Shown: in pieces, positions 1-64,000 of the stretch | How positions within the stretch are numbered: the stretch's first letter is position 1 | Layout: each line of letters begins with the position of its first letter | Assembly: GCA_947498025.1 (NCBI GenBank) | Contig: CANMJR010000007.1 | Location: 1-64,000 of the forward strand | Source of the DNA: Helicobacteraceae bacterium | GTDB taxonomy: Bacteria; Campylobacterota; Campylobacteria; Campylobacterales; Sulfurimonadaceae | Reading direction: 5' to 3' | DNA length: 64,000 bases | Program-made: the position numbers and the translations under genes | The notes under the pieces: generated by a model | The model's input: the letters and a program-made list of their open reading frames with translations, nothing else | Database searches by the model: none | What the model was told of the DNA's origin: nothing

Positions 1-2
1 TT

Positions 3-536
3 CAAAGCCTAAAGCAAAATACACAAGAAGTTCATACGCACTCAAAAGCTATGGAAGAATTGTCTCAAAGCTCAAACAGTAAAATGGATATATTTCAAGA
101 GAGAATGAATAAATTATCGTCAAATACAGAGATAATTGCTACAGAGAATAAAGATATCACTTATGCAATTTTTATGGTTTTAAGTAAACTCGACCACCTG
201 CTTTTTAAAGCAAATGGATATAAAACTGTATTCAGCGGGGAAATCACCGGCTCTTTCGCATCAGACACAGAGTGCAGACTCGGAAAATGGTATTTTGAAG
301 GTACAGGAAAAGAGAAGTTTGGAAAGTGTGCAAGTTTTTCCAAAATGGTTGAACCGCATAAAGAGGTACATGATAGCATCAAGAAAGCTGTCGAGTGCGT
401 AAAAAATGGTACATGCACAATAGAATTTAAAAATGTTATGACCTACTTCAACGCCGCAGAGAACGGCAGCAAAAAAGTTGTAGAACTTTTAGGTACCATC
501 CTAGAAGAAGAGAAAAGATATAGACATAATCATTAA
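3..536 (+). CDS. Methyl-accepting chemotaxis protein, C-terminal part with CZB domain (partial)
   Basis: The frame is open from base 3, so the gene begins left of the window. The visible ~177 residues hold the tail of a signalling helix followed by a chemoreceptor zinc-binding (CZB) domain. The CZB signature is present: a DH in 'KLDHLLFK', a cysteine in 'CRLGKWYF', and two histidines in 'PHKEVH', giving the 3His/1Cys zinc site known for the family. CZB domains follow MCP or diguanylate-cyclase modules and have been linked to zinc or hypochlorous acid sensing. Being at the end of an MCP-like helix makes a cytoplasmic chemoreceptor likely, but the methylation and hairpin regions are not in view. 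It ends at a terminator shared with the converging minus-strand gene. Confidence 0.85.
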   Translation, partial: QSLKQNTQEVHTHSKAMEELSQSSNSKMDIFQERMNKLSSNTEIIATENKDITYAIFMVLSKLDHLLFKANGYKTVFSGEITGSFASDTECRLGKWYFEGTGKEKFGKCASFSKMVEPHKEVHDSIKKAVECVKNGTCTIEFKNVMTYFNAAENGSKKVVELLGTILEEEKRYRHNH

Positions 537-538
537 CA

Positions 539-561
539 ACTAAACTCCTCTGGAGTTTAGT
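539..561. terminator. Bidirectional terminator hairpin
   Basis: A perfect 10-bp stem (ACTAAACTCC / GGAGTTTAGT) with a 3-base loop lies between two convergent genes. It is followed by CCTTTT on the plus strand. It overlaps the last bases of the minus-strand gene, so one hairpin probably ends both transcripts. Confidence 0.75.
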
Positions 562-956
562 CCTTTTATCAGAGCATCGCCAATTTCAGTTGTATAATCG
601 GGATTTAGTTTTCTTAGCTCTTTCTCAAAATTTATAATTAAATCTTTGTTTGTATTTGGATGAAGACAGATACTGAAAATTATCTTCAAGTAAGTATCAA
701 AATTATAATAAGTTTTAGCTCCTCCTTTGCCATCAATCACTCCGTAATATTTTATAACTGAATCAAGAGCCTCTTTGAGCCCTTTAGAGGTTGTTTTTTC
801 ATCTTCTATAATTGCTTTTAAAGATTGTAAATCTAGTTCCGGCTCTTCTTTATTAATCTGCACCCTCTTGCTCCTAAATGACACAAGTAAAAAAATCAAC
901 AAACCCAAAAGAACCGATAGACCAAAACCTACCTCTAAAAGAAAAACAATATTCAC
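540..956 (-). CDS. Hypothetical single-pass membrane protein
   Basis: A 138-residue protein that I do not recognise. Residues ~4-27 form one hydrophobic segment (MNIVFLLEVGFG...), followed by a basic stretch (FRSKRVQ), so the remaining ~110 residues are probably cytoplasmic. The soluble part is mostly helical with a central 'KYYGVIDGKGGAKTYYNFDTYL' region of which only the YYG and GKGGAK elements stand out. The start is GTG, supported by AGGAAAAG a few bases upstream. It lies 9 bp downstream of the haem-containing chemoreceptor on the same strand, so the two are probably co-transcribed; a role in the same signalling route is only guilt by association. Confidence 0.6.
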   Translation of the reverse strand: MNIVFLLEVGFGLSVLLGLLIFLLVSFRSKRVQINKEEPELDLQSLKAIIEDEKTTSKGLKEALDSVIKYYGVIDGKGGAKTYYNFDTYLKIIFSICLHPNTNKDLIINFEKELRKLNPDYTTEIGDALIKGLNSRGV

Positions 957-965
957 TAACTTTTC

Positions 966-2579
966 CTATACATTGAACCTATCAATTTTTTCACTCAAAA
1001 TTTGGGCATCTTTACTAAGAGAATTTGCCAAATCCATCAACTCATCAATAGTTTTAGAACTGCCCTCAACCACACACTGAACATCAGAGGTGCTTTCATT
1101 AATATCCTCTATATCCAAACAGATTTTAGAGTTTTTTTCTAGTAATATATTTGTATATTCTTTTGTAGTCTGAAGCTTTTTAGCAGCCTCTGTAATGAGC
1201 AAGTTAACTTCATCGCTCTGCTCATTTAGCTCATTTAATGAGTTAGATTGCTCTTTGATACTATCAACTGCCTCAATTGCAGTTTGTGAAAGTACCTTAA
1301 ATGTTGCATCACTCTCCGTCAGAGATTTTTGAGTTCTCTCTGCTAATTTACGCACTTCATCGGCAACAACAGCAAATCCTCGCCCATGCTCTCCGGCACG
1401 AGCCGCTTCAATTGCTGCATTTAAAGCCAACAGGTTTGTTTGCTGTGCAATATCAGATATGATTGCCAAAATTTGTTGCACATCCCCAATTGTTTGATGA
1501 AGATGACCAATACGCTCTACGGTTTCTTCTCCTCTATCAACATTTTTCTTAATGTCTGAAATCATAAATTTAATTTTATCTTGTGCATCACTCAGCGAAC
1601 TATCGGCTTCACCTATTCTCTTGACAGATTCATTATTTATTTCATTGGACTCTTTCATTATATTTTCTATTTTTGCAGAATTGTTCATCATGTTACGCAG
1701 GAGGTCGCACCCTTTAGATATCTCATTTTTTTGTGAAACCGTCATTTTATTTAGACGGTGTGCAGCATCTTTATTTGTTTCTACTGCATGTTTTGTGTCA
1801 CGAATAAAACTTGCCGAGTCTTCTATAAACTCATTTATATATTTTGCTATAAGACCAATCTCATCGTTAAATTTGATTGTAAGTCGCTTTGAAAAATCCC
1901 CTTTCATTGAGGAGAGTTCACTTACCATCTTTTCAACCTGAAAGCCAATGAGTACTTTCATACCAAAATATACAACAAGTTGAATGATAATCTGAAGAAT
2001 AATTACTCCAATCCACATAAAAAGTGCTTGATTCTCTATCTTTTTTAGCTCCGGCAGTATATCAATATAAACGGTAGCCCCTCCAAGAACCGTTCCCTCC
2101 GGAACATTATGACATGTAAGACAATTTGTCCCTTTATAGTCAGAGCTTGCGATGAATGGCAGGGTTACTCTTAGGGTTTTATCATCGTCAATCTTTGTTA
2201 CCAATGCTTTTGTTTCAACACTCTTTTTATCAAGCGCATCTCGTAAGTGTTCAATCTCTAAACCTTCTCCATAATCTTGTTGCAGGTGATTTGTTCTAAA
2301 GGCATAAAAACCTTTTACCTCGTCTGTTGAAGCGGTTTTTTCATAAAAAAGTTTTCTATTTTCTACATCGGATATAGCACCTGTAAGCATCATCATGTTT
2401 AATCCATTTATGGTACTTTGAGCTATCGCAACCCCTTTTCCCTCAATAATTTGTATAACATTGGCACGATTCTTATCTTGAAGCCAAAAGATAATACTAC
2501 TAAGCATAACAGATAAGATAACAAAGATAGCAATTTGCAGTTTTGTACTTATACTAAGATTTTGAAAATATTTTTGCAT
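966..2579 (-). CDS. Methyl-accepting chemotaxis protein with c-type haem sensor domain
   Basis: A transmembrane chemoreceptor of 537 residues. TM1 is at ~14-33, a periplasmic domain spans ~34-184, TM2 ~185-210, then a HAMP-like linker and the cytoplasmic signalling domain with the canonical tip near '[20 protein letters not shown]'. The periplasmic domain contains CLTCH (residues ~153-157), a CxxCH c-type haem attachment site, followed by 'VPEGTVLGG'. This matches the haem-binding PAS-like sensor domains known from Geobacter chemoreceptors, which sense redox state or gaseous ligands; here that role is inferred. The chosen ATG (MQKYF) has GGAAG 6 bases upstream; a longer reading from base 2627 adds 16 residues without a better ribosome site. 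A small membrane protein gene follows at 9 bp. Confidence 0.9.
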
Positions 2580-2865
2580 CGTCACTTCCATACTATAATT
2601 TTTTTCAAATAAGCGTTGATTATACACTAAAATGTAAAAAACCTGCGTCGTATAATTGCATAAATTATAACAACTGTTACAAAATAGCGTTGTTTAAGAG
2701 AGTTTAACTAAAAGTATATTCACTGCTTTTGTTCTGTATATCGTCAATTTAATTAGTAAGTACATGCATAGTTATATAAAGGTTAGAATAAAATCATTAC
2801 ACAACTAATAAAATTTTTTAATGTGATTATCACCATAATAGATGTACAATTTGCCTACTAAAAAA

Positions 2866-2936
2866 AACGTGCCAAACTTGTTGTGAAGCAAGGACGGAAA
2901 GCTATGGGTCTTTGATAAGAGATCGCCAGGTTGCAA
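2866..2936 (+). promoter_or_regulatory. Cyclic-di-GMP-I (GEMM) riboswitch
   Basis: The stretch has the GEMM-I core in order: GCCAAAC at 2871, a short P1b helix (CTTG/CAAG around a loop), the conserved GGACGGAAAGC at 2891-2901, a second helix (GGTCT/AGATC), and the closing GCCAGGTTGC at ~2924-2933. The GGAC-G-AAAGC and GCC-GGTTGC blocks contain the c-di-GMP-contacting positions of the family. The outer P1 helix looks short (TGC/GCA). No clear intrinsic terminator follows before the start codon at 3007, so translational control or a competing pairing of GCAA with the TTGC near 2953 is possible. It sits on the sense strand of the downstream lipoprotein gene. Confidence 0.85.
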
Positions 2937-3006
2937 TATTCTTCTAATTTGTTGCCTCCCTAGATTATTTATCTGTATAAAACCCATTAAATTAAAAGGA
3001 TTTATC

Positions 3007-4053
3007 ATGAAAAAACAAAAATTTATCTACGCATTATCGGTAATTGCCGCACTATCGTTTTATGGTTGTGGTTCTGGAACTAGCACAAATACCAGTGCAG
3101 TAACAGATGCTTCTGCAGCCGTAGGAGCTGCAATTTCTACAGTTCAAGAATACGGTGTAATCGTTGAAAGAGGTGCTGTGTATGATTCTAATGTTACAGA
3201 TGCAAATGGCAGTGTTGCAGTACAGGTAAGTGACACAAATAATACATATATATTCGCGAATGAGCCTGTTTTCCCTGTTACAGCTGTAGGTGGCTGGATT
3301 GATGTTGACGGTGATGGGAATTTAACGGCTGCGGATGTTGCTCTTGACATCAATCTTACATCTTACAGTAACGTAATTACTCCTACTACTACATATATCG
3401 CTGATGAAAATGAAACAATTCGTGAGCAAAAATTATTTGCGCTGGCACAGGAAACAAATACAACAATTGAAGAGTTGCTAAAAGCCCCGTCTGAAGCAAC
3501 AAAGAGGTCAATTATCGTTCTTAATGCTGTTTATGAGAAACTGGTTGAAAGAGACAATGAACACTCGAATGCACCTATTGCAATCGAGGCGATTTTAAAA
3601 AGATTTACAGAAATTGAGAATAACAGCAATTTAGATGAGAATGCTACATCTTTAGAGATAGCGCTTGCTGTTGAAGAGCAAACAATGTTTAATCTTGTAG
3701 CACAAGGTTTATTACAAACATTAAACTTTGATGAAATAGAAGAAATTAAAGCTAAAAAGCCTTCAAAACAGAATAAAGATGACGAAACCTCCGATTCAGG
3801 GGCAGCCCATGGCAAACCTTCTGTTGCACCAACAACTGATGCAGTTTCATCTGACTTAGTAGCAATTGATGCTGTAACTTCCGCTTCAGTAACAACTGAG
3901 GATGAAATTTCCGTTTCTGAAACAATTGATGCTGTAACTTCCGCTTCAGAAACAACCGAGGATGAAATTTCCGTTTCTGAAATAATTGATGCTGTAACTT
4001 CCGCTTCAGAAACAACTGAGGATGAAGTTTCCAATCCGCTACCTGCAGTATAG
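3007..4053 (+). CDS. Secreted lipoprotein with C-terminal 20-residue repeats, downstream of a c-di-GMP riboswitch
   Basis: A 348-residue protein with a lipoprotein signal peptide (lipobox ...SFYGC, Cys ~21). After a Ser/Thr/Ala-rich linker comes a beta-rich region with a calcium-loop-like 'DVDGDGNLTAADV' (~98-110, EF-hand/dockerin style) and 'NVITPTTTYIAD', which resembles the module seen in the lipoproteins at 30 and 40 kb. A helical region (~140-250) follows. The C-terminus is an acidic, Thr/Ser-rich tail of ~2.8 copies of a 20-residue unit starting IDAVTSAS. AAAAGGA precedes the ATG. The riboswitch upstream suggests expression follows cellular c-di-GMP, as for biofilm or surface proteins. 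Function is not known. Confidence 0.8.
   Translation: MKKQKFIYALSVIAALSFYGCGSGTSTNTSAVTDASAAVGAAISTVQEYGVIVERGAVYDSNVTDANGSVAVQVSDTNNTYIFANEPVFPVTAVGGWIDVDGDGNLTAADVALDINLTSYSNVITPTTTYIADENETIREQKLFALAQETNTTIEELLKAPSEATKRSIIVLNAVYEKLVERDNEHSNAPIAIEAILKRFTEIENNSNLDENATSLEIALAVEEQTMFNLVAQGLLQTLNFDEIEEIKAKKPSKQNKDDETSDSGAAHGKPSVAPTTDAVSSDLVAIDAVTSASVTTEDEISVSETIDAVTSASETTEDEISVSEIIDAVTSASETTEDEVSNPLPAV
3865..4032 (+). repeat. 60-bp in-frame tandem repeat, ~2.8 copies
   Basis: Units begin at 3865, 3925 and 3985, each starting attgatgctgtaacttccgc. They differ by only a few bases (for example gta/gaa at one codon, acaact/acaacc). The third unit is cut short at ~4032. The near-identity suggests recent expansion or slippage; unit number may vary between strains. 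Confidence 0.9.
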
Positions 4054-4061
4054 TAGATAAG

Positions 4062-4093
4062 GAGCCTGCCAAATTCTCATATTTGGCAAGCTC
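4062..4093 (+). terminator. Probable terminator after the lipoprotein gene
   Basis: Inverted repeat GAGC..TGCCAAAT / ATTTGGCA..GCTC with one mismatch and a 6-base loop, 8 bases after the stop codon. A classical T-run is missing (ATAAACC follows), so efficiency is uncertain. The remaining ~220 bp to the next gene are AT-rich and presumably hold the promoter for the TonB-receptor cluster; I could not place it firmly. Confidence 0.55.
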
Positions 4094-4313
4094 ATAAACC
4101 CCCTATCAGACTGATTCTACATTCTAAGAAATTTTTTGGAGTATATTTCTCATCTATTATAATCACGGTAATTTAAGTTTAAATATTTAATAAGACTGTC
4201 TTCCAACTACTGTTTCATAAATATAATTTATACATAAGACTTAACACAAAATTAACACTTTATTATTATACTCCATTTATAAATATTAAAATATACTTAA
4301 GTGGAGCATGTAA

Positions 4314-6506
4314 ATGAGAAAAATTGTATATCTTTCAGTAATCTGTGCGCTAGCCATGAATGCTGCAGCATCAGATCTAGGAACGATACAGGTTGAGTCT
4401 TCTACAATTGATAGCAAATTTGACACAAAAAAGGCAGAGGTGTCAAGTGTTAGTGCAATCAGCGGTGAGAATGTGGATGAAGCACATGTTGAGAATATTC
4501 AGCAAATTCTGCAATCAATTCCCGGTGTTACAACAGAAGTTAAAAGCGGCGACACTCTAAAAATCCACCTAAGAGGTGTAGAAAATCAGATGTATATGGG
4601 AGAAAAACCCGGAGTAGCCATTGTAATTGACGGTGTGCCTGTATTTGAAAGAACAGGTGCCGTAAACATAGACCTAGACAACATAGAGAGCATCAAAGTT
4701 ATAAAAGGCGGTGCTTCTTATCTATTTGGCGATGATGCACTCTCCGGTGCCGTAATCATAACGACAAAAAGAGGCGCAAAGTATAACAACAATTTTGGTG
4801 CTGTTGAATTTGGAAGCTTTGGTTATCAAAAATTGTTAGCAAGAAGCGGATATGCAAATGAGAATTTAAACTTCCATCTACAAGCAAGCCAGAAGAAATC
4901 TGACGGATATTGGGAAGATTCAGCCTATGACGCAAAGTACTTAAACGGTAAACTGCAATACTACATCGATAATACATCAGATCTTACTTTTGGATTTGAA
5001 CATTCAAATAGAATTAAAGATACGCATGGAACTGTAGGCGGTGAAACTTCGGCAAGAACAAATCCTAAGTCTATTTATAGTGGAAATCAAGGTGACAGAG
5101 ATTATACAAGAGCGTATGATGTTGAACTCTTAAAACTATTTCTTACCTACTCTAAAGACTTTAGCAACAACTCAAACCTACTTGTAAATGGATATATTTA
5201 TACAGATAATACTCTATTTATGTCGGCACCGCTAACCAAAAACGGCAGCGGAGCAACAGACTCTTCTCTTGATGATAATGATTACACTTATGACAATGAT
5301 TATGCACAGATACAAAGAGGGGTAAAGAGTGAATATAGAACCTCATCTGAAAAATTCGCAACACTTTTAGGTCTAGACTTAAGAGCAAATAAGTATGAAA
5401 ACAAATCGATATACAGAGCAAATCAAGCACTCATAATATATGGTGGCCGTACTCCTTCTATAACTCCTGATTACTATTTGGCAGGCGACCCAAAAAGTGA
5501 CGACAAAACAGACGAAAATGTTTATGCCCTTTATGGAGAGTACAAGCAAGAGATAGTAAAAGATTTAAGTGCAACCGCAAACCTTAGATACGATTTAATC
5601 AAGCTTAACTATAATGATTACCTAAATAATAGTTTTAAAGAGGATTTCAAAGTCTATTCATACAGAGTAGGTACGAACTATAACATGAGCAGTGACGCTC
5701 AGGTTTTTGCAAACTTCTCAACCGGTTTTAGAGCGCCTACCGTTGCTCAGCTTTATGCGGGAAGTGCAAGCAGTTGGGGATATACTCAAAACAATCCTGA
5801 CTTAGAACCTGAAAAATCTTACAACTATGAGATAGGAGTAAGAACCAAAATAAATAAAATCGATTATGAAGCTGCAATATTTCAGATTGATAGAGAAAAT
5901 TTTATTATGAAAACATCAGGAAATTACGGTTCTGCAAATACTACAAATACTGACATGTGGGATAATGTCGGAGGAGCTAAACATAGAGGTCTAGAGCTCT
6001 CGGCTAAGGGCAAAGTTGTGGATGAGCTATCATTTGGCTTGGCATATACTTATCTTGACGCATATTATACAAACTATGATAACTTCGGTATTGATTTAGA
6101 CGGAAATACAAGAACTTCTAATTTGACATTTTTTGACGCAACAAAAAATGACATTCCTAGAACACCAAAACATCAGGCAAATCTTATTTTAGATTATCTG
6201 CCAATGAAAGCTCTCAAGTTAACAACAGAGATAAATGCAAAATCAGACTATTATGCGGATGATTTAAACCAAATAAAAATACCGGGTCATACAACATTAA
6301 ACCTGCTTGCAAATTACAGCCATAAAATAGACGGTTATGCGTATAGTTTTTTTGCCAGAATAGACAATGTTTTTGATAAATTTTACTATGGCACGGCAAG
6401 ATCAAGCGGTGACAGAAATGAAGACGGTGTGTTTAATGCAGAGGATTTATCAATTACCGTAAGTCCGGGTAGAGTATATACGGCTGGACTATCAGTTAAA
6501 TTTTAG
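4314..6506 (+). CDS. TonB-dependent outer-membrane receptor
   Basis: A 730-residue receptor. A signal peptide (~1-19) is followed by a plug domain with classic landmarks: 'IQQILQSIPGV', 'LRGVENQ', 'VIDGVPVFERTGAVNIDL', and 'ESIKVIKGGASYLFGDDALSG'. The 22-strand barrel follows and ends in the aromatic C-terminus SVKF. An aspartate-rich loop (SGDRNEDGVFNAEDL) near the end could bind a cation. Such receptors import metal chelates, haem or cobalamin using TonB energy. This one heads a same-strand series with exbB, exbD, iron-sulfur proteins and tonB, so its substrate is probably handled by that redox chain. The sequence does not let me name the ligand. Confidence 0.92.
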   Translation: MRKIVYLSVICALAMNAAASDLGTIQVESSTIDSKFDTKKAEVSSVSAISGENVDEAHVENIQQILQSIPGVTTEVKSGDTLKIHLRGVENQMYMGEKPGVAIVIDGVPVFERTGAVNIDLDNIESIKVIKGGASYLFGDDALSGAVIITTKRGAKYNNNFGAVEFGSFGYQKLLARSGYANENLNFHLQASQKKSDGYWEDSAYDAKYLNGKLQYYIDNTSDLTFGFEHSNRIKDTHGTVGGETSARTNPKSIYSGNQGDRDYTRAYDVELLKLFLTYSKDFSNNSNLLVNGYIYTDNTLFMSAPLTKNGSGATDSSLDDNDYTYDNDYAQIQRGVKSEYRTSSEKFATLLGLDLRANKYENKSIYRANQALIIYGGRTPSITPDYYLAGDPKSDDKTDENVYALYGEYKQEIVKDLSATANLRYDLIKLNYNDYLNNSFKEDFKVYSYRVGTNYNMSSDAQVFANFSTGFRAPTVAQLYAGSASSWGYTQNNPDLEPEKSYNYEIGVRTKINKIDYEAAIFQIDRENFIMKTSGNYGSANTTNTDMWDNVGGAKHRGLELSAKGKVVDELSFGLAYTYLDAYYTNYDNFGIDLDGNTRTSNLTFFDATKNDIPRTPKHQANLILDYLPMKALKLTTEINAKSDYYADDLNQIKIPGHTTLNLLANYSHKIDGYAYSFFARIDNVFDKFYYGTARSSGDRNEDGVFNAEDLSITVSPGRVYTAGLSVKF

Positions 6507-6515
6507 GACAGATAT

Positions 6516-6959
6516 ATGAACATAGAACTAATAAAAGATATTGTTGATTATGGAATTATCGGACTTTTGGGAGTTATGAGTTTTATTGCTTTTTGGTTTT
6601 GGATTGAGAGACTTCTCTTTTACAAAGAGATAGATGTAAAAAATTTTGAGACAAAAGAGGAGCTTGAAATTGTTCTTACCAATAACATTAACATAATTGC
6701 AACATTTGGTTCTAATGCACCTTATATAGGTCTTCTTGGAACAGTATTTGGAATAATTATCACTTTTTATGCGATGGGTCAAAGCAACTCTTTAGATGCC
6801 AAAATGATTATGACATCCTTGGCTCTTGCACTCAAAGCAACGGCCATGGGTCTTTTAGTAGCCATACCGGCAACTGTATTTTATAACCACTTGGCTAGAA
6901 GAATTGAGGTTGTTCTGGCCCTTTGGGATATCTATCAAAAGAAAAAACATGCAAATTAA
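6516..6959 (+). CDS. exbB: ExbB/TolQ-family proton channel subunit
   Basis: A 147-residue inner-membrane protein of the short ExbB type common in Campylobacterota. Three hydrophobic segments are visible (~13-33, ~65-88, ~100-125). The family core is present: 'SNAPYIGLLGTVFGIIITFYAMG' region and 'LALKATAMGLLVAIPATVFYNHL'. ExbB forms the pentameric proton channel that, with ExbD, energises TonB. It starts 9 bp after the receptor gene and its end overlaps exbD by 11 bp, indicating one operon and a system dedicated to this receptor. Confidence 0.93.
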   Translation: MNIELIKDIVDYGIIGLLGVMSFIAFWFWIERLLFYKEIDVKNFETKEELEIVLTNNINIIATFGSNAPYIGLLGTVFGIIITFYAMGQSNSLDAKMIMTSLALALKATAMGLLVAIPATVFYNHLARRIEVVLALWDIYQKKKHAN

Positions 6960-7329
6960 AAAGTTTGATTCTATAAATGTAGTACCTTTTATAGACATTA
7001 TGCTTGTGCTTCTAGTAATCGTTCTAACGACTGCAACTTTTGTGGCAAATGGAGTAATTCCTGTTGATCTTCCCGAGTCCAAAGTAGCAGCCAAAAATGA
7101 TAATAAAGAAAATCTAACTATCACTATCAAAGAAAACGGTGAAATTTTATTTGACAAAACAGTTGTTGTTATAAAAGATATTGAAAATGAATTATGCAAA
7201 TACAAAACGGATATCCCTATTCATATAAATTGTGACAAAAATGCGAAGTTTGATTATTTCGTTGTTCTCATAGATATCTTAAAACAAAAAAACTTTACAA
7301 ACCTTGGAATAATCACAAAAAAAGATTAG
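6949..7329 (+). CDS. exbD: ExbD/TolR-family protein
   Basis: A 126-residue protein with a single N-terminal membrane segment containing the key aspartate in 'VVPFIDIMLVLLVIVLTTA', then a small periplasmic domain (~45-126) with the ExbD fold pattern (ITIKENGEILFD...). ExbD docks TonB and gates the proton channel. The start MQIKKFD is chosen because it places the conserved N-terminus before the membrane helix; a longer frame from 6904 would add residues that lie inside exbB. Overlaps exbB by 11 bp. The sequence 'KTDIPIHINCDKNAKFDYFVVLIDIL' region is typical of the C-terminal half. Confidence 0.92.
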   Translation: MQIKKFDSINVVPFIDIMLVLLVIVLTTATFVANGVIPVDLPESKVAAKNDNKENLTITIKENGEILFDKTVVVIKDIENELCKYKTDIPIHINCDKNAKFDYFVVLIDILKQKNFTNLGIITKKD

Positions 7330-7346
7330 TCAAAGAGAGGCTATTT

Positions 7347-8018
7347 ATGGAATCTACAGCTTTTTTATCAATTTTCATAATAGGTCTCTCTTACGGAGCA
7401 ACAGCATGTATGTTCTCATGCATGCCGTTTTTAACGCCTCTGCTTGTAAGTAATTCAAACAGCACAAAACAGGCATTGGGGATTATTTTGCCCTTTAGTC
7501 TAGGCAGAATATTGAGCTATACACTCTTGGCAATTGTTGCATATCTAAGCTCGTACTGGGTAAAACAAACGCTTAACGACAACTTTTTATTTGGATTTAT
7601 TCTTGGCATAAGCACTTTTGGCATGGGAGTGTTTTTACTCTACAAAAGCTTTAAGCCCATCTCTTCATGCGGACACACAACACCGTTAATAAAGAAACCT
7701 CAATTAAATAAATTTGGTTTTTTTGCTATCGGTGCAACAATGTCTATAAACCCATGCGCCCCGATAATGGCACTTTTGGCAGTAGCGGCAAATAGCAACA
7801 ATATTTACAACACTCTAGGATTAGGACTCTTTTTCGGACTGGGAGCCGTTATGTTTTCAATCCTAATTTACGGATTTATAGTATCAAAGGTTATTAAGGG
7901 ATTTATGATTCAGTTCTCCTCTTACAGACTTTTTATAGAACGAGCAGCGGCACTTTTGCTTATGATAGTAGGCATGCTTGTACTGAGTGGTACTTTAGTC
8001 CATGATGTTACGCATTAA
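7347..8018 (+). CDS. CcdA/DsbD-like (sulfite-exporter-superfamily) membrane protein
   Basis: A 223-residue protein with about six membrane segments. Two half-repeats each carry cysteine/proline motifs: 'ACMFSCMPFLTPLL' (~24-37) and 'SINPCAPIMALL' (~134-145), as in the DsbD_2/CcdA transmembrane family that passes reducing equivalents across the inner membrane. The family is often annotated 'sulfite exporter TauE/SafE' and occurs next to copper and cytochrome oxidase assembly genes. The extra cysteine in CMFSC differs from classical CcdA. Placed 17 bp after exbD and 18 bp before the polyferredoxin, it could keep a periplasmic site or metal reduced. That role is inference. Confidence 0.75.
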   Translation: MESTAFLSIFIIGLSYGATACMFSCMPFLTPLLVSNSNSTKQALGIILPFSLGRILSYTLLAIVAYLSSYWVKQTLNDNFLFGFILGISTFGMGVFLLYKSFKPISSCGHTTPLIKKPQLNKFGFFAIGATMSINPCAPIMALLAVAANSNNIYNTLGLGLFFGLGAVMFSILIYGFIVSKVIKGFMIQFSSYRLFIERAAALLLMIVGMLVLSGTLVHDVTH

Positions 8019-8036
8019 AATAGAAAAAGGACAAAA

Positions 8037-10403
8037 ATGGTAAATTTTATAAAACGAGATAAAAACGACATCTATGCAAAACCTATAATTGGATTTTTCT
8101 TTAAAAATCAAAATTTTTTACTCTCGTTAAAGATAGCTGTTTCGGCACTGTTTGTGTATGCTCTTTACTTTGGTTTTGCACACACGCTCAAAGAGAACAC
8201 ATTTACTACCGCTGTTTTTTGGGGAATTTTCTGGTCTTTGTTTATGGTTACAACTCTTCCTACATTCGGACGAATTTTTTGCGGTATCTGCCCTCACGGA
8301 TTTATGGGAAAATACATCACAAAATACGGACTTAAAAAAACCATGCCAAAATGGATGCAAAACAGATATATCGGCGTAATGCTGCTTGTGTTTGGCTGGT
8401 GGGGCGTTTACTATATGTTCCCTGGTCTCTTTAGAACTCCTCAGGGCACGGCAATTTTATTTACCGTTATGACGCTTATTGCTTTTGTAATTTACTTTCT
8501 CTACAAAGATATGAGCTACTGCAAATATATCTGTCCCATCGGAACATTTACAAGAGCCTACTCAAAACTCTCATTTACATGGCTTGGCACATATAAGAGT
8601 GCATGTGATGAGTGTAGAACTTTTGAGTGTGCCACCGCATGTCCGTACAATTTAAAACCTTTTACATTTGATAATAGAAACTCTATGACGGATTGCACGC
8701 TCTGCATGGATTGCAGCAGTGCATGTGAAGCCGTCAGTTTTAAATTTAAAAAACCCTCATTTTCTCTTTTTTCAAAACTTCAAGTTCTAAAAGTAGAGGT
8801 TTGGGCATTTATCCTTATCCTTGCTTCAATCTCAGTTAGCATGTCATTTCACCACGGCATAGGAAGAAGTAATGCTGCGGATATTATGATATGGTCAAAA
8901 ACAGCCGAGTTTTTAAAAAATTATATAGATTTTGGCTCTATTGATGCAGTTGGTCTTTTTGCATTTATATATGCCCTTATTTTTACTATCTCAGCCGCAC
9001 TTATAGGTATGTTTATAGCGGCTAAAATTCTCAAAAAAGATTTTAACACTACATTTTATGATTTGGGATACTCTTACGCACCTCTATTTATCTTAGGTTC
9101 TATCGCCCATTCGCTTGAGACTTTTTTCCTAAAAGGATATGAGCATATCGCAGAGGGATTTGCTTATGGATTTGGATTTACTTTAGATGTGGCACCTTTG
9201 GCGAACAGAAATGATAGCTGGTTGCATCTATTTGGCTTACTGAAATGGGTTGCAATCGTCTGGGCGCTTATCATTCTCTACAAAAGAGTGAAGCTTTTAA
9301 ATGTGCCTAAGCTAAGAAAAATAGTCGCTTTTCCTTTTGCGGCATCTTTGATTATTTTCTTTCTCAGTATTGATATCTACACAGGGTATATCTTCAAAAC
9401 TTACGGCAAAGCATCAAGTGGAAATCATGGAGTCGGTGAAAAACTTTTTCAGAGCGTTCCCGCAGAAGCTGCCACTATTGTTTTTAAAGAGCCTGCCGCC
9501 AAAGATAGTATATATTTTTCAGATACAAATCCATCAGCAGAGAAAAAAGCCTACAATGGGGAACACAGCCACGGCGGAGCGGGTGATAGGGTTGCCGTAA
9601 AAGAGCTATGGCCTGTTTTTGAAGATGCTATGGGTAAAAAAAATTGTCTCAGTGCAATAAGTGCGGAGCTTTATCTGCTTGATGCAAATCTAAGCACAAT
9701 GCAAGCAACAGCTTCAAAAAGTGCAGGATGCAAATCCGTAAGCTTTAAAATGCCCGACAACGGATACTACAACCTTTTTTATGTAGATAAAAAAATCCAA
9801 GACAACACATTGCATGTAAAAACCGCAAAATATGAGTTTATGAGATTTAACCACAGTAACGATGCCGTTTATAACAAAGAGAAAATGGCGGCACACACTA
9901 TTGCAGAAGCTCCTTTTGATATATTGAGAGTAAGGGAAGAGGATGAGACTTTTTACCACAATCTCTACTCCGGTGAAAATTTAAGGGTTCAAGCAGTGCT
10001 TAACACAAAACCTATTGAGGGTGCAACCATAACACTGAGCACAAAAACAGGATGGTCAAAGAGTCTAAAAACCGACAAAGAGGGAGTTGCAACTTTCGCA
10101 CTCATTGAAGACTATTTTCCAAAGTGGAATGAATTTAACAAGAGATATAAAAACGAATTTTTGCTCCATGCATCTTATGTAAAAGAGGAGAAAGGGAGCG
10201 TTAACGATGTCACATACGAAAAAATAAAATATGACGTAACTTACCCATCCTATTACCATCCAAACAGCGCACGGTACCGCTCTTATGCTTACGGATTATC
10301 GGCGGCTCTATTCACTATAATCGTAACCGGATTTGCCATCTACATGCATAGAGCCAGACGAAAAATCCCTTTTAAAGAGGTGTCCTTTCATGAAAAGGAT
10401 TAG
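8037..10403 (+). CDS. NapH/NosR-type polyferredoxin fused to a large periplasmic beta domain
   Basis: A 788-residue inner-membrane protein. Residues ~25-160 hold membrane helices with CGICP (82-86) and CKYICP (162-167) motifs typical of NapH/NosR/CcoG proteins. Two cytoplasmic 4Fe-4S sites follow: C190-x2-C193-x4-C198-x3-C202P and C220-x2-C223-x2-C226-x3-C230. More helices run to ~450. Residues ~460-750 are periplasmic with beta-sandwich character; 'LRVQAVLNTKPIEGATITLSTK' resembles DUF4198/NikM-like or carboxypeptidase-regulatory domains, some of which bind metals. A histidine cluster (GEHSHGG) lies near residue ~505. A last helix (~758-776) ends the protein. Electrons from the cytoplasm could thus reach a periplasmic metal site. 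It overlaps the next gene by 14 bp. Confidence 0.82.
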   Translation: MVNFIKRDKNDIYAKPIIGFFFKNQNFLLSLKIAVSALFVYALYFGFAHTLKENTFTTAVFWGIFWSLFMVTTLPTFGRIFCGICPHGFMGKYITKYGLKKTMPKWMQNRYIGVMLLVFGWWGVYYMFPGLFRTPQGTAILFTVMTLIAFVIYFLYKDMSYCKYICPIGTFTRAYSKLSFTWLGTYKSACDECRTFECATACPYNLKPFTFDNRNSMTDCTLCMDCSSACEAVSFKFKKPSFSLFSKLQVLKVEVWAFILILASISVSMSFHHGIGRSNAADIMIWSKTAEFLKNYIDFGSIDAVGLFAFIYALIFTISAALIGMFIAAKILKKDFNTTFYDLGYSYAPLFILGSIAHSLETFFLKGYEHIAEGFAYGFGFTLDVAPLANRNDSWLHLFGLLKWVAIVWALIILYKRVKLLNVPKLRKIVAFPFAASLIIFFLSIDIYTGYIFKTYGKASSGNHGVGEKLFQSVPAEAATIVFKEPAAKDSIYFSDTNPSAEKKAYNGEHSHGGAGDRVAVKELWPVFEDAMGKKNCLSAISAELYLLDANLSTMQATASKSAGCKSVSFKMPDNGYYNLFYVDKKIQDNTLHVKTAKYEFMRFNHSNDAVYNKEKMAAHTIAEAPFDILRVREEDETFYHNLYSGENLRVQAVLNTKPIEGATITLSTKTGWSKSLKTDKEGVATFALIEDYFPKWNEFNKRYKNEFLLHASYVKEEKGSVNDVTYEKIKYDVTYPSYYHPNSARYRSYAYGLSAALFTIIVTGFAIYMHRARRKIPFKEVSFHEKD

Positions 10404-11370
10404 AGATTTTATAAACAATGCCGATATCAGAAGATTTCGCTTTTGGCTGCAACTCCTCTTTTTTGTACTCTTTATTTACGGCGGTTATTTTGCCGTAAAT
10501 CTTGGAAATAGCATTCCTGTATTTTCCTGCGGATACGATAAAGCGGTTGGAGGCATGTGTTATTTCTTGCCGCTTCAGCATCAACTTGCCCGTCCTTTGG
10601 ATGTACTCTTGAGCGCGGCAAGCATTTCAGTTTTGATTGGCTTTGTTACTTTTTTGCTCTGGTTTATCGTTTTTAACAAAGCATGGTGCGGCTATGCATG
10701 TCCTCTTGGAACTATGCAGGACTGGATTACGGGTTTGCGAAAAAAGATGGGCATAAGATACAGCACCTACACACAGCCTCAATTTGATACGCTCAAAAAA
10801 ATAAAATATATTATGCTAGCCATAGTGATTTTAGCACCGATGGGTGTGGGCATGGGGCTTCTTGGTGGTGAGTGGAGAACCGCATTTTGTGAAATATGCC
10901 CCAGCAGGATGATAACACCTCTTTTTGTAGGAGATGTTTCGCAATGGAGTTTGGACTTTTCAACAAAAACAGCGATGATACTGACTACGCTGGGGCTGAT
11001 TTTTACGGGTCTGTTTCTTATCGGTTCTTTTTTTAAAAAGAGGTTTTTCTGCTTTTTCTGCCCGATGAGTGCCATGCACTACATATTTAGCGACGGGGCA
11101 CTTTTAAAACTGAAAAAAGACGGCGACAAATGTACAAAATGCGGTGACTGCTACAATGTCTGCGATATGCAGATAAAAGATATCGCCGATGATGTCAAAA
11201 GTACAAACATCCTAAGAGACGACTGCATCTTTTGCATGAAGTGTGTAGCCGCTTGTCCTGAGGATGACGCTCTGCATGTAGATATTTTAAACATGAAACT
11301 CTTTACATCGACAAAAGGCGGTTTTGCAAAAAGAATGGAGATGGATAGGTTGGAGAAAAAAGATGACTGA
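10390..11370 (+). CDS. NapH-like 4Fe-4S membrane protein
   Basis: A 326-residue relative of NapH/CcoG quinol- or metal-linked electron carriers. About four membrane helices carry 'WCGYACPLGTMQDW' and 'FFCFFCPMSAMHY' motifs, with 'FCEICPSRM' between them. The C-terminal part has two ferredoxin-like 4Fe-4S sites (CTKCGDCYNVC and CIFCMKCVAACP). The start MKRIRDF has AAAGAGGTG upstream and overlaps the previous gene by 14 bp; a longer frame from 10333 lies wholly inside that gene. Two polyferredoxins in tandem, followed directly by a double-cubane-type protein, imply a multi-cluster electron wire across or along the inner membrane. Confidence 0.85.
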   Translation: MKRIRDFINNADIRRFRFWLQLLFFVLFIYGGYFAVNLGNSIPVFSCGYDKAVGGMCYFLPLQHQLARPLDVLLSAASISVLIGFVTFLLWFIVFNKAWCGYACPLGTMQDWITGLRKKMGIRYSTYTQPQFDTLKKIKYIMLAIVILAPMGVGMGLLGGEWRTAFCEICPSRMITPLFVGDVSQWSLDFSTKTAMILTTLGLIFTGLFLIGSFFKKRFFCFFCPMSAMHYIFSDGALLKLKKDGDKCTKCGDCYNVCDMQIKDIADDVKSTNILRDDCIFCMKCVAACPEDDALHVDILNMKLFTSTKGGFAKRMEMDRLEKKDD

Positions 11371-12628
11371 ACATAAAATTGAAACGCCAAAAGAGAGACA
11401 AAACCGCCATAAAGCGATGGAAGCCGCTGCCGTTCTGGAAAAAATAAAACATGATTTCAAAGAACCGCCTAAAGCGATGGACTATTTTTACGATTTACAT
11501 GAGAGAGTGCATTGCAAACATGAGGCTCTTCATAGCGACAAAGCCAAAGTCGGAACCATGTGCATTCAAGTTCCTTCCGAGATAATCTATGCGCTTGACG
11601 CGGTTCCGCTTAGACTCTGCAACGGTTTTTATGCGGATGACGAGATAGGAAGCGATTTTCTCCCCTCAAAATCATGCCCTTTAGTAAAAGCAACTATCGG
11701 ACAATTCGCTTCAAACAACTTCTCAGATAAGCCTGATATCGTTATATCTCCTACTACATGTGATCAAAAGGCAAAGTCAGGTGCGATTATAGAAAACATG
11801 GGATTTGAAGTTTACGATATGGAGTTTCCGCGAACAAAAGAGAGCCATGAGAGCAGAGAGTACTGGAGACGAAGCGTCAGAAAATTTACAAAAGATCTCT
11901 CAGAAAATCTCAATACAAAACTCTCAAAGAAAAAACTCAAAGATGCCATTAAAAAAGTGGGATATGCCCAACATCTCTACCACAAATTAAATATATTGCG
12001 AAAAGATAACAATTCCCCCATCTTAGGCAAAGATATGTTTTTGGTAACCAATGCATTCTTTTTTGACAAAATAGATAATTGGATTGAAGCGGTGGAAGCC
12101 CTTGCAAATGAGTGTGAGCAGAGAGTTAAAGATGAAATAAGCGTAGCTTCAAAAAGAAGCCCCCGAATCGTCTATACGGGTTCGCCTCCGATATTTCCAA
12201 ATCTAAAAATCCCTCTTTTGATAGAACTCTCAGACGCTATTATAGTTGCAGACGAAACATGCTCGTCAAACAGAATGTTCAATGACATGGTAAGCGTGGA
12301 TGAGTGGTTTGTGAATGATATGGTTGATTCCATAGCAGACAGATATCTCAAAGGGTGTACATGCCCCATTTTTACCAAAAATGAGGATAGAAAAAGAAGA
12401 ATATTAGACCTTGTCAGAGACTATAATGCCGACGGTGTAATTTATCAGGCATTTGCCGGATGTCAAGTGTATGAGATGGAACAGAGATCCGTTTTGGAGG
12501 CGATGGAGAGAGCAGGAGTGCCGATACTCTATCTCGAGACAGACTACTCTCCAAGCCATTTGGGACAGCTTACAACGAGAATAGAAGCTTTTGTAGAGTC
12601 GCTTAAAAATAGGAAAAGGAGACAATAA
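11363..12628 (+). CDS. 2-hydroxyacyl-CoA dehydratase / double-cubane cluster protein (YjiM-like)
   Basis: A 421-residue cytoplasmic protein of the HgdB/BcrB/YjiM family. Conserved cysteines occur in 'GTMCIQVPSEIIYAL', 'PLRLCNGFYADDE', 'SKSCPLVKA', 'SPTTCDQK', 'ADETCSSNRMF', 'KGCTCPIF' and 'FAGCQVYEMEQ'. The single-subunit form paired with one activator matches double-cubane cluster proteins (DCCP), which hold an [8Fe-9S] cluster and reduce small molecules such as acetylene or azide when primed by ATP. True dehydratases usually have two subunits; none is seen here. The start MTEHKIE has GGAG upstream and overlaps the previous gene by 8 bp. Its stop overlaps the activator start (TAATG). Substrate unknown. 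Confidence 0.82.
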   Translation: MTEHKIETPKERQNRHKAMEAAAVLEKIKHDFKEPPKAMDYFYDLHERVHCKHEALHSDKAKVGTMCIQVPSEIIYALDAVPLRLCNGFYADDEIGSDFLPSKSCPLVKATIGQFASNNFSDKPDIVISPTTCDQKAKSGAIIENMGFEVYDMEFPRTKESHESREYWRRSVRKFTKDLSENLNTKLSKKKLKDAIKKVGYAQHLYHKLNILRKDNNSPILGKDMFLVTNAFFFDKIDNWIEAVEALANECEQRVKDEISVASKRSPRIVYTGSPPIFPNLKIPLLIELSDAIIVADETCSSNRMFNDMVSVDEWFVNDMVDSIADRYLKGCTCPIFTKNEDRKRRILDLVRDYNADGVIYQAFAGCQVYEMEQRSVLEAMERAGVPILYLETDYSPSHLGQLTTRIEAFVESLKNRKRRQ

Positions 12629-13434
12629 TGCACTATTTTGCAGGGATTGACATAGGATCAACGGCAATTAAAATTGCGATTGTAGATGAGAGTAAAAAAT
12701 TGGTTGGACATAAGATAAGTGCCAGCGGAAGCATGTTTTATAAATATGCTAAACAAGCCCTAAAAGAGATGTTAAACGAACTTGATATCGATGAGGACAG
12801 TTTGGTTTATACGGTAGCTACAGGATATGGAAGAAAACTTTTTAAAGAAGCGGATGAAAACATAAGCGAAATTACCGCAAATGCGATGGGTGCCTTAGCC
12901 GCTGCAGAGGGAAAATGCGATATCAGAACTATTATAAACATCGGCGGTCAGGATTCAAAAGCTATCTCTTTGGATGGCGAAGGCAATGTTGTCAACTTTG
13001 CCATGAATGACAGATGTGCGGCAGGAACGGGAAAATTTTTGGATGTTGTTGCTATGAATTTAGAGATTGAAATAGATGAACTAGGCGAATATCACTTTAA
13101 ATCTAAAGGTACACCGCTGGCAATCAACAGCACATGCGCGGTATTCGCCGAATCAGAAATTATAGGACTTTTGGGAAACAACAACAGTGTTGAGGATATC
13201 GTAGCAGGTGTTCACTACTCTATCGCAAAGAGAATTATTAAACTTGTAAAAAGAGTCGGAATAAAAGAGGGCATCTACTTTGACGGCGGACCTGCCCTCA
13301 ACAGCGGTTTGGTCAGTGCAATCGAGAATGAGTTGGGCAAGCGGATATTTATCCCTGAATTTCCGCAGATAACAACCTCATACGGTGCTGCAATATTGGC
13401 ACATGAATCCCATGGGCATGAAAGCAAAGCATAA
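12628..13434 (+). CDS. ATP-dependent activator (reductase) of the double-cubane/dehydratase protein
   Basis: A 268-residue protein of the BadF/BadG/BcrA/HgdC ATPase family (ASKHA fold). Visible are the phosphate-1 loop 'GIDIGSTAIKIAI' (7-19), 'NIGGQDSKAI' (104-113), 'FDGGPALNSGL', and the two cysteines that bind the [4Fe-4S] cluster at a dimer interface: C130 in 'NDRCAAGTG' and C170 in 'STCAVFAESE', at the same places as in HgdC. In the family, ATP hydrolysis drives transfer of one very low-potential electron to the partner, here the preceding gene. It is the last iron-sulfur gene before tonB, 69 bp downstream. Confidence 0.9.
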   Translation: MHYFAGIDIGSTAIKIAIVDESKKLVGHKISASGSMFYKYAKQALKEMLNELDIDEDSLVYTVATGYGRKLFKEADENISEITANAMGALAAAEGKCDIRTIINIGGQDSKAISLDGEGNVVNFAMNDRCAAGTGKFLDVVAMNLEIEIDELGEYHFKSKGTPLAINSTCAVFAESEIIGLLGNNNSVEDIVAGVHYSIAKRIIKLVKRVGIKEGIYFDGGPALNSGLVSAIENELGKRIFIPEFPQITTSYGAAILAHESHGHESKA

Positions 13435-13503
13435 TGAAAATCATAAAAAACTTAAAGTTTTTATCTTTACATAATATATATTTTTATAAAAAGTAGCAAA
13501 AAC

Positions 13504-14178
13504 ATGCACAGATATCTCTCTTCATCTATTATTAGTACTCTTTTTTATCTCTGTATCGGTGCATTGATTTTTTACTTTTTTTCAGTTCATAAGTGCAGTG
13601 CGGAGGATATTGAAATTGTCAAGATTGAAAGAGTATGTTTATCAACTTTTACTCAAAAAAGTGAACCGACAATAGAAAAAGAAAAAATAAAAGAAGCCAA
13701 ACCTGAACCCAAAGAGATAAAAGAGAAACCAAAACCTATTAAAAAAGAACCGATTGCAAAACCTACTCCGGACTTTGAACCCATTGCTGAGCCCACTCAA
13801 AAATCAACTGAGCACGAGACAAAAGAAATCGTAGCAGAACAACAAAATAGTGTTTCCCCAAGTACAAATAATATACCGGAAATTGATATGTCCGAGGTAA
13901 AAAGAGAGCTGTTTATCGCAAATTTAATTCAACGGATTAATAGCAATAAATCCTATCCCAACTCTGCCAGAAGAAGATCTATAGAGGGGAGCGTAGAAGT
14001 TGAATTTACCGTATTAGCTGATGGAAATGTAAAAAATATTGAGATTATTTCAGGTCAAAATATTTTTGCAGAATCAACTATAGAGGCGATAAAAAATAGC
14101 TTTCCCGTAAAAATAGATGATGGATTATTTGCTTTTCCAAAAAAGTTTAAAATAGATATTACATATATCTTAAAATAA
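13504..14178 (+). CDS. tonB: TonB energy-transducing protein
   Basis: A 224-residue protein with one N-terminal membrane anchor (~8-27), a Pro/Lys/Glu-rich periplasm-spanning linker (~55-105, many KPEPKE-type units) and a C-terminal TonB domain (~140-224) with 'YPNSARRRSIEGSVEVEFTV' and 'AIKNSFP'. TonB transmits the ExbBD proton-motive force to outer-membrane receptors. The gene closes the cluster opened by the receptor and exbBD, which supports a self-contained transport system. The 69-bp gap upstream contains an AT-rich palindrome (AAAAACTT-A-AAGTTTTT) and no clear promoter. Confidence 0.9.
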   Translation: MHRYLSSSIISTLFYLCIGALIFYFFSVHKCSAEDIEIVKIERVCLSTFTQKSEPTIEKEKIKEAKPEPKEIKEKPKPIKKEPIAKPTPDFEPIAEPTQKSTEHETKEIVAEQQNSVSPSTNNIPEIDMSEVKRELFIANLIQRINSNKSYPNSARRRSIEGSVEVEFTVLADGNVKNIEIISGQNIFAESTIEAIKNSFPVKIDDGLFAFPKKFKIDITYILK

Positions 14179-14283
14179 AAGAGCTATTTACTGCTGTTCG
14201 AATCTTTATTGTTTGCTAATTCTTATTTCAATCTCATTTTCTAAAATTATAAAGTATTTATGTTTGGAATTCGTGAAGGATTG

Positions 14284-14371
14284 TGGTGGACAGTGAGGGG
14301 TTCGAACCCTCGGTAGGTTTCCCTACGCTACCTTTCCAAGGTAGTAGATTCAACCGCTCTCCCAACTGTCC
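14284..14371 (-). tRNA. tRNA-Ser (anticodon GGA)
   Basis: The reverse complement reads GGACAGT...ACTGTCC acceptor pairing, a D arm (GGGAGAGCGG), an anticodon arm CTACC-TTGGAAA-GGTAG with anticodon GGA, a long class-II variable arm (CGTAGGGAAACCTACC), and a T arm GAGGGTTCGAACCCCTC. The CCA end is encoded. Decodes UCC/UCU. It lies alone between the tonB end and cobC. Confidence 0.97.
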
Positions 14372-14429
14372 TTTTATGAGAAGTTGAATTTTACCGAGTT
14401 CGTTCTTAATTTTTAGTAATAGTACCAAT

Positions 14430-14999
14430 TTATAAATTTTTTGCTTCGCTAAAACTTTTATTTTGGTTATCGTAAATTACATATGCTGCATAGGGGAATG
14501 AAATGCTAAATGCTTCTTCAAGGCTTAGATTTAGGACTATGCCTATAAAAATTCTTATTACTCCGGCATGTGTAACTACTAAAACATTTTCTTGTTTGAG
14601 TGATGGCAGGAACTCTAAAAAAAACTCTTCTACTCTTTTTGTATAACTTTTGTAATCTTCACCGTCAAGTGCATTTATCCACTGCGAAAAATCTTTATAC
14701 TCTATCTCGCCTTGCGCAATTATCTCATCAAAACTAAGCCCTTCATGCCGTCCCCATGACTTCTCTCTCAGCCTCTGTGTGTAGATTGCATCTTTGGTAT
14801 GCCCAAAGTATTTAATAGTCTCTTTTGCACGAATAAGGTCTGAGCAAAAAACACTTTCAAAGTTTATGTTGCTAAAATGTTCGGCTAATTTTTTGGCTGA
14901 TTCGTATCCTTCTTTTGAGAGTCCAATATCCAGATGCCCATTATATTTTTTGTGATACGCTTCTTCAACTTCGGCATGACGGAGCAGAGTGATTTTCAT
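14430..14999 (-). CDS. cobC: Histidine phosphatase, probable alpha-ribazole phosphatase
   Basis: A 189-residue phosphoglycerate-mutase-type phosphatase. The N-terminal 'LLRHAEV' is the catalytic RHG-like motif (RHA here), 'SDLIRAKET' follows, and 'VVTHAGVIRIFIG' carries the second catalytic histidine. In cobalamin synthesis CobC removes the phosphate from alpha-ribazole-phosphate or the final product. The assignment rests on its position: it overlaps cobS by 4 bp (ATGA), with cobU just upstream, so the three form the nucleotide-loop assembly block. Confidence 0.85.
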   Translation of the reverse strand: MKITLLRHAEVEEAYHKKYNGHLDIGLSKEGYESAKKLAEHFSNINFESVFCSDLIRAKETIKYFGHTKDAIYTQRLREKSWGRHEGLSFDEIIAQGEIEYKDFSQWINALDGEDYKSYTKRVEEFFLEFLPSLKQENVLVVTHAGVIRIFIGIVLNLSLEEAFSISFPYAAYVIYDNQNKSFSEAKNL

Positions 15000-15733
15000 G
15001 AAATGCCGATAATCAGTATGCTGTTTAACAGAATCAACTCTGTAATCTCAATAGTAAAACCGTAAATATCTCCTGTAAAACCGCCATATCTTTTCACAAA
15101 ATAGAGCTTCATAACAAACAAAACTAACACACTCGCAAACATCAAAACAAAGCTCCATAAGCCGAGCGCCCACATGCCAAATAGAATGACATAAAAAGTT
15201 GCTGCTAAAACCTGAAACTTTTTTAGCTCATCTTTTGCAAAACTGCTCATGCCGTTGGGGCTAACATAGGGGTAGAAGTAGATTGCCAGAACTGCATTAA
15301 AACGAGAGAGCATCAAAACCAGAGGAAGCAGATAAAACACATCAAAAACTGCTAAAGTAGAAGCTTTTAACAGTAAAAAGGTAGCGGTAAATATCATTCC
15401 CATGGCACCGACATGCGGCTCTTTCATCACTTCTAGGGCTCTTTCTCTCGGAGCGTAAATTCCATCAATAGTATCACTCAAACCATCAAGATGCAGTGCA
15501 CCTGTGAGAAATATCAACATGCCAAAGATGATAACGCCTAGGTGCGCATGTGGAATATAGGGATTTAAAAGTTCATGTATGCTCCATAATATTGCGCCAA
15601 GAATGAACCCGACCAAAGGGTAAAACATGACTGCATAGCCGTTTATTCCTTTGCTAAAAACATGCACTCTAAAAAAAGGAAGCGTCGTAAGCATAGAGAC
15701 GGCAAGGGCAAAACCTTTAAAAATATCTCTCAT
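14996..15733 (-). CDS. cobS: Adenosylcobinamide-GDP ribazoletransferase (cobalamin synthase)
   Basis: A 245-residue polytopic membrane protein that joins adenosylcobinamide-GDP and alpha-ribazole(-phosphate). The family signature 'GALHLDGLSDTIDGIYAPRER' region with the acidic D-G-x-x-D motif (~78-95) is clear, as is 'KEPHVGAMG' and the later 'RYGGFTGDIYGFTIEITEL' region. It overlaps both neighbours by 4 bp (cobU upstream, cobC downstream), which indicates coupled translation. The upstream corrin-ring genes are not in this window. Confidence 0.95.
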   Translation of the reverse strand: MRDIFKGFALAVSMLTTLPFFRVHVFSKGINGYAVMFYPLVGFILGAILWSIHELLNPYIPHAHLGVIIFGMLIFLTGALHLDGLSDTIDGIYAPRERALEVMKEPHVGAMGMIFTATFLLLKASTLAVFDVFYLLPLVLMLSRFNAVLAIYFYPYVSPNGMSSFAKDELKKFQVLAATFYVILFGMWALGLWSFVLMFASVLVLFVMKLYFVKRYGGFTGDIYGFTIEITELILLNSILIIGIS

Positions 15734-16227
15734 TTTATCCTAGTTGCTATGCCGGCAACCGTATGATAAACTTCATCGCAGTGGGACGCTATAAGTTGTG
15801 ATAGTTTTCCGCTGATGTCAACAAACTCTCTTGCCAATTTATTTTCAGGAATAATAGCGCAGCCGACATCATTTATAACAAACACAATGTTTTGTTTGAG
15901 TTTTAGGATGTTTGTTAGTTCCTCTTTCATGTCTTCAAAGTTAAATCCGTAATAGAGCATATTATTAATCCACATGCTCAGACACTCAACCAAAACGCTA
16001 TCGTGACACCCCAGTAGTATTTTTTCGTAAAGTTTTAAAGGCTCTTCAATAGTTATAAAATTATCTTTTCGTTGCTCTTTATGCGCATGAATCCTTATCT
16101 GCATCTCATTATCAATAAACTCTGTTGTAGCCAAATAACAGGGTTTTGTTAATGCATTTTTTAATATAAAATTTTCTGCATGCAAAGATTTACCGCTTTT
16201 TATACCGCCGATAAAGAGTACTTTCAT
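15730..16227 (-). CDS. cobU: Bifunctional adenosylcobinamide kinase / guanylyltransferase
   Basis: A 165-residue nucleotide-binding protein with P-loop 'GGIKSGKS' (7-14), plus 'YLATTEFIDNEMQIRIHAHKEQR' region and 'FVINDVGCAIIPENKLAREF', both typical of CobU/CobP. It phosphorylates adenosylcobinamide and attaches GMP before CobS acts. The start directly abuts the end of the upstream DNA-binding protein gene (16228), so these are one transcript. The usual C-terminal 'HxVAGI' is seen as 'VYHTVAGIATRIK'. Confidence 0.93.
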   Translation of the reverse strand: MKVLFIGGIKSGKSLHAENFILKNALTKPCYLATTEFIDNEMQIRIHAHKEQRKDNFITIEEPLKLYEKILLGCHDSVLVECLSMWINNMLYYGFNFEDMKEELTNILKLKQNIVFVINDVGCAIIPENKLAREFVDISGKLSQLIASHCDEVYHTVAGIATRIK

Positions 16228-16872
16228 CTACCGTACTATATCGCTGTAGTCATATTTACTCAAATCAATATACATTTTATTGCCAACCGTAACAACTCTT
16301 TTGTCCTCTTTTATTTTTTTAAATCTTTTTTTGATTTTTTCTTGCATCATCTGCGAAAAACCGCTCTGTTTGAGATATTTTTTTAGAGATATGCGTTGGT
16401 TCTCTTCTTTTGGTTCATCTTCAATATCTTCAATATCAGCCTCCACATGCGGCTCTTTGATGCTCTCTTGCATCGGAGTGTTAAGCATAAATTGTGAAGA
16501 GAGAGTGCTGAGTATATTTTTTAACTGCTCATCTTTATCTCTATAAATTTGTTCTATTTTTATTCGCTCTTCTATGAGCATCTGCTCTTTTTGGTCTCGG
16601 AGCATCCTTGTCTCACCTTCGAGTTTTTCTACTTTTTCCTGAAGTTTTACATTCTGCTCTTCTAAAAATTTATAATATTTATCATCCTGATTTTTGTCAC
16701 TTTTTTTTGTTTGTGTTTTGTGAGTCGCATGTGAAACAACCCCATCAATCTCGACGAGTTTTGCTCCATTTTCTATAACGCTTTGCAATGAGCCTCTTCT
16801 GATTCTGTTATGGATAGCTTCTTTTGAAACTCCAAAATGCGTAGCTGCATCTTCAATGCTCATCTTTGGCAT
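16228..16872 (-). CDS. HTH/coiled-coil protein, function unknown
   Basis: A 214-residue protein. The first ~45 residues look like an excisionase/MerR-type winged helix (IEDAATHFGVSKEAIHNRIRRG). A long coiled coil (~65-125, rich in E/K/Q) follows, then an acidic stretch (DIEDIEDEPKEE) and a basic C-terminus (EKIKKRFKKIKEDKR). It sits between yajQ (5 bp upstream) and cobU (0 bp downstream) in one run of genes. DNA binding and dimerisation are suggested, but I cannot name a target; a plasmid-partition or regulatory role is equally possible. Confidence 0.6.
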   Translation of the reverse strand: MPKMSIEDAATHFGVSKEAIHNRIRRGSLQSVIENGAKLVEIDGVVSHATHKTQTKKSDKNQDDKYYKFLEEQNVKLQEKVEKLEGETRMLRDQKEQMLIEERIKIEQIYRDKDEQLKNILSTLSSQFMLNTPMQESIKEPHVEADIEDIEDEPKEENQRISLKKYLKQSGFSQMMQEKIKKRFKKIKEDKRVVTVGNKMYIDLSKYDYSDIVR

Positions 16873-16877
16873 GAAGA

Positions 16878-17375
16878 TTATCTCATGTTCTCAAACACAA
16901 GAGGAGCTTCCCACTCCATGCCGCGGATTGTAGCGATTACTGTTTGTAAATCATCAAGTTTTGCACCCTTTACTCTTATAGAATCACCCTCAATCTGGGC
17001 ATTTACCTTGAGTTTTAGGTTCTTTATCTCGGCAGTTATTTTCTTAGCCTCTTTAGACTCTATGTAGTCAACGATTTTAAAAGTTGCTTTTCTGGTTCCG
17101 CCGCTTGCATCTTCTACTTTTTGCTCATCCAAAACTTTTGATGATAATCCCTGCTTTAGAAGTTTAGCAATTACAACATCTTTGAGTGCGTCAAGTTTGT
17201 TGTCGCTTGAGGCTACCAAAACAAGAAGTTTGTCTTTCTCTTTATAGGCGACTTCATAATTTGTACCCTTGAAGTCATAGCGGTTAGCAACCTCTCTGTC
17301 CACAAGATTAATTGCATCTTTAAAGCTCTGCATGTTTATTTTTGCACTAATATCAAATGAATACTCTTTTGCCAT
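16878..17375 (-). CDS. yajQ: YajQ-family nucleotide-binding protein
   Basis: A 165-residue protein matching YajQ over its whole length: 'MAKEYSFDISAKINMQSFKDAINLVDREVANRYDFKG' region at the start, and 'KITAEIKNLKLKVNAQIEGDSIRVKGAKLDDLQTVI' in the second half, the two tandem ferredoxin-like folds. Members bind nucleic acids and, in Xanthomonas, c-di-GMP, acting with a transcription factor. A partner in this window is not evident, although a c-di-GMP riboswitch occurs 14 kb away. It heads the yajQ-HTH-cobUSC run. Confidence 0.93.
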   Translation of the reverse strand: MAKEYSFDISAKINMQSFKDAINLVDREVANRYDFKGTNYEVAYKEKDKLLVLVASSDNKLDALKDVVIAKLLKQGLSSKVLDEQKVEDASGGTRKATFKIVDYIESKEAKKITAEIKNLKLKVNAQIEGDSIRVKGAKLDDLQTVIATIRGMEWEAPLVFENMR

Positions 17376-17443
17376 ATTAAACCCTTTTTACATTAATTGA
17401 AAATTATTATAACACATTTCAATTGTTAGTTCTGTTAGTTGTT

Positions 17444-18142
17444 TTAAAAACTAGGACTCCCATCGAAACCAAAACTGCCGCTAAAGTTACTAAAACTTGG
17501 GTCTGTAAACCCAAGCATGACAGATTTTGAGCGAAGTTTTTCTATGTCCGCTTTGCTAGAAATTTCCTGCGGGCAAACCATTGTACACTCATTACATAAA
17601 GTACAATCCCAAACGCCGTTGGTCTGAATGTTCTCAATTTTTGTTTGTACGCCATCTTCTCTCGCATCGCTTACATATCTCCAAACCCTTGTGAGTGCAA
17701 AAGGTCCTAAGAACTCCTCATTTACGGCATAAACAGGACAGGCGCTATAACATGAGCCGCAAAGAATACAGTCGCTTTGAACTTCATTTCTCTTCTCATC
17801 TTCCGGAGTAAGAGAGATACTGCTTTCATGTGTTTGCCAAGCTTTCGCCTTTACATTTAAAGAATAAGCCCTCTCCATGTCAACAACTAAATCACGAAGT
17901 ACAGTTACATTTCTAAGAGGCTCAACTAAATCTCCCTCTTGAACTTTGTATCCGCATGCCAAGACTTCCTTGCCGTTGACACGCACGGAACAGCTTCCGC
18001 AGATGCTGCTTCTGCATCCGCTGGAGTAGGTCAGGGTTGCATCCTGCTTTGTTTTTATCTCGCCAAGAACTTCTAAAAGTGTTGCATTTTGCATAGCAAC
18101 TTCATACTCTACAAACTCTTCTCTTTTTATTTTAATCTTCAT
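17444..18142 (-). CDS. sdhB: Succinate dehydrogenase/fumarate reductase iron-sulfur subunit, type-E-like
   Basis: A 232-residue iron-sulfur subunit. The [2Fe-2S] ligands are C43, C48, C51 and C63. The C-terminal ferredoxin domain has C125-x2-C128-x2-C131-x3-C135P and C180-x2-C183-x2-C186-x3-C190P. In classical SdhB/FrdB the place of C183 is Val/Ile/Ser, giving a [3Fe-4S] cluster; a cysteine there fits the [4Fe-4S] cluster described for archaeal 'type E' enzymes such as that of Sulfolobus. It is 3 bp downstream of sdhA. No membrane-anchor or CCG-domain subunit gene follows: the next gene is yajQ. The C-terminal 20 residues are Ser/Phe/Gly-rich. Confidence 0.88.
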   Translation of the reverse strand: MKIKIKREEFVEYEVAMQNATLLEVLGEIKTKQDATLTYSSGCRSSICGSCSVRVNGKEVLACGYKVQEGDLVEPLRNVTVLRDLVVDMERAYSLNVKAKAWQTHESSISLTPEDEKRNEVQSDCILCGSCYSACPVYAVNEEFLGPFALTRVWRYVSDAREDGVQTKIENIQTNGVWDCTLCNECTMVCPQEISSKADIEKLRSKSVMLGFTDPSFSNFSGSFGFDGSPSF

Positions 18143-18145
18143 AAG

Positions 18146-19765
18146 CTACTCCATAAAGTCCGCGCAAAGTACATCATTTTCTTTCCAAGCTATAGTATGT
18201 GCCTTGTATGCCATGTCATTTTCTTGCGGAATATCTGCCCTAAAATGAGCACCTCGGCTCTCATTTCTGCTTATCGCACAAACCAGAATTATCTCACAAA
18301 GCTCCACCATGTTTACAAACTCTATAAACTCGATAAGATTTGTGTTATACACTTTTGATTTATCTTTTGGACCCATCAAAGGAATCTCTTTTTGAATTTG
18401 ACGAATAGCTTCAAGAGCTGCCCTCAAGCTCATCTCATCTCTGCTAATGCCTACATGGTTATAAAAAAGATTGCCGATAAACTCCCGTTTTTGATAAAAA
18501 TCTATCTGGTTTGTAAACTGTTTTATATCTGTTATAAAGTTGTTAGCACTTGTTGTTTGTGTGGTAGTATCTCTACTTTTGTCAAACTTCTTTGCATGTT
18601 CGCAGGCACTCTCTCCTGCTTGTTTTCCAAAAACTACAAGTTCTAAAAGAGAGTTTCCGCCAAGACGGTTTGCACCGTGGACTTTGTGGTTTGCACACTC
18701 ACCGACTGCAAATAAACCTTTTAATTTTGTTTGAGAGTTTTTATCTACCTCGATGCCGCCCATCGTGTAGTGCGCGACCGGTTTTATGGGAATCAGTTCA
18801 TAAACAGGATCAACATTTTCATAAAGTTTGGCTAATTTTCTCTCTTGAGGAAGCTCCTCGTCTATAAACTTTTCGCCTAGATGACGAATATCTAAAAAGA
18901 CCTCTTCACCCTTTTCTATCTCATTATGGATAGCTCTTGCCACTTTATCTCGAGGCGCTAACTCGTTTGTAAATCGCTCACCCTTCGAGTTTAAGAGATG
19001 TCCGCCCGCACCTCTGGCACTCTCAGAGATTAAAATAGAAGAGTTTTTGAGAGCGGTGGGATGAAACTGGATAAACTCCATGTCGCTGAGCCTCGCTCCT
19101 GCACGGATTGCCGCTGCAATTCCGTCTCCCGTTGAGCCGATAGCATTTGTTGAGTGTTTGTGATAGACTCTGCTGTATCCTCCGGTTGCGATAATAACTG
19201 AGGCACTCTCATAGCTCTCAACCTCGCCTGTGCGTATATTTAAAACCGTCGCTCCGCATGCATAAGGTTTGTTGTTATCATCCATGTTTGTTATTATGTT
19301 TAAGAGGTATCGCTCATTCAGAATCTCGATTCCGGCGGAGAGAACTCTGTCGTATAAAGTGTGAAGAATTTTAAGTCCGGTGTAGTCCTGAGCGTAACAT
19401 GCACGGGGAGCAGAGGCACCGCCAAGGGTTCTTTGAGCGATTTTTGCGTCTTTGGTTCTGCTGAAACAAACACCGATACTATCAAGCCAACGGACGGCTT
19501 TTGGTGCTTGTTCACACATAAATCGGACTGACTCTTCATTGGCTAAGCCATGAGCTGATTTGAGAGTGTTTTGCACATGTGCTTCAACGCTATCTTCACC
19601 CGCATTTCCCAGTGCCGCATTTATTCCGCCCTGCGCCATAGTTGTCTGGCTTCTTGTAGGGTAATCTTTAGTTATGATTTTTACTTTTGCACCTGCCGCG
19701 TGTGCATTTATGGCAGCAACCAAACCTGCGCCGCCCGCTCCTATGATTAAGACATCACTTCTCAT
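18146..19765 (-). CDS. sdhA: Succinate dehydrogenase/fumarate reductase flavoprotein subunit lacking the flavinylation histidine
   Basis: A 539-residue flavoprotein. An FAD-binding GxGxxG (IIGAGGAGL) is at 7-15. Active-site features are present: 'ESARGAGGHLLNSKGERF', 'ELAPRDKVARAI', 'HYTMGGI' and 'GANRLGGNSLLE'. The position that is histidine in SdhA/FrdA (RSHT, covalent FAD) is Gln40 here (TRSQTTMAQGG), so FAD should be non-covalently bound. No Tat signal is present, so it faces the cytoplasm, unlike the periplasmic methylmenaquinol:fumarate reductase of some Campylobacterota. It lies 10 bp after the small membrane protein gene and 3 bp before sdhB. It may be a thiol:fumarate-reductase-like enzyme; direction of reaction unknown. 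Confidence 0.88.
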   Translation of the reverse strand: MRSDVLIIGAGGAGLVAAINAHAAGAKVKIITKDYPTRSQTTMAQGGINAALGNAGEDSVEAHVQNTLKSAHGLANEESVRFMCEQAPKAVRWLDSIGVCFSRTKDAKIAQRTLGGASAPRACYAQDYTGLKILHTLYDRVLSAGIEILNERYLLNIITNMDDNNKPYACGATVLNIRTGEVESYESASVIIATGGYSRVYHKHSTNAIGSTGDGIAAAIRAGARLSDMEFIQFHPTALKNSSILISESARGAGGHLLNSKGERFTNELAPRDKVARAIHNEIEKGEEVFLDIRHLGEKFIDEELPQERKLAKLYENVDPVYELIPIKPVAHYTMGGIEVDKNSQTKLKGLFAVGECANHKVHGANRLGGNSLLELVVFGKQAGESACEHAKKFDKSRDTTTQTTSANNFITDIKQFTNQIDFYQKREFIGNLFYNHVGISRDEMSLRAALEAIRQIQKEIPLMGPKDKSKVYNTNLIEFIEFVNMVELCEIILVCAISRNESRGAHFRADIPQENDMAYKAHTIAWKENDVLCADFME

Positions 19766-19775
19766 ACACTCACCT

Positions 19776-20180
19776 TTAAAATATTTGAGCTAAAACAAAA
19801 TATCGTAGTACCCTTAAACTTCCTGCAATTATAACAAACCAAACAAACCTAACTCTTATAACACCTGCAACAAGTGTGAGTGGGTCGCCGATGAGGGGAA
19901 GCCATGTGAAGGGCAGAATGAAATAGCCGTATTTAGTTCCATATGCCAAGCTTTTAGAGCCAATTTTAGATTTTGAAAGTTTTGTTTTTGTTTTTTCGCT
20001 AAGCCAGTAACCAAACCGGTAGTTGAGGATTATGGCTAAAACATTTCCGGATGAGGCAAAAAACATAGCATGAGAAAATGGCATCCCCTCTGAGAGAGCC
20101 AACAAAAAAGTAGCTTCCGAACTCAGAGGAAAGATGGTTGCGGCAAGAAAAGCAGAGAGAAAAAGGGCTAATTCCGGCAT
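19776..20180 (-). CDS. YqaA/DedA-type (VTT domain) small membrane protein
   Basis: A ~134-residue inner-membrane protein with about four hydrophobic segments. 'LSSEATFLLAL', 'GNVLAIILNYRFGYWLSE' and 'WLPLIGDPLTLVAGVIRVR' match the SNARE-associated/VTT (YqaA) family, whose members are linked to lipid scrambling and envelope homeostasis. I place the start at ATG 20180 (MPELALF). A frame 20 residues longer exists, but those codons read through the REP hairpin, which argues against it being coding. It precedes sdhA by 10 bp. Confidence 0.8.
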   Translation of the reverse strand: MPELALFLSAFLAATIFPLSSEATFLLALSEGMPFSHAMFFASSGNVLAIILNYRFGYWLSEKTKTKLSKSKIGSKSLAYGTKYGYFILPFTWLPLIGDPLTLVAGVIRVRFVWFVIIAGSLRVLRYFVLAQIF

Positions 20181-20210
20181 GTGAGCTTTATTGGAGATAA
20201 GTTGCTTTTC

Positions 20211-20300
20211 GTTCCCATCGTCCTCGATGGGAATGCACACATAAATGTCACATGTGAAAGTAAATATTTGTAAGCATTCCCAAGCTGGAGCTTGGGAATG
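20211..20300. repeat. REP-type palindrome pair (REPIN/BIME-like)
   Basis: Two hairpins about 37 bp apart: GTTCCCATCG-tcct-CGATGGGAATGC (20211-20236) and GCATTCCCAAGCT-gg-AGCTTGGGAATG (20274-20300). The shared outer parts GTTCCC...GGGAATGC and GCATTCCC...GGGAATG are mirror-arranged, the layout of REPINs spread by RAYT (Y1 tyrosine) transposases. It sits between purT and the VTT gene. No RAYT gene is in the window. Confidence 0.75.
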
Positions 20301-20317
20301 AGGAAGATTTTCATATT

Positions 20318-21481
20318 TTACGCGTCTTTAATTTTTTTGATGAGCTCTCTTGCTTTAGCAAGTGCGGCATCCACTTTGTCAAATACAAGAGCAACTGCTA
20401 AACGGCGACCCTTGTGTGCTTCCGGTTTTGAGAAGATTCTTACAAAACTGTTTTGGCTAAAAAGAGAGTCATCTACATCTACAACAGGAGCAAAGTTGTG
20501 AGTCTCTGATTTGAATGCGGCACTTGCGCCGTCTCCATAAAATGTAAATCCAAGCGGAAGCCCTAAAACGGCTCTTAAATGGAGTGCGAATTCGCTTTGG
20601 CTTTGCGTAATGAGTGTAACCATTCCCGTATCATGCGGGCGAGGTGAAACTTCTGAAAAATAGACTTCATCCCCTTTAATAAAGAGCTCAACCCCAAAAA
20701 GACCTTGACCGCCAAGTCCGTCGGTGATTTTCTTTGCCATCTCCTGAGCCTTTTGTTTTGCAACTTCACTCATCGCCATCGGCTGCCATGAGAAAACATA
20801 ATCGCCGTCTTTTTGCTCATGCCCGATAGGTTCGCAAAAAACCGTCTCTTTTCCGTTTCTGGCAGTCAAAAGTGCAATCTCATAATCAAAGTCAACAAAA
20901 GCTTCCACGATAAGCTCGCTTGAATCGCCTCTTGCCTCTTTTGCCATCTCCCATGATTTCTCAATGTCTGTGGCACTTTTTGCCACACTCTGCCCATGTC
21001 CTGAGCTGCTCATAACAGGCTTAATAACACAAGGAAATCCCATACGCTCCGCTGCAGCTTTGAGCTCATCCAGCGTTTTTACAAATTCGTACGCACCCGT
21101 TTTTAGCCCCAACTCTTCGGCCGCAAAACGGCGGATATTTTTACGGTTCATGGTTTTGTTTACCGCTTCGGCATTTGGAATAACATTAAACCCTTCAGCT
21201 TCCGCTTCAAAGAGAGCGGCGATGCTGATAGCTTCGATTTCAGGCAAAATGTAGTCAGGTTTTTCATGGCGGATAATCTCTAAGAGAGCATCTTTGTCTT
21301 GCATGTTTACGACATAGGAGCGGTGTGCTACATGGTGTGCGGGAGCATTTTGGTATCTGTCAACTGTGACAACTTCAAGCCCCAATCTTTGAGCTTCGAT
21401 AACGACCTCTTTGCCTAGTTCACCAGAACCAAGTAACATAATTTTTTTTGAATTTGATTTGAGGGGAGCGGAGAATTGCAT
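20318..21481 (-). CDS. purT: Formate-dependent phosphoribosylglycinamide formyltransferase 2
   Basis: A 387-residue ATP-grasp enzyme that makes formyl-GAR from GAR, formate and ATP in purine synthesis. Seen are '[21 protein letters not shown]', 'PEIEAI', '[16 protein letters not shown]' (ATP-grasp lysine and glycine-rich loop), '[12 protein letters not shown]' and '[11 protein letters not shown]'. The start MQFSAPL has GAAGGAA upstream; a reading from 21526 would add 15 unlikely residues. It stands between the flgE 3' region and a REP pair and appears monocistronic. Confidence 0.96.
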
Positions 21482-21551
21482 AAAAATTCCTTCTAAAATA
21501 TTGTTGAAATTATATCGTAATGTCATTAAAGAGAAGAAATCTGCCTTGAAA

Positions 21552-21610
21552 AAGGCTAGCTTTAGTGGGCTACGCGCCCTGAGCGAAGCTAAAGGAATTA
21601 CTTCCTTTAG
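21552..21610 (-). terminator. Stem-loops between flgE and purT, probable flgE terminator
   Basis: A perfect 9-bp hairpin CTAAAGGAA-ttac-TTCCTTTAG (21589-21610), then a GGGC/GCCC stem (~21567-21579) and GCCTTTTTCAAGGC (minus reading, ~21542-21555) followed by T-rich sequence. Reading on the minus strand this lies just after the flgE stop. The piling-up of inverted repeats could also be a mobile small repeat. Confidence 0.5.
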
Positions 21611-21635
21611 CGCGTATAAATAGTGGTAGAATTAA

Positions 21636-23771
21636 TTACTGTTTTAACCCGATGAGAGTTTGAAGAAGCTGATCTGAAGTGGTAATTGTTTTACCGTTCG
21701 CCTGATAGCCTCTTTGAATAATAATAAGCTGTGTCAATGCACGAGAGAGGTCAACATTTGATGCCTCAAGCGCGGCTGATTGGATAAATCCACGCCCTGC
21801 AGTCGCCGCCGTACCGATGATCGGCTCGCCTGAGTTGGCAGATTGGGTAAATACATTTCCGCCCTCCGTTCCAAGCCCTTCATTATTCGTAAATTTAGCC
21901 ATAGCAACCTGAGCAAGACCGAAAGAACGGCCGTTTGAAAACGAGCCGACTAAAGTACCGGTTTGGTCAATTCTGATTCCTACTAAATCTCCGCCCGTAT
22001 AACCGTCTTGAGAGATACCGGATGTTGATGATGCAGAGTCAAAACTTGTCATTCCATCAAACGCATTTGGAGTACCAAAGCTGAGACTTATCTGTTGGTC
22101 AGGTGCCGAACCGTTATTTCCTGAAAATGAGACATTTGGCGGATTATAGGTTGATAATGAACCGTCATTGTTAAAACGAATAGAACCTGTTTTTTCATTA
22201 TAGGGTGCAACTGTATTAATAGTAGCCGGTTCCGGAACAGTGATTCTCATATCCCAAGTGCTGCCCGTTGTTGTGTCAACCGCTGTTTTTCTAAACTCCA
22301 TTCTTAGCGTATGTTTAGAGCCAAGAGAGTCAAAAACATCTATGCCGCTTGAGTGCGTTGCTGCATTAAAACCTTGGGAGTATGCCTTGCCGCCACTTCC
22401 AGAGGGTAAAACAGCGTTCATTGCCTGCATGTTTCTGCTAAAGCGGATATTATCGGTAATGCCTGTAGCCGAATAGGATGTGATTTTTAGATTCATGTCA
22501 TAATCATTCAGCGCACCGCCGGGATTTATTATCTCAAACTTCCCTTGCGCATTTACTTTAATCTCTATGTTATTACCGGCACCGGCAACGCCGCCACCAT
22601 CAGCACGCGCTTGCTTCTCCATAGCATATCTTAAATCAGAGAGAGTAGTAAATTTTTTGTCACTGCCTGTTGCCGTTGAGACAACAGCAGGGTCATACTG
22701 GTATTTATATGCAGTTGTAGCTGAACCGTTCGTAATACCACTGTTTGCATTATTGGCAACTACATGGATATTGTGTGATGCAGAATCACTACTGTTAGTA
22801 TTTGTTAAATTAATTTTATTATTTACTATATCGTATGTAGCAGTCACTCCCGTTACGGATGTTTGAGCATTAATTGCCGCCGTGAATCTATTTCCATTTA
22901 CTGCTGCCGTGTTTAAGGCATCACCGCCAGTTGTTGTAATCAGTTTAGTCGTACCGTCATCAAGTGTAAATGTTAAACTTAGCTCTCCTGCACCGGCAGC
23001 AACTACTCCGACACTATCTATTTGAGCATTTTTAAACGATGCCCATATACCTTGATCTTTCTGAAGACTAAAAGCTTCTCCGGTCTCGTTAAACATAACC
23101 CCTGCATCACCTGCGGGTACAGGATTTCCGGCTGCATCAATACCGTCATAGGAACCCGGAGTTGTTACGCTTGGCGGAATACCTGTTTTTATTTCATACG
23201 CCGGAGAAAAGCTCTCAACAAGTATTCCTGAGTCAAGGTTTGCTTTGAGTACAACCTCACTACTAGGATTTGCAGGCGTTGTAAGCCCCGGTGCTATATT
23301 TATACTTGTTATCGGTGCAGTTGAGTCAACTTTGCCCGTATTAGAGTCTCTTAGCCAACCTTGCGTTACAAAACCGTTATTATCGACAAAGTTTCCGCCG
23401 GCATCAAATTTAAAGTCGCCTGCTCTAGTAAATTTGTAGGTACTGCCGCCATCGGGAGAGATTATAAAAAACCCGTCCCCTTGAATTGCGACATCGGTAT
23501 TTTTGTCAGAATTTTGGATAGAACCTTGAGAAAATATGCGTGTCATGGAGCTTATAGAAGAACCAAGCCCAACCTGCACGGCATTTTTACCGCCTAACGC
23601 GCCTTGAGGAGCCGTAGCGATTGCCTGATTTTGAGCCAAAAGGTCTGAAAAGTTAGCACGAGAATATTTAAAACCTGTTGTGTTTACATTGGCAATATTA
23701 TTTGATTCAACATCCATCGCAACTTGATGCGATTGTAGCCCTGAAACACCAGAATAAAGTGATTTTAACAT
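21636..23771 (-). CDS. flgE: Flagellar hook protein FlgE
   Basis: A 711-residue hook protein, in the large size class seen in Helicobacter and Campylobacter. The N-terminus 'MLKSLYSGVSGLQSHQVAMD' and 'NNIANVNTTGFKYSRANF' is the conserved rod/hook D0 motif; 'NTDVAIQGDGFFII' and 'FTRAGDFKFDAGGNFV' follow. The C-terminus has 'SNVDLSRALTQLIIIQRGYQANGKTITTSD', the D0 heptad. The middle ~200-530 is a Thr/Asn/Gly-rich surface region special to this group. It is exported by the flagellar secretion system and polymerises on the FlgD cap. Its own RpoN-type promoter lies at 23862-23879. Confidence 0.96.
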   Translation of the reverse strand: MLKSLYSGVSGLQSHQVAMDVESNNIANVNTTGFKYSRANFSDLLAQNQAIATAPQGALGGKNAVQVGLGSSISSMTRIFSQGSIQNSDKNTDVAIQGDGFFIISPDGGSTYKFTRAGDFKFDAGGNFVDNNGFVTQGWLRDSNTGKVDSTAPITSINIAPGLTTPANPSSEVVLKANLDSGILVESFSPAYEIKTGIPPSVTTPGSYDGIDAAGNPVPAGDAGVMFNETGEAFSLQKDQGIWASFKNAQIDSVGVVAAGAGELSLTFTLDDGTTKLITTTGGDALNTAAVNGNRFTAAINAQTSVTGVTATYDIVNNKINLTNTNSSDSASHNIHVVANNANSGITNGSATTAYKYQYDPAVVSTATGSDKKFTTLSDLRYAMEKQARADGGGVAGAGNNIEIKVNAQGKFEIINPGGALNDYDMNLKITSYSATGITDNIRFSRNMQAMNAVLPSGSGGKAYSQGFNAATHSSGIDVFDSLGSKHTLRMEFRKTAVDTTTGSTWDMRITVPEPATINTVAPYNEKTGSIRFNNDGSLSTYNPPNVSFSGNNGSAPDQQISLSFGTPNAFDGMTSFDSASSTSGISQDGYTGGDLVGIRIDQTGTLVGSFSNGRSFGLAQVAMAKFTNNEGLGTEGGNVFTQSANSGEPIIGTAATAGRGFIQSAALEASNVDLSRALTQLIIIQRGYQANGKTITTSDQLLQTLIGLKQ

Positions 23772-23805
23772 TGTAAATCCTTTTTTGTTTTCATTTATTT
23801 AACAA

Positions 23806-23828
23806 GCGAAGGGAACAACTCCTTTCGC
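23806..23828 (-). other. Leader hairpin upstream of flgE
   Basis: GCGAA-a-GGA / TCC-c-TTCGC (one mismatch, loop of 5) lies between the RpoN-type promoter and the flgE start, about 35 bases before the ATG. No T-run follows on the minus strand, so a stabilising 5' leader structure is more likely than a terminator of the gene upstream. Confidence 0.4.
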
Positions 23829-23861
23829 CAAAATTTTTATCTTAATAATAGTAGGAACATT

Positions 23862-23879
23862 CAGCATTTAGCGTTCCAA
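23862..23879 (-). promoter_or_regulatory. RpoN (sigma-54) promoter for flgE
   Basis: Minus-strand TTGGAACGCTAAATGCT has the -24 GG and -12 GC dinucleotides exactly 10 bases apart, and closely resembles the promoter before fliK. It lies at the end of flgE2, about 90 bp before flgE. Campylobacterota hook genes are known RpoN/FlgR targets. Confidence 0.75.
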
Positions 23880-23888
23880 GTTATCTAT

Positions 23889-25148
23889 TTACTTATGCAT
23901 GTTTAAAGCTTTTTGTATCATTTGATCTGCTGTTGTTACACATTTTGAACTGGCGTCATACGCTTTTTGATGTATTATTAAATCTGTTAACGCCGTGCTC
24001 ATTTGAACATTTGAACCCTCTAGTTTATAGTTCATAATGCTTGCACCTATGGTATCGTTGCCGTTTGCATCTTTAAAAAACATTGCATTTCCGCTATTAG
24101 AAGATTGGGAAAATTTTGTTCCGGTTACTCTGTCTAATCCTTGGTCATTTTGAAAATGATAGACGGCAATTTTGCCCACACTGCTTTGCAGACCGTTTGT
24201 GAAGGTCGCCAAAACTTCTCCGTTTTTGTTAATTGAATACCCTTCAAGATTTCCGCCAACTGTTCCGTCTGTTATACTCGAACCCGATTTATAAATTCCG
24301 TTCGTTGTAACTACTCCGCCATATCCACTGCCCAAATCAATTGTTACATTTGTACCGTTATTATCAATAGCTGTGAGCGTAGTTGAGAGCAAATCACCAT
24401 ATTCACCAAAGTTTACTGTTCCTGTTTTAGTGTCATAAGTAGTTAATTCATCTGATGATTTTGTAGTTGCAACTACATCCCATTGGGTTCCCGGTGGAGT
24501 TTGAGTAGCACTTTTTGTAAACTCCAATTGCAGATTATTTTTATTCCCTTGTGCATCAACAATTCCGGTACCGATAGGTACCATCTCTGTGCCGAGACCT
24601 AGATTGGCAAAGAACTTTGCATTTGTTGAGGGCTCTGCAGGATAGGTTAGATATTTTGGAAATTGCAGTTTTTCTTGAGCTGCTGCGCTTTTTAACGGCA
24701 CTTCATTCAGCGTTTTAGTAAGTATGTTGTTGGAGATATTTCCACCCATGGTTCCCAAAACATTAAAGCCGTCACCGGTTACAAAATTATCATTGGCATC
24801 AAAAGAGAAATTTCCGTCGCGGGTGTATAAAGGAGCACCGGAGGACTGCACGCCAAACCATCCATCCCCGCTAATTGCCAAATCGGTATTTTTTTCTGAG
24901 AGTATTGGAGAACCGTTTTGCATATTCATAGTTGTCGCAGAGATTCTTGTACCAATACCGATTTGACTATTTGCACTTGAGCTTGCAGAAGTTGAGTTGA
25001 GTGCATTTTCAAAGAGGGATGAAAACTCCGCACTATATCCACGAAACCCGTTTGTACTTACATTTGCCAAGTTGTCAGATATTACATCTATGGCTGTTTG
25101 GTTACTCTTAAGAGCAGAGACTCCCGTATAAAAAGCTTGAGTCATCAT
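23889..25148 (-). CDS. Second FlgE/FlgF-type flagellar hook-basal body protein
   Basis: A 419-residue paralogue of FlgE. N-terminal 'AFYTGVSALKSNQTAIDVISDNLANVSTNGFRGY' region and 'NTDLAISGDGWFGV', 'YTRDGNFSFDANDNFV' are hook/rod signatures, and the C-terminus 'GSNVQMSTALTDLIIHQKAYDASSKCVTTADQM' is the matching D0 helix. It lacks the large variable middle of the 711-residue FlgE. It lies between flgD and flgE in the hook operon, so it may form a hook-filament or hook-cap-associated section, or be the 'FlgE2' type known in Campylobacter. The first ATG has AAGGA 7 bases upstream. Confidence 0.88.
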   Translation of the reverse strand: MMTQAFYTGVSALKSNQTAIDVISDNLANVSTNGFRGYSAEFSSLFENALNSTSASSSANSQIGIGTRISATTMNMQNGSPILSEKNTDLAISGDGWFGVQSSGAPLYTRDGNFSFDANDNFVTGDGFNVLGTMGGNISNNILTKTLNEVPLKSAAAQEKLQFPKYLTYPAEPSTNAKFFANLGLGTEMVPIGTGIVDAQGNKNNLQLEFTKSATQTPPGTQWDVVATTKSSDELTTYDTKTGTVNFGEYGDLLSTTLTAIDNNGTNVTIDLGSGYGGVVTTNGIYKSGSSITDGTVGGNLEGYSINKNGEVLATFTNGLQSSVGKIAVYHFQNDQGLDRVTGTKFSQSSNSGNAMFFKDANGNDTIGASIMNYKLEGSNVQMSTALTDLIIHQKAYDASSKCVTTADQMIQKALNMHK

Positions 25149-25196
25149 AACAAAATCCTTATAACGAACTTATTCGTTTGAATGTGTAACATAAAT

Positions 25197-25892
25197 TTAG
25201 TAGACTTCTTTCACATTTTCAAGCGGTACATAACTCGAACCAAGCTTCACTAAAGTTTTTCCATTTTCAAATCGAACCGATTCAATAGGATATGCACCTA
25301 CCCTGCTTGTGTGTTTTGCACTATCACTGCTTACATATTTTGCATTTACATGATAAATGCCACTCTGAAGGCGGTTTCCTTTATTATCCGTACCATTCCA
25401 GTCAAACTGATATACACCGGCATCTTTTATGGTGCGTATCTTTCCATCTTTATCTTTTTGTGATTGAGTATCCATTGTAGCAACCACTTTGTTATTTGAA
25501 TCAGTTATTTCAATAGTACCGGAAGCTATATTGTCCGGGAAATACATCTCAAATGAAGATGTTTTACCTTCATCGTGCGATATGGAATCACTGCCTAAAT
25601 CCGCTCTTTTTCCGATAGCCGAAACTGTAGAAAACTGCTGGGTATCTCCTAGTGCCGCTGTTAAAGCTTTTATGGCAGTGTTCGTTTTATCGGATGATTC
25701 AATCGTTGCCATCTGAGAAGTTTGCGTTAAAATCTTCGCACTGTCCATAGGCTCAGTCGGGTCTTGATGCTGCATTTCAACTAAAAAAAGTTTCATAAAA
25801 TCATCTTTTCCTAAAACACTTTTATCTTTTGCTGCGGTCGCTGTTGCAGCTGTTGCCGTTGCTGCATTTGCGCCTGTTGCCGTAATTGCCAT
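25197..25892 (-). CDS. flgD: Flagellar hook-capping protein FlgD
   Basis: A 231-residue cap protein. The conserved N-terminal FlgD motif is present: 'VLGKDDFMKLFLVEMQHQDPTEPMDSAKILTQTSQMATIES', after an Ala/Thr-rich leader (~1-25). The C-terminal part (~115-200) has the FlgD Ig-like and tudor-like fold pattern with 'GVYQFDWNGTDNKGNRLQSGIYHV'. FlgD sits at the growing hook tip and is needed for FlgE assembly. It lies 15 bp after fliK and 48 bp before flgE2. Confidence 0.95.
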   Translation of the reverse strand: MAITATGANAATATAATATAAKDKSVLGKDDFMKLFLVEMQHQDPTEPMDSAKILTQTSQMATIESSDKTNTAIKALTAALGDTQQFSTVSAIGKRADLGSDSISHDEGKTSSFEMYFPDNIASGTIEITDSNNKVVATMDTQSQKDKDGKIRTIKDAGVYQFDWNGTDNKGNRLQSGIYHVNAKYVSSDSAKHTSRVGAYPIESVRFENGKTLVKLGSSYVPLENVKEVY

Positions 25893-25907
25893 GCGTTAAT
25901 ATCTCCT

Positions 25908-27680
25908 TTAAATGTATCTGGGAACAACTATTTCTAAAGAGCTTAAAATCTCCTCATTTTTTTCATCATTCTCAAAATAGTTATACTCTTTTTGAGCTTC
26001 TCTCTGCTGTTGTCTTTGCCCTTGCTGCTGGTTTGAGGCGGGGTTGTCAGAGCTGTTACTAAAATTCAATGTAGCATTATTTATTCCACTATTATTTAAC
26101 TGGGTTTTTAACTCCATTATATTTGCTGAGAGGGTATTGATTGCGGTTGCATTTGAGCTGATATTTACATGAAGATTTTTGCCCCTTTGCACTACGGTCA
26201 ACTCGACATCACCGAATTTTTCGGGATTGAGCTGCACTTTTACTCTCGTGAATGGGGCTTTGTAATCCTCTATTGCCGTTTTAACATCCGCTGAGAGATA
26301 TTTAATCATCTGCTTGGCTTCATTAATTTTCACTTCAAAGCTATCTGCTTTATGTACACTCAGTCCATCCGACTTTGTATTTTTGGAGCTATCGGCTTTT
26401 GATTCTGTGTCACCGACCAAAAGTTTTTCAAATGGATTTTCGGATTGGCTTTTAGATTCAGATGAACTGTTAGATTCGATTGCCCTTGCAGCAACAACAG
26501 AGAGATTACTCGCAAGAGCAGATATGCTTTGCGTTGGTTTCTCTCCATGAAGAAGTGATTTTAGGGTGTCATCCGCTCTGTTTTTGGTGGTTTTTTCTTC
26601 AACTTTGAGTGTTGTGCCGGATTTAGCCTGAACCAACTGCTCTGTTGTGTGCTCTGTCGGTGCCAAAGCTTTTAGAAGCGGTATATCTTTTGCCTCTTTT
26701 ATTTTAGGTTCTTCAAATGTTGCTGTTTTTTCAGATTGAACCGTATCTCTGTCATTTTTTACCTCCGCTTTGGGCTCTTTAGTTTGCGGAGTTTTTACTA
26801 TTTTTTCTTTACTATCAATAACTTCTGTTTTTATCTCTTTGGTTTGTGGAACTTCTACGGCTGCACCCTCTTTTACAATTGCTTTTGCTAGCACAACTTC
26901 TGTAGCGGGAGCCTCTTTGACAACTCCTTTTGTATGTGAAACTTCTGCAGCCACACTCTCTTTTGGAGCTTCTTTACTAACTGCTTTGGTCTGAGGGGCT
27001 TCTGCAATAGGAGTCTCTTTGACGATTGATTTCGCATGGGGAGTATCCGACTTAAGCGCTTCTTTTAAAGGTTCTTTGATTATTGTTTTGGCTGGCTGAA
27101 TCTCTTGTGGCGTACTCTCTTTTGTAGTTCTGTAAATGAGAGTTTCTGCTGATTTGCTATCGGATTTATTGGTTTTTGTATTTGGGCGAACATCTTCAAT
27201 CGTTATTTTACTAATATCTATACCAAATTTTTTGCCAACTTCAGCCAGACCCTTGAGAGTTTTTGGAAGCTCTTTTATCTCAGATTTTTTATAATCATCA
27301 CTCTCAATAATTTTAGATTTCAGATACTCTTTGGCATCTTTTACAAGAACTTTTAGCTCCTCTTTACTTAATGTTGCGGTTATTTTTGAGTTTAATTCAA
27401 AGGGAGCGGTTGCTTCTTTTAACTCTACTGATTTTGCATCCGGGTTTTTTAGCAGGGATGCAAAAGTTTCTGTTTTTGAGGATGGTTTTGTACTTTTAGT
27501 ATTTTTTTCTTCATTCGCCAAAGATAAAACTAAAGTTCCATTTTGAACGATGGGAGTCTCTTTTTTACCGCCTATTCCTTTTAAAAGTTCAGAGAAAGAG
27601 AGCTTTGATTTATCCTCTTTTGTCACTAGATTTATGGGCGATGATGAACTGTTTTTTGTTTTTACATCTAGTGAAATCAT
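25908..27680 (-). CDS. fliK: Flagellar hook-length control protein FliK
   Basis: A 590-residue FliK. The C-terminal Flg_hook domain (~440-545) has 'VKVQLNPEKFGDVELTVVQRGKNLHVNIS' and 'LSANIMELKTQLNNSGI'. The long N-terminal part is low-complexity, rich in Lys/Glu/Thr/Ala, with imperfect repeats of the 'KEAPxAExxxTKxxVKE' kind (~190-300), which fits the molecular-ruler region that sets hook length. A glutamine-rich patch (~553-565) precedes the end. It is the first gene of fliK-flgD-flgE2-flgE and follows an RpoN-type promoter. Confidence 0.9.
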   Translation of the reverse strand: MISLDVKTKNSSSSPINLVTKEDKSKLSFSELLKGIGGKKETPIVQNGTLVLSLANEEKNTKSTKPSSKTETFASLLKNPDAKSVELKEATAPFELNSKITATLSKEELKVLVKDAKEYLKSKIIESDDYKKSEIKELPKTLKGLAEVGKKFGIDISKITIEDVRPNTKTNKSDSKSAETLIYRTTKESTPQEIQPAKTIIKEPLKEALKSDTPHAKSIVKETPIAEAPQTKAVSKEAPKESVAAEVSHTKGVVKEAPATEVVLAKAIVKEGAAVEVPQTKEIKTEVIDSKEKIVKTPQTKEPKAEVKNDRDTVQSEKTATFEEPKIKEAKDIPLLKALAPTEHTTEQLVQAKSGTTLKVEEKTTKNRADDTLKSLLHGEKPTQSISALASNLSVVAARAIESNSSSESKSQSENPFEKLLVGDTESKADSSKNTKSDGLSVHKADSFEVKINEAKQMIKYLSADVKTAIEDYKAPFTRVKVQLNPEKFGDVELTVVQRGKNLHVNISSNATAINTLSANIMELKTQLNNSGINNATLNFSNSSDNPASNQQQGQRQQQREAQKEYNYFENDEKNEEILSSLEIVVPRYI

Positions 27681-27719
27681 TTTATCTCCATAATGTTAGA
27701 AAAGTTGTTATGTTGTATC

Positions 27720-27736
27720 AGCATTTATTATTCCAA
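27720..27736 (-). promoter_or_regulatory. RpoN (sigma-54) promoter for the fliK-flgD-flgE operon
   Basis: Minus-strand TTGGAATAATAAATGCT: GG (27734-27733) and GC (27722-27721) are separated by exactly 10 bases. Start of transcription would fall ~12 bases downstream, roughly 30 bases before the fliK start codon. Its -24 box is half of the palindrome TTCCAAAATTTTGGAA. Confidence 0.75.
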
Positions 27737-27740
27737 AATT

Positions 27741-27757
27741 TTGGAACATTTAATGCT
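27741..27757 (+). promoter_or_regulatory. Divergent RpoN (sigma-54) promoter for the SPOR/barrel gene
   Basis: Plus-strand TTGGAACATTTAATGCT: GG at 27743-27744 and GC at 27755-27756, exactly 10 bases between. It uses the other half of the palindrome at 27731-27746, so the two promoters point away from a common centre. The predicted RNA start would leave a leader of only ~20 bases before the TTG start at 27790. Confidence 0.65.
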
Positions 27758-27789
27758 ATTCATTCAAAATTATTATAAAAGGGGTGCTT

Positions 27790-28632
27790 TTGAAATTATT
27801 TTATTCTATTCTTGTCTGTCTATTGCTCTCAACCTCGGTTTTTGCTGATTCAAAGTATGTATTGGTTACTAAAACAAACAATGAGGCAGAGTTGCCATAT
27901 ATAAAAGCGAAGCTTAAAAAATTAGAGCTCAACATGGTTGCATATAAAACTGAAGATGAATATACTGTCTATTCCGGTGCTTTTAAAAACCATAAATCCG
28001 CAATTGTTGCACTGCAAAGTATTCAAAGCTATTTTCCTGAAGCTATTGTAGTCTCTTTTGATGCACAAACAAGCAAACAGGAGGTAGGAGTTTCAAAGAG
28101 GGGATACTATTTTATAAATGGTTCACTTGCATCACTAGGCGTTCCCTTTGAGCACTCTGTCCATACAGGAACTATTACAACAAATTCAATCGGCACAAGC
28201 GCTATGGGATATATTTTTGAAGGAGGGTATAACTTTGAAAATAATGTTTTTATCACTTTGAGTTATTTGAATGCATCCACGACTACAAATACGATTTCGA
28301 ATCTCTATGGCACAATCAATTATAAGATGAGAATGGGTCAATTTGAGCCATATATCGGAGTATTGGGTGGATTAAGCACTCTTAGCTGGACAAAGCCCCC
28401 GATGTTAAATGCAGATAGCGGAGCCGACAATAGTCTGCTGTATGGTGCTCAAACCGGATTAAGCTATGAGACAGGATTTAGTAATTTAGCACTCTTTATA
28501 AACTACCAGTTCACTTTCATGAACCATGAAACACCCCTGTCAATTAAAAGCGGAGCGACTACAACAGCCTCTTCGACGCTCACTCAAAACATAATGCATG
28601 GAATAAATCTAGGAGTTCAATATAGATTTTGA
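27790..28632 (+). CDS. Outer-membrane beta-barrel with N-terminal SPOR-like domain
   Basis: A ~280-residue exported protein. A signal peptide (~1-20, ...STSVFA) is followed by a SPOR-like domain (~22-95: 'YVLVTKTNNEAELPYIKAKLKKL...YTVYSGAFKNHKSAIVALQSIQSYFPEAIVV'), then an eight-strand-like barrel ending in aromatic QYRF. SPOR domains bind denuded peptidoglycan, so the protein may tie the outer membrane to the wall. A paralogue lies at 39101-39952. The TTG start has AAGGGG at good spacing; GTG at 27784 would be too close to it. An RpoN-type promoter directly upstream suggests co-expression with the hook genes. Confidence 0.75.
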   Translation: MKLFYSILVCLLLSTSVFADSKYVLVTKTNNEAELPYIKAKLKKLELNMVAYKTEDEYTVYSGAFKNHKSAIVALQSIQSYFPEAIVVSFDAQTSKQEVGVSKRGYYFINGSLASLGVPFEHSVHTGTITTNSIGTSAMGYIFEGGYNFENNVFITLSYLNASTTTNTISNLYGTINYKMRMGQFEPYIGVLGGLSTLSWTKPPMLNADSGADNSLLYGAQTGLSYETGFSNLALFINYQFTFMNHETPLSIKSGATTTASSTLTQNIMHGINLGVQYRF

Positions 28633-28639
28633 AGAGTTA

Positions 28640-29071
28640 CTAGAAGTCTGAGTAGTTTAGATTAACTTCCATCTCAACTTCGCATAATCCATCTTTAAAA
28701 ATTGTGTTTACGATTGTTGCATTTTTGATTATATTTTGAACATGTGCTCTGACTTCCGAACGAGTAACCTGCATATTTTTAATTGTGTCTTGACCTTCAA
28801 CCGATACGCCTTTGATGCGTTCTGCTATAAGTCTGTATCCATCCACCATGGCAGCACGCTTTGCAAGGGCTTGAGCTTGAGCCGGCATTGTCGTAAAAGC
28901 AGGAGCAACACCCTGACCAAATACAGTTATTCTTACATTTTTTTCAGGTTTTAATACAAGATCGCTATCTAAATCTTTCACTTCTTGAAGTTTGCCTGAC
29001 GGATAGCCGTCAGCCGCGTAAACAGTAGAGATGTTTACAACACATAATATAAATAAAATCAAATATTTCAT
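28640..29071 (-). CDS. FlgP/LPP20-family flagellar basal-disk-like protein
   Basis: A 143-residue exported protein. The signal peptide (~1-19, ...STVYA) lacks a lipobox cysteine. The core 'ITVFGQGVAPAFTTMPAQAQALAKRAAMVDGYRLIAERIKGVSV' matches the LPP20/FlgP family: repeated alanines, 'AAMVDGYRLIAE', then 'DTIKNMQVTRSEVRAHVQNIIKNA'. FlgP forms the large basal disk under the outer membrane in Campylobacter and is needed for motility in viscous media; there it is a lipoprotein. Position next to the hook operon supports a flagellar role. It has a TATAAT -10 box just upstream (29101-29106). Gene end is convergent with the SPOR/barrel gene. Confidence 0.78.
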   Translation of the reverse strand: MKYLILFILCVVNISTVYAADGYPSGKLQEVKDLDSDLVLKPEKNVRITVFGQGVAPAFTTMPAQAQALAKRAAMVDGYRLIAERIKGVSVEGQDTIKNMQVTRSEVRAHVQNIIKNATIVNTIFKDGLCEVEMEVNLNYSDF

Positions 29072-29100
29072 TAAAATTCCTAACTTAAATTTTCAGAGGC

Positions 29101-29106
29101 ATTATA
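29101..29106 (-). promoter_or_regulatory. Sigma-70 -10 box for the FlgP-like gene
   Basis: Minus-strand GCTATAAT, 30 bases upstream of the start codon, preceded by AT-rich sequence with periodic T-runs as usual for Campylobacterota sigma-70 promoters. The -35 is not conserved. Confidence 0.45.
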
Positions 29107-29122
29107 GCAAAAAGCATATAAA

Positions 29123-29941
29123 TTAAAACGCGTACTTAATGCTAAACTTATTTCCGACAGTTTTAAAGTCGATATGATCTTTCTTCTCGATAGCTTGAAA
29201 ATCTTCATACATATAACTATAGCCTAAATAAATATCTTTAATTACTTGATATTCTATGCCAAATTGATAGCCCATAGCTTTAGATTCTGAATAGGAGAGG
29301 GAGCTTATATTTCCAAAGAGAACAAAGCCGTATCGGTAATATTTAAAGCCTGCATATGGCAATACAATAGTGGCATCCACCTTGTCATACATATAGAGTG
29401 CGTTTGGATTTGCATTGTCTTTCATCCGCACAAGATAATCAATAACTTTTAGGTTCGCTCCAATATCAAGCTCTATATCGCCTAAGTAAAATCCTTTTTT
29501 TACCGCGCCTTTTGCTTTGAAGTCCTGAAAAACCGTCATATTCAACACTTTGTAATCTATATTTGTTGTTGCGTTTGTAAAGGGTGTTGAAACCATTGTC
29601 ACGGTTCTGTCAAAAAGAACATCGTTCTTTTGCGTCATATTAAAGTAACTTATATAGATATTTGGCGCATAGTCGTAATCAAACCGCGTCTCTACGGAGA
29701 AGAATGAGGATGTAGTATCTGCATATTTGAAATCATCTTTGAAGTCAATGACAGAATTTGCATTTGAGAGAGTTCCTTTAAAGTCTGACATATATATTGC
29801 AGCTTCAACGGTGGGATGAATTTTTGTGTACCAAGTAGTATCATTTAGTCCCTCATTATTTTTAGCACTCTCGGCAAGAAGCGATTCACCTGCATAAGCA
29901 GATACAAACATAACAAACAATAAAAAAAACTTTAACAACAT
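29123..29941 (-). CDS. Outer-membrane beta-barrel protein, function unknown
   Basis: A 272-residue protein with a signal peptide (~1-17, ...VSAYA) and then alternating hydrophobic/polar strands ending in 'KFSIKYAF', the aromatic terminus recognised by the Bam complex. Strands such as 'NIYISYFNMTQ', 'YAGFKYYRYGFVLFGNISSLSYSES' and 'YLGYSYMYEDF' suit an 8-12-strand barrel. I recognise no specific family. It is immediately upstream of the FlgP-like gene on the same strand (51 bp); in Campylobacter flgP is followed by flgQ, but this gene precedes it and I see no clear similarity to claim FlgQ. Confidence 0.65.
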   Translation of the reverse strand: MLLKFFLLFVMFVSAYAGESLLAESAKNNEGLNDTTWYTKIHPTVEAAIYMSDFKGTLSNANSVIDFKDDFKYADTTSSFFSVETRFDYDYAPNIYISYFNMTQKNDVLFDRTVTMVSTPFTNATTNIDYKVLNMTVFQDFKAKGAVKKGFYLGDIELDIGANLKVIDYLVRMKDNANPNALYMYDKVDATIVLPYAGFKYYRYGFVLFGNISSLSYSESKAMGYQFGIEYQVIKDIYLGYSYMYEDFQAIEKKDHIDFKTVGNKFSIKYAF

Positions 29942-30007
29942 GAAAACTCCTTTTTTACCTTTTTAATTGCAAGCATTTTAACATAATATTTAAATTACCG
30001 TAGAAAC

Positions 30008-32311
30008 TCACGATGCATTTGTGTCAGTATATCTGTACACTTTCGTAAACTGAATTTCACTTGATATATTTGAGTCTAATAGAGCCCTTTGGCACCCATA
30101 GAAGCCATTGGTATCTTTTGGTGTTTGTATATAAATCTGTTTGCCGCTGTTTGCCCATGCTTTGTCAAAGGCAAAATAGTAGCTATCCTGAAAAACAGTT
30201 ACATATTCATTCGTTTTTGTTTTACTTAAGAGAGGATAGTAGAGTACAACTCTATTTGATGACTCAAACCCTGAATTATTGTTAAAATTAAGCGTAAGAC
30301 CATTTACGGAGTCGCTTTCTCTTATTGCTTCGGTTGCGTTACTATCAATTAAAGTATTTTTATAATATGTATCTTTGATACAGGCAAATGCATCGAAAAC
30401 GGCATCTGTTTTGTCAAATATACTGTATGTTACACTCTCTCCAGTAACATTCATGTCAACATAAGTAAAGTTTGTATATGCCGGCTCTAAAGCAGTTTCA
30501 ACAACAGACTGAACTCTTGGAAATGTCCACTCATGTATATTTGCATCTGTCGAGAGCAGAGCAAATACTCTTTTCACCTCTTCGATTTGGGATATTACGA
30601 ATGTTCTATTACTATCTGGGATTGTTATATTCATATTGAGTTCAAGCACAGTTAAAACTTCTGATATACTCAAATTTTCATATCCGTTATCCAAAATACG
30701 AGTCAAGAGTGCATTTTTTATTTTGTACTGCAAATCTTTTTTTTGAGCTTCTGATAGCACAGTAGGCATTACTTTTTTTGCTACGAATTCTATGAGTGAT
30801 TTTGTTATCTGAATCTCTTGTGAGAGGGCAAAGAGTTGAATATTTTGCATTGTATCACTTACTATATCACTGCTACTGAGTCCAAAGGCATCTCCAACGC
30901 TTGTTAGGGAAGCTTCAAATGCTGCTTCGTTTTTTACAGCAGACTGAAAAAAGAGAATTTTTGCCAAATCCGTGAATGGAGTTAAAGCAATATTAGTCGT
31001 TGGAAGCGTACTATTTACATCCAATATATTCTGAAATTCACCCGAAAAAGATTTACTTGTTGCTGTATCTGTTCCTCCAAATCCTATAAGAGGAATCATT
31101 GCGTTTTTATTAACTTTTAGATTGGAAAAACTGAATTTTCCATCACTTAAAGTAGTTGTCCATAATTCTGTTGTTCCACATACGCCGTTGCTGTCTAAAT
31201 CTAAGCAAATTTTGGCTCCGCTGATATAGCCATCCACCATAACGCCACCGAAAGAGAGAGTTGTTGTGTTGCTCTCTACGGGCAGAGTCGAGTTTGTGTC
31301 TGTAGTATTCGTATCGGTCGTATTCGTGTCTGTAGTATTCGTATCAGTTGTATTTGTGTCCACAACGGCAAAGATATCTATATTTATTCTCATAGGCGTT
31401 AGAGAAGCTCCGCCAGTCGCATTTTCAAGTGCGGCAATTACTTTACCTTGTTCCGTCTCTAAAGCTACTTGGTAAGTATTAAGATTTGCAGCGGTTAAAT
31501 TTGTATGTTTAACAAAATCGTCTATTGCCACCTTAAGTTCTGCAACTTGAGCTATTACAAAATTCTTTTCATTCGCCGGAATGGTAATAGCAGAGAGTGT
31601 TTCAAGCTTTGTTAGTGCTTTTTCTATATTTATATCTGCATCTTCGCTAATCTGCGTAACTATTGCACTCTTGATCTCTCTTTGGAGTTGAAGCAACTGC
31701 ACAGATGTTAATGAGACACCTTTTGCTTTGGCGGCAGCAGCTTCTATGAGTGCCAGAGTCTGTTGAATCTCCTGTGTTATTGCAAATACGCCGGCATACT
31801 GCATCGGACTTTTGTTGACATACCCCTCTGAAATTCTGTAGGCAACTGCTATTTGAGTAGTAGAGGTTTGGAGTGAAGAGTACGTTTGTGGTGATGAATT
31901 AAGAAATGAGGTGGCAACCATGTCTGTTAACGGTGTAACAAATAGCTGCCCTGCTTGTGGGGCATTATCTGTATCCACAATGCTCTTGAATTTGCCGGTA
32001 AAGCCTTTATTTGTTGCAGTGTCTATCCCACCGCTTGCAATAACCGGCATATAGAGCGTACCTGTTACATTTATGTCTCCAAAGCTAAACGCTCCGCTGT
32101 TTGAGGTAAGGGTAGATGGTTCGCTCACGTCGCATGAACCGTTCATATTAAGGTCTAAACAGACGCTTGCATTTTTTATGTAACCATCAACAACAGCGCC
32201 GCTGAGAGTTATTTTTTTTGTTGTACTTCCCGTACTGCTGCTTGTCGTTTCACAGCCGGTAAATAAGATTAAAGAGATATAAATAAAAAATAAAGAGACC
32301 AAATATTTCAA
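30008..32311 (-). CDS. Large lipoprotein with two copies of a VDGYI/CLDLDSNG module and a two-cysteine C-terminal domain
   Basis: A 767-residue lipoprotein (lipobox ...LFTGC). Two homologous halves are joined by a DTNTT repeat linker. Each begins with a ~100-residue module: VDGYI, CLDL(N/D)xNGxC, SFxN, GGxDTAT, FxGxFxxIxD, TPxTDxA; a helical region follows each. The D-x-D-x-N-G loop suggests calcium binding. The C-terminal ~125 residues (DAFACIKD... YYPLLSKTKT... TPKDTNGFYGCQR... TKVYRYTD) recur in the lipoproteins at 37.2 and 40.1 kb and hold two cysteines, perhaps a disulfide. The TTG start (MKYLVSLFF) has GTGGGGAG upstream; an ATG frame from 32344 adds 11 residues. Function unknown; surface display is likely. 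Confidence 0.72.
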   Translation of the reverse strand: MKYLVSLFFIYISLILFTGCETTSSSTGSTTKKITLSGAVVDGYIKNASVCLDLNMNGSCDVSEPSTLTSNSGAFSFGDINVTGTLYMPVIASGGIDTATNKGFTGKFKSIVDTDNAPQAGQLFVTPLTDMVATSFLNSSPQTYSSLQTSTTQIAVAYRISEGYVNKSPMQYAGVFAITQEIQQTLALIEAAAAKAKGVSLTSVQLLQLQREIKSAIVTQISEDADINIEKALTKLETLSAITIPANEKNFVIAQVAELKVAIDDFVKHTNLTAANLNTYQVALETEQGKVIAALENATGGASLTPMRINIDIFAVVDTNTTDTNTTDTNTTDTNTTDTNSTLPVESNTTTLSFGGVMVDGYISGAKICLDLDSNGVCGTTELWTTTLSDGKFSFSNLKVNKNAMIPLIGFGGTDTATSKSFSGEFQNILDVNSTLPTTNIALTPFTDLAKILFFQSAVKNEAAFEASLTSVGDAFGLSSSDIVSDTMQNIQLFALSQEIQITKSLIEFVAKKVMPTVLSEAQKKDLQYKIKNALLTRILDNGYENLSISEVLTVLELNMNITIPDSNRTFVISQIEEVKRVFALLSTDANIHEWTFPRVQSVVETALEPAYTNFTYVDMNVTGESVTYSIFDKTDAVFDAFACIKDTYYKNTLIDSNATEAIRESDSVNGLTLNFNNNSGFESSNRVVLYYPLLSKTKTNEYVTVFQDSYYFAFDKAWANSGKQIYIQTPKDTNGFYGCQRALLDSNISSEIQFTKVYRYTDTNAS
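31293..31362 (-). repeat. 12-bp in-frame tandem repeat (DTNT linker)
   Basis: About five copies of a unit encoding Asp-Thr-Asn-Thr(-Thr), plus-strand form gtatcngtngtattc/gtgtctgtagtattc. It forms the linker between the two homologous halves of the lipoprotein. Third-position differences show it is not very recent. Confidence 0.85.
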
Positions 32312-32443
32312 GCAGATACTCCCCACCACATAGATGGGGTGCATTCTATCTTAATTTATCTTTATCTCTTTTAAAGTAGGGAAAGGTGGTAATTCTTCAT
32401 TAAAATCTATGGCATTCTTACTTTGGAACCGATGGCTTATTTT

Positions 32444-33367
32444 CTAGAAAGTTTTGTTGTAGTCTTTTATCTCTTTTAACCCAGCCATCGGCGGTATTTT
32501 TACGGATGGGAAGATGCCTTTATAGCATTTATTATCTTTGTAGCTGTACATATAAAAAGTCTCACCCTCATACTCTGTAGTAAATTCAATCTGTGTTTTT
32601 GGATCTGCCGGTCCGTATTTAAAACTTCTTTTTGTTTTGCTTTGTAGTTTTGGATAGAGAAGCAAAACTCTTGTTTCGTCATACACGCCTCGCACATGAT
32701 GCGATTTATATCTAGATTTTAAAGCTATTGTTTTCTCTTTGTTATAGGTAAATTCATCATTTGTACCGCTGTTTACTAAAACAGCATACTTCTCATCAGC
32801 GATTATCTTTTTACAAACATCATTAATCTCTAAACTTTTGATTTCTACTTTTACATCTTTTGTTGCATAAACATAAAATCCTTTATTTGGTTCAATATTT
32901 TTCAAATCCAATATTTTAGTTGTATATATTGTATCTTGCAGCTCTTTTGAGGGTGAATAGCCAGCCCATGCTTTTGTAACAGGCTCATACATATAGACAA
33001 ACTCTATCTCTTTGTATTTAGAAAAAGTTTCTTGCATGTTTACTCCATTCTCATGGCTGTGTAGATAATTCCATCCTTGTGTGAGCTCATAATAATTTTT
33101 GGTATAAGAGGGAGTGCTGTAGGAAATATTATTGTCATTGATTAAAAGATACCCTTTTTCTTTGCATGCTACTTTAGAGATATCAGGTATGTCTTTAGGC
33201 TGCGAAGTTATCCAGCTATTTTTTGAGTAATCCCATATAATTGTATCTTTTGTTGCAATTGATTTGCTAAGAGTTTGTTCTTGAGAACCGAGTATATAGT
33301 ATGAAGTACAGTCTGCTTTGAGGGATAAGAGCGAAAATATTGCTAGAAGTAGTAGGTTTTTTGTCAT
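32444..33367 (-). CDS. Exported protein with GW-type segment, function unknown
   Basis: A 307-residue protein with a signal peptide (~1-18) and start supported by AAAGGAG. The middle (~90-175) reads 'LTQGWNYLHSHENG...FVYMYEPVTKAWAGYSPSKEL...IEPNKGFYVYA', a pattern (GWN, then W-x-x-YSP, then P-x-KGFYVYA) that recurs in exported proteins of this group and in pieces of the 1232-residue neighbour (GWNLIAF, LPGKGYWG). Near the end 'RVLLLYPKLQSKTKRSF' and 'DNKCYKGIF' resemble the C-terminal domain of the nearby lipoproteins. Four cysteines are present. It lies 140 bp downstream of the 1232-residue gene, beyond two hairpins. Confidence 0.65.
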   Translation of the reverse strand: MTKNLLLLAIFSLLSLKADCTSYYILGSQEQTLSKSIATKDTIIWDYSKNSWITSQPKDIPDISKVACKEKGYLLINDNNISYSTPSYTKNYYELTQGWNYLHSHENGVNMQETFSKYKEIEFVYMYEPVTKAWAGYSPSKELQDTIYTTKILDLKNIEPNKGFYVYATKDVKVEIKSLEINDVCKKIIADEKYAVLVNSGTNDEFTYNKEKTIALKSRYKSHHVRGVYDETRVLLLYPKLQSKTKRSFKYGPADPKTQIEFTTEYEGETFYMYSYKDNKCYKGIFPSVKIPPMAGLKEIKDYNKTF

Positions 33368-33435
33368 AATTTCTCCTTTTAAAGAGAGAAATTATAGCAT
33401 AGTAATTATTGTAAAAATTATATCCCTATCGAATT

Positions 33436-33461
33436 GGGATACGAAGATTAATTCGTATCCC
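33436..33461. terminator. Strong hairpin between surface-protein genes
   Basis: Perfect 10-bp stem GGGATACGAA / TTCGTATCCC with a 6-base loop, in the 140-bp gap downstream of the 1232-residue gene. On the plus strand it is followed by ATAAAATT and on the minus strand by AATTCGATAGGG, so there is no T-run on either side; a terminator or RNA-stabilising element. Confidence 0.55.
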
Positions 33462-33489
33462 ATAAAATTCACATATCAAAAGAACTTTT

Positions 33490-33512
33490 TATAATCCTAA
33501 AGAAGGATTATA
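33490..33512 (-). terminator. Hairpin at the stop codon of the 1232-residue gene
   Basis: TATAATCCT / AGGATTATA, 9-bp perfect stem overlapping the stop codon, followed on the minus strand by AAAAAGTTCTTTT. AT-rich and close to the coding end; it probably acts with the second hairpin 30 bp on. Confidence 0.5.
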
Positions 33513-36500
33513 AGCTGATACCTGTTTTTATTAGAGAAACAGCAGCGTTCGTGCTAAGATCGTATGGAGATGCTGAACTCTCTCCGCCTGTTAGACCTAT
33601 AATAGCAGCATCGCTAGCAGGAAGAAGAACACCATACACTAGACCACCAATCTGAATAAAAGCTGTTGTAGATCCATAACTTGGAGGATATGATATTTTT
33701 GCTATATCACCCGACACAGGCTCTTTAACATAGAATGTTATTGGAACCGCTGTTACAAGCTCTTCACCAAGAGATGCATAAGCTAATTTAACAGTTTTGT
33801 CTGATGTAATTGCAGCTAAAGCAACACCTGTTTTAGGAGCTATCAAGCCAAGATTAGCACATCCAGTACTGTAATTATATGCATCTGTGGTGCCAGTTAA
33901 ATCACCGCCATCGCTACTATCTGTAATCAACACTCTGTCTTTTAAAATAGGCATAAACGCTACACTCGAAGCATCTGAAGCATTGGCTGTTTCTATAATA
34001 CCGGTTTGGTCAATTGCTACTACATTTAATCCACCTGCCGCTGTATTCCAGCTTACCGGATTTAATCCTTCACAAACAATACCGACTGCACCGCCTTCTG
34101 ATAAATAGGCAACTTTACTGGCATTCGTGTCAACTTCAGGTATTGTTGCATTGAAAACATAAAAACCATGAACATTTGTATCGGCTGAACTGATATTTAA
34201 AAGACCGTTAGCCATGGTAACCGTAGGTGCCGCCGGTTTCACATTGTCAAAAACTCCCGCGAAACTTTGTGTTTTGTGATATCCTAAACCATCGGCTACT
34301 GCTACAATAATCTCGTATGGAGAATTCTCTGAGATACCCGTAGCTTCATTTGCGTTTAAGCTTGCTGAGAATGCGCCGGAACCGGTGCCATCTACTAACT
34401 CAATCGTTTGTCCACCTATGGTAGCCGTAACTCTTGTTGATGCATAGCCATCTGCACTATTCAAATTATCTACTTGAACATATATAGTTGCCGCAAATGT
34501 ATTATGTGTCGTATGCGTACCATCTGTTAAAGTATCTTTGTCAAAATAATGCGTATAGTTAGGTGCCGATATTACCGGTGTGTTAATCACAATAGGATTA
34601 GCAGCAGCACCACTTGTTAAGTAAGCCCAATATCCGGCTCCTGCATCTGTATCAAACAGGTCATAATCTTGAGAATTAAACCATTGAGACGGAAGTCTTG
34701 TTAAATCTATACTCTCCCATGAAACATTGCCATCTACCATATTCATAGTACCTGTTACCAATGCTTTGAGTGTCATGCCGCTGTCTTTCATCGTATATAA
34801 AGGACCGTCCATAACATAATTTGGAGTTTTAAGTACATTATATTTCAAATCGCTTGTTAAGTCTCCGGTTACTGCAGCGATGTAGCCTAAGTCCGGTGTA
34901 CCCGCAACATATAGTCCTGTGGTATTTGCATCTTGATATGCTTTATTAAGGTCATAACCGCTAAATCGAATAGTATCCGTACCACTTGCTGAAGCTGTAG
35001 CTGTAAGATTTGCGTCAGCTAACTGTGTATTTACTGCTGTTACAAGACTAGCTAAAGTTGCACCAGTAAGCATTGTAATTGGAGAACCTGTGACATTCAC
35101 ATCAAACACAGTTTGATATCTAATTGTTACATTACCATCTCCGGCCGGCAGGATAGCAGTTGAAACATTTAAATCAATAATGTTATTGGTACTGATTTTC
35201 GATAGATACGCAAGCGAATTTACAGCTTTAATTGAGCCTTTAGTCGAATTGTCATCTAATGTAGTAAGTCTAAGATTGTCAAAAGCAGTAGTTTCTACAA
35301 CTTTAAACGCTGAAGCGCTATCACCATTCGTCATAACTACAACATTGGTAGTATCTGCCGTTGGTACCATAGATTCAATAGTTGCGCCTGCGGCTGCATT
35401 GATACGCACTACTGCCGCTGCTGCACCTCCTGCCGCACTTGCATTTGCATCAATTGCTATACCTGTCACATCGGCGCTTGTGCCTTCTATATTAACAGTT
35501 GAATTACCGCCTGAATCAACTTGAAAGTCATAGACACGAGTAAATGTTTTATCTCTGATTGTAAACGGATATTTAGATGCTAGCAAAATATGCCCCGCTG
35601 TTCCGTCCATTGTCAAATCTAATGGAGTAGCTTTACCGTTTGCACCGGTTAAATCAGTATGACCGGCAGCATATGCAGCTGCTGTTAGAACAACAGTAGC
35701 TGCATTTGTGATTTCGGCAGTAACACCCGTGTGTGCCGGGCTTGTTATTGTAGGTGTTGTGACCTCCGATTGAGACATAGTCGCTGATACACCTTGAGCA
35801 GTTTGAGCACCGACTAAAGGCTCAATTACCATTGCATATTCGCCATATACCGACATTACACCGCCACTAGTAGTAGCAGGTGTAGTATAAAGGTCAGTAA
35901 CAGCAGCAGCAGGGACAGCTTTTGTCGAAGGGAGTAGTGGGAGCTGTCCGGCCATGGTTGTTACTGCACCGATATCATTTGAAGCAGCTACATCTTCTAC
36001 CATAAACTTTTTATTTGAGACTAGAGCTACTTGCAAACCTGTGGTTGGATAAGCTCTTAAATCAAATGTATGGGGCAGTGTACCAAGAAGTTTAGCCCGT
36101 TCAACCGCATTATTAATATTTTTAGCAACAACAATACCGGAATCATTTACACCAACGAATGTAATCGTTACGCTACGATTTCCGGATGAGTCTTTAATCT
36201 TCATCTGTCCACCGGTTGTTGTATTCATCGTTAACAATAACCCTGTATTTGCAGCTCTAATTTCAGAATTTACTTCATCAAAAGCAATCAGATTCCATCC
36301 ATCTGCTAAACCTACAGCAGCGTAATTTGCAGTAGTAATTGCCGGTGTTCCGAGTACTAAACCGGCTTCGCGCAGAGAAGCGGAAGCATTTTGATCTCCC
36401 TCTACATCTAATTGACCCCAATACCCTTTTCCTGGGAGTATAGTTGTAAAATCATTTGTGCCTGCGGTATTACGAGTATCATAAATATCCCATCTTGAAT

Positions 36501-37206
36501 TTAATGCGTTGTATCCATACATTCTTAATGTTTCAGTAGTTTTGGCAGTTCTATCTTGAGTTGCATCAAACTGAGCCGATAGCGGAGGATTGTCAGCAAA
36601 ATTATAGTCAACAGCACTCAAAGTTCCGGTTAAGCTATTGAGTATATCACCCTCTACTAAAGCGCTACCCGTAATTTCTGTTCCAACTGCAGGAGTGTCA
36701 TATGTTTTTGTGTAGTTTACAGTAACCTTGTATGCGTGACCGCCGTTAATTGTATATTGAAGTTCTTTGCCTTCTAAAGAAGCTTTATATGTAAAAGCAA
36801 ACTCAGGCGCACCATCTGTTACTGAAGTTACATACATAGTTCTAAACGGTTCTGTTTCATCATAAGTAACACCGGTTGTATCCATACGAACTTCTACAGG
36901 AGCTGCCGCAGTTGTTAAAGCTTTGACTCTTGCATTGTTGCCGCCGCCAATTGTAAATCCACTGATTTCCAATGCATCATTCGTTGGGTCTGTAATTGTG
37001 TTGGCTGCAGTAGATGGAGTTACGCTAAACACACCCGATGCAGTCGCATCTGTTCCGCCGTCATTTTGTAATCCGGCAACACCAAATAAAACCCATCTAA
37101 AGTCATTCGCGGTAGTTGTTAGCGGAAGATATTGAGCACTTAGTGCTGTTGAAGTTATTGCCAATGCTGCTGCAGCACTCAATAAACTTTTTCTATACTT
37201 AGTCAT
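33508..37206 (-). CDS. Large exported surface protein (1232 residues), S-layer- or adhesin-like
   Basis: A signal peptide (~1-23, ...STALSA) leads a protein rich in Ala, Thr, Gly, Val, Asp and Asn and poor in Cys (two near the C-terminus), a composition typical of S-layer proteins and adhesins. Segments 'GWNLIAFDEVNSEIR', 'YGYNALNSRWDIYDTR..LPGKGYWG' and 'QDYDLFDTDAGAGYWAYL' recall the GW/KGYW pattern in the 307-residue neighbour. A region near residue ~960-1040 with 'IYVQVDNLNSADGYASTRVTATIGG' looks like an Ig/cadherin-type beta domain. No cell-wall anchor, autotransporter or T1SS RTX motif was found. It is third in an operon with two lipoproteins (10 bp after the second). A FliA-like promoter is at 38187-38213. 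Confidence 0.7.
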   Translation of the reverse strand: MTKYRKSLLSAAAALAITSTALSAQYLPLTTTANDFRWVLFGVAGLQNDGGTDATASGVFSVTPSTAANTITDPTNDALEISGFTIGGGNNARVKALTTAAAPVEVRMDTTGVTYDETEPFRTMYVTSVTDGAPEFAFTYKASLEGKELQYTINGGHAYKVTVNYTKTYDTPAVGTEITGSALVEGDILNSLTGTLSAVDYNFADNPPLSAQFDATQDRTAKTTETLRMYGYNALNSRWDIYDTRNTAGTNDFTTILPGKGYWGQLDVEGDQNASASLREAGLVLGTPAITTANYAAVGLADGWNLIAFDEVNSEIRAANTGLLLTMNTTTGGQMKIKDSSGNRSVTITFVGVNDSGIVVAKNINNAVERAKLLGTLPHTFDLRAYPTTGLQVALVSNKKFMVEDVAASNDIGAVTTMAGQLPLLPSTKAVPAAAVTDLYTTPATTSGGVMSVYGEYAMVIEPLVGAQTAQGVSATMSQSEVTTPTITSPAHTGVTAEITNAATVVLTAAAYAAGHTDLTGANGKATPLDLTMDGTAGHILLASKYPFTIRDKTFTRVYDFQVDSGGNSTVNIEGTSADVTGIAIDANASAAGGAAAAVVRINAAAGATIESMVPTADTTNVVVMTNGDSASAFKVVETTAFDNLRLTTLDDNSTKGSIKAVNSLAYLSKISTNNIIDLNVSTAILPAGDGNVTIRYQTVFDVNVTGSPITMLTGATLASLVTAVNTQLADANLTATASASGTDTIRFSGYDLNKAYQDANTTGLYVAGTPDLGYIAAVTGDLTSDLKYNVLKTPNYVMDGPLYTMKDSGMTLKALVTGTMNMVDGNVSWESIDLTRLPSQWFNSQDYDLFDTDAGAGYWAYLTSGAAANPIVINTPVISAPNYTHYFDKDTLTDGTHTTHNTFAATIYVQVDNLNSADGYASTRVTATIGGQTIELVDGTGSGAFSASLNANEATGISENSPYEIIVAVADGLGYHKTQSFAGVFDNVKPAAPTVTMANGLLNISSADTNVHGFYVFNATIPEVDTNASKVAYLSEGGAVGIVCEGLNPVSWNTAAGGLNVVAIDQTGIIETANASDASSVAFMPILKDRVLITDSSDGGDLTGTTDAYNYSTGCANLGLIAPKTGVALAAITSDKTVKLAYASLGEELVTAVPITFYVKEPVSGDIAKISYPPSYGSTTAFIQIGGLVYGVLLPASDAAIIGLTGGESSASPYDLSTNAAVSLIKTGISL

Positions 37207-37216
37207 CTTTTTTCCT

Positions 37217-37879
37217 TTATGTTTTTTTTCTATAAACTTTTGTACGCGCTAGCGTGCTGTTCAAATCTAAAGAGCTTGCATCGTAACGGTAGCAACTAAA
37301 AAGACCATTTTGATCTTTTGGAGTTCTAACATACACATACCTCTCATCATTAAGTACCCATCCCGTATCTATATCAACTCTATACTGATCTTCGTATGTA
37401 CTTACTACTTTATTAGACCTAGTCGGTTTTAAATCGTAATAGAACACAGTTACTTCAGTTTTGATGATATCATTGTTATACGCTAGTCTTGAATTTACAC
37501 CTATTCCATACTCAATATCGAACTCACCTAGAAAATCGATACTGTCATCAGTAAGAGAATGATTTGTATATCCATCGTTCACATCACCTATCATACAAGC
37601 GAACTTGTCTTCTATGGCACCTGTTATATCAAAAATACTGCTATTTTGATCTGTGGTTGTTGTTCCACCCGGAGTTGTTCCACCCGGAGTTGTTCCACCC
37701 GGAGTTGTTGAGTTAGTGTCGCCGGAATATATTGGATTAGGATCTATTAAATCTAAACCTGGATTCACAACAGTACCATTATCTATTGGAGTTGCTGATG
37801 CTACTGAATTTGATGATGTATCCACACCACAAGAACAGAGAAAAACAATTACAAAAAATGAAACTAATAACTTCAACAT
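37217..37879 (-). CDS. Lipoprotein with PGGTT repeat linker and shared two-cysteine C-terminal domain
   Basis: A ~220-residue lipoprotein (signal ...VFLCSC, the lipobox L-C-S-C is slightly unusual). A Thr/Pro/Gly linker contains three copies of PGGTT. The C-terminal ~130 residues (DKFACMIGD... VFYYDLKPTRSNK... YRVDIDTGWVLND... TPKDQNGLFSCYR... TKVYRKK) are homologous to the ends of the lipoproteins at 30.0 and 40.1 kb, including the two cysteines. The ATG at 37879 (MLKLLVSFF) gives a normal signal peptide; an earlier ATG at 37894 adds five residues. It lies just upstream of the 1232-residue gene (10 bp), so it may help export or anchor it. Confidence 0.72.
   Translation of the reverse strand: MLKLLVSFFVIVFLCSCGVDTSSNSVASATPIDNGTVVNPGLDLIDPNPIYSGDTNSTTPGGTTPGGTTPGGTTTTDQNSSIFDITGAIEDKFACMIGDVNDGYTNHSLTDDSIDFLGEFDIEYGIGVNSRLAYNNDIIKTEVTVFYYDLKPTRSNKVVSTYEDQYRVDIDTGWVLNDERYVYVRTPKDQNGLFSCYRYDASSLDLNSTLARTKVYRKKT
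37662..37706 (-). repeat. 15-bp tandem repeat, 3 copies (PGGTT)
   Basis: Three identical units gttccacccggagtt on the plus strand, in frame within the lipoprotein linker. Identity of all three copies suggests slippage; loss or gain of a unit keeps the frame. Confidence 0.9.
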
Positions 37880-37909
37880 AACATCAACCGCCATTTTTTA
37901 AACCATTCG

Positions 37910-38149
37910 CTACTGTAACGCGGGTGGTGACCCTAGCGTATCGGAAATATTGTAAAGATTACTAGGCGTAGTCAAACTTGCTGTCTCTGCGTCAACTTTT
38001 TTATCTACGGTCACATTGCTGCTAGGTGTACTACTTGTTCCACCTGTAGTTGTACCACCACTCGAAACAGATGCTCCGCTACTACTCTCTCCACACCCTG
38101 CCAACATCATTATAGAAATGCTAGCCAAAAGGAAAATTCCTTTTTTCAT
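37910..38149 (-). CDS. Small Ser/Thr/Gly-rich lipoprotein
   Basis: A 79-residue lipoprotein: signal peptide with lipobox MMLAGC, then a low-complexity stretch (SSSGASVSSGGTTTGGTSSTPSSN) and a short C-terminus. The start MKKGIFL has AAAAGGAG upstream; an upstream ATG at 38206 would place 19 residues over the promoter. It is first in the run of three genes that ends with the 1232-residue protein. Function unknown. Confidence 0.7.
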   Translation of the reverse strand: MKKGIFLLASISIMMLAGCGESSSGASVSSGGTTTGGTSSTPSSNVTVDKKVDAETASLTTPSNLYNISDTLGSPPALQ

Positions 38150-38186
38150 TTTAACTCCTTTTAAATTGAAAATTGTTTCATGCTGT

Positions 38187-38213
38187 ATATCGGCAACATA
38201 AAACAATTTATTA
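38187..38213 (-). promoter_or_regulatory. FliA (sigma-28)-like promoter for the surface-protein operon
   Basis: On the minus strand TAATAAAT, 11 bases, then GCCGATAT. The -10 matches the FliA consensus (GCCGATAA; CGATAT in Campylobacter) in all but the last base; the -35 is partial. It is about 40 bases upstream of the first lipoprotein's start. Confidence 0.5.
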
Positions 38214-38339
38214 ATATAAATTTACGAACATTGTAAATTCCACAAAAAGAATTCATCAATTGGTGCAACCGAGCAAATAGTGTTCCACTTTTATTTGGAA
38301 TTGTTATTTTGTTTGTTGATGGTTTACTTAGGGTGGAGT

Positions 38340-38347
38340 GGGGGGGG
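38340..38347 (+). repeat. G8 homopolymer tract in a non-coding region
   Basis: Eight consecutive G in an AT-rich 295-bp intergenic stretch (38207-38501). In Campylobacterota such G tracts are phase-variable. It is not within a convincing reading frame: an ATG frame across it stops after 12 codons. The stretch also holds one copy of a direct repeat and the promoter of the toxin-antitoxin pair. Confidence 0.8.
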
Positions 38348-38411
38348 AAAGCGATGATGTGATAGAGCGCAGTTGTGTTCTCTTTGGAGATGATGGTGCG
38401 CCTTCACTAAA

Positions 38412-38431
38412 GTGATGTCAGGAAAGCTGTA
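38412..38431 (+). repeat. Direct repeat copy A flanking the toxin-antitoxin pair
   Basis: gtgatgtcaggaaagctgta; 19 of 20 bases match copy B at 39022. Preceded by TCACTaaAGTGA, a short hairpin, and followed by CATGCA. Confidence 0.75.
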
Positions 38432-38461
38432 CCAATCATGCACTCTCTACCTCCTTTTTGA

Positions 38462-38467
38462 TATAAT
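38462..38467 (+). promoter_or_regulatory. Sigma-70 -10 box for the toxin-antitoxin pair
   Basis: TATAAT in 'ttgaTATAATtagcg', 35 bases before the antitoxin ATG, with TAAAGG as ribosome site near 38490. Confidence 0.55.
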
Positions 38468-38501
38468 TAGCGTAATAAAATTTATTTGTTAAAGGTAATC
38501 C

Positions 38502-38735
38502 ATGCATACTCTAAAGCTTCAAGTGAATGAATCCATATATTTTCAGGTTTTATCTTTTATAAATCAATTTCAAAGTAATGAGATTAGTGTGATTGAAGAC
38601 AAAGTACAAGAAGATTTTGTTGTCTCTTCCACGGATGATGTTAGAAAAAGAGTATTGAATGCTGAAACACATGGAAAATATATTTCAGCCGATACATTTT
38701 GGCTAGACATAGACAAAAAAATAGAAGAGATGTAA
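38502..38735 (+). CDS. Probable antitoxin of a type II toxin-antitoxin pair
   Basis: A 77-residue protein (MHTLKLQVNESIYFQVLSF...) with a short N-terminal beta strand and helices, a design common among antitoxins of Campylobacterota, and an acidic C-terminus (DTFWLDIDKKIEEM). It is followed after 2 bp by a RelE/ParE-type toxin. I recognise the pairing rather than a named antitoxin family. Confidence 0.65.
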   Translation: MHTLKLQVNESIYFQVLSFINQFQSNEISVIEDKVQEDFVVSSTDDVRKRVLNAETHGKYISADTFWLDIDKKIEEM

Positions 38736-38737
38736 AT

Positions 38738-39010
38738 TTGAAAATTTATTTTGAGAGTACATTTTCTGAACCACTCATTTTAATACTTCACCGTATCTCA
38801 AAAGATAAAAAGTCAGCTGCTAAAAAGTTTAAACATGATTTAAAAGAAAAGATAGACTTACTTACAGAATCACCTTTCATGTGCAGACAATCAAATTATT
38901 TTGAAGATGATAGATATAGAGATTTAACTTTTAAGGGCTACACAATAATTTATAAAGTCGAAGATAATAAAATTAAAATTTTGGATATTTTTAAGTGGGA
39001 AGATAGATAG
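38738..39010 (+). CDS. RelE/ParE-family toxin
   Basis: A 90-residue protein with the RelE/ParE pattern: N-terminal strand 'KIYFESTF', two helices with 'KDKKSAAKKFKHDLKEKIDLLTESPFMCRQS', then strands 'RDLTFKGYTIIYKVEDNKIKILDIFKWE'. The TTG start (38738) follows the antitoxin stop by 2 bases; an ATG at 38699 lies inside the antitoxin gene and gives an unlikely basic leader. RelE types cut mRNA on the ribosome and ParE types block gyrase; which applies cannot be told by eye. Confidence 0.75.
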   Translation: MKIYFESTFSEPLILILHRISKDKKSAAKKFKHDLKEKIDLLTESPFMCRQSNYFEDDRYRDLTFKGYTIIYKVEDNKIKILDIFKWEDR

Positions 39011-39021
39011 TCCTCGCGTAG

Positions 39022-39041
39022 GTGATGTCATGAAAGCTGTA
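39022..39041 (+). repeat. Direct repeat copy B flanking the toxin-antitoxin pair
   Basis: gtgatgtcatgaaagctgta, 610 bp from copy A. Followed by CATTATCATGCGG and a GAGGG-cgag-CCCTC hairpin (~39063-39076), which may end the toxin transcript. Confidence 0.75.
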
Positions 39042-39100
39042 ATATTCAAGCATTATCATGCGGAGGGCGAGCCCTCGGTTCCAAATGCTTGTTACATTTT

Positions 39101-39952
39101 TTAAAATTTGTACTGAATGCCAAAAAATATATTGTCTAACCTTTTATGATGCAGTTCTGAACTGCTGCTCGGTATCTCGAGCTTGGATACATGATCCATT
39201 GCGGCAACTCTGTATGCTAAGGAGATGGAAATTTCATCATTTATTGGATAACTCACGCCAAATTGCGCACCTGTGAGTATAGATGTGCTTTGGTCATCAA
39301 AAGATGTCGGATTTTCTATGGGGTACATGTTCCATTTTAAGTAACTGTTTCCTACAAAGAGACCGAAATAGGGAGAAAAGTTGTAGTAAGTTAAAAATTT
39401 GTAATTAAGAGTGAGGTAGATATTATCCATGATAATGTCACCGTTTACTGTTTGAGAATATCCTAAAGTACAGAAAATGCCATTTCTAAATTCGTAGCCC
39501 AAATCCAGACCGTAGCTTCCAAAATCTTCATAGGGAGCCTCCGCAACAACGCTTCCCTCTTTTCCGATGTGATTAGATGTAGAGTTACTGTAACCTAAAT
39601 CTAAGCCGACAAAGAAGTTATCATCACCTCTGCTTGAACTACTTTTGCTTTGCGTGTTTTTTTGTTTTACAACTCTCTGGGCATCCTCATTTTTAACAAT
39701 AAAAGCTCCCGGAAAATATGTTTTTATTATCTCTAATCCCTCTTTTGCAGACTCTTCATCATTATAGGGACCGGCATAGATAAGATACTTTGCATCGGTA
39801 TAGCTATATTTTACGGGCACACCAATCTCTGCAAACTTTGAATTCAGAGATAACAGTTTGTCTTTACTTGATGTTTTTGCAATCTTTATGTAAGACTGCT
39901 CATAGCCAAAAACAGTTGATGCAAATAAAAAAATAAAAATTATAATTTTCAA
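39101..39952 (-). CDS. SPOR-like/outer-membrane beta-barrel protein (paralogue of the 27.8-kb gene)
   Basis: A 283-residue exported protein. Signal peptide ~1-16 (...STVFG), SPOR-like domain ~20-90 ('YIKIAKTSSKDKLLSLNSKFAEIGVPVKY...YLIYAGPYNDEESAKEGLEIIKTYFPGAFIV'), a short Lys/Ser linker, then a barrel with 'FFVGLDLGYSNS', 'YGLDLGYEFRNGIFCTLGYSQ', 'FSPYFGLFVGNSYLKWN' and the aromatic end IQYKF. Domain order and length match the gene at 27790. SPOR binds peptidoglycan and the barrel sits in the outer membrane, so it may link the two. A FliA-like promoter is directly upstream. Confidence 0.75.
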   Translation of the reverse strand: MKIIIFIFLFASTVFGYEQSYIKIAKTSSKDKLLSLNSKFAEIGVPVKYSYTDAKYLIYAGPYNDEESAKEGLEIIKTYFPGAFIVKNEDAQRVVKQKNTQSKSSSSRGDDNFFVGLDLGYSNSTSNHIGKEGSVVAEAPYEDFGSYGLDLGYEFRNGIFCTLGYSQTVNGDIIMDNIYLTLNYKFLTYYNFSPYFGLFVGNSYLKWNMYPIENPTSFDDQSTSILTGAQFGVSYPINDEISISLAYRVAAMDHVSKLEIPSSSSELHHKRLDNIFFGIQYKF

Positions 39953-39994
39953 GCTAACTCCCCTTTATCTTCTATGTTTGGATTTTGTTTGAGT

Positions 39995-40020
39995 ATATCG
40001 ACACTTTTTTATTTTCCTTA
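39995..40020 (-). promoter_or_regulatory. FliA (sigma-28)-like promoter for the 39.1-kb SPOR/barrel gene
   Basis: Minus strand TAAGGAAA, 10 bases, GTCGATAT. CGATAT is the Campylobacter FliA -10 core. About 45 bases upstream of the start codon. Confidence 0.5.
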
Positions 40021-40085
40021 ACAAGGAGGCTTAATGTTTTTATGTTAGAATATCAACTATAATAATCTTTCATAATTAGGGGCTG

Positions 40086-41444
40086 ATGTTGAGATACAGT
40101 GCAAAAGTGGCGATTGCCGGCATCCTAGTTATCTTCCTATCTGCATGTGAAAATTCAAAATTTGTCAGAGAAAATTTATCTATAAACGGTACCGCAGTTG
40201 ATGGTTATATTGCGGGTGCTGCAGTCTGTTTGGATTTAGATAGCAATGGAATCTGCTCTGCTGCAGAAGCAAAAACAACTACAGCAATTGATGGAAAATT
40301 CAGCTTTAGTAATGTAGAAAAAGGTGCCAATGAGTTTGGAACTGTTATATTGAGGGGTGGAACAGATACCGCAACCAATAAAGAGTTTGGTGAGGTGCTC
40401 AAAAATGTTATAGATACTAAAAATGTTCATTCTGCTATTTTGATAACCCCATTAACCGACCTGGCAGCCATAAATTTTTTGGATTTAACTGTAAAAAACA
40501 GCACAAAACTGAACGATTCAAGAGAGATGATAGAGAGCGGACTCTCTCTTTCGCAAACCGATTTAGACAAAGACCCGATGCAAGATATTAAGATGTTTTT
40601 TACAGTTCAAGATTTGCAATACATAAAAAAAATAGTACAAAATGTCACGATCACTTCATTAGCCCAAGATATAAATGCAACCCAAAAACAAGAGATAGAT
40701 TATAGAATTAAAAAAGCACTACTCACTCCGATAGAAGAGAAGAAGTGGGAGGCACTCAACCTCTATTTTGTGTTCGCTGCAATGGAAGTAGAATTTAATA
40801 TAATTATGGATGACGATGCAAAGAAGTTTGCAGCCAAAAATCTTAATCAATTTAGGGACTCGCTTAAAGTTTTGAGTGCTGATTCAAGATTAACGGTTAA
40901 CATGCTGAGTAGGCTTCAGGTTCTTTTGGAAATACAAAGAGACGCCTCCATAACTGCCATAAACTCCAAGGATTACAACGCAACCATAACCCCCATAGAT
41001 TTGAACACTACTTTTGATAAGATAGAACAAACTGATTTCAATACTACGGATGCAATTTATGACCCAGAGGCATGTTTAGACGGCAGTGCTTATAGTGTAA
41101 TCGAAAATATTATTTTTTCTCCTGAAGCTACAGCTGACACAATAAACGGAGTTTACATTAAGTCCTCAATAGGGTTTAGTGTTAATACGGAAAAAACAAA
41201 AGTAAAACTCTTTTACCCTGATTTAACTTTAGAAAAGACAGGCAAGAGAACAACATTTGCAAGCAACAAATATTATCTTGAATTTGATCAGGCATGGGTT
41301 TCAAATACAAACAATAAAGTTTATATTCAAACGCCAATTGAGAATAGTAAACTTTATCAATGCTTTAAGCTTGAATTATCATCTATAATTTCTAATGAAC
41401 TTAAAACAACAAAAGTCTTTAGATACTCAGGCTCTCTGCTTTAA
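40086..41444 (+). CDS. Lipoprotein with VDGYI/CLDLDSNG module and shared two-cysteine C-terminal domain
   Basis: A 452-residue lipoprotein (lipobox ...IFLSAC). Residues ~35-135 carry the module VDGYIAGAAVCLDLDSNGIC...DGKFSFSN...GGTDTATNK...TPLTDLAAINF, nearly the same as the two copies in the 30-kb lipoprotein; a helical region ~140-310 follows. The last ~120 residues (PEACLDG... LFYPDLTLEKTGK... YYLEFDQAWVSN... VYIQTPIENSKLYQCFK... TKVFRYSG) are the shared domain. The D-x-D-S-N-G-x-C loop hints at calcium binding. AGGGG precedes the ATG. Divergent from the SPOR/barrel gene. Function unknown. Confidence 0.75.
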   Translation: MLRYSAKVAIAGILVIFLSACENSKFVRENLSINGTAVDGYIAGAAVCLDLDSNGICSAAEAKTTTAIDGKFSFSNVEKGANEFGTVILRGGTDTATNKEFGEVLKNVIDTKNVHSAILITPLTDLAAINFLDLTVKNSTKLNDSREMIESGLSLSQTDLDKDPMQDIKMFFTVQDLQYIKKIVQNVTITSLAQDINATQKQEIDYRIKKALLTPIEEKKWEALNLYFVFAAMEVEFNIIMDDDAKKFAAKNLNQFRDSLKVLSADSRLTVNMLSRLQVLLEIQRDASITAINSKDYNATITPIDLNTTFDKIEQTDFNTTDAIYDPEACLDGSAYSVIENIIFSPEATADTINGVYIKSSIGFSVNTEKTKVKLFYPDLTLEKTGKRTTFASNKYYLEFDQAWVSNTNNKVYIQTPIENSKLYQCFKLELSSIISNELKTTKVFRYSGSLL

Positions 41445-41454
41445 TCGCCTTTTT

Positions 41455-42432
41455 TTACAACACCGCAAACAGCCGAGTCTCATCTCTCGAAGTAAAGGGC
41501 GAACTGCTTATTTTTAGCTCATCAATCGAGACAATATAACTCTCATCTGCCTTTGTTTTGCAATATGTTAGGATAATCTTTGCAGCTAAGGCTTTGTCGG
41601 ATTCACTCGCGTTTTTGCTTAGCAAGGAGTGTGGACCCATCAAATTCACAGTTGAAAGATGAGAGTATTTATCATTGAGTATATTTCGCAGATGCTCGTT
41701 CTCCTCTTTGTCCCTTCCGACTACAAGTTTCGCACCCTCGCTTAGGCGAAAGTGTCTTCCGTATTTCATAACTAAAATATCTTTTACTTCAAATTTGTCA
41801 TATTTTATAAAATCAAACATCTTCTTGCCAAAATGCTCATCCGTCAAAAGACAACCGCCGCCGGGGCTTTCAAAGTCATCTAGTCCTATCTCGCTTGCCA
41901 GTTGCATCTGTCTGTCGCGGCTTCTTCCCGTAATGCCCTCTAGCTTTTCTCTGTTTACCCAGCCATTCATCTCTGCAATAGTCGGAGCCAGCATTTTTGC
42001 CGAAAGAGGACGAAGAAGAAGCCCGTTGCAGTTGCTCTCATCCAAAACTGTTTGAAGCGCATCTTTGTTTTGGCTCATTGGTCTCTGCCCCATAACTTCA
42101 CCGCTAATTAAGAAACTCGCACCTTCTGCTTCCATAATTCTTTTTGCAACGGCGAACATCTTTGCATGGCAATCGATGCATGGATTGAAGTTCTTACCAT
42201 AGCCATGTTTTGGGTCAAACAGAACATCTTGGAGATATTCGTTTTGAATATCAATAATTTTAAGCTCTGCTCCCACTTGGTCACACATACTCTGCATGTG
42301 GGTTAGTCTGTCTTTTGTACTGCCGAAACCTGTGTTTATATTGACGGCTAAAACCTCTATTCCTTGGTCTATGATGAGTTTTATAGCCAGAGTAGAGTCG
42401 AGTCCACCGCTGAAAAGTGCGATTGCTTTCAT
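41455..42432 (-). CDS. PP-loop ATPase, probable tRNA-thiolation-type protein
   Basis: A ~325-residue protein. The N-terminal ATP-pyrophosphatase P-loop 'SGGLDS' (8-13) is followed by 'NPCIDCHAKMF' (~82-92), a cysteine pair resembling MnmA's, and 'ISGEVMGQRPMSQ'. The C-terminal ~130 residues (ESPGGGCLLTDEHFGKKMFDFI...KYGRHFRL) look like the NFACT-R/ThiI-associated domain. Such proteins activate a tRNA base by adenylation and add sulfur. Typical annotation is 'argininosuccinate synthase domain-containing'; neither MnmA nor ThiI can be claimed. The start MKAIALF has AAAGGAAA upstream; the longer frame from 42477 would overlap dnaG. Confidence 0.78.
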   Translation of the reverse strand: MKAIALFSGGLDSTLAIKLIIDQGIEVLAVNINTGFGSTKDRLTHMQSMCDQVGAELKIIDIQNEYLQDVLFDPKHGYGKNFNPCIDCHAKMFAVAKRIMEAEGASFLISGEVMGQRPMSQNKDALQTVLDESNCNGLLLRPLSAKMLAPTIAEMNGWVNREKLEGITGRSRDRQMQLASEIGLDDFESPGGGCLLTDEHFGKKMFDFIKYDKFEVKDILVMKYGRHFRLSEGAKLVVGRDKEENEHLRNILNDKYSHLSTVNLMGPHSLLSKNASESDKALAAKIILTYCKTKADESYIVSIDELKISSSPFTSRDETRLFAVL

Positions 42433-42460
42433 GTTGTTTTCCTTTGTCGGCATGTGAAAA

Positions 42461-44119
42461 TCAGTCGCCAAAAGCAACCAGTTCGCCCCGTTTTAATTCT
42501 GCAATTTTACCACGAAACTTACGAATATAAAAAGCTTTCTCTTCGTAGGGCATGTGGATTTGTAGCTGGATTTTTTTGTACTTTCGCTCATAATGCTTAG
42601 ATAAAAAGGCGATGAGTTCATCTTTGAGTGCTTCTTCATCTTTGAGTGCATGTATATTTTCATCCACCAAAATTGCCATAAGTTGTGGAGCTTCTCGCCT
42701 CCCTTGAAGGGCTAGTGAGAACTCTGATGCGTGAAACTGCAAAATAGAAGGGTCGAGAACATCCAAAATCTGGTCTATAAAATGCGGATACTCCAAAACT
42801 GTTTTTATGAGGCTGAGTTCCCACATGTCTTTATGCATATTCTTCTGCACAAGCGGTGTATTTTTTGCACTGTTCGTTTGATTTGTCAGTTTGATATAGG
42901 AAGGATTGATGCCTAATCTTTGAGCAAAATAGTTTTTGTATTTATCTTGAAGAATTGCCGATAGGGTTTTGATATATCCTATTCCCTCATGCATGGATGC
43001 CTCTTTTGCCTTCGGGTCGCTGAGGTTATAGCCCAAAAGAAGCTCATCCAAAACAAACTCAATAAATGGCTGTGGTTTTCTAAATATATTCGCCAACTCT
43101 TCAACTGCACCTTTGGCAACCATGTCGGCAGGGTCAAGCCCTCCGCCAAATATTACAACACCGCCGTCAAAGCCTGAAGCACTTAGGAGTTTTGCGGCTT
43201 TTAGAGCTGCCGCGCGACCGGCATTATCTCCGTCATACGCCATTATAACTTTAGCTTCACCCTTTCTAAGAAGTGGTAAATGTTCAGGTGTGAGCGCGGT
43301 TCCAAGGGTTGCAACAGCATTTGTAAAACCCGCTTGATGGAGCATAATAACATCGAGATACCCTTCTGTTATAATGATTTCTCGTAGTTTGTAAATGCTC
43401 TGTTTTGCATGGTGATAGGCGTAGAGAAGACGGGATTTGTTAAAAAATGGAGTCTCAGGAGAGTTTACATATTTGGCTTGATGCCCCGTGATAGTTCTTC
43501 CGCCAAAACCGACAATTGTTCCATTTGCAGAGTGGATAGGGAAGGTGATTCGCTCTATAAATCTGGCAAAAGTGGTTTTATTATCGCTATTGTAACCCAC
43601 AACTCCCATCTCGATAGCTTCACTCATGTTAAGCTTTTGAGATTTAATATAGTTGATTGTTGCAAGAGAATCGGGTGCATAACCAACACCAAATTTCTCA
43701 AGGCTGCTCTCGTAAATACCTCTTTCTCTTAAATAATCGGAAGCGGTTTTGTTTGAGCTGAGAAGATTTTTGTACCACTCATTTACACTCTCCATGAGAT
43801 GTGAACGAGGTTTATTCTGTTTGTTGTCGCTGTAGGAGAGTGAAAAGTTATAGGTTGAGGCTAGTTTTTCAAGAGCTTCAGGATAGCTCAGTTTTTCATA
43901 CTCCATCACAAATCTAAGACTGTCGCCGCCGACTCCACAGCCAAAACAGTGGTATATCTGCTTTTGCGGGCTTACTGTAAAGGAGGCGGTTTTTTCACCA
44001 TGAAAAGGACATGGTGCTTTAAAATTTGCACCCGATTTTTTCAACTCCAGATAGGAACCGACAACATCAACAATATCAAGTCGTGCTTTTAGGGCTTCTA
44101 TGGAGTCTTGGGTAATCAT
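42461..44119 (-). CDS. dnaG: DNA primase
   Basis: A 552-residue primase. The zinc finger is clear (CPFHGEKTASFTVSPQKQIYHCFGCG, ~37-62; only the C-H-C-C ligands matter). The TOPRIM core has 'ITEGYLDVIMLHQAGF' with catalytic Glu and 'MAYDGDNAGRAA' with the DGD motif. 'VGYAPDSL' and 'VGFGGRTI' belong to the RNA-polymerase domain. The C-terminal helicase-binding part is short and diverged. It makes RNA primers for replication. It is divergent from rpsU rather than in the rpsU-dnaG-rpoD order of other proteobacteria. Confidence 0.97.
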   Translation of the reverse strand: MITQDSIEALKARLDIVDVVGSYLELKKSGANFKAPCPFHGEKTASFTVSPQKQIYHCFGCGVGGDSLRFVMEYEKLSYPEALEKLASTYNFSLSYSDNKQNKPRSHLMESVNEWYKNLLSSNKTASDYLRERGIYESSLEKFGVGYAPDSLATINYIKSQKLNMSEAIEMGVVGYNSDNKTTFARFIERITFPIHSANGTIVGFGGRTITGHQAKYVNSPETPFFNKSRLLYAYHHAKQSIYKLREIIITEGYLDVIMLHQAGFTNAVATLGTALTPEHLPLLRKGEAKVIMAYDGDNAGRAAALKAAKLLSASGFDGGVVIFGGGLDPADMVAKGAVEELANIFRKPQPFIEFVLDELLLGYNLSDPKAKEASMHEGIGYIKTLSAILQDKYKNYFAQRLGINPSYIKLTNQTNSAKNTPLVQKNMHKDMWELSLIKTVLEYPHFIDQILDVLDPSILQFHASEFSLALQGRREAPQLMAILVDENIHALKDEEALKDELIAFLSKHYERKYKKIQLQIHMPYEEKAFYIRKFRGKIAELKRGELVAFGD

Positions 44120-44206
44120 GGAAGAATTATACTTTATAGTGAATTAAATGCTTATATTGTGGTACAATTTCAACTCCAAAATTTTAAAGAAAGTGGGTGA
44201 TGTGAT

Positions 44207-44419
44207 ATGCCTGGTATTATACTACGCAGTGATGACAATTTTGATGCATCTTACCGCCGTTTCAAAAAGCAGACTGACCGTAACTTAATCGTTACTGAAG
44301 CTCGTGCTCGCCGTTTCCATGAAACAGCAACTGAAAAGCTTAAGAAATTCAAAATTGCTTCTCGCAAAAAAATGCTTAAGCGTCTTTATATGATGAGACG
44401 CTACGAATCACGCCTCTAA
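44207..44419 (+). CDS. rpsU: 30S ribosomal protein S21
   Basis: A 70-residue basic protein: '[22 protein letters not shown]' region, '[19 protein letters not shown]' and '[17 protein letters not shown]' match S21, which aids initiation on the small subunit. A ribosome site (AAAGTGGGTGATGTG) precedes it. Divergent promoters with dnaG must share the 87-bp gap. A clear hairpin follows. Confidence 0.97.
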
Positions 44420-44420
44420 G

Positions 44421-44443
44421 CGACAGCCTTCGGGCTGCGTTTA
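44421..44443 (+). terminator. rpsU terminator
   Basis: CG-a-CAGCC-ttcg-GGCTG-CG followed by TTTAAA; starts 2 bp after the stop codon. A stable UUCG-type tetraloop. Directly afterwards the unit CCCTACTAAA occurs about 2.5 times (~44446-44467), of no clear meaning. Confidence 0.8.
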
Positions 44444-44537
44444 AACCCTACTAAACCCTACTAAATCCTTCTTAAATAGCCTCAAAATAAACTCTCTCAA
44501 AAGTAAGCAAAAAGTTATAAACTGATATAATTGCCGC

Positions 44538-45044
44538 ATGAGATTCAGAGAAATAAAAAAACAATCAAAAATACCAAAAAATCCGACTTTAGTTGTTGAT
44601 TATGCCGGCTTTTTAGAGCGTGCAAAAGCTTTTGTGACAGATATATTTATGATAGGTTTGCCTGTGGCACTTATTATCATGATGATGTTTGGTTATGATG
44701 AAACAAAAAGTGCCGGAGCTTTGGATGTTATCGTAAAAGATAAGAAAGCTCTTGAACATGCACCAAATCCGATGGCTTCGATAGTTCAAATTGTGCTTAT
44801 CATGGGTGTGCATGTTGTTCTTTGGAGAAAAGATGGGCAGACTCCGGGGAAAAAATTTGCACATATAAAAGTTGTAGATGCTAAAACCCTCAAAGAGGCT
44901 TCCCTCCTTAAACTTATCATCCGTTTTATTAGCTATTTTGTCTCCTTTCTCACACTTGGATTTTTTTGGGGGCTTCTGAGAGATGATAAAAAAACTCTTC
45001 ATGATTTATTGAGTGGAACTGCTGTAATTCAGACGAAAGCATAA
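44538..45044 (+). CDS. RDD-family membrane protein
   Basis: A 168-residue inner-membrane protein with the RDD layout: 'YAGFLERAKAFVTDIFMIGLPVALIIMMM' (R...D pattern in TM1), 'GQTPGKKFAHIKVVDAKT' and the terminal 'LRDDKKTLHDLLSGTAVI'. About three membrane segments. RDD proteins have been linked to ion exchange or stress, with no settled role. It ends 7 bp before the MFS gene, so they are likely co-transcribed. Confidence 0.85.
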   Translation: MRFREIKKQSKIPKNPTLVVDYAGFLERAKAFVTDIFMIGLPVALIIMMMFGYDETKSAGALDVIVKDKKALEHAPNPMASIVQIVLIMGVHVVLWRKDGQTPGKKFAHIKVVDAKTLKEASLLKLIIRFISYFVSFLTLGFFWGLLRDDKKTLHDLLSGTAVIQTKA

Positions 45045-45051
45045 CCTCCTT

Positions 45052-46152
45052 ATGCCGGCACTCCTAGGAACTTTTTACTTTTTTTACTTCTCTATCGTCG
45101 GTGTTTATATTATCTTTATGCCAAAAGTGTTGGCGATGTCAGGCTACTCTGCCAGCGAGATAGGAACCATCTTTGCGGTTGCCCCTCTGGTTCGTTTTTT
45201 ACTCCCGTTTGCCTTTACAAGAGGATTAAAACTGAGTCTAAAAACATTTAATGCAGCACTCTTTGTTATGCTGCTCAGTTCTGTCGCTTTTTACTTCTCC
45301 CTCGATAATTTTTATAAACTTCTTCTGGCAAATATAGGGCTTGGTATCGGATTAAGCTTGATTCTCCCCTACATCGAACTCATTGCACTGAGTCAAATAG
45401 GCAAAGAGAGGTATGGTAAGATTAGGCTTTTTGGCTCTGTTGGATTTGTTCTGATTGCACTTGTTTTGGTTCGCTTCTTAAAAGAGCCGATTATCGCATT
45501 AGAGTTTTTAGTAGTTCTCACTTTCTTAACCGCGATAGTCGCTTTTGTAATTGCAAAAAACACAAACAAAACGGAAGATAAAACAGAAGATATACAAAAC
45601 GACATCAGCCTTCTTGTAGATTGGAGGCTTTGGCTAGGGCTTACTCTTATGCAGGTGAGTTTTGGAGCCTATTACAACTTTTTTACCATCTATGAAACCG
45701 ACCATAGCGTGAGTATGAATATGACAATCTATTTGTGGAGTTTTGGGGTTTTGGCTGAAATTTTTATGCTCTATTATCAGGGAAAACTGCTTCGCGGGAA
45801 TCTGCTTGCGATTTTGCAAATAACCACTTTTGCAACTGCTCTAAGATGGTTTTTGCTATTTTTGTTTCCGCAAAACCTTTGGATACTTTTTTTCTCTCAG
45901 ACACTCCATGCTCTCAGCTTCGCACTTTTTCACTCTGCGGCTATCAGCTATCTTTTTTACCTTTACAAACACAAACCGCTTGCGCAACAGTTTTTTTCAG
46001 GAATCACTTACGGTTTGGGCGGATTCAGCGGAGCACTGCTTGCGGGGTACATTTATGAGTTTTACCCGAAATATCTTTTTCTTAGTTCGGCAGCTCTTGC
46101 ACTTTTTGCATGTTGGTTTTTGTACATGTGGAGCAAAAAAAGTTATAACTAG
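45052..46152 (+). CDS. Major facilitator superfamily transporter
   Basis: A 366-residue permease with about 11-12 hydrophobic helices and the nucleoside/sugar-permease-like (PPP/LacY-type) start 'GTFYFFYFSIVGVYIIFMPKVLAMSGYSASEIG'. The loop 'KERYGKIRLFGSVGF' after TM4 is characteristic of the 3-phenylpropionic-acid/MFS_1-like family (RLWGSIGF type). Substrate cannot be deduced. The start has no good ribosome site, fitting coupled translation from the RDD gene. Overlaps the convergent DUF481 gene by 4 bp. Confidence 0.85.
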   Translation: MPALLGTFYFFYFSIVGVYIIFMPKVLAMSGYSASEIGTIFAVAPLVRFLLPFAFTRGLKLSLKTFNAALFVMLLSSVAFYFSLDNFYKLLLANIGLGIGLSLILPYIELIALSQIGKERYGKIRLFGSVGFVLIALVLVRFLKEPIIALEFLVVLTFLTAIVAFVIAKNTNKTEDKTEDIQNDISLLVDWRLWLGLTLMQVSFGAYYNFFTIYETDHSVSMNMTIYLWSFGVLAEIFMLYYQGKLLRGNLLAILQITTFATALRWFLLFLFPQNLWILFFSQTLHALSFALFHSAAISYLFYLYKHKPLAQQFFSGITYGLGGFSGALLAGYIYEFYPKYLFLSSAALALFACWFLYMWSKKSYN

Positions 46153-46928
46153 AAATCCATAATCAAATTAGCCGTAAAAGTTCTGTCTCCTCTTTGCGTA
46201 TCGCGTGTCGGCAGATTTACATAATCAATTTTATAGCTTACACCGGCTGATAAAATATCTGTAATCTTATTTGTAAATGCTGTTTTAGAATAGACAAAAA
46301 AGTTGCTTACATCAAAAAACTCTGATCTGTAGCTCAGCTCTTGAGTAAATTTTAGGTTTTCAACTATATTTTTTTCGTAAAGTGCTTTGGCTCTGTATGA
46401 AGCATACGCCCTTGTCCCTCCGATGTCAGTGCTTGCAATATTCCCTGTATATGGATAGGGAATTTCATTTCCAAAAGCGTCATAATTTACATCTGCTCTT
46501 TTATCTTTTGCATAAAGAATATTTCCCTCAAGCGTCAGTTTATGCTCCTCCGTTTTAAAAAGCTTATGTTTCGCACTCGGACCTGTATAAAACTGGTAAT
46601 CAAAACTCGAAAATTTATCCTCTTTGTAACCGACTAAATAACCAAAAGAGAAGGTTTCCGTAACATCATAGTCGTAAGAGAGCTCCGTATAGTATTTATT
46701 TTTATTCTCCACATTTTTATTTGTGCTGTATTGCCCATCCAGCATGAGCTCGAAAACATGTTGATTCCAACCCTTTTTTGCCTTTGCATCAAGACTTATC
46801 GCTGTAGTCGTACTGGTGCCCTGAGTGTTAACATAGCCGAGTTCTGCATGGGATACAAGGTTGTTGTCTGACTCTTTTGCCATGACCAGAGAGCTTAGAA
46901 ATATGGCAATAGAGATTATTTTTTTCAT
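46149..46928 (-). CDS. DUF481-type outer-membrane protein (YdiY-like)
   Basis: A 259-residue exported protein (signal ~1-17) rich in alternating strands: 'HAELGYVNTQGTSTTTAISLDAKAKKGWNQH', 'YTELSYDYDVTETFSFGYLVGYKEDKFSSFDY', 'HKLTLEGNILYAKDKRA', ending 'TFTANLIMDF'. This is the salt-induced OMP (DUF481) pattern. It overlaps the upstream mscS gene by 4 bp, so it is part of the rhodanese-mscS-DUF481 run; a shared role in osmotic stress is plausible. Confidence 0.82.
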   Translation of the reverse strand: MKKIISIAIFLSSLVMAKESDNNLVSHAELGYVNTQGTSTTTAISLDAKAKKGWNQHVFELMLDGQYSTNKNVENKNKYYTELSYDYDVTETFSFGYLVGYKEDKFSSFDYQFYTGPSAKHKLFKTEEHKLTLEGNILYAKDKRADVNYDAFGNEIPYPYTGNIASTDIGGTRAYASYRAKALYEKNIVENLKFTQELSYRSEFFDVSNFFVYSKTAFTNKITDILSAGVSYKIDYVNLPTRDTQRGDRTFTANLIMDF

Positions 46929-47761
46929 TCTATTTTTTCCTTAGATGTTCTTGCAATGGTTTTGTTGTTCTCGTGTTGCGTGAGTGGAAAAGAGAACCCT
47001 TTTTCTTCAAATGCAAGTTTTACGACTTCGAGCATGTCCGAGCAGACAGTTGTATAATTTTCGGTTGCTACCCAAACTTTAAACGCCAAATTTACGCTGT
47101 ATTGCGTAAGCTCATGCACCGCAACCAAAGGAGCAGGTTCACTTAAAACTCTTGCATCCTTATGAATAATATCCATTAAAATCTCTTTTGCAGCTTTTAA
47201 GTCATCGCCGTAGCTTATACTGAAGATAAGTTCAACTCTTCTCTCATGTCTGTTTGAAAAGTTTATAATATTTTTGCTGATAATCGTTGAGTTAGGAATT
47301 ATAATCGTGCTCTTATCTGCGGCTTCCAAGATAGTTGAGAATAAATTTATCTCTTTTACATTTCCGGTAGCTCCGGCGGTTTCGATTAAATCTCCGATTT
47401 TGAAGGGTCTGAAAACTATGATAATGATAGCCGCACCGATGTTTGAGAGTGAATCTTTGAGTGCCAAACCAGCCGCTAAAGATGCCGCACCAAATACCGC
47501 TAAAAAAGAGGTTGTATTGACGCCGATAGCATTTAAAGCGGCTAAAACAACCATAACAATAAGTAAAAAATAGATAACACTATTTGCAAATTCTACTAAA
47601 GTTTGATCAACGCTAGCCTGTTCCATGAGATTTTTTATAATTGTCGCAATTTTTCTTGCAGCCCACTTCCCGATGATGAAGATAAGAACTGCAGCAAAAA
47701 TATTTAATCCGTACTGGCTGGCATAAACCACCAACATGTCTGAGTATTTTGATATATCCAT
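46925..47761 (-). CDS. mscS: Small-conductance mechanosensitive channel
   Basis: A 278-residue MscS. Three membrane helices (~18-38, ~60-80, ~88-115); the pore helix 'AVFGAASLAAGLALKDSLSNIGAAIIIIVFRPFKIGD' has the Ala/Gly packing. The cytoplasmic vestibule follows ('GNVKEINLFSTILEAADKSTIIIPNSTI'). It releases solutes on hypo-osmotic shock. It starts 19 bp after the rhodanese gene and overlaps the DUF481 gene. Confidence 0.95.
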   Translation of the reverse strand: MDISKYSDMLVVYASQYGLNIFAAVLIFIIGKWAARKIATIIKNLMEQASVDQTLVEFANSVIYFLLIVMVVLAALNAIGVNTTSFLAVFGAASLAAGLALKDSLSNIGAAIIIIVFRPFKIGDLIETAGATGNVKEINLFSTILEAADKSTIIIPNSTIISKNIINFSNRHERRVELIFSISYGDDLKAAKEILMDIIHKDARVLSEPAPLVAVHELTQYSVNLAFKVWVATENYTTVCSDMLEVVKLAFEEKGFSFPLTQHENNKTIARTSKEKIE

Positions 47762-47780
47762 AGCTTTTCCTTTGTTTTAA

Positions 47781-48092
47781 TCAATCATCAAAAAGCGTCA
47801 TATTTTTTCTCCAATATCCTCTGCCGCCTTTGAGCGAAATGCAATGATACTCCGGAAATCTCTCCTGATACTCTTTAAGTCTGTAAAATGTTGATTTTCC
47901 GCTGTCGCAGTAAAATACAAAAACACTCCCCTTTGGGTATTTTTTCATCTCAAAAGGGTTATAGGTCACCGTGCGTGTATTTTCAATGGGCGATAAAATC
48001 GTGTCAATCAAAACAACTTTAACACCATGCGTCTCAAGCTTTAATTTGTTTTGCAGGTACTCTTTTTGTGTCCATTCATTAGGAAAGTTCAT
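47781..48092 (-). CDS. Rhodanese-like domain protein
   Basis: A 103-residue single-domain protein. 'VKVVLIDTILSPIENTRTV' is the first strand with the conserved acidic residue, and 'SVFVFYCDSGKSTFYRLKEYQERFPEYHCISLKGGRGYW' carries the active-site loop CDSGKS with the likely persulfide cysteine and the GG-x-x-W. It may move sulfane sulfur. No signal peptide. First gene of the run with mscS. Confidence 0.8.
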   Translation of the reverse strand: MNFPNEWTQKEYLQNKLKLETHGVKVVLIDTILSPIENTRTVTYNPFEMKKYPKGSVFVFYCDSGKSTFYRLKEYQERFPEYHCISLKGGRGYWRKNMTLFDD

Positions 48093-48145
48093 CTAAAACC
48101 CCTCATATATTTGCCTAATTATATAAAAGAAGCTTTAGTTGCAGA

Positions 48146-48886
48146 TTAAACTCTTTTAGAACTCATAAAAACTGCAACCGAACTAAGCAGTGCTCCTAAA
48201 AAAACTATGGTGTAGCCTGTCGGCAAATCGTAGTAGTAGGAGATGATTATAGCGATTATACTAAAAAACCATCCAATGCCAAAGCTGGCAAAAAGCGGGT
48301 TTTTAAAGGAGAGTGATGTTGCCATGAGCGCAGGGGCGATGAGTAAAACAAATACCACCAGCACCCCTGCTAAATGTACCGATGATGTGACTGTCAGAGC
48401 TAAGAGAGAGAAGAACAAAAGCTCCTTGTAGAAGCCCTCTATCCGCGGATAAACTTTCCAGATTACAAGTGCTATAAGAGCGTAAATCGCTCCGCTTTTG
48501 AGTACATCGCTCATCGGCGTAAAGAGTATATCGTTGGCTAATAGTGATTTAAAATGCTCCATTCCCTCTGCCGAGCTTGAGAGCACCATCATAATTCCAC
48601 TTGCACCCAGAACATACAAAAGCCCGATAAATGCCTCTAGTTTCATCTCCCTTTGCGAAGCGACGGCAATTAAAAAAGCACTCAACATGGCAAAGGAGAG
48701 AGTTAAAAGATAAAAGTACTCTCCATGAAAATATCCAAGGCTTACTGCGGAGCCAAGTGCTGCGAACTGAGCAATAGCAAGGTCTGTAAAGATAATTCCT
48801 TTTTCTAAAATTTTTATCCCAAACCATGCATGTATAATCACAAGAATAATAACTAAAGCGATAGGAACTAAGAGAATATCAATCAT
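48146..48886 (-). CDS. znuB: Zinc/manganese ABC transporter permease
   Basis: A 246-residue permease with 7-8 helices of the ABC-3 family: 'GIIFTDLAIAQFAALGSAVSLGYF', 'HFKSLLANDILFTPMSDVL', 'VHLAGVLVVFVLLIAPALMATSLS'. It overlaps the metal-binding-protein gene by 4 bp (ATGA). No ATPase (ZnuC) gene is adjacent: the next gene downstream is the rhodanese, so the ATPase must be encoded elsewhere. Confidence 0.9.
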   Translation of the reverse strand: MIDILLVPIALVIILVIIHAWFGIKILEKGIIFTDLAIAQFAALGSAVSLGYFHGEYFYLLTLSFAMLSAFLIAVASQREMKLEAFIGLLYVLGASGIMMVLSSSAEGMEHFKSLLANDILFTPMSDVLKSGAIYALIALVIWKVYPRIEGFYKELLFFSLLALTVTSSVHLAGVLVVFVLLIAPALMATSLSFKNPLFASFGIGWFFSIIAIIISYYYDLPTGYTIVFLGALLSSVAVFMSSKRV

Positions 48887-49764
48887 TTTACGGCGCTTGT
48901 AAGGTAGTCGAAAAGTGAGACCAAATCTTCAATTGTATCCAGTGCTCCGACATCGTGAGGCATAATCACAACTTTAATTTCTGACTTCTCACTGATAAAT
49001 TCAGCCGTTTTTGTATCGTGATAGACATCATGCAAGATACAGCAAGGGTTCTCTTTTTTGATAAGCTCAATGAGCTCCATAGTGTGTTTTGAACTTGGAG
49101 GGATTCCTGGAAGCGGCTCAATCGTTGCAATAGAAGTGAGTCCATACGCATGGTTAAAGTATGCCATAACATTATGGTACTGCACAACTTTGAGCCCTTT
49201 TTTATCAGTCATGTTGGTTTTCCACATGTCAAGCTTTTTATTCCACATGTCAGAAAACTGCGCATAGTTTTTTTCATACTCTGCACTGTTTTGGCTGTCG
49301 ATAGAGATTAAAAACTCTTTTACGGTTCCGGCAAGAATCAAAATATTGTTTGGGTCAAGGTGAAAGTGTGGGTTTCCATCAGGATGCACATCCCCGCCTG
49401 AACGGTCAACGCTTGTCGGTTTTTGCAGAAGTTCTACATGCTGAGAAAGGTCTAAAAATGTTTTTGCATTTGTAGCTATTTTTGGGTTTGAAGCACGGTC
49501 GATGAGCGGTGGGAGCCAGCCGATTTCTAGCTGTCCTCCGTTCATAATGAGTGCATCGGCATCTCTGACTTTGGCAATGAGCGAAGGGCGCGGAACAACA
49601 AAATGCGGATCCCAATTTCCTTTTGCCAAAACTACCGTATCAACCTTGTCTCCGCCGATAGCCTTTGTAAGAGCACCGATATAAGGATAGGTAACGGCAA
49701 CGCTCAGATTAGCAAAGAGCGTAAGCGGTAAAAGAAAGAGCAGTGCGAGAATATATTTTTTCAT
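48883..49764 (-). CDS. znuA: Periplasmic zinc-binding protein of an ABC transporter
   Basis: A 293-residue cluster-9 (ZnuA/TroA) binding protein. Signal ~1-18. Likely ligands: His in 'NWDPHFVVPRPS', His in 'NPHFHLDPNN', His in 'VQYHNVMAYF', and Asp in 'MPHDVGALD'. The His-rich acidic loop of many zinc-specific ZnuA proteins is reduced to 'GGDVHPDGNPHFH'. Zinc is favoured over manganese from that loop and from the Cys/His-rich neighbour, without certainty. Next to znuB, with an outer-membrane barrel gene 9 bp upstream. Confidence 0.9.
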   Translation of the reverse strand: MKKYILALLFLLPLTLFANLSVAVTYPYIGALTKAIGGDKVDTVVLAKGNWDPHFVVPRPSLIAKVRDADALIMNGGQLEIGWLPPLIDRASNPKIATNAKTFLDLSQHVELLQKPTSVDRSGGDVHPDGNPHFHLDPNNILILAGTVKEFLISIDSQNSAEYEKNYAQFSDMWNKKLDMWKTNMTDKKGLKVVQYHNVMAYFNHAYGLTSIATIEPLPGIPPSSKHTMELIELIKKENPCCILHDVYHDTKTAEFISEKSEIKVVIMPHDVGALDTIEDLVSLFDYLTSAVK

Positions 49765-49773
49765 ATGTATCTC

Positions 49774-50904
49774 CTAAAAGCTATGTGCGCCATGTGCGCC
49801 GATAGCAAATGTTAATTGAAGTACGATTTCATCAATAGCTTTTTTTACATCGTTTTGTTTAAAAGCTTCGTCATGTGAGTATTGGAGTCTCAGCTGCGCA
49901 AATTCGCTTGTTTTGTATGAAGCATCCATCGTTGTTTTTCCACCGTTTGAATCTTGTAAAAATCCTTCATATCTTAAGCCTGTTTTCCAATTCTCATCCA
50001 TCTGATATACCAACTGCGTGTAGTAACCGCTCTGTTTTTTATCTTTGTCGATTGTTGCATCATCGCTTTTCATATCTCTGTATAAAAGTTCACTTTGCCA
50101 GTTGATGAAACTGTAGCTGTTAAAATAATTTTTGACGCTCAAATCAGCACCGTAAATCTCTGAATTACCTTTATAAATAGGCAATGCTGACACAGCATCT
50201 TCTATATTTGAGACACCGTTTGCATAACTCACTCCAAAAAGCAGAGAGGCATCTTTTACATCAAATGAGTTTTTCAAGTATCCGACATAGAGTGCTTCGC
50301 CGTCTTTTTTATCAAAATCATTGGCAAATGTACCGCCGTTTCCTTTTTGCATCGCCTCAAATCCCAGTTTCATATACCATGGAGTCGGAGCCAGCCATTG
50401 AAATTGAACTCCGGGAGCATTGATGCCTTCGGGCGATAAAAAGCTGTTGTAAACAAGAGGTGCATCTGCAAAATCCCAAACATGCGCATGTTGGGAATTC
50501 AGGCGTCCAAAATCAGATTTAAACTTTCCGCCTTTTACTCTGAAGCTGTATGGAAGTGCCTTTGTTGTGAAATAAGCCTCTTCTATTTCAACACTCTCAG
50601 TGGCGTAATGAAATATTCCGTCAAGCTCAAAAGCTTGGTCAACATTGCTGTGAAGCGCCATCTCTGCATAGTTTAAGTTAAATCCGTTGTTGGTGTTGAA
50701 CTCCTTAAATGTCCCGTAGTCTCCATATTTTGAAGTTGGAACACTGTTTTCTAAATCTGCATTGCTCACATTTCTATGAACATAACCCGTATCCACTATA
50801 AGTGAAACATCGGGTATAAATTTTGATTGATCAAAGCTTCCTCCGCTTTCTCCGGCCAATGCCAGAGTCGCACAAAGTGCAATAGCTAGTACTATTTTTT
50901 TCAT
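49774..50904 (-). CDS. Outer-membrane barrel protein of the zinc operon
   Basis: A 376-residue exported barrel (signal ~1-17) without plug domain, ending 'LTFAIGAHGAHSF'. Features: 'SLIVDTGYVHRNVS', 'AYFTTKALPYSFRVKGGKFKSDFGRLNSQHAHVWDFADAPLVY', which is the pattern of the family often found next to zinc ABC genes and called 'zinc-regulated outer membrane protein'. It may let zinc through the outer membrane without TonB. Histidines cluster in the 'NSQHAHVWDF' loop and at the C-terminus (GAHGAHSF). 58 bp after the small Cys/His protein. Confidence 0.78.
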   Translation of the reverse strand: MKKIVLAIALCATLALAGESGGSFDQSKFIPDVSLIVDTGYVHRNVSNADLENSVPTSKYGDYGTFKEFNTNNGFNLNYAEMALHSNVDQAFELDGIFHYATESVEIEEAYFTTKALPYSFRVKGGKFKSDFGRLNSQHAHVWDFADAPLVYNSFLSPEGINAPGVQFQWLAPTPWYMKLGFEAMQKGNGGTFANDFDKKDGEALYVGYLKNSFDVKDASLLFGVSYANGVSNIEDAVSALPIYKGNSEIYGADLSVKNYFNSYSFINWQSELLYRDMKSDDATIDKDKKQSGYYTQLVYQMDENWKTGLRYEGFLQDSNGGKTTMDASYKTSEFAQLRLQYSHDEAFKQNDVKKAIDEIVLQLTFAIGAHGAHSF

Positions 50905-50961
50905 GTTTATCCTAAATAAATAATATTTGTTGTGTTTGTTTGTAAGGTTTTTTATTTGTAT

Positions 50962-51228
50962 TTAGGAGATTTGAGGAGGGGCACGGCTTTTATATGTAGT
51001 TTGTTTTGCTTGGGAGTTTAAAATTTGTGTTTGTAAAAGGATAGATTCAAAGCTGAAGAGTTCTACTTCTTTAAAGTCAACTACTATGTCGGCAGAGACC
51101 GAGTGGTCATCGACTATACAAATTTGACATGTAGAGCTATTGTGGTTTTTTACATGCTCAATTTCGTGCAGAGCCGTAAAGGTTGTGGCAATGATAAAAA
51201 AGATGGATAGTATTAGCCTGAGTCTCAT
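50962..51228 (-). CDS. Small exported Cys/His protein of the zinc operon
   Basis: An 88-residue protein with a signal anchor (~3-19) and the motif 'HEIEHVKNHNSSTCQICIVDDHS' (~21-43): four His and a CxxC, suited to binding zinc or copper (DUF2946-like pattern). The rest has 'SFESILLQTQILNSQAKQTTYKSRAPPQIS'. First gene of the znu run. It may be a periplasmic metal buffer or sensor; its function is not known. Confidence 0.65.
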   Translation of the reverse strand: MRLRLILSIFFIIATTFTALHEIEHVKNHNSSTCQICIVDDHSVSADIVVDFKEVELFSFESILLQTQILNSQAKQTTYKSRAPPQIS

Positions 51229-51317
51229 GGGCGCAATTTTAGCATTATTTATGTAACAACCAAAGGAGTGTCCAAAGTTACCGCTCCGGAAAAAGAGCGA
51301 TAGTAATTTTAGAATCT

Positions 51318-52142
51318 CTACTGTGCCACTTTTGGCAGTTCGCTTGATAGAATATCGAGATTTGGAAGCATGATAATCTCTATACGACGATTGAGTGCTC
51401 TTCCCTCTTTCGTGTCATTGTCTGCACGAGGATGAAACTCGCCGAAACCTGCCGCTGACACATTTGTTGATAAGACCCCTTTTTCAATCATCAGGTGAAG
51501 AACACTCAGCGCGCGGGCGGTTGAAAGCTCCCAATTGCTTGGAAAACTTGAGCTCTTAATCGGTACGCTGTCCGTATGCCCTTCTATCTGGAACTTGCGG
51601 TCAGTAAAATCTTTTAATACATCTGCTATATTTGTAAGAGCTATTCTTCCATCAGAGTTAACCACGGCATTTCCGCTCGCAAAAAGAACATTTTCAGGTA
51701 AGTTGATAACAATTCGCCCATTCTCAATGGTAACTGTGAGCTGTCCGCCGTCAATCATCTTTTGAAGTTGTTGCACGAATCTAGCATAAATCGCATTTCG
51801 TTTTTTTGTCTCATTATCAATCAAACGCATAGTTTCTAGCTGTTTTTCATAATCATCTAACTTCAGCAGTGACGAATTCAGGAGGTTTTGTGCATCATAA
51901 AGCTCCTCTTGAAGAGCTAGTTTTTTAATATCAAGACCTGAGAGTTCACTCTTTGTTTGCGCTATCTCACTCTTATTCATTTTAATTATATGATCCTGCT
52001 CTTCGATGGTTTTTTCAGCCATTCCTAACGAATATTTTGTTTTGTCAAGCTCCTGCAGCGTCGCTTCATGCGTCTGCTTCATAACACAGCCGGAATTAAG
52101 CAGTGCCAAAAGACCCAGTGTTGCTACGATTGCTAATTTCAT
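51318..52142 (-). CDS. OmpA-family peptidoglycan-binding lipoprotein
   Basis: A 274-residue lipoprotein (lipobox LLNSGC). A coiled coil runs ~25-115, then an OmpA/MotB domain (~140-262) with 'NVLFASGNAVVNSDGRIAL', 'FQIEGHTDSVPIKSSSFPSNWELSTARALSV' and 'GFGEFHPRADNDTKEGRALNRRIEI', holding the Asp and Arg that grip diaminopimelate. It connects the outer membrane to the wall. It starts 31 bp after the small coiled-coil gene. Confidence 0.9.
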   Translation of the reverse strand: MKLAIVATLGLLALLNSGCVMKQTHEATLQELDKTKYSLGMAEKTIEEQDHIIKMNKSEIAQTKSELSGLDIKKLALQEELYDAQNLLNSSLLKLDDYEKQLETMRLIDNETKKRNAIYARFVQQLQKMIDGGQLTVTIENGRIVINLPENVLFASGNAVVNSDGRIALTNIADVLKDFTDRKFQIEGHTDSVPIKSSSFPSNWELSTARALSVLHLMIEKGVLSTNVSAAGFGEFHPRADNDTKEGRALNRRIEIIMLPNLDILSSELPKVAQ

Positions 52143-52173
52143 GTTACTCTCCTTTTTCTGTTTCGTTTATTTT

Positions 52174-52512
52174 TTATATAACTTTTTTGTCTGTTTTTTC
52201 TACAAGCACTTTCGATTTATCTTGTATTTTATTTTCTCTTTCTCTATCTTTTTGTCGTCGTTCCGCCTCTTTATTCTTAAGCTTCTCTTCTCTTTGTATC
52301 TGTTTTTGTGTATCTTTTTGAGTTTGAGTCTCCTGTATTTCTGTAAACTTTTCTGCTCTTTCTTGCTGCTTCTCTCCTATCTCTACCTGTTTTTCACTGA
52401 ACTTATTTTGCTTTTGCTCCTTTAAATTTGCTTTTTCACCCACCGCCGTCTCCGCTTCAACAGCTAGCAATAAACACGATGTAGCAAGAAGCGCCAATAC
52501 TGCTTTTTTCAT
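52174..52512 (-). CDS. Exported charged coiled-coil protein
   Basis: A 112-residue protein: signal peptide ~1-19, then almost only Lys, Glu, Gln, Arg in a predicted single long helix ('EKQVEIGEKQQERAEKFTEI', 'KNKEAERRQKDRERENK'). No family recognised. Upstream of, and on the same strand as, the OmpA lipoprotein; perhaps a periplasmic spacer. Confidence 0.6.
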   Translation of the reverse strand: MKKAVLALLATSCLLLAVEAETAVGEKANLKEQKQNKFSEKQVEIGEKQQERAEKFTEIQETQTQKDTQKQIQREEKLKNKEAERRQKDRERENKIQDKSKVLVEKTDKKVI

Positions 52513-52625
52513 TATTTTCCCTTTTAAGTAAATTGCATTATTATAACTCAGATTATTGAAATTATTATATAAACATATATTCTATGTTAATATATAAAAA
52601 CAAGTTTTGTTCAAGGGGTTCTGTC

Positions 52626-55007
52626 ATGAAATATATCCGTTTTTTTAATCAACTCACTCTAAATGATGTTCCCATGGTGGGCGGGAAGAATGCCAGTTTA
52701 GGTGAAATGTATCAGCATCTCACATGTGAGGGAGTAAACATTCCTAATGGTTTTGCAACTACGAGCGATGCCTATTGGCTACTGCTGGAAGAGAATAAGA
52801 TAAAAGATAAAATAAAAGAAACGCTTGAAGGTCTTGATATTTCGGACACTGCCAATCTTCAAAAACGAGGTAAAGAAGTTCGTGAGTTAATACTCTCTTC
52901 AAAACTTCCGCATGTGCTTGAAGAGGAGCTGTTGGAGGCATACGAAATTTTGTCGGATGAGTACGGCTCGCAAAATGTCGATGTCGCAGTTCGCTCTTCC
53001 GGAACGGCTGAGGATTTGCCGGATGCAAGTTTTGCAGGGCAGCAGGAGACATTTTTAAATATCAACAGTAGCGATAAACTTCTGCATAGCGTGTTGCAGT
53101 GCTATGCCTCGCTCTTTACCGACCGTGCCATAAGTTATAGAACAAGTCGCGGATTTGACCACTTCAAAGTCGCTCTCTCGGTTGGTGTTCAGAAAATGGT
53201 GCGAAGCGATATTGCATCAAGCGGAATCATGTTTACGGTTGACACGGAGAGCGGCTCGGAAAATCTAATACTTATAAACTCCATCTGGGGTTTGGGCGAA
53301 AATGTAGTGAGCGGAAGAGTGAATGCGGATGAGTTTTTTGTTTTTAAACCTACACTTAAAGAGGGCAAGAACACCATTCTAAAACACGCACTCGGGAGCA
53401 AAAAAGAGAAGATGCTCTATGGATATGAGAATAACCGGACACAAAATGTGAGTACCTCGGCGGAGGAGCAAAGCAGTTTTTCTATAAGTGATGGCGAGGT
53501 GATTGCCTTGGCAAGGGCAGCGCTTATTATCGAAGAGCATTACAGATGCCACATGGATATTGAGTGGGCAAAAGACGGAAGAGACGATAAACTCTACATA
53601 GTTCAAGCAAGACCTGAAACCGTGCAGAGTAAACTTCATGATGATATTAGCATAGAAAAATACTCACTTCAAAAGAGTGCTGAAGCAAAAATTTTAACAT
53701 CCGGAAGAGCAGTCGGCGATAAAATTGGCAGCGGAACTGTAAGGGTTATTCATAATATATTGGAGTTTGGCACATTTGAAGAGGGAGAAGTTTTGGTTGC
53801 AGAGACTACGAACCCTGACTGGGAGCCGATTATGAAGAAGGCTTCAGCCGTTATTACTAGTCGTGGAAGCCGTACCTGCCATGCAGCTATAGTAGCTCGT
53901 GAAATAGGGGTACCGGCTGTGGTTGGATGCAACAACGCAACAGAGATACTTCAAAATGGTGAGAGTGTTACCGTGAGTTGCTCAGAGGGAGATGAGGGTT
54001 ATATTTATGAGGGGGAGATTCCATACTCTGTCAAAACGATAAATATGAGTGACCTTGAACCGACAAGAACAAAACTTTTTATGAATATAGGAAATCCGGC
54101 TGAAGCGTTTAATCTTGCAAAAATGCCAAATGACGGAGTCGGACTTGCCCGAATGGAGTTTATTATGAGCCACTCCATAAATGCCCACCCGATGGCTCTA
54201 GTTGACATCCATAAAGGTTTGGATGTAAAAGATAGAGCTGAAATAGTCTCGTTTGCGGCAGGATATAGCGACATGAAAGAGTTTTTTCTGCAAAAAATCA
54301 GTGAGGGAGTCGGCACAATTGCCGCCGCGTTTTATCCAAAACCCGTCATCATAAGAACAAGCGATTTCAAGAGTAATGAGTATAGAAACATGCGAGGCGG
54401 ATTTGTGTATGAGGCGGAAGAAGAGAACCCGATGATAGGTTTTCGCGGTGCTTCAAGATACTATGATGAGAGTTCTAAGGAGTCTTTTGAGTGGGAGTGT
54501 GAGGCACTCAAAAGAGTGAGAGATGAGATGGGACTCACAAACATTAAAATCATGATTCCCTTTGTAAGAACACCGGAGGAGGGGGCAAAGGTGGTGGAGA
54601 TTATGAAGGGTCAAGGATTGGTGCAGGGTAAAAACTCTCTTGAAATATATGCCATGTGCGAAATTCCTGCCAATGTAATCCTAGCCGATAAGTTTTTAGA
54701 GATATTTGACGGCTACTCCATAGGTTCCAACGACCTGACGCAGTTGACTCTCGGGGTTGATCGTGAGAGTGCAAAAATAGCGCATATATTTGATGAGAGA
54801 AATGAGGCGGTAAAGAGAATGTTGCAAATGGCGATAGCGGCATGTAAAAAAGCAGATAAATACATCGGCATCTGCGGACAGGCACCTTCGGACTATCCGG
54901 AAATCACTCAGTTTTTAGTCGAAAACGGGATTGATTCTATCTCCCTCAATCCAGACTCTTTGTATAAAATGCATGTAGTTGTGAGTGAGATTGAGAGTAA
55001 GCTTTAA
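52626..55007 (+). CDS. ppsA: Phosphoenolpyruvate synthase
   Basis: A 793-residue enzyme making PEP from pyruvate and ATP, a gluconeogenic step of CO2-fixing reverse-TCA organisms. Domains: ATP-grasp N-terminal ('VGGKNASLGEM', 'VRSSGTAEDLPDASFAGQQETF'), the swivelling phosphohistidine domain ('SRGSRTCHAAIVAREIGVPAVVG', catalytic His in TCHA), and the PEP/pyruvate TIM barrel ('GFRGASRYY', 'GSNDLTQLTLGVDRES', 'GICGQAPSDYPE' with the active-site Cys). The start MKYIRFF has AAGGGG upstream. Confidence 0.97.
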   Translation: MKYIRFFNQLTLNDVPMVGGKNASLGEMYQHLTCEGVNIPNGFATTSDAYWLLLEENKIKDKIKETLEGLDISDTANLQKRGKEVRELILSSKLPHVLEEELLEAYEILSDEYGSQNVDVAVRSSGTAEDLPDASFAGQQETFLNINSSDKLLHSVLQCYASLFTDRAISYRTSRGFDHFKVALSVGVQKMVRSDIASSGIMFTVDTESGSENLILINSIWGLGENVVSGRVNADEFFVFKPTLKEGKNTILKHALGSKKEKMLYGYENNRTQNVSTSAEEQSSFSISDGEVIALARAALIIEEHYRCHMDIEWAKDGRDDKLYIVQARPETVQSKLHDDISIEKYSLQKSAEAKILTSGRAVGDKIGSGTVRVIHNILEFGTFEEGEVLVAETTNPDWEPIMKKASAVITSRGSRTCHAAIVAREIGVPAVVGCNNATEILQNGESVTVSCSEGDEGYIYEGEIPYSVKTINMSDLEPTRTKLFMNIGNPAEAFNLAKMPNDGVGLARMEFIMSHSINAHPMALVDIHKGLDVKDRAEIVSFAAGYSDMKEFFLQKISEGVGTIAAAFYPKPVIIRTSDFKSNEYRNMRGGFVYEAEEENPMIGFRGASRYYDESSKESFEWECEALKRVRDEMGLTNIKIMIPFVRTPEEGAKVVEIMKGQGLVQGKNSLEIYAMCEIPANVILADKFLEIFDGYSIGSNDLTQLTLGVDRESAKIAHIFDERNEAVKRMLQMAIAACKKADKYIGICGQAPSDYPEITQFLVENGIDSISLNPDSLYKMHVVVSEIESKL

Positions 55008-55016
55008 AAAAGCTTA
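54998..55016 (+). terminator. Weak hairpin at the end of ppsA
   Basis: TAAGCTTT / AAAGCTTA, 8 bp with a 3-base loop, overlapping the stop codon. Low GC and no long T-run, so uncertain. Confidence 0.35.
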
Positions 55017-55050
55017 GCTCTCTTGTAATTAACATGAAAAACAAATTGAA

Positions 55051-55056
55051 TATAAT
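55051..55056 (+). promoter_or_regulatory. Possible -10 box for the rubrerythrin operon
   Basis: TATAAT in 'attgaaTATAATttta', ~110 bases before the rubrerythrin start; a second candidate TATACT lies near 55138. No defined PerR operator could be assigned by eye. Confidence 0.35.
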
Positions 55057-55163
55057 TTTATAAAACATACCGTGTTTCATCTATTCTTTTTAAGTTACAG
55101 GCAGATACAATAAGCAAAAGGATAATAATTTTCCTTTATACTAATATTTAATAAGGAGTTTAC

Positions 55164-55661
55164 ATGGCAACTACGAAAGAAAATCTAGATACTGCGTTTA
55201 GCGGAGAGAGTCAAGCGTACCAAAAATATGCAGCATTTGCTAAAAAAGCTGAAAAAGACGGATTTGAAAATATTGCAAAACTGTTTCGCACAACCGCAGA
55301 AGCTGAACGTATTCATGCCGAGGGTCACTTAAAAGCTATGGACAAAATAGGTTCAACTCTTGAAAATCTTGAAGCTGCAATTGGCGGGGAGACATATGAA
55401 TTTGAAAACATGTATCCTCCAATGTATGAGCAAGCCGTTAAGGATGAGCATAAAGCTAAAAAAATGTTTGGTTATGCACTTGAGGCTGAAAAAGTTCATG
55501 CCGAGCTTTATGCAAAAGCACTTCAAGCCGTTAAAGAGGGAAAAGATTTGGATGAAGTAAATATCTATTTATGCCCTACATGTGGATATATTGAGTTAGG
55601 AACTCCACCAGACAAATGTCCTGTATGCGGAGTAAAAGGCTCTACATTTGTTCAAATTTAA
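55164..55661 (+). CDS. Rubrerythrin
   Basis: A 165-residue rubrerythrin, a peroxide reductase. The four-helix diiron part has 'SGESQAYQKYAAFAKKAEKDGF', 'TAEAERIHAEGHLKAM' and 'DEHKAKKMFGYALEAEKVHAELY' with the Glu/His ligands. The C-terminal rubredoxin-like site is 'CPTCGYIELGTPPDKCPVCG'. It starts the run rubrerythrin-BFD-like-Dps-like, with 9 and 13 bp gaps. AAGGAG precedes the start. Confidence 0.95.
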   Translation: MATTKENLDTAFSGESQAYQKYAAFAKKAEKDGFENIAKLFRTTAEAERIHAEGHLKAMDKIGSTLENLEAAIGGETYEFENMYPPMYEQAVKDEHKAKKMFGYALEAEKVHAELYAKALQAVKEGKDLDEVNIYLCPTCGYIELGTPPDKCPVCGVKGSTFVQI

Positions 55662-55670
55662 GGAGTGTGA

Positions 55671-55865
55671 ATGTTAGTATGTGATTGTAATGATGTCCAT
55701 TTTGATGCCATCAAAGAGGCTGTAAAAAAACATGGCAACGATATGGAAGCCATTATGGAAGAGACCGGTGCAGGAACTGCATGCGAATGTTGCCTAGAAG
55801 AGGATTGCGAGAAAGTAGATTTGCCACTTCCTTTGGCAATTAAAAGAGCTTTAGAAGAGATATAA
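55671..55865 (+). CDS. BFD-like [2Fe-2S] protein
   Basis: A 64-residue protein with the bacterioferritin-associated-ferredoxin pattern: C4-x-C6 near the N-terminus (VCDCND) and C38-x2-C41 (with an extra C40) in 'GTACECCLEED'. BFD proteins pass electrons to ferritins to release iron; here the partner could be the Dps-like protein just downstream or the rubrerythrin. AAGGAG upstream. Confidence 0.8.
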   Translation: MLVCDCNDVHFDAIKEAVKKHGNDMEAIMEETGAGTACECCLEEDCEKVDLPLPLAIKRALEEI

Positions 55866-55878
55866 AGAGGAGTTAGTT

Positions 55879-56394
55879 ATGGCTGTTCGTGGAAATTCGA
55901 TTATAAAAGGTGTGGAAATCAGTGAAATCATTAGGCTTTTAAATAGAGCTTATGCGGATGAGTGGTTAGCGTATTACCAATATTTTATAGAGGCAAAAGT
56001 TACTAGAGGCATCATGAAAGATGCTGTTATCTCCGAGCTGACGCTTCATGCGGCAGATGAACTTAGACATGCGACGATGGTGGCGGATAGAATTGTACAG
56101 CTTGGCGGAACACCTCTTTTGAACCCGCAAGAGTGGTTTAAACATACAAATTGCGGCTATGAAGAGCCTTCAGAGTTTGATGTAGTCAAAATACTTGAAG
56201 ATTCTATAAAAGGCGAGCAGTGCGCAATCAGCACCTACTCATCTATTGCTGACATCGTAAAAGATAAGGATATTATTACATACAATATGGTGTCGCAAAT
56301 TTTGACTGACGAGGTTGAGCATGAAGAGGATTTACAAGCTCTCCATGACGACATCTCAGAATTTATCTATAACATTAAAAAGAGTATAAATTAA
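55879..56394 (+). CDS. Dps-like (DPSL/thioferritin-type) protein
   Basis: A 171-residue ferritin-fold protein. Diiron ligands are likely in 'AYADEWLAYYQYFIEAK' (Glu), 'ELTLHAADELRHATMVADRI' (Glu/His), 'SIKGEQCAISTYSSI' (Glu) and 'LTDEVEHEEDLQ' (Glu/His). Two cysteines, in 'TNCGYEEP' and 'GEQCAIS', fit the conserved Cys pair near the ferroxidase site of DPSL proteins ('thioferritins') described in archaea and some bacteria. It would oxidise and store iron with peroxide. AGAGGAG upstream; last gene of the operon. Confidence 0.8.
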   Translation: MAVRGNSIIKGVEISEIIRLLNRAYADEWLAYYQYFIEAKVTRGIMKDAVISELTLHAADELRHATMVADRIVQLGGTPLLNPQEWFKHTNCGYEEPSEFDVVKILEDSIKGEQCAISTYSSIADIVKDKDIITYNMVSQILTDEVEHEEDLQALHDDISEFIYNIKKSIN

Positions 56395-56412
56395 ACACTT
56401 TTTTTAATCTTC

Positions 56413-58173
56413 TTAACTTTCGTGATGCACCTCCGGTGCTATCGCGGTTACATCCATGTGCTCTATATTTATACCTTTGCCGTCAATACATTTAATTGGG
56501 CAGATTGCTTTTGCTCTGGACATAAGAACAGGAATGTAAAAGAGTGAAACAAGAGTGGATGCAATACTTCCAAATATCAAAGCGATGCCAAGCCCGCCGA
56601 ATATCGGGTCGGTTGCGAGAAGCAAACTACCCAAAATAATTGCGACAGCGGTGAGCAGAATAGGTTTTGCTCTTGTAGCCGTTGAAATAGCGATAGCTCT
56701 ATTTTTTTCTATACCGCTCTCAATGAGTGACTTTGTAAAATCTATTAAAAGAAGGGAACTTCTGGCACTGATACCCATAAGTGAGATAAATCCGATAAGC
56801 GATGTCGCCGTGAGAAAAAAGTGTACATCGGTAATAACCAGTGAAATCATGTCGGTTATAAAGTGACCGATAATCACCCCGATAATAGATAAAAAACTTC
56901 CTACCAAAACTATGCCGCTGAGCGCAAAAGATTTATAATAGACAACCATCAGGAGAAACATCAAAACCAAAGCAGATATAAATGCTCCTCCCAAATCTCT
57001 GAATGTATCAAGCGAAACTTTCATCTCTCCGTCCCAGCGAACTAAAACTTTTTCTTTTGTCTCTTTGTGTGTCAATTGCAGGTCAAACATGTAGGTACTC
57101 ATACCTGTTAATCTCTCAATATCAAAATCTCTTGAGAGTTTTTCTATCATTTTTTCTCTTGCGTCCATGAGAGGATACACCTGAGAAACTAGGTCGCACT
57201 CCGCAGTAATTGACACCATGTTTCTCATATTTTTCTTAAAAATAGTCGGGTCGGCAACCGTTGGAACCACATCAATTACCTCTTTCATAGGAACCATTAT
57301 TCCTGCCATGTTTATCAGTTTAAGTCTAGAGAGTTTCAGCTCAAGCTCTTCTTTTGAAGCGGTGTCTAAGGTTCTTGTCTCTTCTGTCAAACTCACAAAA
57401 ATCGGAATCTGGTCTTGCTGCAATCCTGAGTTTTTAATGGCTACTACATTCCCTTTGAATGCCATATAGAGTATGTTACTGACCTGTTCTACGCTTAAAT
57501 TGCTGGCTATTATTTTTTCAACATTCGGGATTATTTCATATTTTGTATAGACATCATCCTGCATAACATCAATATCAGAAAGTCCCTCAGTCGCTTTTAA
57601 CGACTCCTGTATAATTTTTGATGTTTCTCTTAGGAGCAGATTATCTTTTCCAAACAGATTCACCTCTATGGTTGCAAATGTCGGTGGACCTGAGGGCATC
57701 TCTATAAATTTGACCGTTGCATCCGGATAAACGCTTTCGCATCTCTTTTGGATTATCGGTCGTATTCTGTGAACCATCATGTAAGAGGCTTCATCCCTTC
57801 CATGTTTAGGTGTTAGATTTACAACTATTTCAGCTTGATTTTTTAGACTCTTAAATCCACTTCCCTTTACAAGTCCTGCATAATCAAGTGGAGCACCTTG
57901 ACCTAAAAACATCTCCATATTTAAAATCTCTTTCTCTTTCTTTAGCTCGGTAGCCACACATTCAACTACCTCTTTTGTCTGGTTTACAGTGCTGTTTGTC
58001 GCAGTGTCAACATATATACTAAAGGTGTCGGCACTTTTTCCCGGTAGCATTTTTGCAAGAACGATTCGAGTGGGTATCATCATAAGCGAGAAGATTAGCA
58101 GACCCAAAACGATAAAACCTATTTTTCTCTGCTCTTTTCTATCGCTTGCTATTTTATATATATACTCTTCCAT
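56413..58173 (-). CDS. RND transporter, C-terminal half (separate gene)
   Basis: A 586-residue protein equal to the second half of a normal ~1050-residue RND pump: a helix corresponding to TM7 (~17-38), a large periplasmic domain (~40-370), and TM8-12 (~390-560; 'VVYYKSFALSGIVLVG', 'GISARSSLLLIDFTKSLIESG', 'ATRAKPILLTAVAIILG'). It lies 3 bp after the N-terminal-half gene in another frame, with its own ATG and AAAGGA upstream. The C-terminal tail is unusual, with Cys (AICPIKCIDG) and His (HHES) residues that may bind metal. Both halves look intact, so this seems a working two-gene pump and not a recent frameshift, though that cannot be excluded. Confidence 0.85.
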   Translation of the reverse strand: MEEYIYKIASDRKEQRKIGFIVLGLLIFSLMMIPTRIVLAKMLPGKSADTFSIYVDTATNSTVNQTKEVVECVATELKKEKEILNMEMFLGQGAPLDYAGLVKGSGFKSLKNQAEIVVNLTPKHGRDEASYMMVHRIRPIIQKRCESVYPDATVKFIEMPSGPPTFATIEVNLFGKDNLLLRETSKIIQESLKATEGLSDIDVMQDDVYTKYEIIPNVEKIIASNLSVEQVSNILYMAFKGNVVAIKNSGLQQDQIPIFVSLTEETRTLDTASKEELELKLSRLKLINMAGIMVPMKEVIDVVPTVADPTIFKKNMRNMVSITAECDLVSQVYPLMDAREKMIEKLSRDFDIERLTGMSTYMFDLQLTHKETKEKVLVRWDGEMKVSLDTFRDLGGAFISALVLMFLLMVVYYKSFALSGIVLVGSFLSIIGVIIGHFITDMISLVITDVHFFLTATSLIGFISLMGISARSSLLLIDFTKSLIESGIEKNRAIAISTATRAKPILLTAVAIILGSLLLATDPIFGGLGIALIFGSIASTLVSLFYIPVLMSRAKAICPIKCIDGKGINIEHMDVTAIAPEVHHES

Positions 58174-58176
58174 AAT

Positions 58177-59751
58177 CTAATGGTGTCCTTTCGTATGTTT
58201 TAAAAGTTTTTTTGCCAAGTAGGGAGTAAAAACATAGGCGACAAAGAGTGATACCGCGAGGGCAACAGGGACATTCAGAGGAATAGGAAGCATAAACTGC
58301 CCCATCATTCCGCCGACAAATGCCATGGGTATCATGGTAAGCATAATTGCGATTGTTGCTATATTTGTTGAGGGTCCAATCTCATCCGTAGCTTCTATAA
58401 TTATTTCGTCAAAATTTTTATGCACCGACTCTTTCAGGTGCATCCGCCTGTGTATATTTTCGATAACAATAATGGCATCATCCACAATAAGCCCTAGACT
58501 CAGCAAAAATGCAAAGAGTGTAATCCTGTTGATGGTTTGATCCGTCATCATGGCTATAAAAAGGGTGGCTGCAAGTATCATGGGCACCGCAATAGTGACA
58601 ACAAGAGATTCTCTCCACCCTAAAAAAGGGATGAGGATAAGAGAAATTATGGCAATGGTTAAAACAAGGTGATGCACCAGCTCATTTACCGCTTCGTTTG
58701 CCCTCTCGCCGTAATTTCTGGTAACAATATAGCCTAGACCATTTTTGCTCAGCTGCTCTTCATTCTCTTTTAATGTTTCTATGATGCTCTCTGCCAGATG
58801 AACAGCGTTCGTTCCCTTAAGCTTTGAAATAGTCATAGTAACTTGATCCTGAGTATCCGAAAAAGGGGAGCCATCCGCTTGATAGTTGATAAAAGCCTCT
58901 TGATAATTTTGTATATCATAAAAATATTTTACATCGGCAATATCTTTGAGATAGATAAGAGAATCCATATATTTGGCGATAATGAGATTTTGGAGGTCTT
59001 CTATATCGTTGATGGCATTTTTAACACCAAACACTATGAGCCGATTTTCTTTTGTCGGTAAATCAACTTCCGGAGAGTTTTTTGCGATTGCTTGGATAGA
59101 TTGAACCACTTGACCGATGGAGATATGGTAACCCGAGAGTTTATCAAGATCTAAAAGAACATTAAATTGCGGTTTCTTGGCACCTTTTAAAGTGGTTTTT
59201 GAAATATGTTCTATGGAGTTTATATCTTGCTGAATATCTTTTATCTGCTTATAGAGAACGATATGGTCAATCCCTTTCTCCTCTTTTTTGTAAAAAGCAA
59301 CCGTTACTATGGGAACATCAATATCAATATCAAAAGGCTTCACAAGCGGCATCATGGCTCCACCCGGTAGGGAATCCATGTTTTGCATAACTTTGTCATA
59401 GAGTTTTAAGTTTGAGGACTCTCTATCTTGACCAATATCGTACTGTATATTCAACATACCGACATTGTGCATGGCGGTGGAGTAAATATCTTTTATGCCT
59501 TTTATTTCGCTTATTCTTCTTTCTAACGGCTTTAAAACAGCATTATTTATCTCATCCGGTGAAGCACCCGGCATGGGAACAATTATAGAGCCGCCGCTTA
59601 CTGCAATTTGCGGATCTTCTTCTCTGGGCATAACTACTAAAGAGATATAACCTAAAGAGAGAATAGAAAATGCAAGAATAGCGGTGAGAGGGTTGTTTAA
59701 AAACCCCTTTGCCAAGTGCCCTGCAATATTATTTATCTTGTATGGTTTCAT
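58177..59751 (-). CDS. RND transporter, N-terminal half (separate gene)
   Basis: A 524-residue protein covering TM1 (~18-38), the first periplasmic domain (~40-335) and TM2-6. TM4 carries the proton-relay pair in 'SLGLIVDDAIIVIENIHRR'. 'VMPREEDPQIAVSGGSIIVPMPGASPDEI' is the usual start of the porter domain. It ends shortly after TM6 with 'YVFTPYLAKKLLKHTKGHH', where a normal pump would continue. It overlaps the upstream unknown gene by 4 bp. Neither a membrane-fusion protein nor an outer-membrane channel gene is seen nearby. Confidence 0.87.
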   Translation of the reverse strand: MKPYKINNIAGHLAKGFLNNPLTAILAFSILSLGYISLVVMPREEDPQIAVSGGSIIVPMPGASPDEINNAVLKPLERRISEIKGIKDIYSTAMHNVGMLNIQYDIGQDRESSNLKLYDKVMQNMDSLPGGAMMPLVKPFDIDIDVPIVTVAFYKKEEKGIDHIVLYKQIKDIQQDINSIEHISKTTLKGAKKPQFNVLLDLDKLSGYHISIGQVVQSIQAIAKNSPEVDLPTKENRLIVFGVKNAINDIEDLQNLIIAKYMDSLIYLKDIADVKYFYDIQNYQEAFINYQADGSPFSDTQDQVTMTISKLKGTNAVHLAESIIETLKENEEQLSKNGLGYIVTRNYGERANEAVNELVHHLVLTIAIISLILIPFLGWRESLVVTIAVPMILAATLFIAMMTDQTINRITLFAFLLSLGLIVDDAIIVIENIHRRMHLKESVHKNFDEIIIEATDEIGPSTNIATIAIMLTMIPMAFVGGMMGQFMLPIPLNVPVALAVSLFVAYVFTPYLAKKLLKHTKGHH

Positions 59752-60452
59752 TTGATTCCTAAATAGTTGTCATGTGCAGCTTTTAGAGAACTTATAATTT
59801 CTTTTATATCACTTTTTTCTAAGAGTATTTCGGGAGTGTCATTTTCTATATTCTTTAAAAAGTTACTTTCTTTTTGTCCAACACCCATGAGCGCAATATT
59901 TGTCACGAGCCAATCACTTTTTCTTAGTTTTGCCCTCTCTATTACTGTGTTTACAAACTCATCTTTTTTGCTAAATACCTGCTCCTGAAGTTTTGTCAGA
60001 TTTTGGTGTTGATGTTCATCCAACCCATAACCGTTTAACTTGCCTATCAAGTAAGGAGTAACTTTGTATTTGCTCGGCAATTTTACAAATCTTTTTGATT
60101 GAAAAAGAGTTATTTTTTCTTGATCAAACATCATGTAAGCGTTAATTTGTATGTCGTAAAAATCGCTTTCCTTGCTTAACTTTAAAAAATTTTCTATTTT
60201 CGATATCTCATCCAAGTCAAAATGTGTTGAGTATTTCCGATTAAAATCTTCATCCTTATCCTGAGAAAGTGTTGCAACATAATCAACTCTTGATTGAATA
60301 TATTTAACCGCAGCTAAATTAATCTTTTTATTATCATATTGATAAAAATTCGCTAGCTTCTCATCTACGCTGTTTAAGCGAAACAACCCAACAATTAAAG
60401 CTATAAAAATCGATGATAACAGCAATAACTTGACATTTTCTATACGTTTCAT
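59748..60452 (-). CDS. Unknown membrane-anchored protein upstream of the split RND genes
   Basis: A ~234-residue protein with one N-terminal helix (~8-27, LLLLSSIFIALIVGLF) and a mostly helical periplasmic part. It does not look like a membrane-fusion protein: no lipoyl or coiled-coil hairpin pattern was found. Pieces such as 'SRVDYVATLSQDKDEDFNRKY' and 'LRKSDWLVTNIALMGVGQKES' give no family. The start MKRIENV has AAAAGG upstream. The 4-bp overlap with the RND gene implies a shared function, perhaps in place of a fusion protein. The 150 bp upstream (60504-60655) are AT-rich with no further feature seen. Confidence 0.6.
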   Translation of the reverse strand: MKRIENVKLLLLSSIFIALIVGLFRLNSVDEKLANFYQYDNKKINLAAVKYIQSRVDYVATLSQDKDEDFNRKYSTHFDLDEISKIENFLKLSKESDFYDIQINAYMMFDQEKITLFQSKRFVKLPSKYKVTPYLIGKLNGYGLDEHQHQNLTKLQEQVFSKKDEFVNTVIERAKLRKSDWLVTNIALMGVGQKESNFLKNIENDTPEILLEKSDIKEIISSLKAAHDNYLGIK

Positions 60453-60661
60453 TTCAATCCTTTTGCATCCCTTTTGATAAGAAGATTTTATATCAATACG
60501 CATAAAAAAACAACACTATCTATTTGTTATGCAGATATTAATTAGAAATCTTACTTTATTACACAAAGTTAATATAAATAATAAAAAATAATAACAATCT
60601 TATGAATATATATTCAATAAATTGATATGCTTACAATTAGAAAAATTTTTAAAGGGTGTTT

Positions 60662-61279
60662 ATGAAAAATGTGCTAATGACGACTATCTTAATGTTTGGG
60701 TTAAGCCTTACTCTTAATGCAAAAGATGTTGATGGAAATATACTTACCGTGAAAGATAATTTATCGTATGAAAAAGATAAAAAAGAGGTGTTTACGGGGA
60801 ATGCCTATTTCTTTTTTGAAGACGGTAAAACAAAAAAAATTGTACCTTACTACCAAGGACAAATGGACGGCAGACTGACAGAGTGGCGAAGCGATGGAGC
60901 TATAAAAACTGTTGCTTATTTTAGAAAGGGCAAGCAAGACGGCGAATATATAGGGAATTATGACAATGATAAAAAAGCTGTAGTCGCTTACTTTAAAGAT
61001 GGATTACAAAACGGGGAAGTTGCTACTTGGTATGAAAACGGCAGAAAAAAAAGCAGTTCATATTTTAAAAATGATCTTCAGGACGGCGAGTATAAAACTT
61101 GGCATGAGAATGGAAATTTAGCATCTCAGGGAATTTATATCGGTGGTAAAAAAGACGGTATTCAAAAAAAATGGCATGAGAATAGCCAGCTTGGCTATAA
61201 AGCTTTCTTTAGTAATGGCATCGTGATGGGAGAAATTGACATTTGGGATCAGAATGGCGTTTATGTGCCAAAAAAATAG
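60662..61279 (+). CDS. Exported MORN-repeat (YwqK-type) protein
   Basis: A 205-residue protein with a signal peptide (~1-21) and at least five ~22-residue MORN/YwqK repeats of the form 'GxxDGEYKTWHENGN-x-x-YF': 'GRLTEWRSDG', 'GEYIGNYDND', 'GEVATWYENGR', 'GEYKTWHENGNLAS', 'GIQKKWHENSQ'. Such proteins are annotated as antitoxin-like, but the function is unsettled; signal peptide and repeats suggest an envelope binding surface. The start ATG at 60662 has AAAGGG 5 bases upstream. Confidence 0.82.
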   Translation: MKNVLMTTILMFGLSLTLNAKDVDGNILTVKDNLSYEKDKKEVFTGNAYFFFEDGKTKKIVPYYQGQMDGRLTEWRSDGAIKTVAYFRKGKQDGEYIGNYDNDKKAVVAYFKDGLQNGEVATWYENGRKKSSSYFKNDLQDGEYKTWHENGNLASQGIYIGGKKDGIQKKWHENSQLGYKAFFSNGIVMGEIDIWDQNGVYVPKK

Positions 61280-61281
61280 TA

Positions 61282-61287
61282 TATAAT
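61282..61287 (+). promoter_or_regulatory. -10 box for the stator-like gene pair
   Basis: TATAAT, ~32 bases before the ATG at 61319. Suggests transcription separate from the MORN gene. Confidence 0.5.
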
Positions 61288-61318
61288 TCTGCCTTTATCT
61301 AATATACTAGGAACAAAC

Positions 61319-62449
61319 ATGCCAATTTCAAGAAGCACTTCTTTGTGCTCTGCAAACTTTATTGTTATTGCTATGATTCCCACACTCTTCTTTTTTGTAA
61401 TAGTGTTGGGATATATAGGCATAATTCCACTTAATGTACCACTCTCCTCCGTCTTAATTATTGGATTTATTTTACTTACATTTTTAATGTTTACTAAACA
61501 TAATGCTAACTATAGTATTTGTAAAATGCGCTCTTCTTATATAAAGATGGAACACACCTTAAATTCTAAACTAGAGGCAAACTCTTTAGTTATCAATAAC
61601 GAGAGAAAATCTGTGCTTGATATTGGAGATTTTTTAAATCACTACTATGCAGATATTAGAAATAACAACTTTGTGGCAGTTGCAGCATCTATATTCCCAA
61701 TGTTGGGAATATTAGGGACATTTTTAGCAATCTCCATCTCCATGCCTACCTTCTCCGTTTCGGATACTACAGCACTTGATAATGACATATCTATTCTTTT
61801 AAGTGGTGTCGGCTCTGCATTTTATGCTTCTATTTACGGAATTCTGCTCTCTTTAATATGGACATATTTTGAAAAAAGCGGTCTCAGTAAGATAGACCAC
61901 TACTTTGCAGCTATTAAAGAAAGATTTAAATCAAATGTATGGTCAAATGATGAGTTGACAATCTATAAATATTCTCAATATGAGCTCAAAGACAATAGAT
62001 TTCTTACGGCATTGCGTGAAACATTTAATCTTGATTTCGTCAAGACACTCAACGAGCAGCATTTATCAAGTTTTAAAGAAATTATGCATGAAAGCAACTA
62101 TAACTTTACGCAAATATCAAGTCATCTTCAATATGCATCCAAAGAGTTAAAAGAGACACTCTCTCTTATGGATAATAATCAAAGTGCGCAAGAAGCGAAA
62201 AATCAGATAGAGAAAAATTTATTAGACTTTACTTATGCAACAAAAAGTCTTGAAAAGAGCACTAAAATATTTAATGCACATCTTACGACTTCGCTAGATA
62301 AAACATTTGAAAAGATTGACACAGAGATAGGTGATATAGTTGTAAAATTAGCAGATTTCGCAACACATGTGAGCTTAGAGAGCAAAGAAGTCCAAGATAG
62401 TGTAAAAAAATATCATCAGATGATAGCTAGTCAGATAAAAGCTCAGTAA
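61319..62449 (+). CDS. MotA/TolQ/ExbB-family proton channel protein (ZorA-like)
   Basis: A 376-residue membrane protein. Two N-terminal helices (~14-34, ~40-60), a cytoplasmic loop, then the MotA/ExbB core pair: 'FVAVAASIFPMLGILGTFLAISISMPTF' (~113-140) and 'ISILLSGVGSAFYASIYGILLSLIWTYFEKSG' (~150-182). A helical cytoplasmic tail of ~190 residues follows. Paired with a MotB/OmpA-type gene that begins at the next base, this forms a peptidoglycan-anchored proton-driven stator unit as in MotAB or Zorya ZorAB. ZorA tails are usually longer, and no ZorC/D/E gene is visible, so I call it ZorA-like only in architecture. Confidence 0.8.
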   Translation: MPISRSTSLCSANFIVIAMIPTLFFFVIVLGYIGIIPLNVPLSSVLIIGFILLTFLMFTKHNANYSICKMRSSYIKMEHTLNSKLEANSLVINNERKSVLDIGDFLNHYYADIRNNNFVAVAASIFPMLGILGTFLAISISMPTFSVSDTTALDNDISILLSGVGSAFYASIYGILLSLIWTYFEKSGLSKIDHYFAAIKERFKSNVWSNDELTIYKYSQYELKDNRFLTALRETFNLDFVKTLNEQHLSSFKEIMHESNYNFTQISSHLQYASKELKETLSLMDNNQSAQEAKNQIEKNLLDFTYATKSLEKSTKIFNAHLTTSLDKTFEKIDTEIGDIVVKLADFATHVSLESKEVQDSVKKYHQMIASQIKAQ

Positions 62450-63565
62450 ATGTTTTACAAAAATGAAAATGATGATAACACAAATTTCTGGATATCCTAT
62501 GCAGACCTTATGGCGGGCTTGCTTTTTGTTTTTATTTTGCTTATTGGTGCAATAGTTGTAAAATCAATCGTGCTTAAAACAAATCTCGATAAGAAAGAGA
62601 GCTCTTTGGAGAGTTCAACCCAAATGCTACTTTTAAGAGACACGGAAGTGCAAAAACTGAAAAAATTGCTTGAATTGAGAATGAGTGAGCTGAAGAGTTC
62701 ACAAGATGCCTTGGTTTTGACAAGAGATTCCCTCAAGCTAAAAACGGAAGAGATAGCGAATTTGAATAATATTTTATTGTCGCAAAATATGAAAGTTGAT
62801 GATTTCAACTCAAAAATTATAATCATGCAAAATTTACTCAACGAAACAAACAGCAGTTTAAATAATCAGAATAAGAAACTACAAGATTATGAGAACAAAG
62901 TTTTAATACTCTCCAATGAATTAAGCGGCAAAGATGAAACATTAAAACTAAAGGATAAAGAGCTTTTAGATCTGTTACATGCAATAGAGCAGAAGCAGAC
63001 AAAGTATGATGTTCTCATAGCAAAACTCCAAGCTCAAAAGGCTAAAATCAAAGGTTTGACAGGCATAAAAATAAAGCTTATTGCAGAACTAAAAGAGAGT
63101 CTTGGAAAAAATGTTGAGATTGACCCAAAAAGCGGCTCTTTAAGATTAGCTTCAAGTATATTATTCGACAAGGGGAGTGCCGAGTTAAAAGAGTCGTCAA
63201 AAATAGAGCTTAAAAAAGTTTTCATTGAATATATTGGTGCTTTGATATCAAACAAAAACATTCAATCTCAGCTTGATAGAATATCCATAGAAGGGCATAC
63301 AGACAGCGATGGAGGATACTTATATAACTTAAACCTCTCTCAACAAAGAGCATATGCGGTTATGAACTATCTTTTAACACTAGATTTTACTAACGATAAT
63401 AATCTTAAGCCTCTTTTAGTAGCAAGCGGCCGCTCGTATCAAGACACTATTTACAATAAAGACATGGTAGAAGACAAAGATGCTTCAAGAAGAATTGAGA
63501 TTAAATTTAGCTTGAGAAATGATGATGCTATGGATGAGATTGGCAGGCTGTTAGATTTTGAATAA
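62450..63565 (+). CDS. MotB/OmpA-family stator protein (ZorB-like)
   Basis: A 371-residue partner. One membrane helix with the stator aspartate (D19) in 'FWISYADLMAGLLFVFILLIGA', which closely follows ZorB/MotB usage. A long coiled coil (~45-210) spans the periplasm. The C-terminal OmpA domain (~235-360) has 'SSILFDKGSAELKESSKIEL', 'ISIEGHTDSDGGYLYNLNLSQQRAYAVMNYLL' and 'DASRRIEIKFSL' with the peptidoglycan-binding Asp and Arg. It starts directly after the previous stop codon. The coiled coil is much longer than in flagellar MotB. Confidence 0.85.
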   Translation: MFYKNENDDNTNFWISYADLMAGLLFVFILLIGAIVVKSIVLKTNLDKKESSLESSTQMLLLRDTEVQKLKKLLELRMSELKSSQDALVLTRDSLKLKTEEIANLNNILLSQNMKVDDFNSKIIIMQNLLNETNSSLNNQNKKLQDYENKVLILSNELSGKDETLKLKDKELLDLLHAIEQKQTKYDVLIAKLQAQKAKIKGLTGIKIKLIAELKESLGKNVEIDPKSGSLRLASSILFDKGSAELKESSKIELKKVFIEYIGALISNKNIQSQLDRISIEGHTDSDGGYLYNLNLSQQRAYAVMNYLLTLDFTNDNNLKPLLVASGRSYQDTIYNKDMVEDKDASRRIEIKFSLRNDDAMDEIGRLLDFE

Positions 63566-63731
63566 ATTTGAAGCAAAGAACATTCATATAGCATCTGAAT
63601 ACCTAAAAAATAAGTTAAATGCATTTAAGAAAGTGGAGAACAACAATATAAAAAGTGAAAATGTTTATATTGTTGAGGGAAAAAAAGAGTCACTCTTTAA
63701 GAGAATTATCAACTTAATATTTAAGTCCTAG
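63558..63731 (+). CDS. Small basic protein overlapping the ZorB-like gene
   Basis: A 57-residue frame starting at TTG (63558), overlapping the end of the previous gene by 8 bp, with sequence LNKFEAKNIHIASEYLK... and a basic end 'SLFKRIINLIFKS'. The overlap suits coupled translation and it fills the gap to the converging gene exactly. There is no family match. It may be a small regulator of the stator pair or a spurious frame; no Shine-Dalgarno is evident. Confidence 0.4.
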   Translation: MNKFEAKNIHIASEYLKNKLNAFKKVENNNIKSENVYIVEGKKESLFKRIINLIFKS

Positions 63732-63735
63732 GATT

Positions 63736-64000
63736 TTACAATAGCTGAAAAATATAGCTGTCATCGATGTTTTTTACATTATATCTATAGTAGCCGTCTA
63801 ATTCAATAACAACTCTATAGTAGCCATCGTGATTTCCTACTCTAATCTTTGTAAAGACATTTTCAGTGATATTTTGCTCATAAAATTTGATACCTTTGCT
63901 GCTTTTAAAATCTATCACGATTCTATGTGGCTGAACAAGCAGAAAGTTTCTTATGATTTTATCATTGGTAACAATTTTAAAATATTTTTCCGATGAATAA
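63736..64000 (-). CDS. AMIN-domain protein, C-terminal part (partial)
   Basis: The minus-strand frame is open to the window edge, so the start lies to the right. The visible ~87 residues ('KIIRNFLLVQPHRIVIDFKSSKGIKFYEQNITENVFTKIRVGNHDGYYRVVIELDGYYRYNVKNIDDSYIFQLL') look like an AMIN domain, a beta fold that binds cell-wall or secretin partners in the periplasm. Only the segment 'HRIVIDF' and 'YRVVIELDG' are strongly typical. It converges on the stator genes. Confidence 0.7.
   Translation of the reverse strand, partial: YSSEKYFKIVTNDKIIRNFLLVQPHRIVIDFKSSKGIKFYEQNITENVFTKIRVGNHDGYYRVVIELDGYYRYNVKNIDDSYIFQLL

Follow-up and report, generated by a model that had tools for sequence, protein, structure and literature searches.

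A conserved gene cluster combining a TonB-dependent receptor, two polyferredoxins and a double-cubane protein, a candidate for reductive copper acquisition

Gene organisation of the locus

The window, i.e. the whole stretch of 64,000 nucleotides analysed here (Helicobacteraceae bacterium, contig CANMJR010000007.1), contains nine genes at positions 4314-14178, all on the + strand, with coordinates confirmed by an ORF check and family searches. An earlier note, made from the sequence alone, had described nine same-strand genes with short gaps or overlaps, and this arrangement was confirmed, the families found agreeing with the gene calls. The overlaps of 11, 14, 8 and 1 bp given there are correct when ExbD, the NapH-like protein and the double-cubane protein (DCCP) start at internal ATG codons at 6949, 10390 and 11363, the listed open reading frames beginning further upstream, at 6904, 10333 and 11324, respectively. 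The inventory of nine genes also stands, except that the gene coding for a DsbD_2-type protein was missing from the title of the note, yet belongs to the conserved core. The features are:

4241..4272, + strand, operator/promoter, TTAACA-N5-TTAACA at 4241-4257 and -10 box TATACT at 4267-4272 (motif conservation)
4314..6506, + strand, TonB-dependent receptor with PqqU/YncD-like fold (Plug PF07715; TonB_dep_Rec PF00593, E 9e-49)
6516..6959, + strand, ExbB (TIGR02805, 176 bits, above cut-off)
6949..7329, + strand, ExbD (PF02472, E 1e-24; the 11-bp overlap follows from a start at the ATG of 6949)
7347..8018, + strand, DsbD_2-type membrane protein (PF13386, E 5e-18)
8037..10403, + strand, CcoG-like polyferredoxin (Fer4_5, weak DUF4198 match)
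9438..9482, + strand, EKLFQSVPAEAATIV, N-terminal flank of a NosL domain otherwise missing here (alignment with the relative L033)
9495..10259, + strand, periplasmic domain of DUF4198/Zcp fold, residues 487-741 of the CcoG-like protein (structure comparison)
10390..11370, + strand, NapH-like polyferredoxin (Fer4_10, Fer4_5)
11363..12628, + strand, DCCP of the HgdB/YjiM superfamily (PF06050, E 1e-96)
12628..13434, + strand, ATP-dependent activase, BadF/HgdC type, CoA_E_activ (TIGR00241, E 5e-69)
13504..14178, + strand, TonB (TonB_C PF03544, E 8e-15)

Conservation of the cluster

The NapH-like and CcoG-like genes adjoin the DCCP gene in all of the 65 scorable loci (synteny count), a TonB receptor is also present in 61 and a DsbD_2 gene in 62 of them, and an activase is adjacent in 60/65 modules and absent from the immediate neighbourhood in the other five. 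The core is found in Campylobacterota, Pseudomonadota, Acidobacteriota and Bacteroidota. Recurring in 65/65 loci and in several phyla, the gene arrangement is far beyond chance, and with the single conserved promoter in front it bears out the view of the cluster as one unit. The earlier note had proposed a search for DCCP genes next to NapH-like (65/65) and TonB-receptor (61/65) genes, a co-occurrence which was thus found. The opposite outcome considered there, DCCP homologues lying mostly remote from receptor and polyferredoxins, does not hold for the module clade. It is true only of the YjiM-type DCCPs, none of which (0/7) has NapH-like, CcoG-like or receptor neighbours and which form a clade apart from the module DCCPs with a support of 100/100. 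A neighbour in locus L037, suspected to be CobN, proved to be DnaE.

The double-cubane protein and its activase

The window DCCP aligns with the DCCPs of known structure (PDB 7yyl/6eno) with an E value of 3e-65, and the seven aligned cysteines are invariant or nearly so among 83 homologues. Its score against NF040772 (HGD-D/double_cubane) is 346 bits, 4 under the curated cut-off of 350. With the HGD-D fold and the cysteines of the solved DCCPs it is assigned to the double-cubane proteins, and both the cluster and ATP-dependent reduction are predicted from its sequence. The activase matches the activator 4eht (E 2e-61) and the DCCP activase 7yyl_E (E 5e-39). Its Cys130 and Cys170, invariant among homologues, are assigned to a bridging [4Fe-4S] cluster, and the protein is predicted to be the cognate ATPase activator of the DCCP.

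The receptor and its possible cargo

The AlphaFold model of the receptor (pLDDT 84) has PqqU (9c4o) and YncD (6v81) as its top Foldseek matches, with 20 % identity. The receptor is not a member of the TonB-copper family TIGR01778 (OprC/NosA); models of siderophore, hemin and PqqU receptors match instead. Its invariant residues in the homologue alignment include H85, M95, Q334, K338, E340 and H620. The suggestion of the earlier note that the cargo is a metal chelate is supported and regarded as likely; we propose a copper chelate.

With PqqU/YncD as the nearest solved receptor, the cargo might instead be a PqqU-like small organic molecule that the DCCP reduces in the cytoplasm, the polyferredoxins passing electrons from the quinol pool inward to the activase. 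In vitro, the DCCPs studied so far act as reductases of small molecules, and activases accept electrons from ferredoxins. The cluster, however, has no inner-membrane importer, the fusion partners of the CcoG-like proteins are periplasmic metal-binding domains and the regulon is one of copper genes (below), which makes an organic cargo very unlikely.

Polyferredoxins and DsbD_2 protein

The CcoG-like protein has two 4Fe-4S ferredoxin motifs in its membrane domain, which is followed by a periplasmic domain and a C-terminal membrane helix. The ferredoxin cysteines (C190/193/198/202 and C220/223/226/230) are invariant in 48 homologues. AlphaFold modelled the membrane iron-sulfur part poorly (pLDDT 30-60), and hence no claim on topology is based on it. 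The periplasmic domain was compared using VIA-align with Zcp with copper bound (9mhm, Z 18.2) and with the Ni-binding DUF4198 protein 9gcb (Z 15.7), and was matched by Foldseek with an E value of 9e-9, so that the DUF4198-like metal-binding domain assumed previously is borne out as a DUF4198/Zcp fold (Z 18). The metal ligands of Zcp are the histidines H29, H31 and H142; in the domain described here H606 is the sole invariant histidine. Binding of Ni or Zn is also possible for DUF4198 proteins, which are frequently linked to iron (PMC12537917, PMC8238504).

A profile search of the window CcoG-like protein gave no match to FixG_C, the periplasmic domain of CcoG, and neither a profile search nor the alignment revealed a NosL domain in it. 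In the close relative L033 a NosL domain (PF05573, E 1.6e-17), which is a copper-binding domain, is located exactly at the position of EKLFQSVPAEAATIV, and 16 of 47 distinct CcoG-like homologues, including the closest relative of the window, have this long form.

The NapH-like protein has two 4Fe-4S ferredoxin motifs and, close to its N-terminus, a CX9C-X6-H motif; 16 cysteines and His83 are invariant in 86 homologues. In the DsbD_2 protein Cys21, Cys25, Cys108, Cys137 and the C-terminal His223 are invariant (73 sequences).

Promoter and regulon

Upstream of the operon, TTAACA-N5-TTAACA is followed after 9 bp by the -10 box TATACT. This layout heads 58 of 75 operons, 4 being expected from shuffles, and the operator 17-mer (4241-4257) has a perfect match within its own genome. 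Elsewhere in these genomes the promoter precedes TonB-copper receptors, for which TIGR01778 is the best family (E 4e-47 to 4e-69) with scores below its cut-off, and also NosL proteins, PCuAC (PF04314, E 7e-36), DsbD_2 proteins, ExbBD/TonB genes and one response regulator. MsrP stands behind one such promoter, which would also fit a copper-excess regulon. Matches inside ORFs or before aroB (L186), HDOD (L189), transposase-like (L190) and MoxR-like (L258) genes were treated as chance.

In one Bacteroidetes genome the module lies within the nos operon, adjoining NosD (PF05048, E 6e-33). Fur boxes clearly above shuffles were not found upstream of about 80 module TBDRs, and a whole-genome Fur pattern hardly exceeded its reversed control (65 versus 48 matches), none of those listed being at the module. 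The promoter shared with copper genes, the NosL fusion, the position inside a nos operon and the lack of Fur boxes very probably link the module to copper. The metal had been left open earlier; copper is now the most likely one.

FoxB-type PepSY_TM proteins reduce Fe(III) chelates in the periplasm. Ferric-siderophore uptake would similarly have the chain reduce a Fe(III) chelate there, iron entering as Fe(II), and tight ferric chelates require low potentials, which would account for the DCCP. The siderophore-like names of the receptor's TBDR family, the PepSY_TM genes adjoining some modules (L132, L161, L193) and the frequent Fur linkage of DUF4198/PepSY clusters (PMC8238504) point the same way. 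The PepSY_TM genes also speak for copper, as in other bacteria they usually accompany the gene for the copper receptor CrtA (PMC12914433, PMC13038864). Against iron, Fur boxes before the module TBDRs do not exceed shuffles, the conserved operator is common to copper genes and CcoG-like relatives carry NosL, and we consider ferric uptake unlikely.

The chain could also serve cuproenzyme maturation, delivering or reducing copper or building CuZ/CuB for NosZ and cbb3, with the receptor merely co-regulated. Besides the module in the nos operon, relatives of CcoG and DsbD_2 serve cbb3 assembly, and a TonB-copper receptor with the same promoter is directly upstream of ccoNO. The receptor, however, is present in 61/65 loci, and NosZ occurs in only about 13/29 module genomes of the family and in none of the Sulfuricurvum-like ones, so that a role restricted to maturation appears quite unlikely. 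A strict link to NosZ, suggested at first by L179 and by nos-adjacent sites, was likewise rejected: with about 46/122 genomes without the module having NosZ, there is no general association.

Proposed mechanism and significance

Overall, the best explanation is probably TonB-dependent copper acquisition in which the low-potential electrons come from a dedicated, ATP-powered source. Copper shortage would turn on the operon through an OmpR-family two-component system, and ExbB-ExbD-TonB would energise the receptor so that a copper complex enters the periplasm. On the cytoplasmic side, ATP hydrolysis by the activase would prime the double-cubane protein, whose electrons would pass through the two membrane polyferredoxins to the periplasmic DUF4198 domain, and to NosL in relatives. 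There the copper complex would be reduced, and the Cu(I) freed could reach the cbb3 oxidase and NosZ through NosL/PCuAC/SCO-type chaperones. The DsbD_2 protein may hold periplasmic thiols reduced, and a linked RND pump, where present, may export the stripped chelator. CcoG is a cupric reductase, as cited in a passage of PMC8267372. For this reductive uptake mechanism in full, we see the chances as evenly balanced.

Very low-potential electrons are not required to reduce Cu(II) alone, so that only a cargo in the form of a very stable complex would explain why a DCCP is needed. That ATP-driven electron export by DCCP and activase through the two polyferredoxins strips copper from complexes beyond the reach of quinol or NADH is a tentative proposal, possible but somewhat doubtful; examples of targets would be copper sulfide clusters and thiolate chelates in sulfidic, anoxic water. 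If true, it would be the first case of a machine that exports electrons at the expense of ATP in order to take up a nutrient.

Reductive, ATP-powered metal uptake of this kind seems not to have been described previously; a literature search gave no paper on double-cubane proteins with TonB, on copper limitation with polyferredoxins or on TTAAC direct repeats. How N2O reductase and cbb3 oxidase are supplied with copper in anoxic, sulfidic habitats is an open question, for which the module and regulon supply concrete genes; a passage of PMC8267372 states that the copper importer of Campylobacter jejuni is unknown. If the proposal holds, a protein class known mainly from in vitro reactions would gain a physiological role, and ATP-dependent low-potential chemistry would be at work in the acquisition of a metal, which also matters for how far copper limits the removal of N2O.

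Comparison with known systems

The DCCP and activase share folds, the seven aligned cysteines and the ATP-dependent activase with the Carboxydothermus DCCP-activase pair and YjiM/YjiL, and differ from the YjiM-type proteins in clade and in having membrane and receptor partners. CcoG of cbb3 assembly is likewise a membrane polyferredoxin with a periplasmic beta-domain, and it reduces copper, as is proposed for the protein described here. CcoG is considered to work on the cytoplasmic side and lacks a DCCP, NapH-like or receptor partner. The CcoG-like proteins of the module have DUF4198 as their C-terminal domain, in some cases joined by NosL. OprC/NosA TonB-copper receptors are represented in these bacteria by family members behind the same promoter, the window receptor lying outside that family. 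NapH/NosR-type and flavinylated NapH-like systems (PMC8238504) also use membrane iron-sulfur proteins, and electrons flow to the periplasm in them; the window module has no FMN-binding domain and is tied to a DCCP and a TonB receptor.

Copper uptake by CrtA-CrpH of Bordetella combines a TonB receptor with a PepSY_TM putative copper reductase (PMC12914433, PMC13038864). TonB-dependent import of chelated copper, copper regulation of the operon and a membrane-bound reductase with a supposed periplasmic site of action are features of that system which are proposed for the present module too, and ExbBD/TonB, PCuAC and Sco genes sometimes lie nearby. The CrtA sequence cluster has conserved Y130, W265, E337, Q356, H358 and R395. 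The reductase is a heme PepSY_TM protein in Bordetella, whereas the module described here has iron-sulfur polyferredoxins and an ATP-dependent double-cubane protein.

Gene content and surroundings of the operon

All nine open reading frames that the earlier note had placed at 4314-14178 were present in the ORF listing, and profile searches returned the gene families it had named. The TonB receptor gene is followed by genes for ExbB, ExbD, a DsbD_2-type membrane protein, a CcoG-like polyferredoxin with its periplasmic part at the C-terminus, a NapH-like polyferredoxin, the double-cubane-cluster protein (DCCP, PF06050), its ATPase activator (activase) and TonB.

2861-2938, c-di-GMP-I riboswitch (57 bits)
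3007-4053, putative lipoprotein gene, repeat-rich
4241-4257, TTAACA repeat at the operon head
4314-6506, + strand, TonB receptor, first gene of the operon
4314-14178, + strand, nine-gene operon

The gene upstream of the operon terminates in an inverted repeat (GCCAAAT..ATTTGGC), and a tRNA-Ser lies just downstream on the opposite strand. The riboswitch is directly upstream of the lipoprotein gene, just before the operon, and the two apparently form a separate transcription unit.

Conservation of the module

A PF06050 protein was found in 30 of the 151 genomes of the Sulfurimonadaceae, and all family loci with complete surroundings shared the neighbour genes of the window, save one YjiM-type locus. 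A phylum-wide search gave two DCCP classes, YjiM-like (approximately 440-510 bits) and that of the window (approximately 310-370 bits), which split with full support. Scanning of named genomes yielded 71 loci, from Campylobacterota (Sulfurimonas, Sulfurovum, Sulfuricurvum, Arcobacteraceae, Hydrogenimonas and Sulfurospirillum) and from Methylococcales, Thiohalomonas and more Gammaproteobacteria, Rhodocyclaceae, Bryobacterales and a Bacteroidetes. Among 65 distinct loci in which the DCCP has 4.5 kb or more on either side, the NapH-like gene adjoined the DCCP in all 65, a CcoG-like gene lay within 3 kb in all 65, the activase adjoined it in 60, and DsbD_2 (62), the TonB receptor (61) and ExbB/ExbD/TonB (about half) were also found; close relatives supplied many of these loci, so the counts lack independence, although the phyla are independent. 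The YjiM-type loci (n = 7) had the activase only, with NapH-like, CcoG-like, DsbD_2, receptor and ExbB/ExbD/TonB genes in none of the seven.

Five module copies had no activase next to the DCCP (L044, L048, L134, L145, L146); the genomes of L044 and L048 hold a second, complete module. In several Campylobacterota genomes belonging to a single genus (G259, G477, G242, G219, G264, G375), the DCCP gene is degraded and contains stop codons, indicating recurrent loss. An RND pump, in some cases with TolC and MFP, recurred in linkage with modules of different phyla (L034, L036, L038-L040, L042, L043, L053, L058, L095, L096, L160, L192), perhaps for chelator export. At L167 (13172-16283), a gammaproteobacterial module lies beside ZnuA-like, Fur-family and ABC-ATPase genes.

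In the Bacteroidetes locus L179 the module is flanked, on one strand, by NosD and by NapG/NapH-, NosF-, NosL- and NosY-like genes; the NosL match was just under the cut-off and the others, except NosD and the ABC ATPase, were assigned by eye. NosZ is absent from many module genomes, and therefore the module must serve to supply copper to further enzymes (cbb3 oxidase) as well.

Sulfuricurvum-like loci (L047, L050, L055) contain a DCCP-less sister unit, diverging from the DCCP module, of receptor, DUF4198-like protein, NapH-like protein and DsbD_2. Its DUF4198-like protein matches the periplasmic domain of the window (hhalign probability 97), and a TTAACA site with two mismatches heads the unit. 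From this unit, polyferredoxin, metal domain and receptor seem to form the core, with DCCP-activase as an added power source.

Predicted structures and the NosL domain

The DUF4198-like domain proposed earlier was borne out structurally, since the predicted model of the periplasmic part of the CcoG-like protein (residues 487-741, pLDDT mostly 70-93) matched Zcp, solved with Cu, Zn or Co (Z 18.2), and a Ni-binding DUF4198 protein (Z 15.7), both far above the remaining rows. The receptor model (pLDDT 84) was nearest to PqqU/YncD, a likeness that does not settle which ligand it binds. DCCP and activase matched solved counterparts, with cysteines conserved.

A search with NosL, a copper-binding domain, matched the CcoG-like protein of genome G274. 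The domain lay between the membrane and DUF4198 parts in all nine long homologues tested (Pfam, E 1e-12 to 5e-20), and this long form made up 16 of 47 distinct full-length CcoG-like homologues. The window protein keeps only the N-terminal flank of NosL, EKLFQSVPAEAATIV, and the alignment resumes past the domain. Because only this flank is left and the domain is present at L033, a close relative, the window copy most likely derives from a NosL-bearing form.

Promoter of the operon

E. coli-type Fur boxes were not enriched upstream of the module receptor genes. A palindrome and repeat search found TTAAC-N6-TTAAC (at most one mismatch) in 58 of 75 operon heads vs 4.0 expected in shuffles, with the aligned consensus TTAACA-N5-TTAACA-N9-TAtAaT. 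Two repeats one helical turn apart beside a -10 box are the layout of PhoB/OmpR-type activators. The repeat was not found heading module operons outside Campylobacterota; in three gammaproteobacterial cases an FNR-like TTGAT-N4-ATCAA lies between the receptor and the module, which diverge from each other. The full pattern (at most two mismatches) occurred approximately 278 times in 25 module genomes, vs approximately 90 for the reversed control.

Genes directly behind TTAACA sites elsewhere in module-bearing genomes included those for TonB-copper receptors (L188, L191, L202, L234; TIGR01778 the best family, score under its cut-off), one of which directly precedes ccoNO-like genes; NosL-domain proteins (L184, L187, L235, L236, L242 and, inside an operon, L196); PCuAC (L239); DsbD_2 proteins (L251 from a Pfam match, L256 and L257 from resemblance); ExbB-ExbD-TonB (L196, L248, L266); a response regulator, either paired with a histidine kinase (L241) or followed by TolC/MFP genes (L192); and a TonB receptor with PepSY_TM (L193). 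A second perfect repeat in the genome of the window, with a weak -10 match, lies approximately 60 bp ahead of a NosL-domain gene that precedes a MacB-type ABC transporter beside the nos operon. Among stand-alone NosL genes in six genomes, 5 of 14 had a site upstream of their operon, approximately 1% or less being expected from site density.

Several matches, inside ORFs or before unrelated genes, were clearly due to chance. In several genera the promoter precedes a two-gene membrane protein pair (L237, L245, L252, L263) whose first member carries a cytochrome c domain at its C-terminus; the pair might be an oxidase that does not depend on copper. Proteins of 363-461 amino acids with two NosL-domain stretches occurred behind the promoter (L196, L242) and beside a nos operon (L199).

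Proposed function

Together with its activator, a DCCP forms a low-potential reductase that depends on ATP. CrtA, an importer of chelated copper, is in most cases followed by a PepSY_TM protein, a proposed periplasmic copper reducer (PMC12914433, PMC13038864), and CcoG reduces Cu(II), as cited in PMC8267372 and PMC13038864. Combined with the present data, these suggest TonB-dependent copper import in which periplasmic reduction would draw on low-potential electrons from DCCP-activase. The weak step is why such electrons would be needed; speculatively, stable Cu(I)-thiolate or copper sulfide species in sulfidic water would give a reason.

The module is real and widespread, and was not found described in the literature searched. 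It is placed here, as a variant, among TonB-dependent copper-uptake systems that rely on periplasmic reduction, the copper assignment being testable; ATP-driven electron export, if true, is what would be novel in it.
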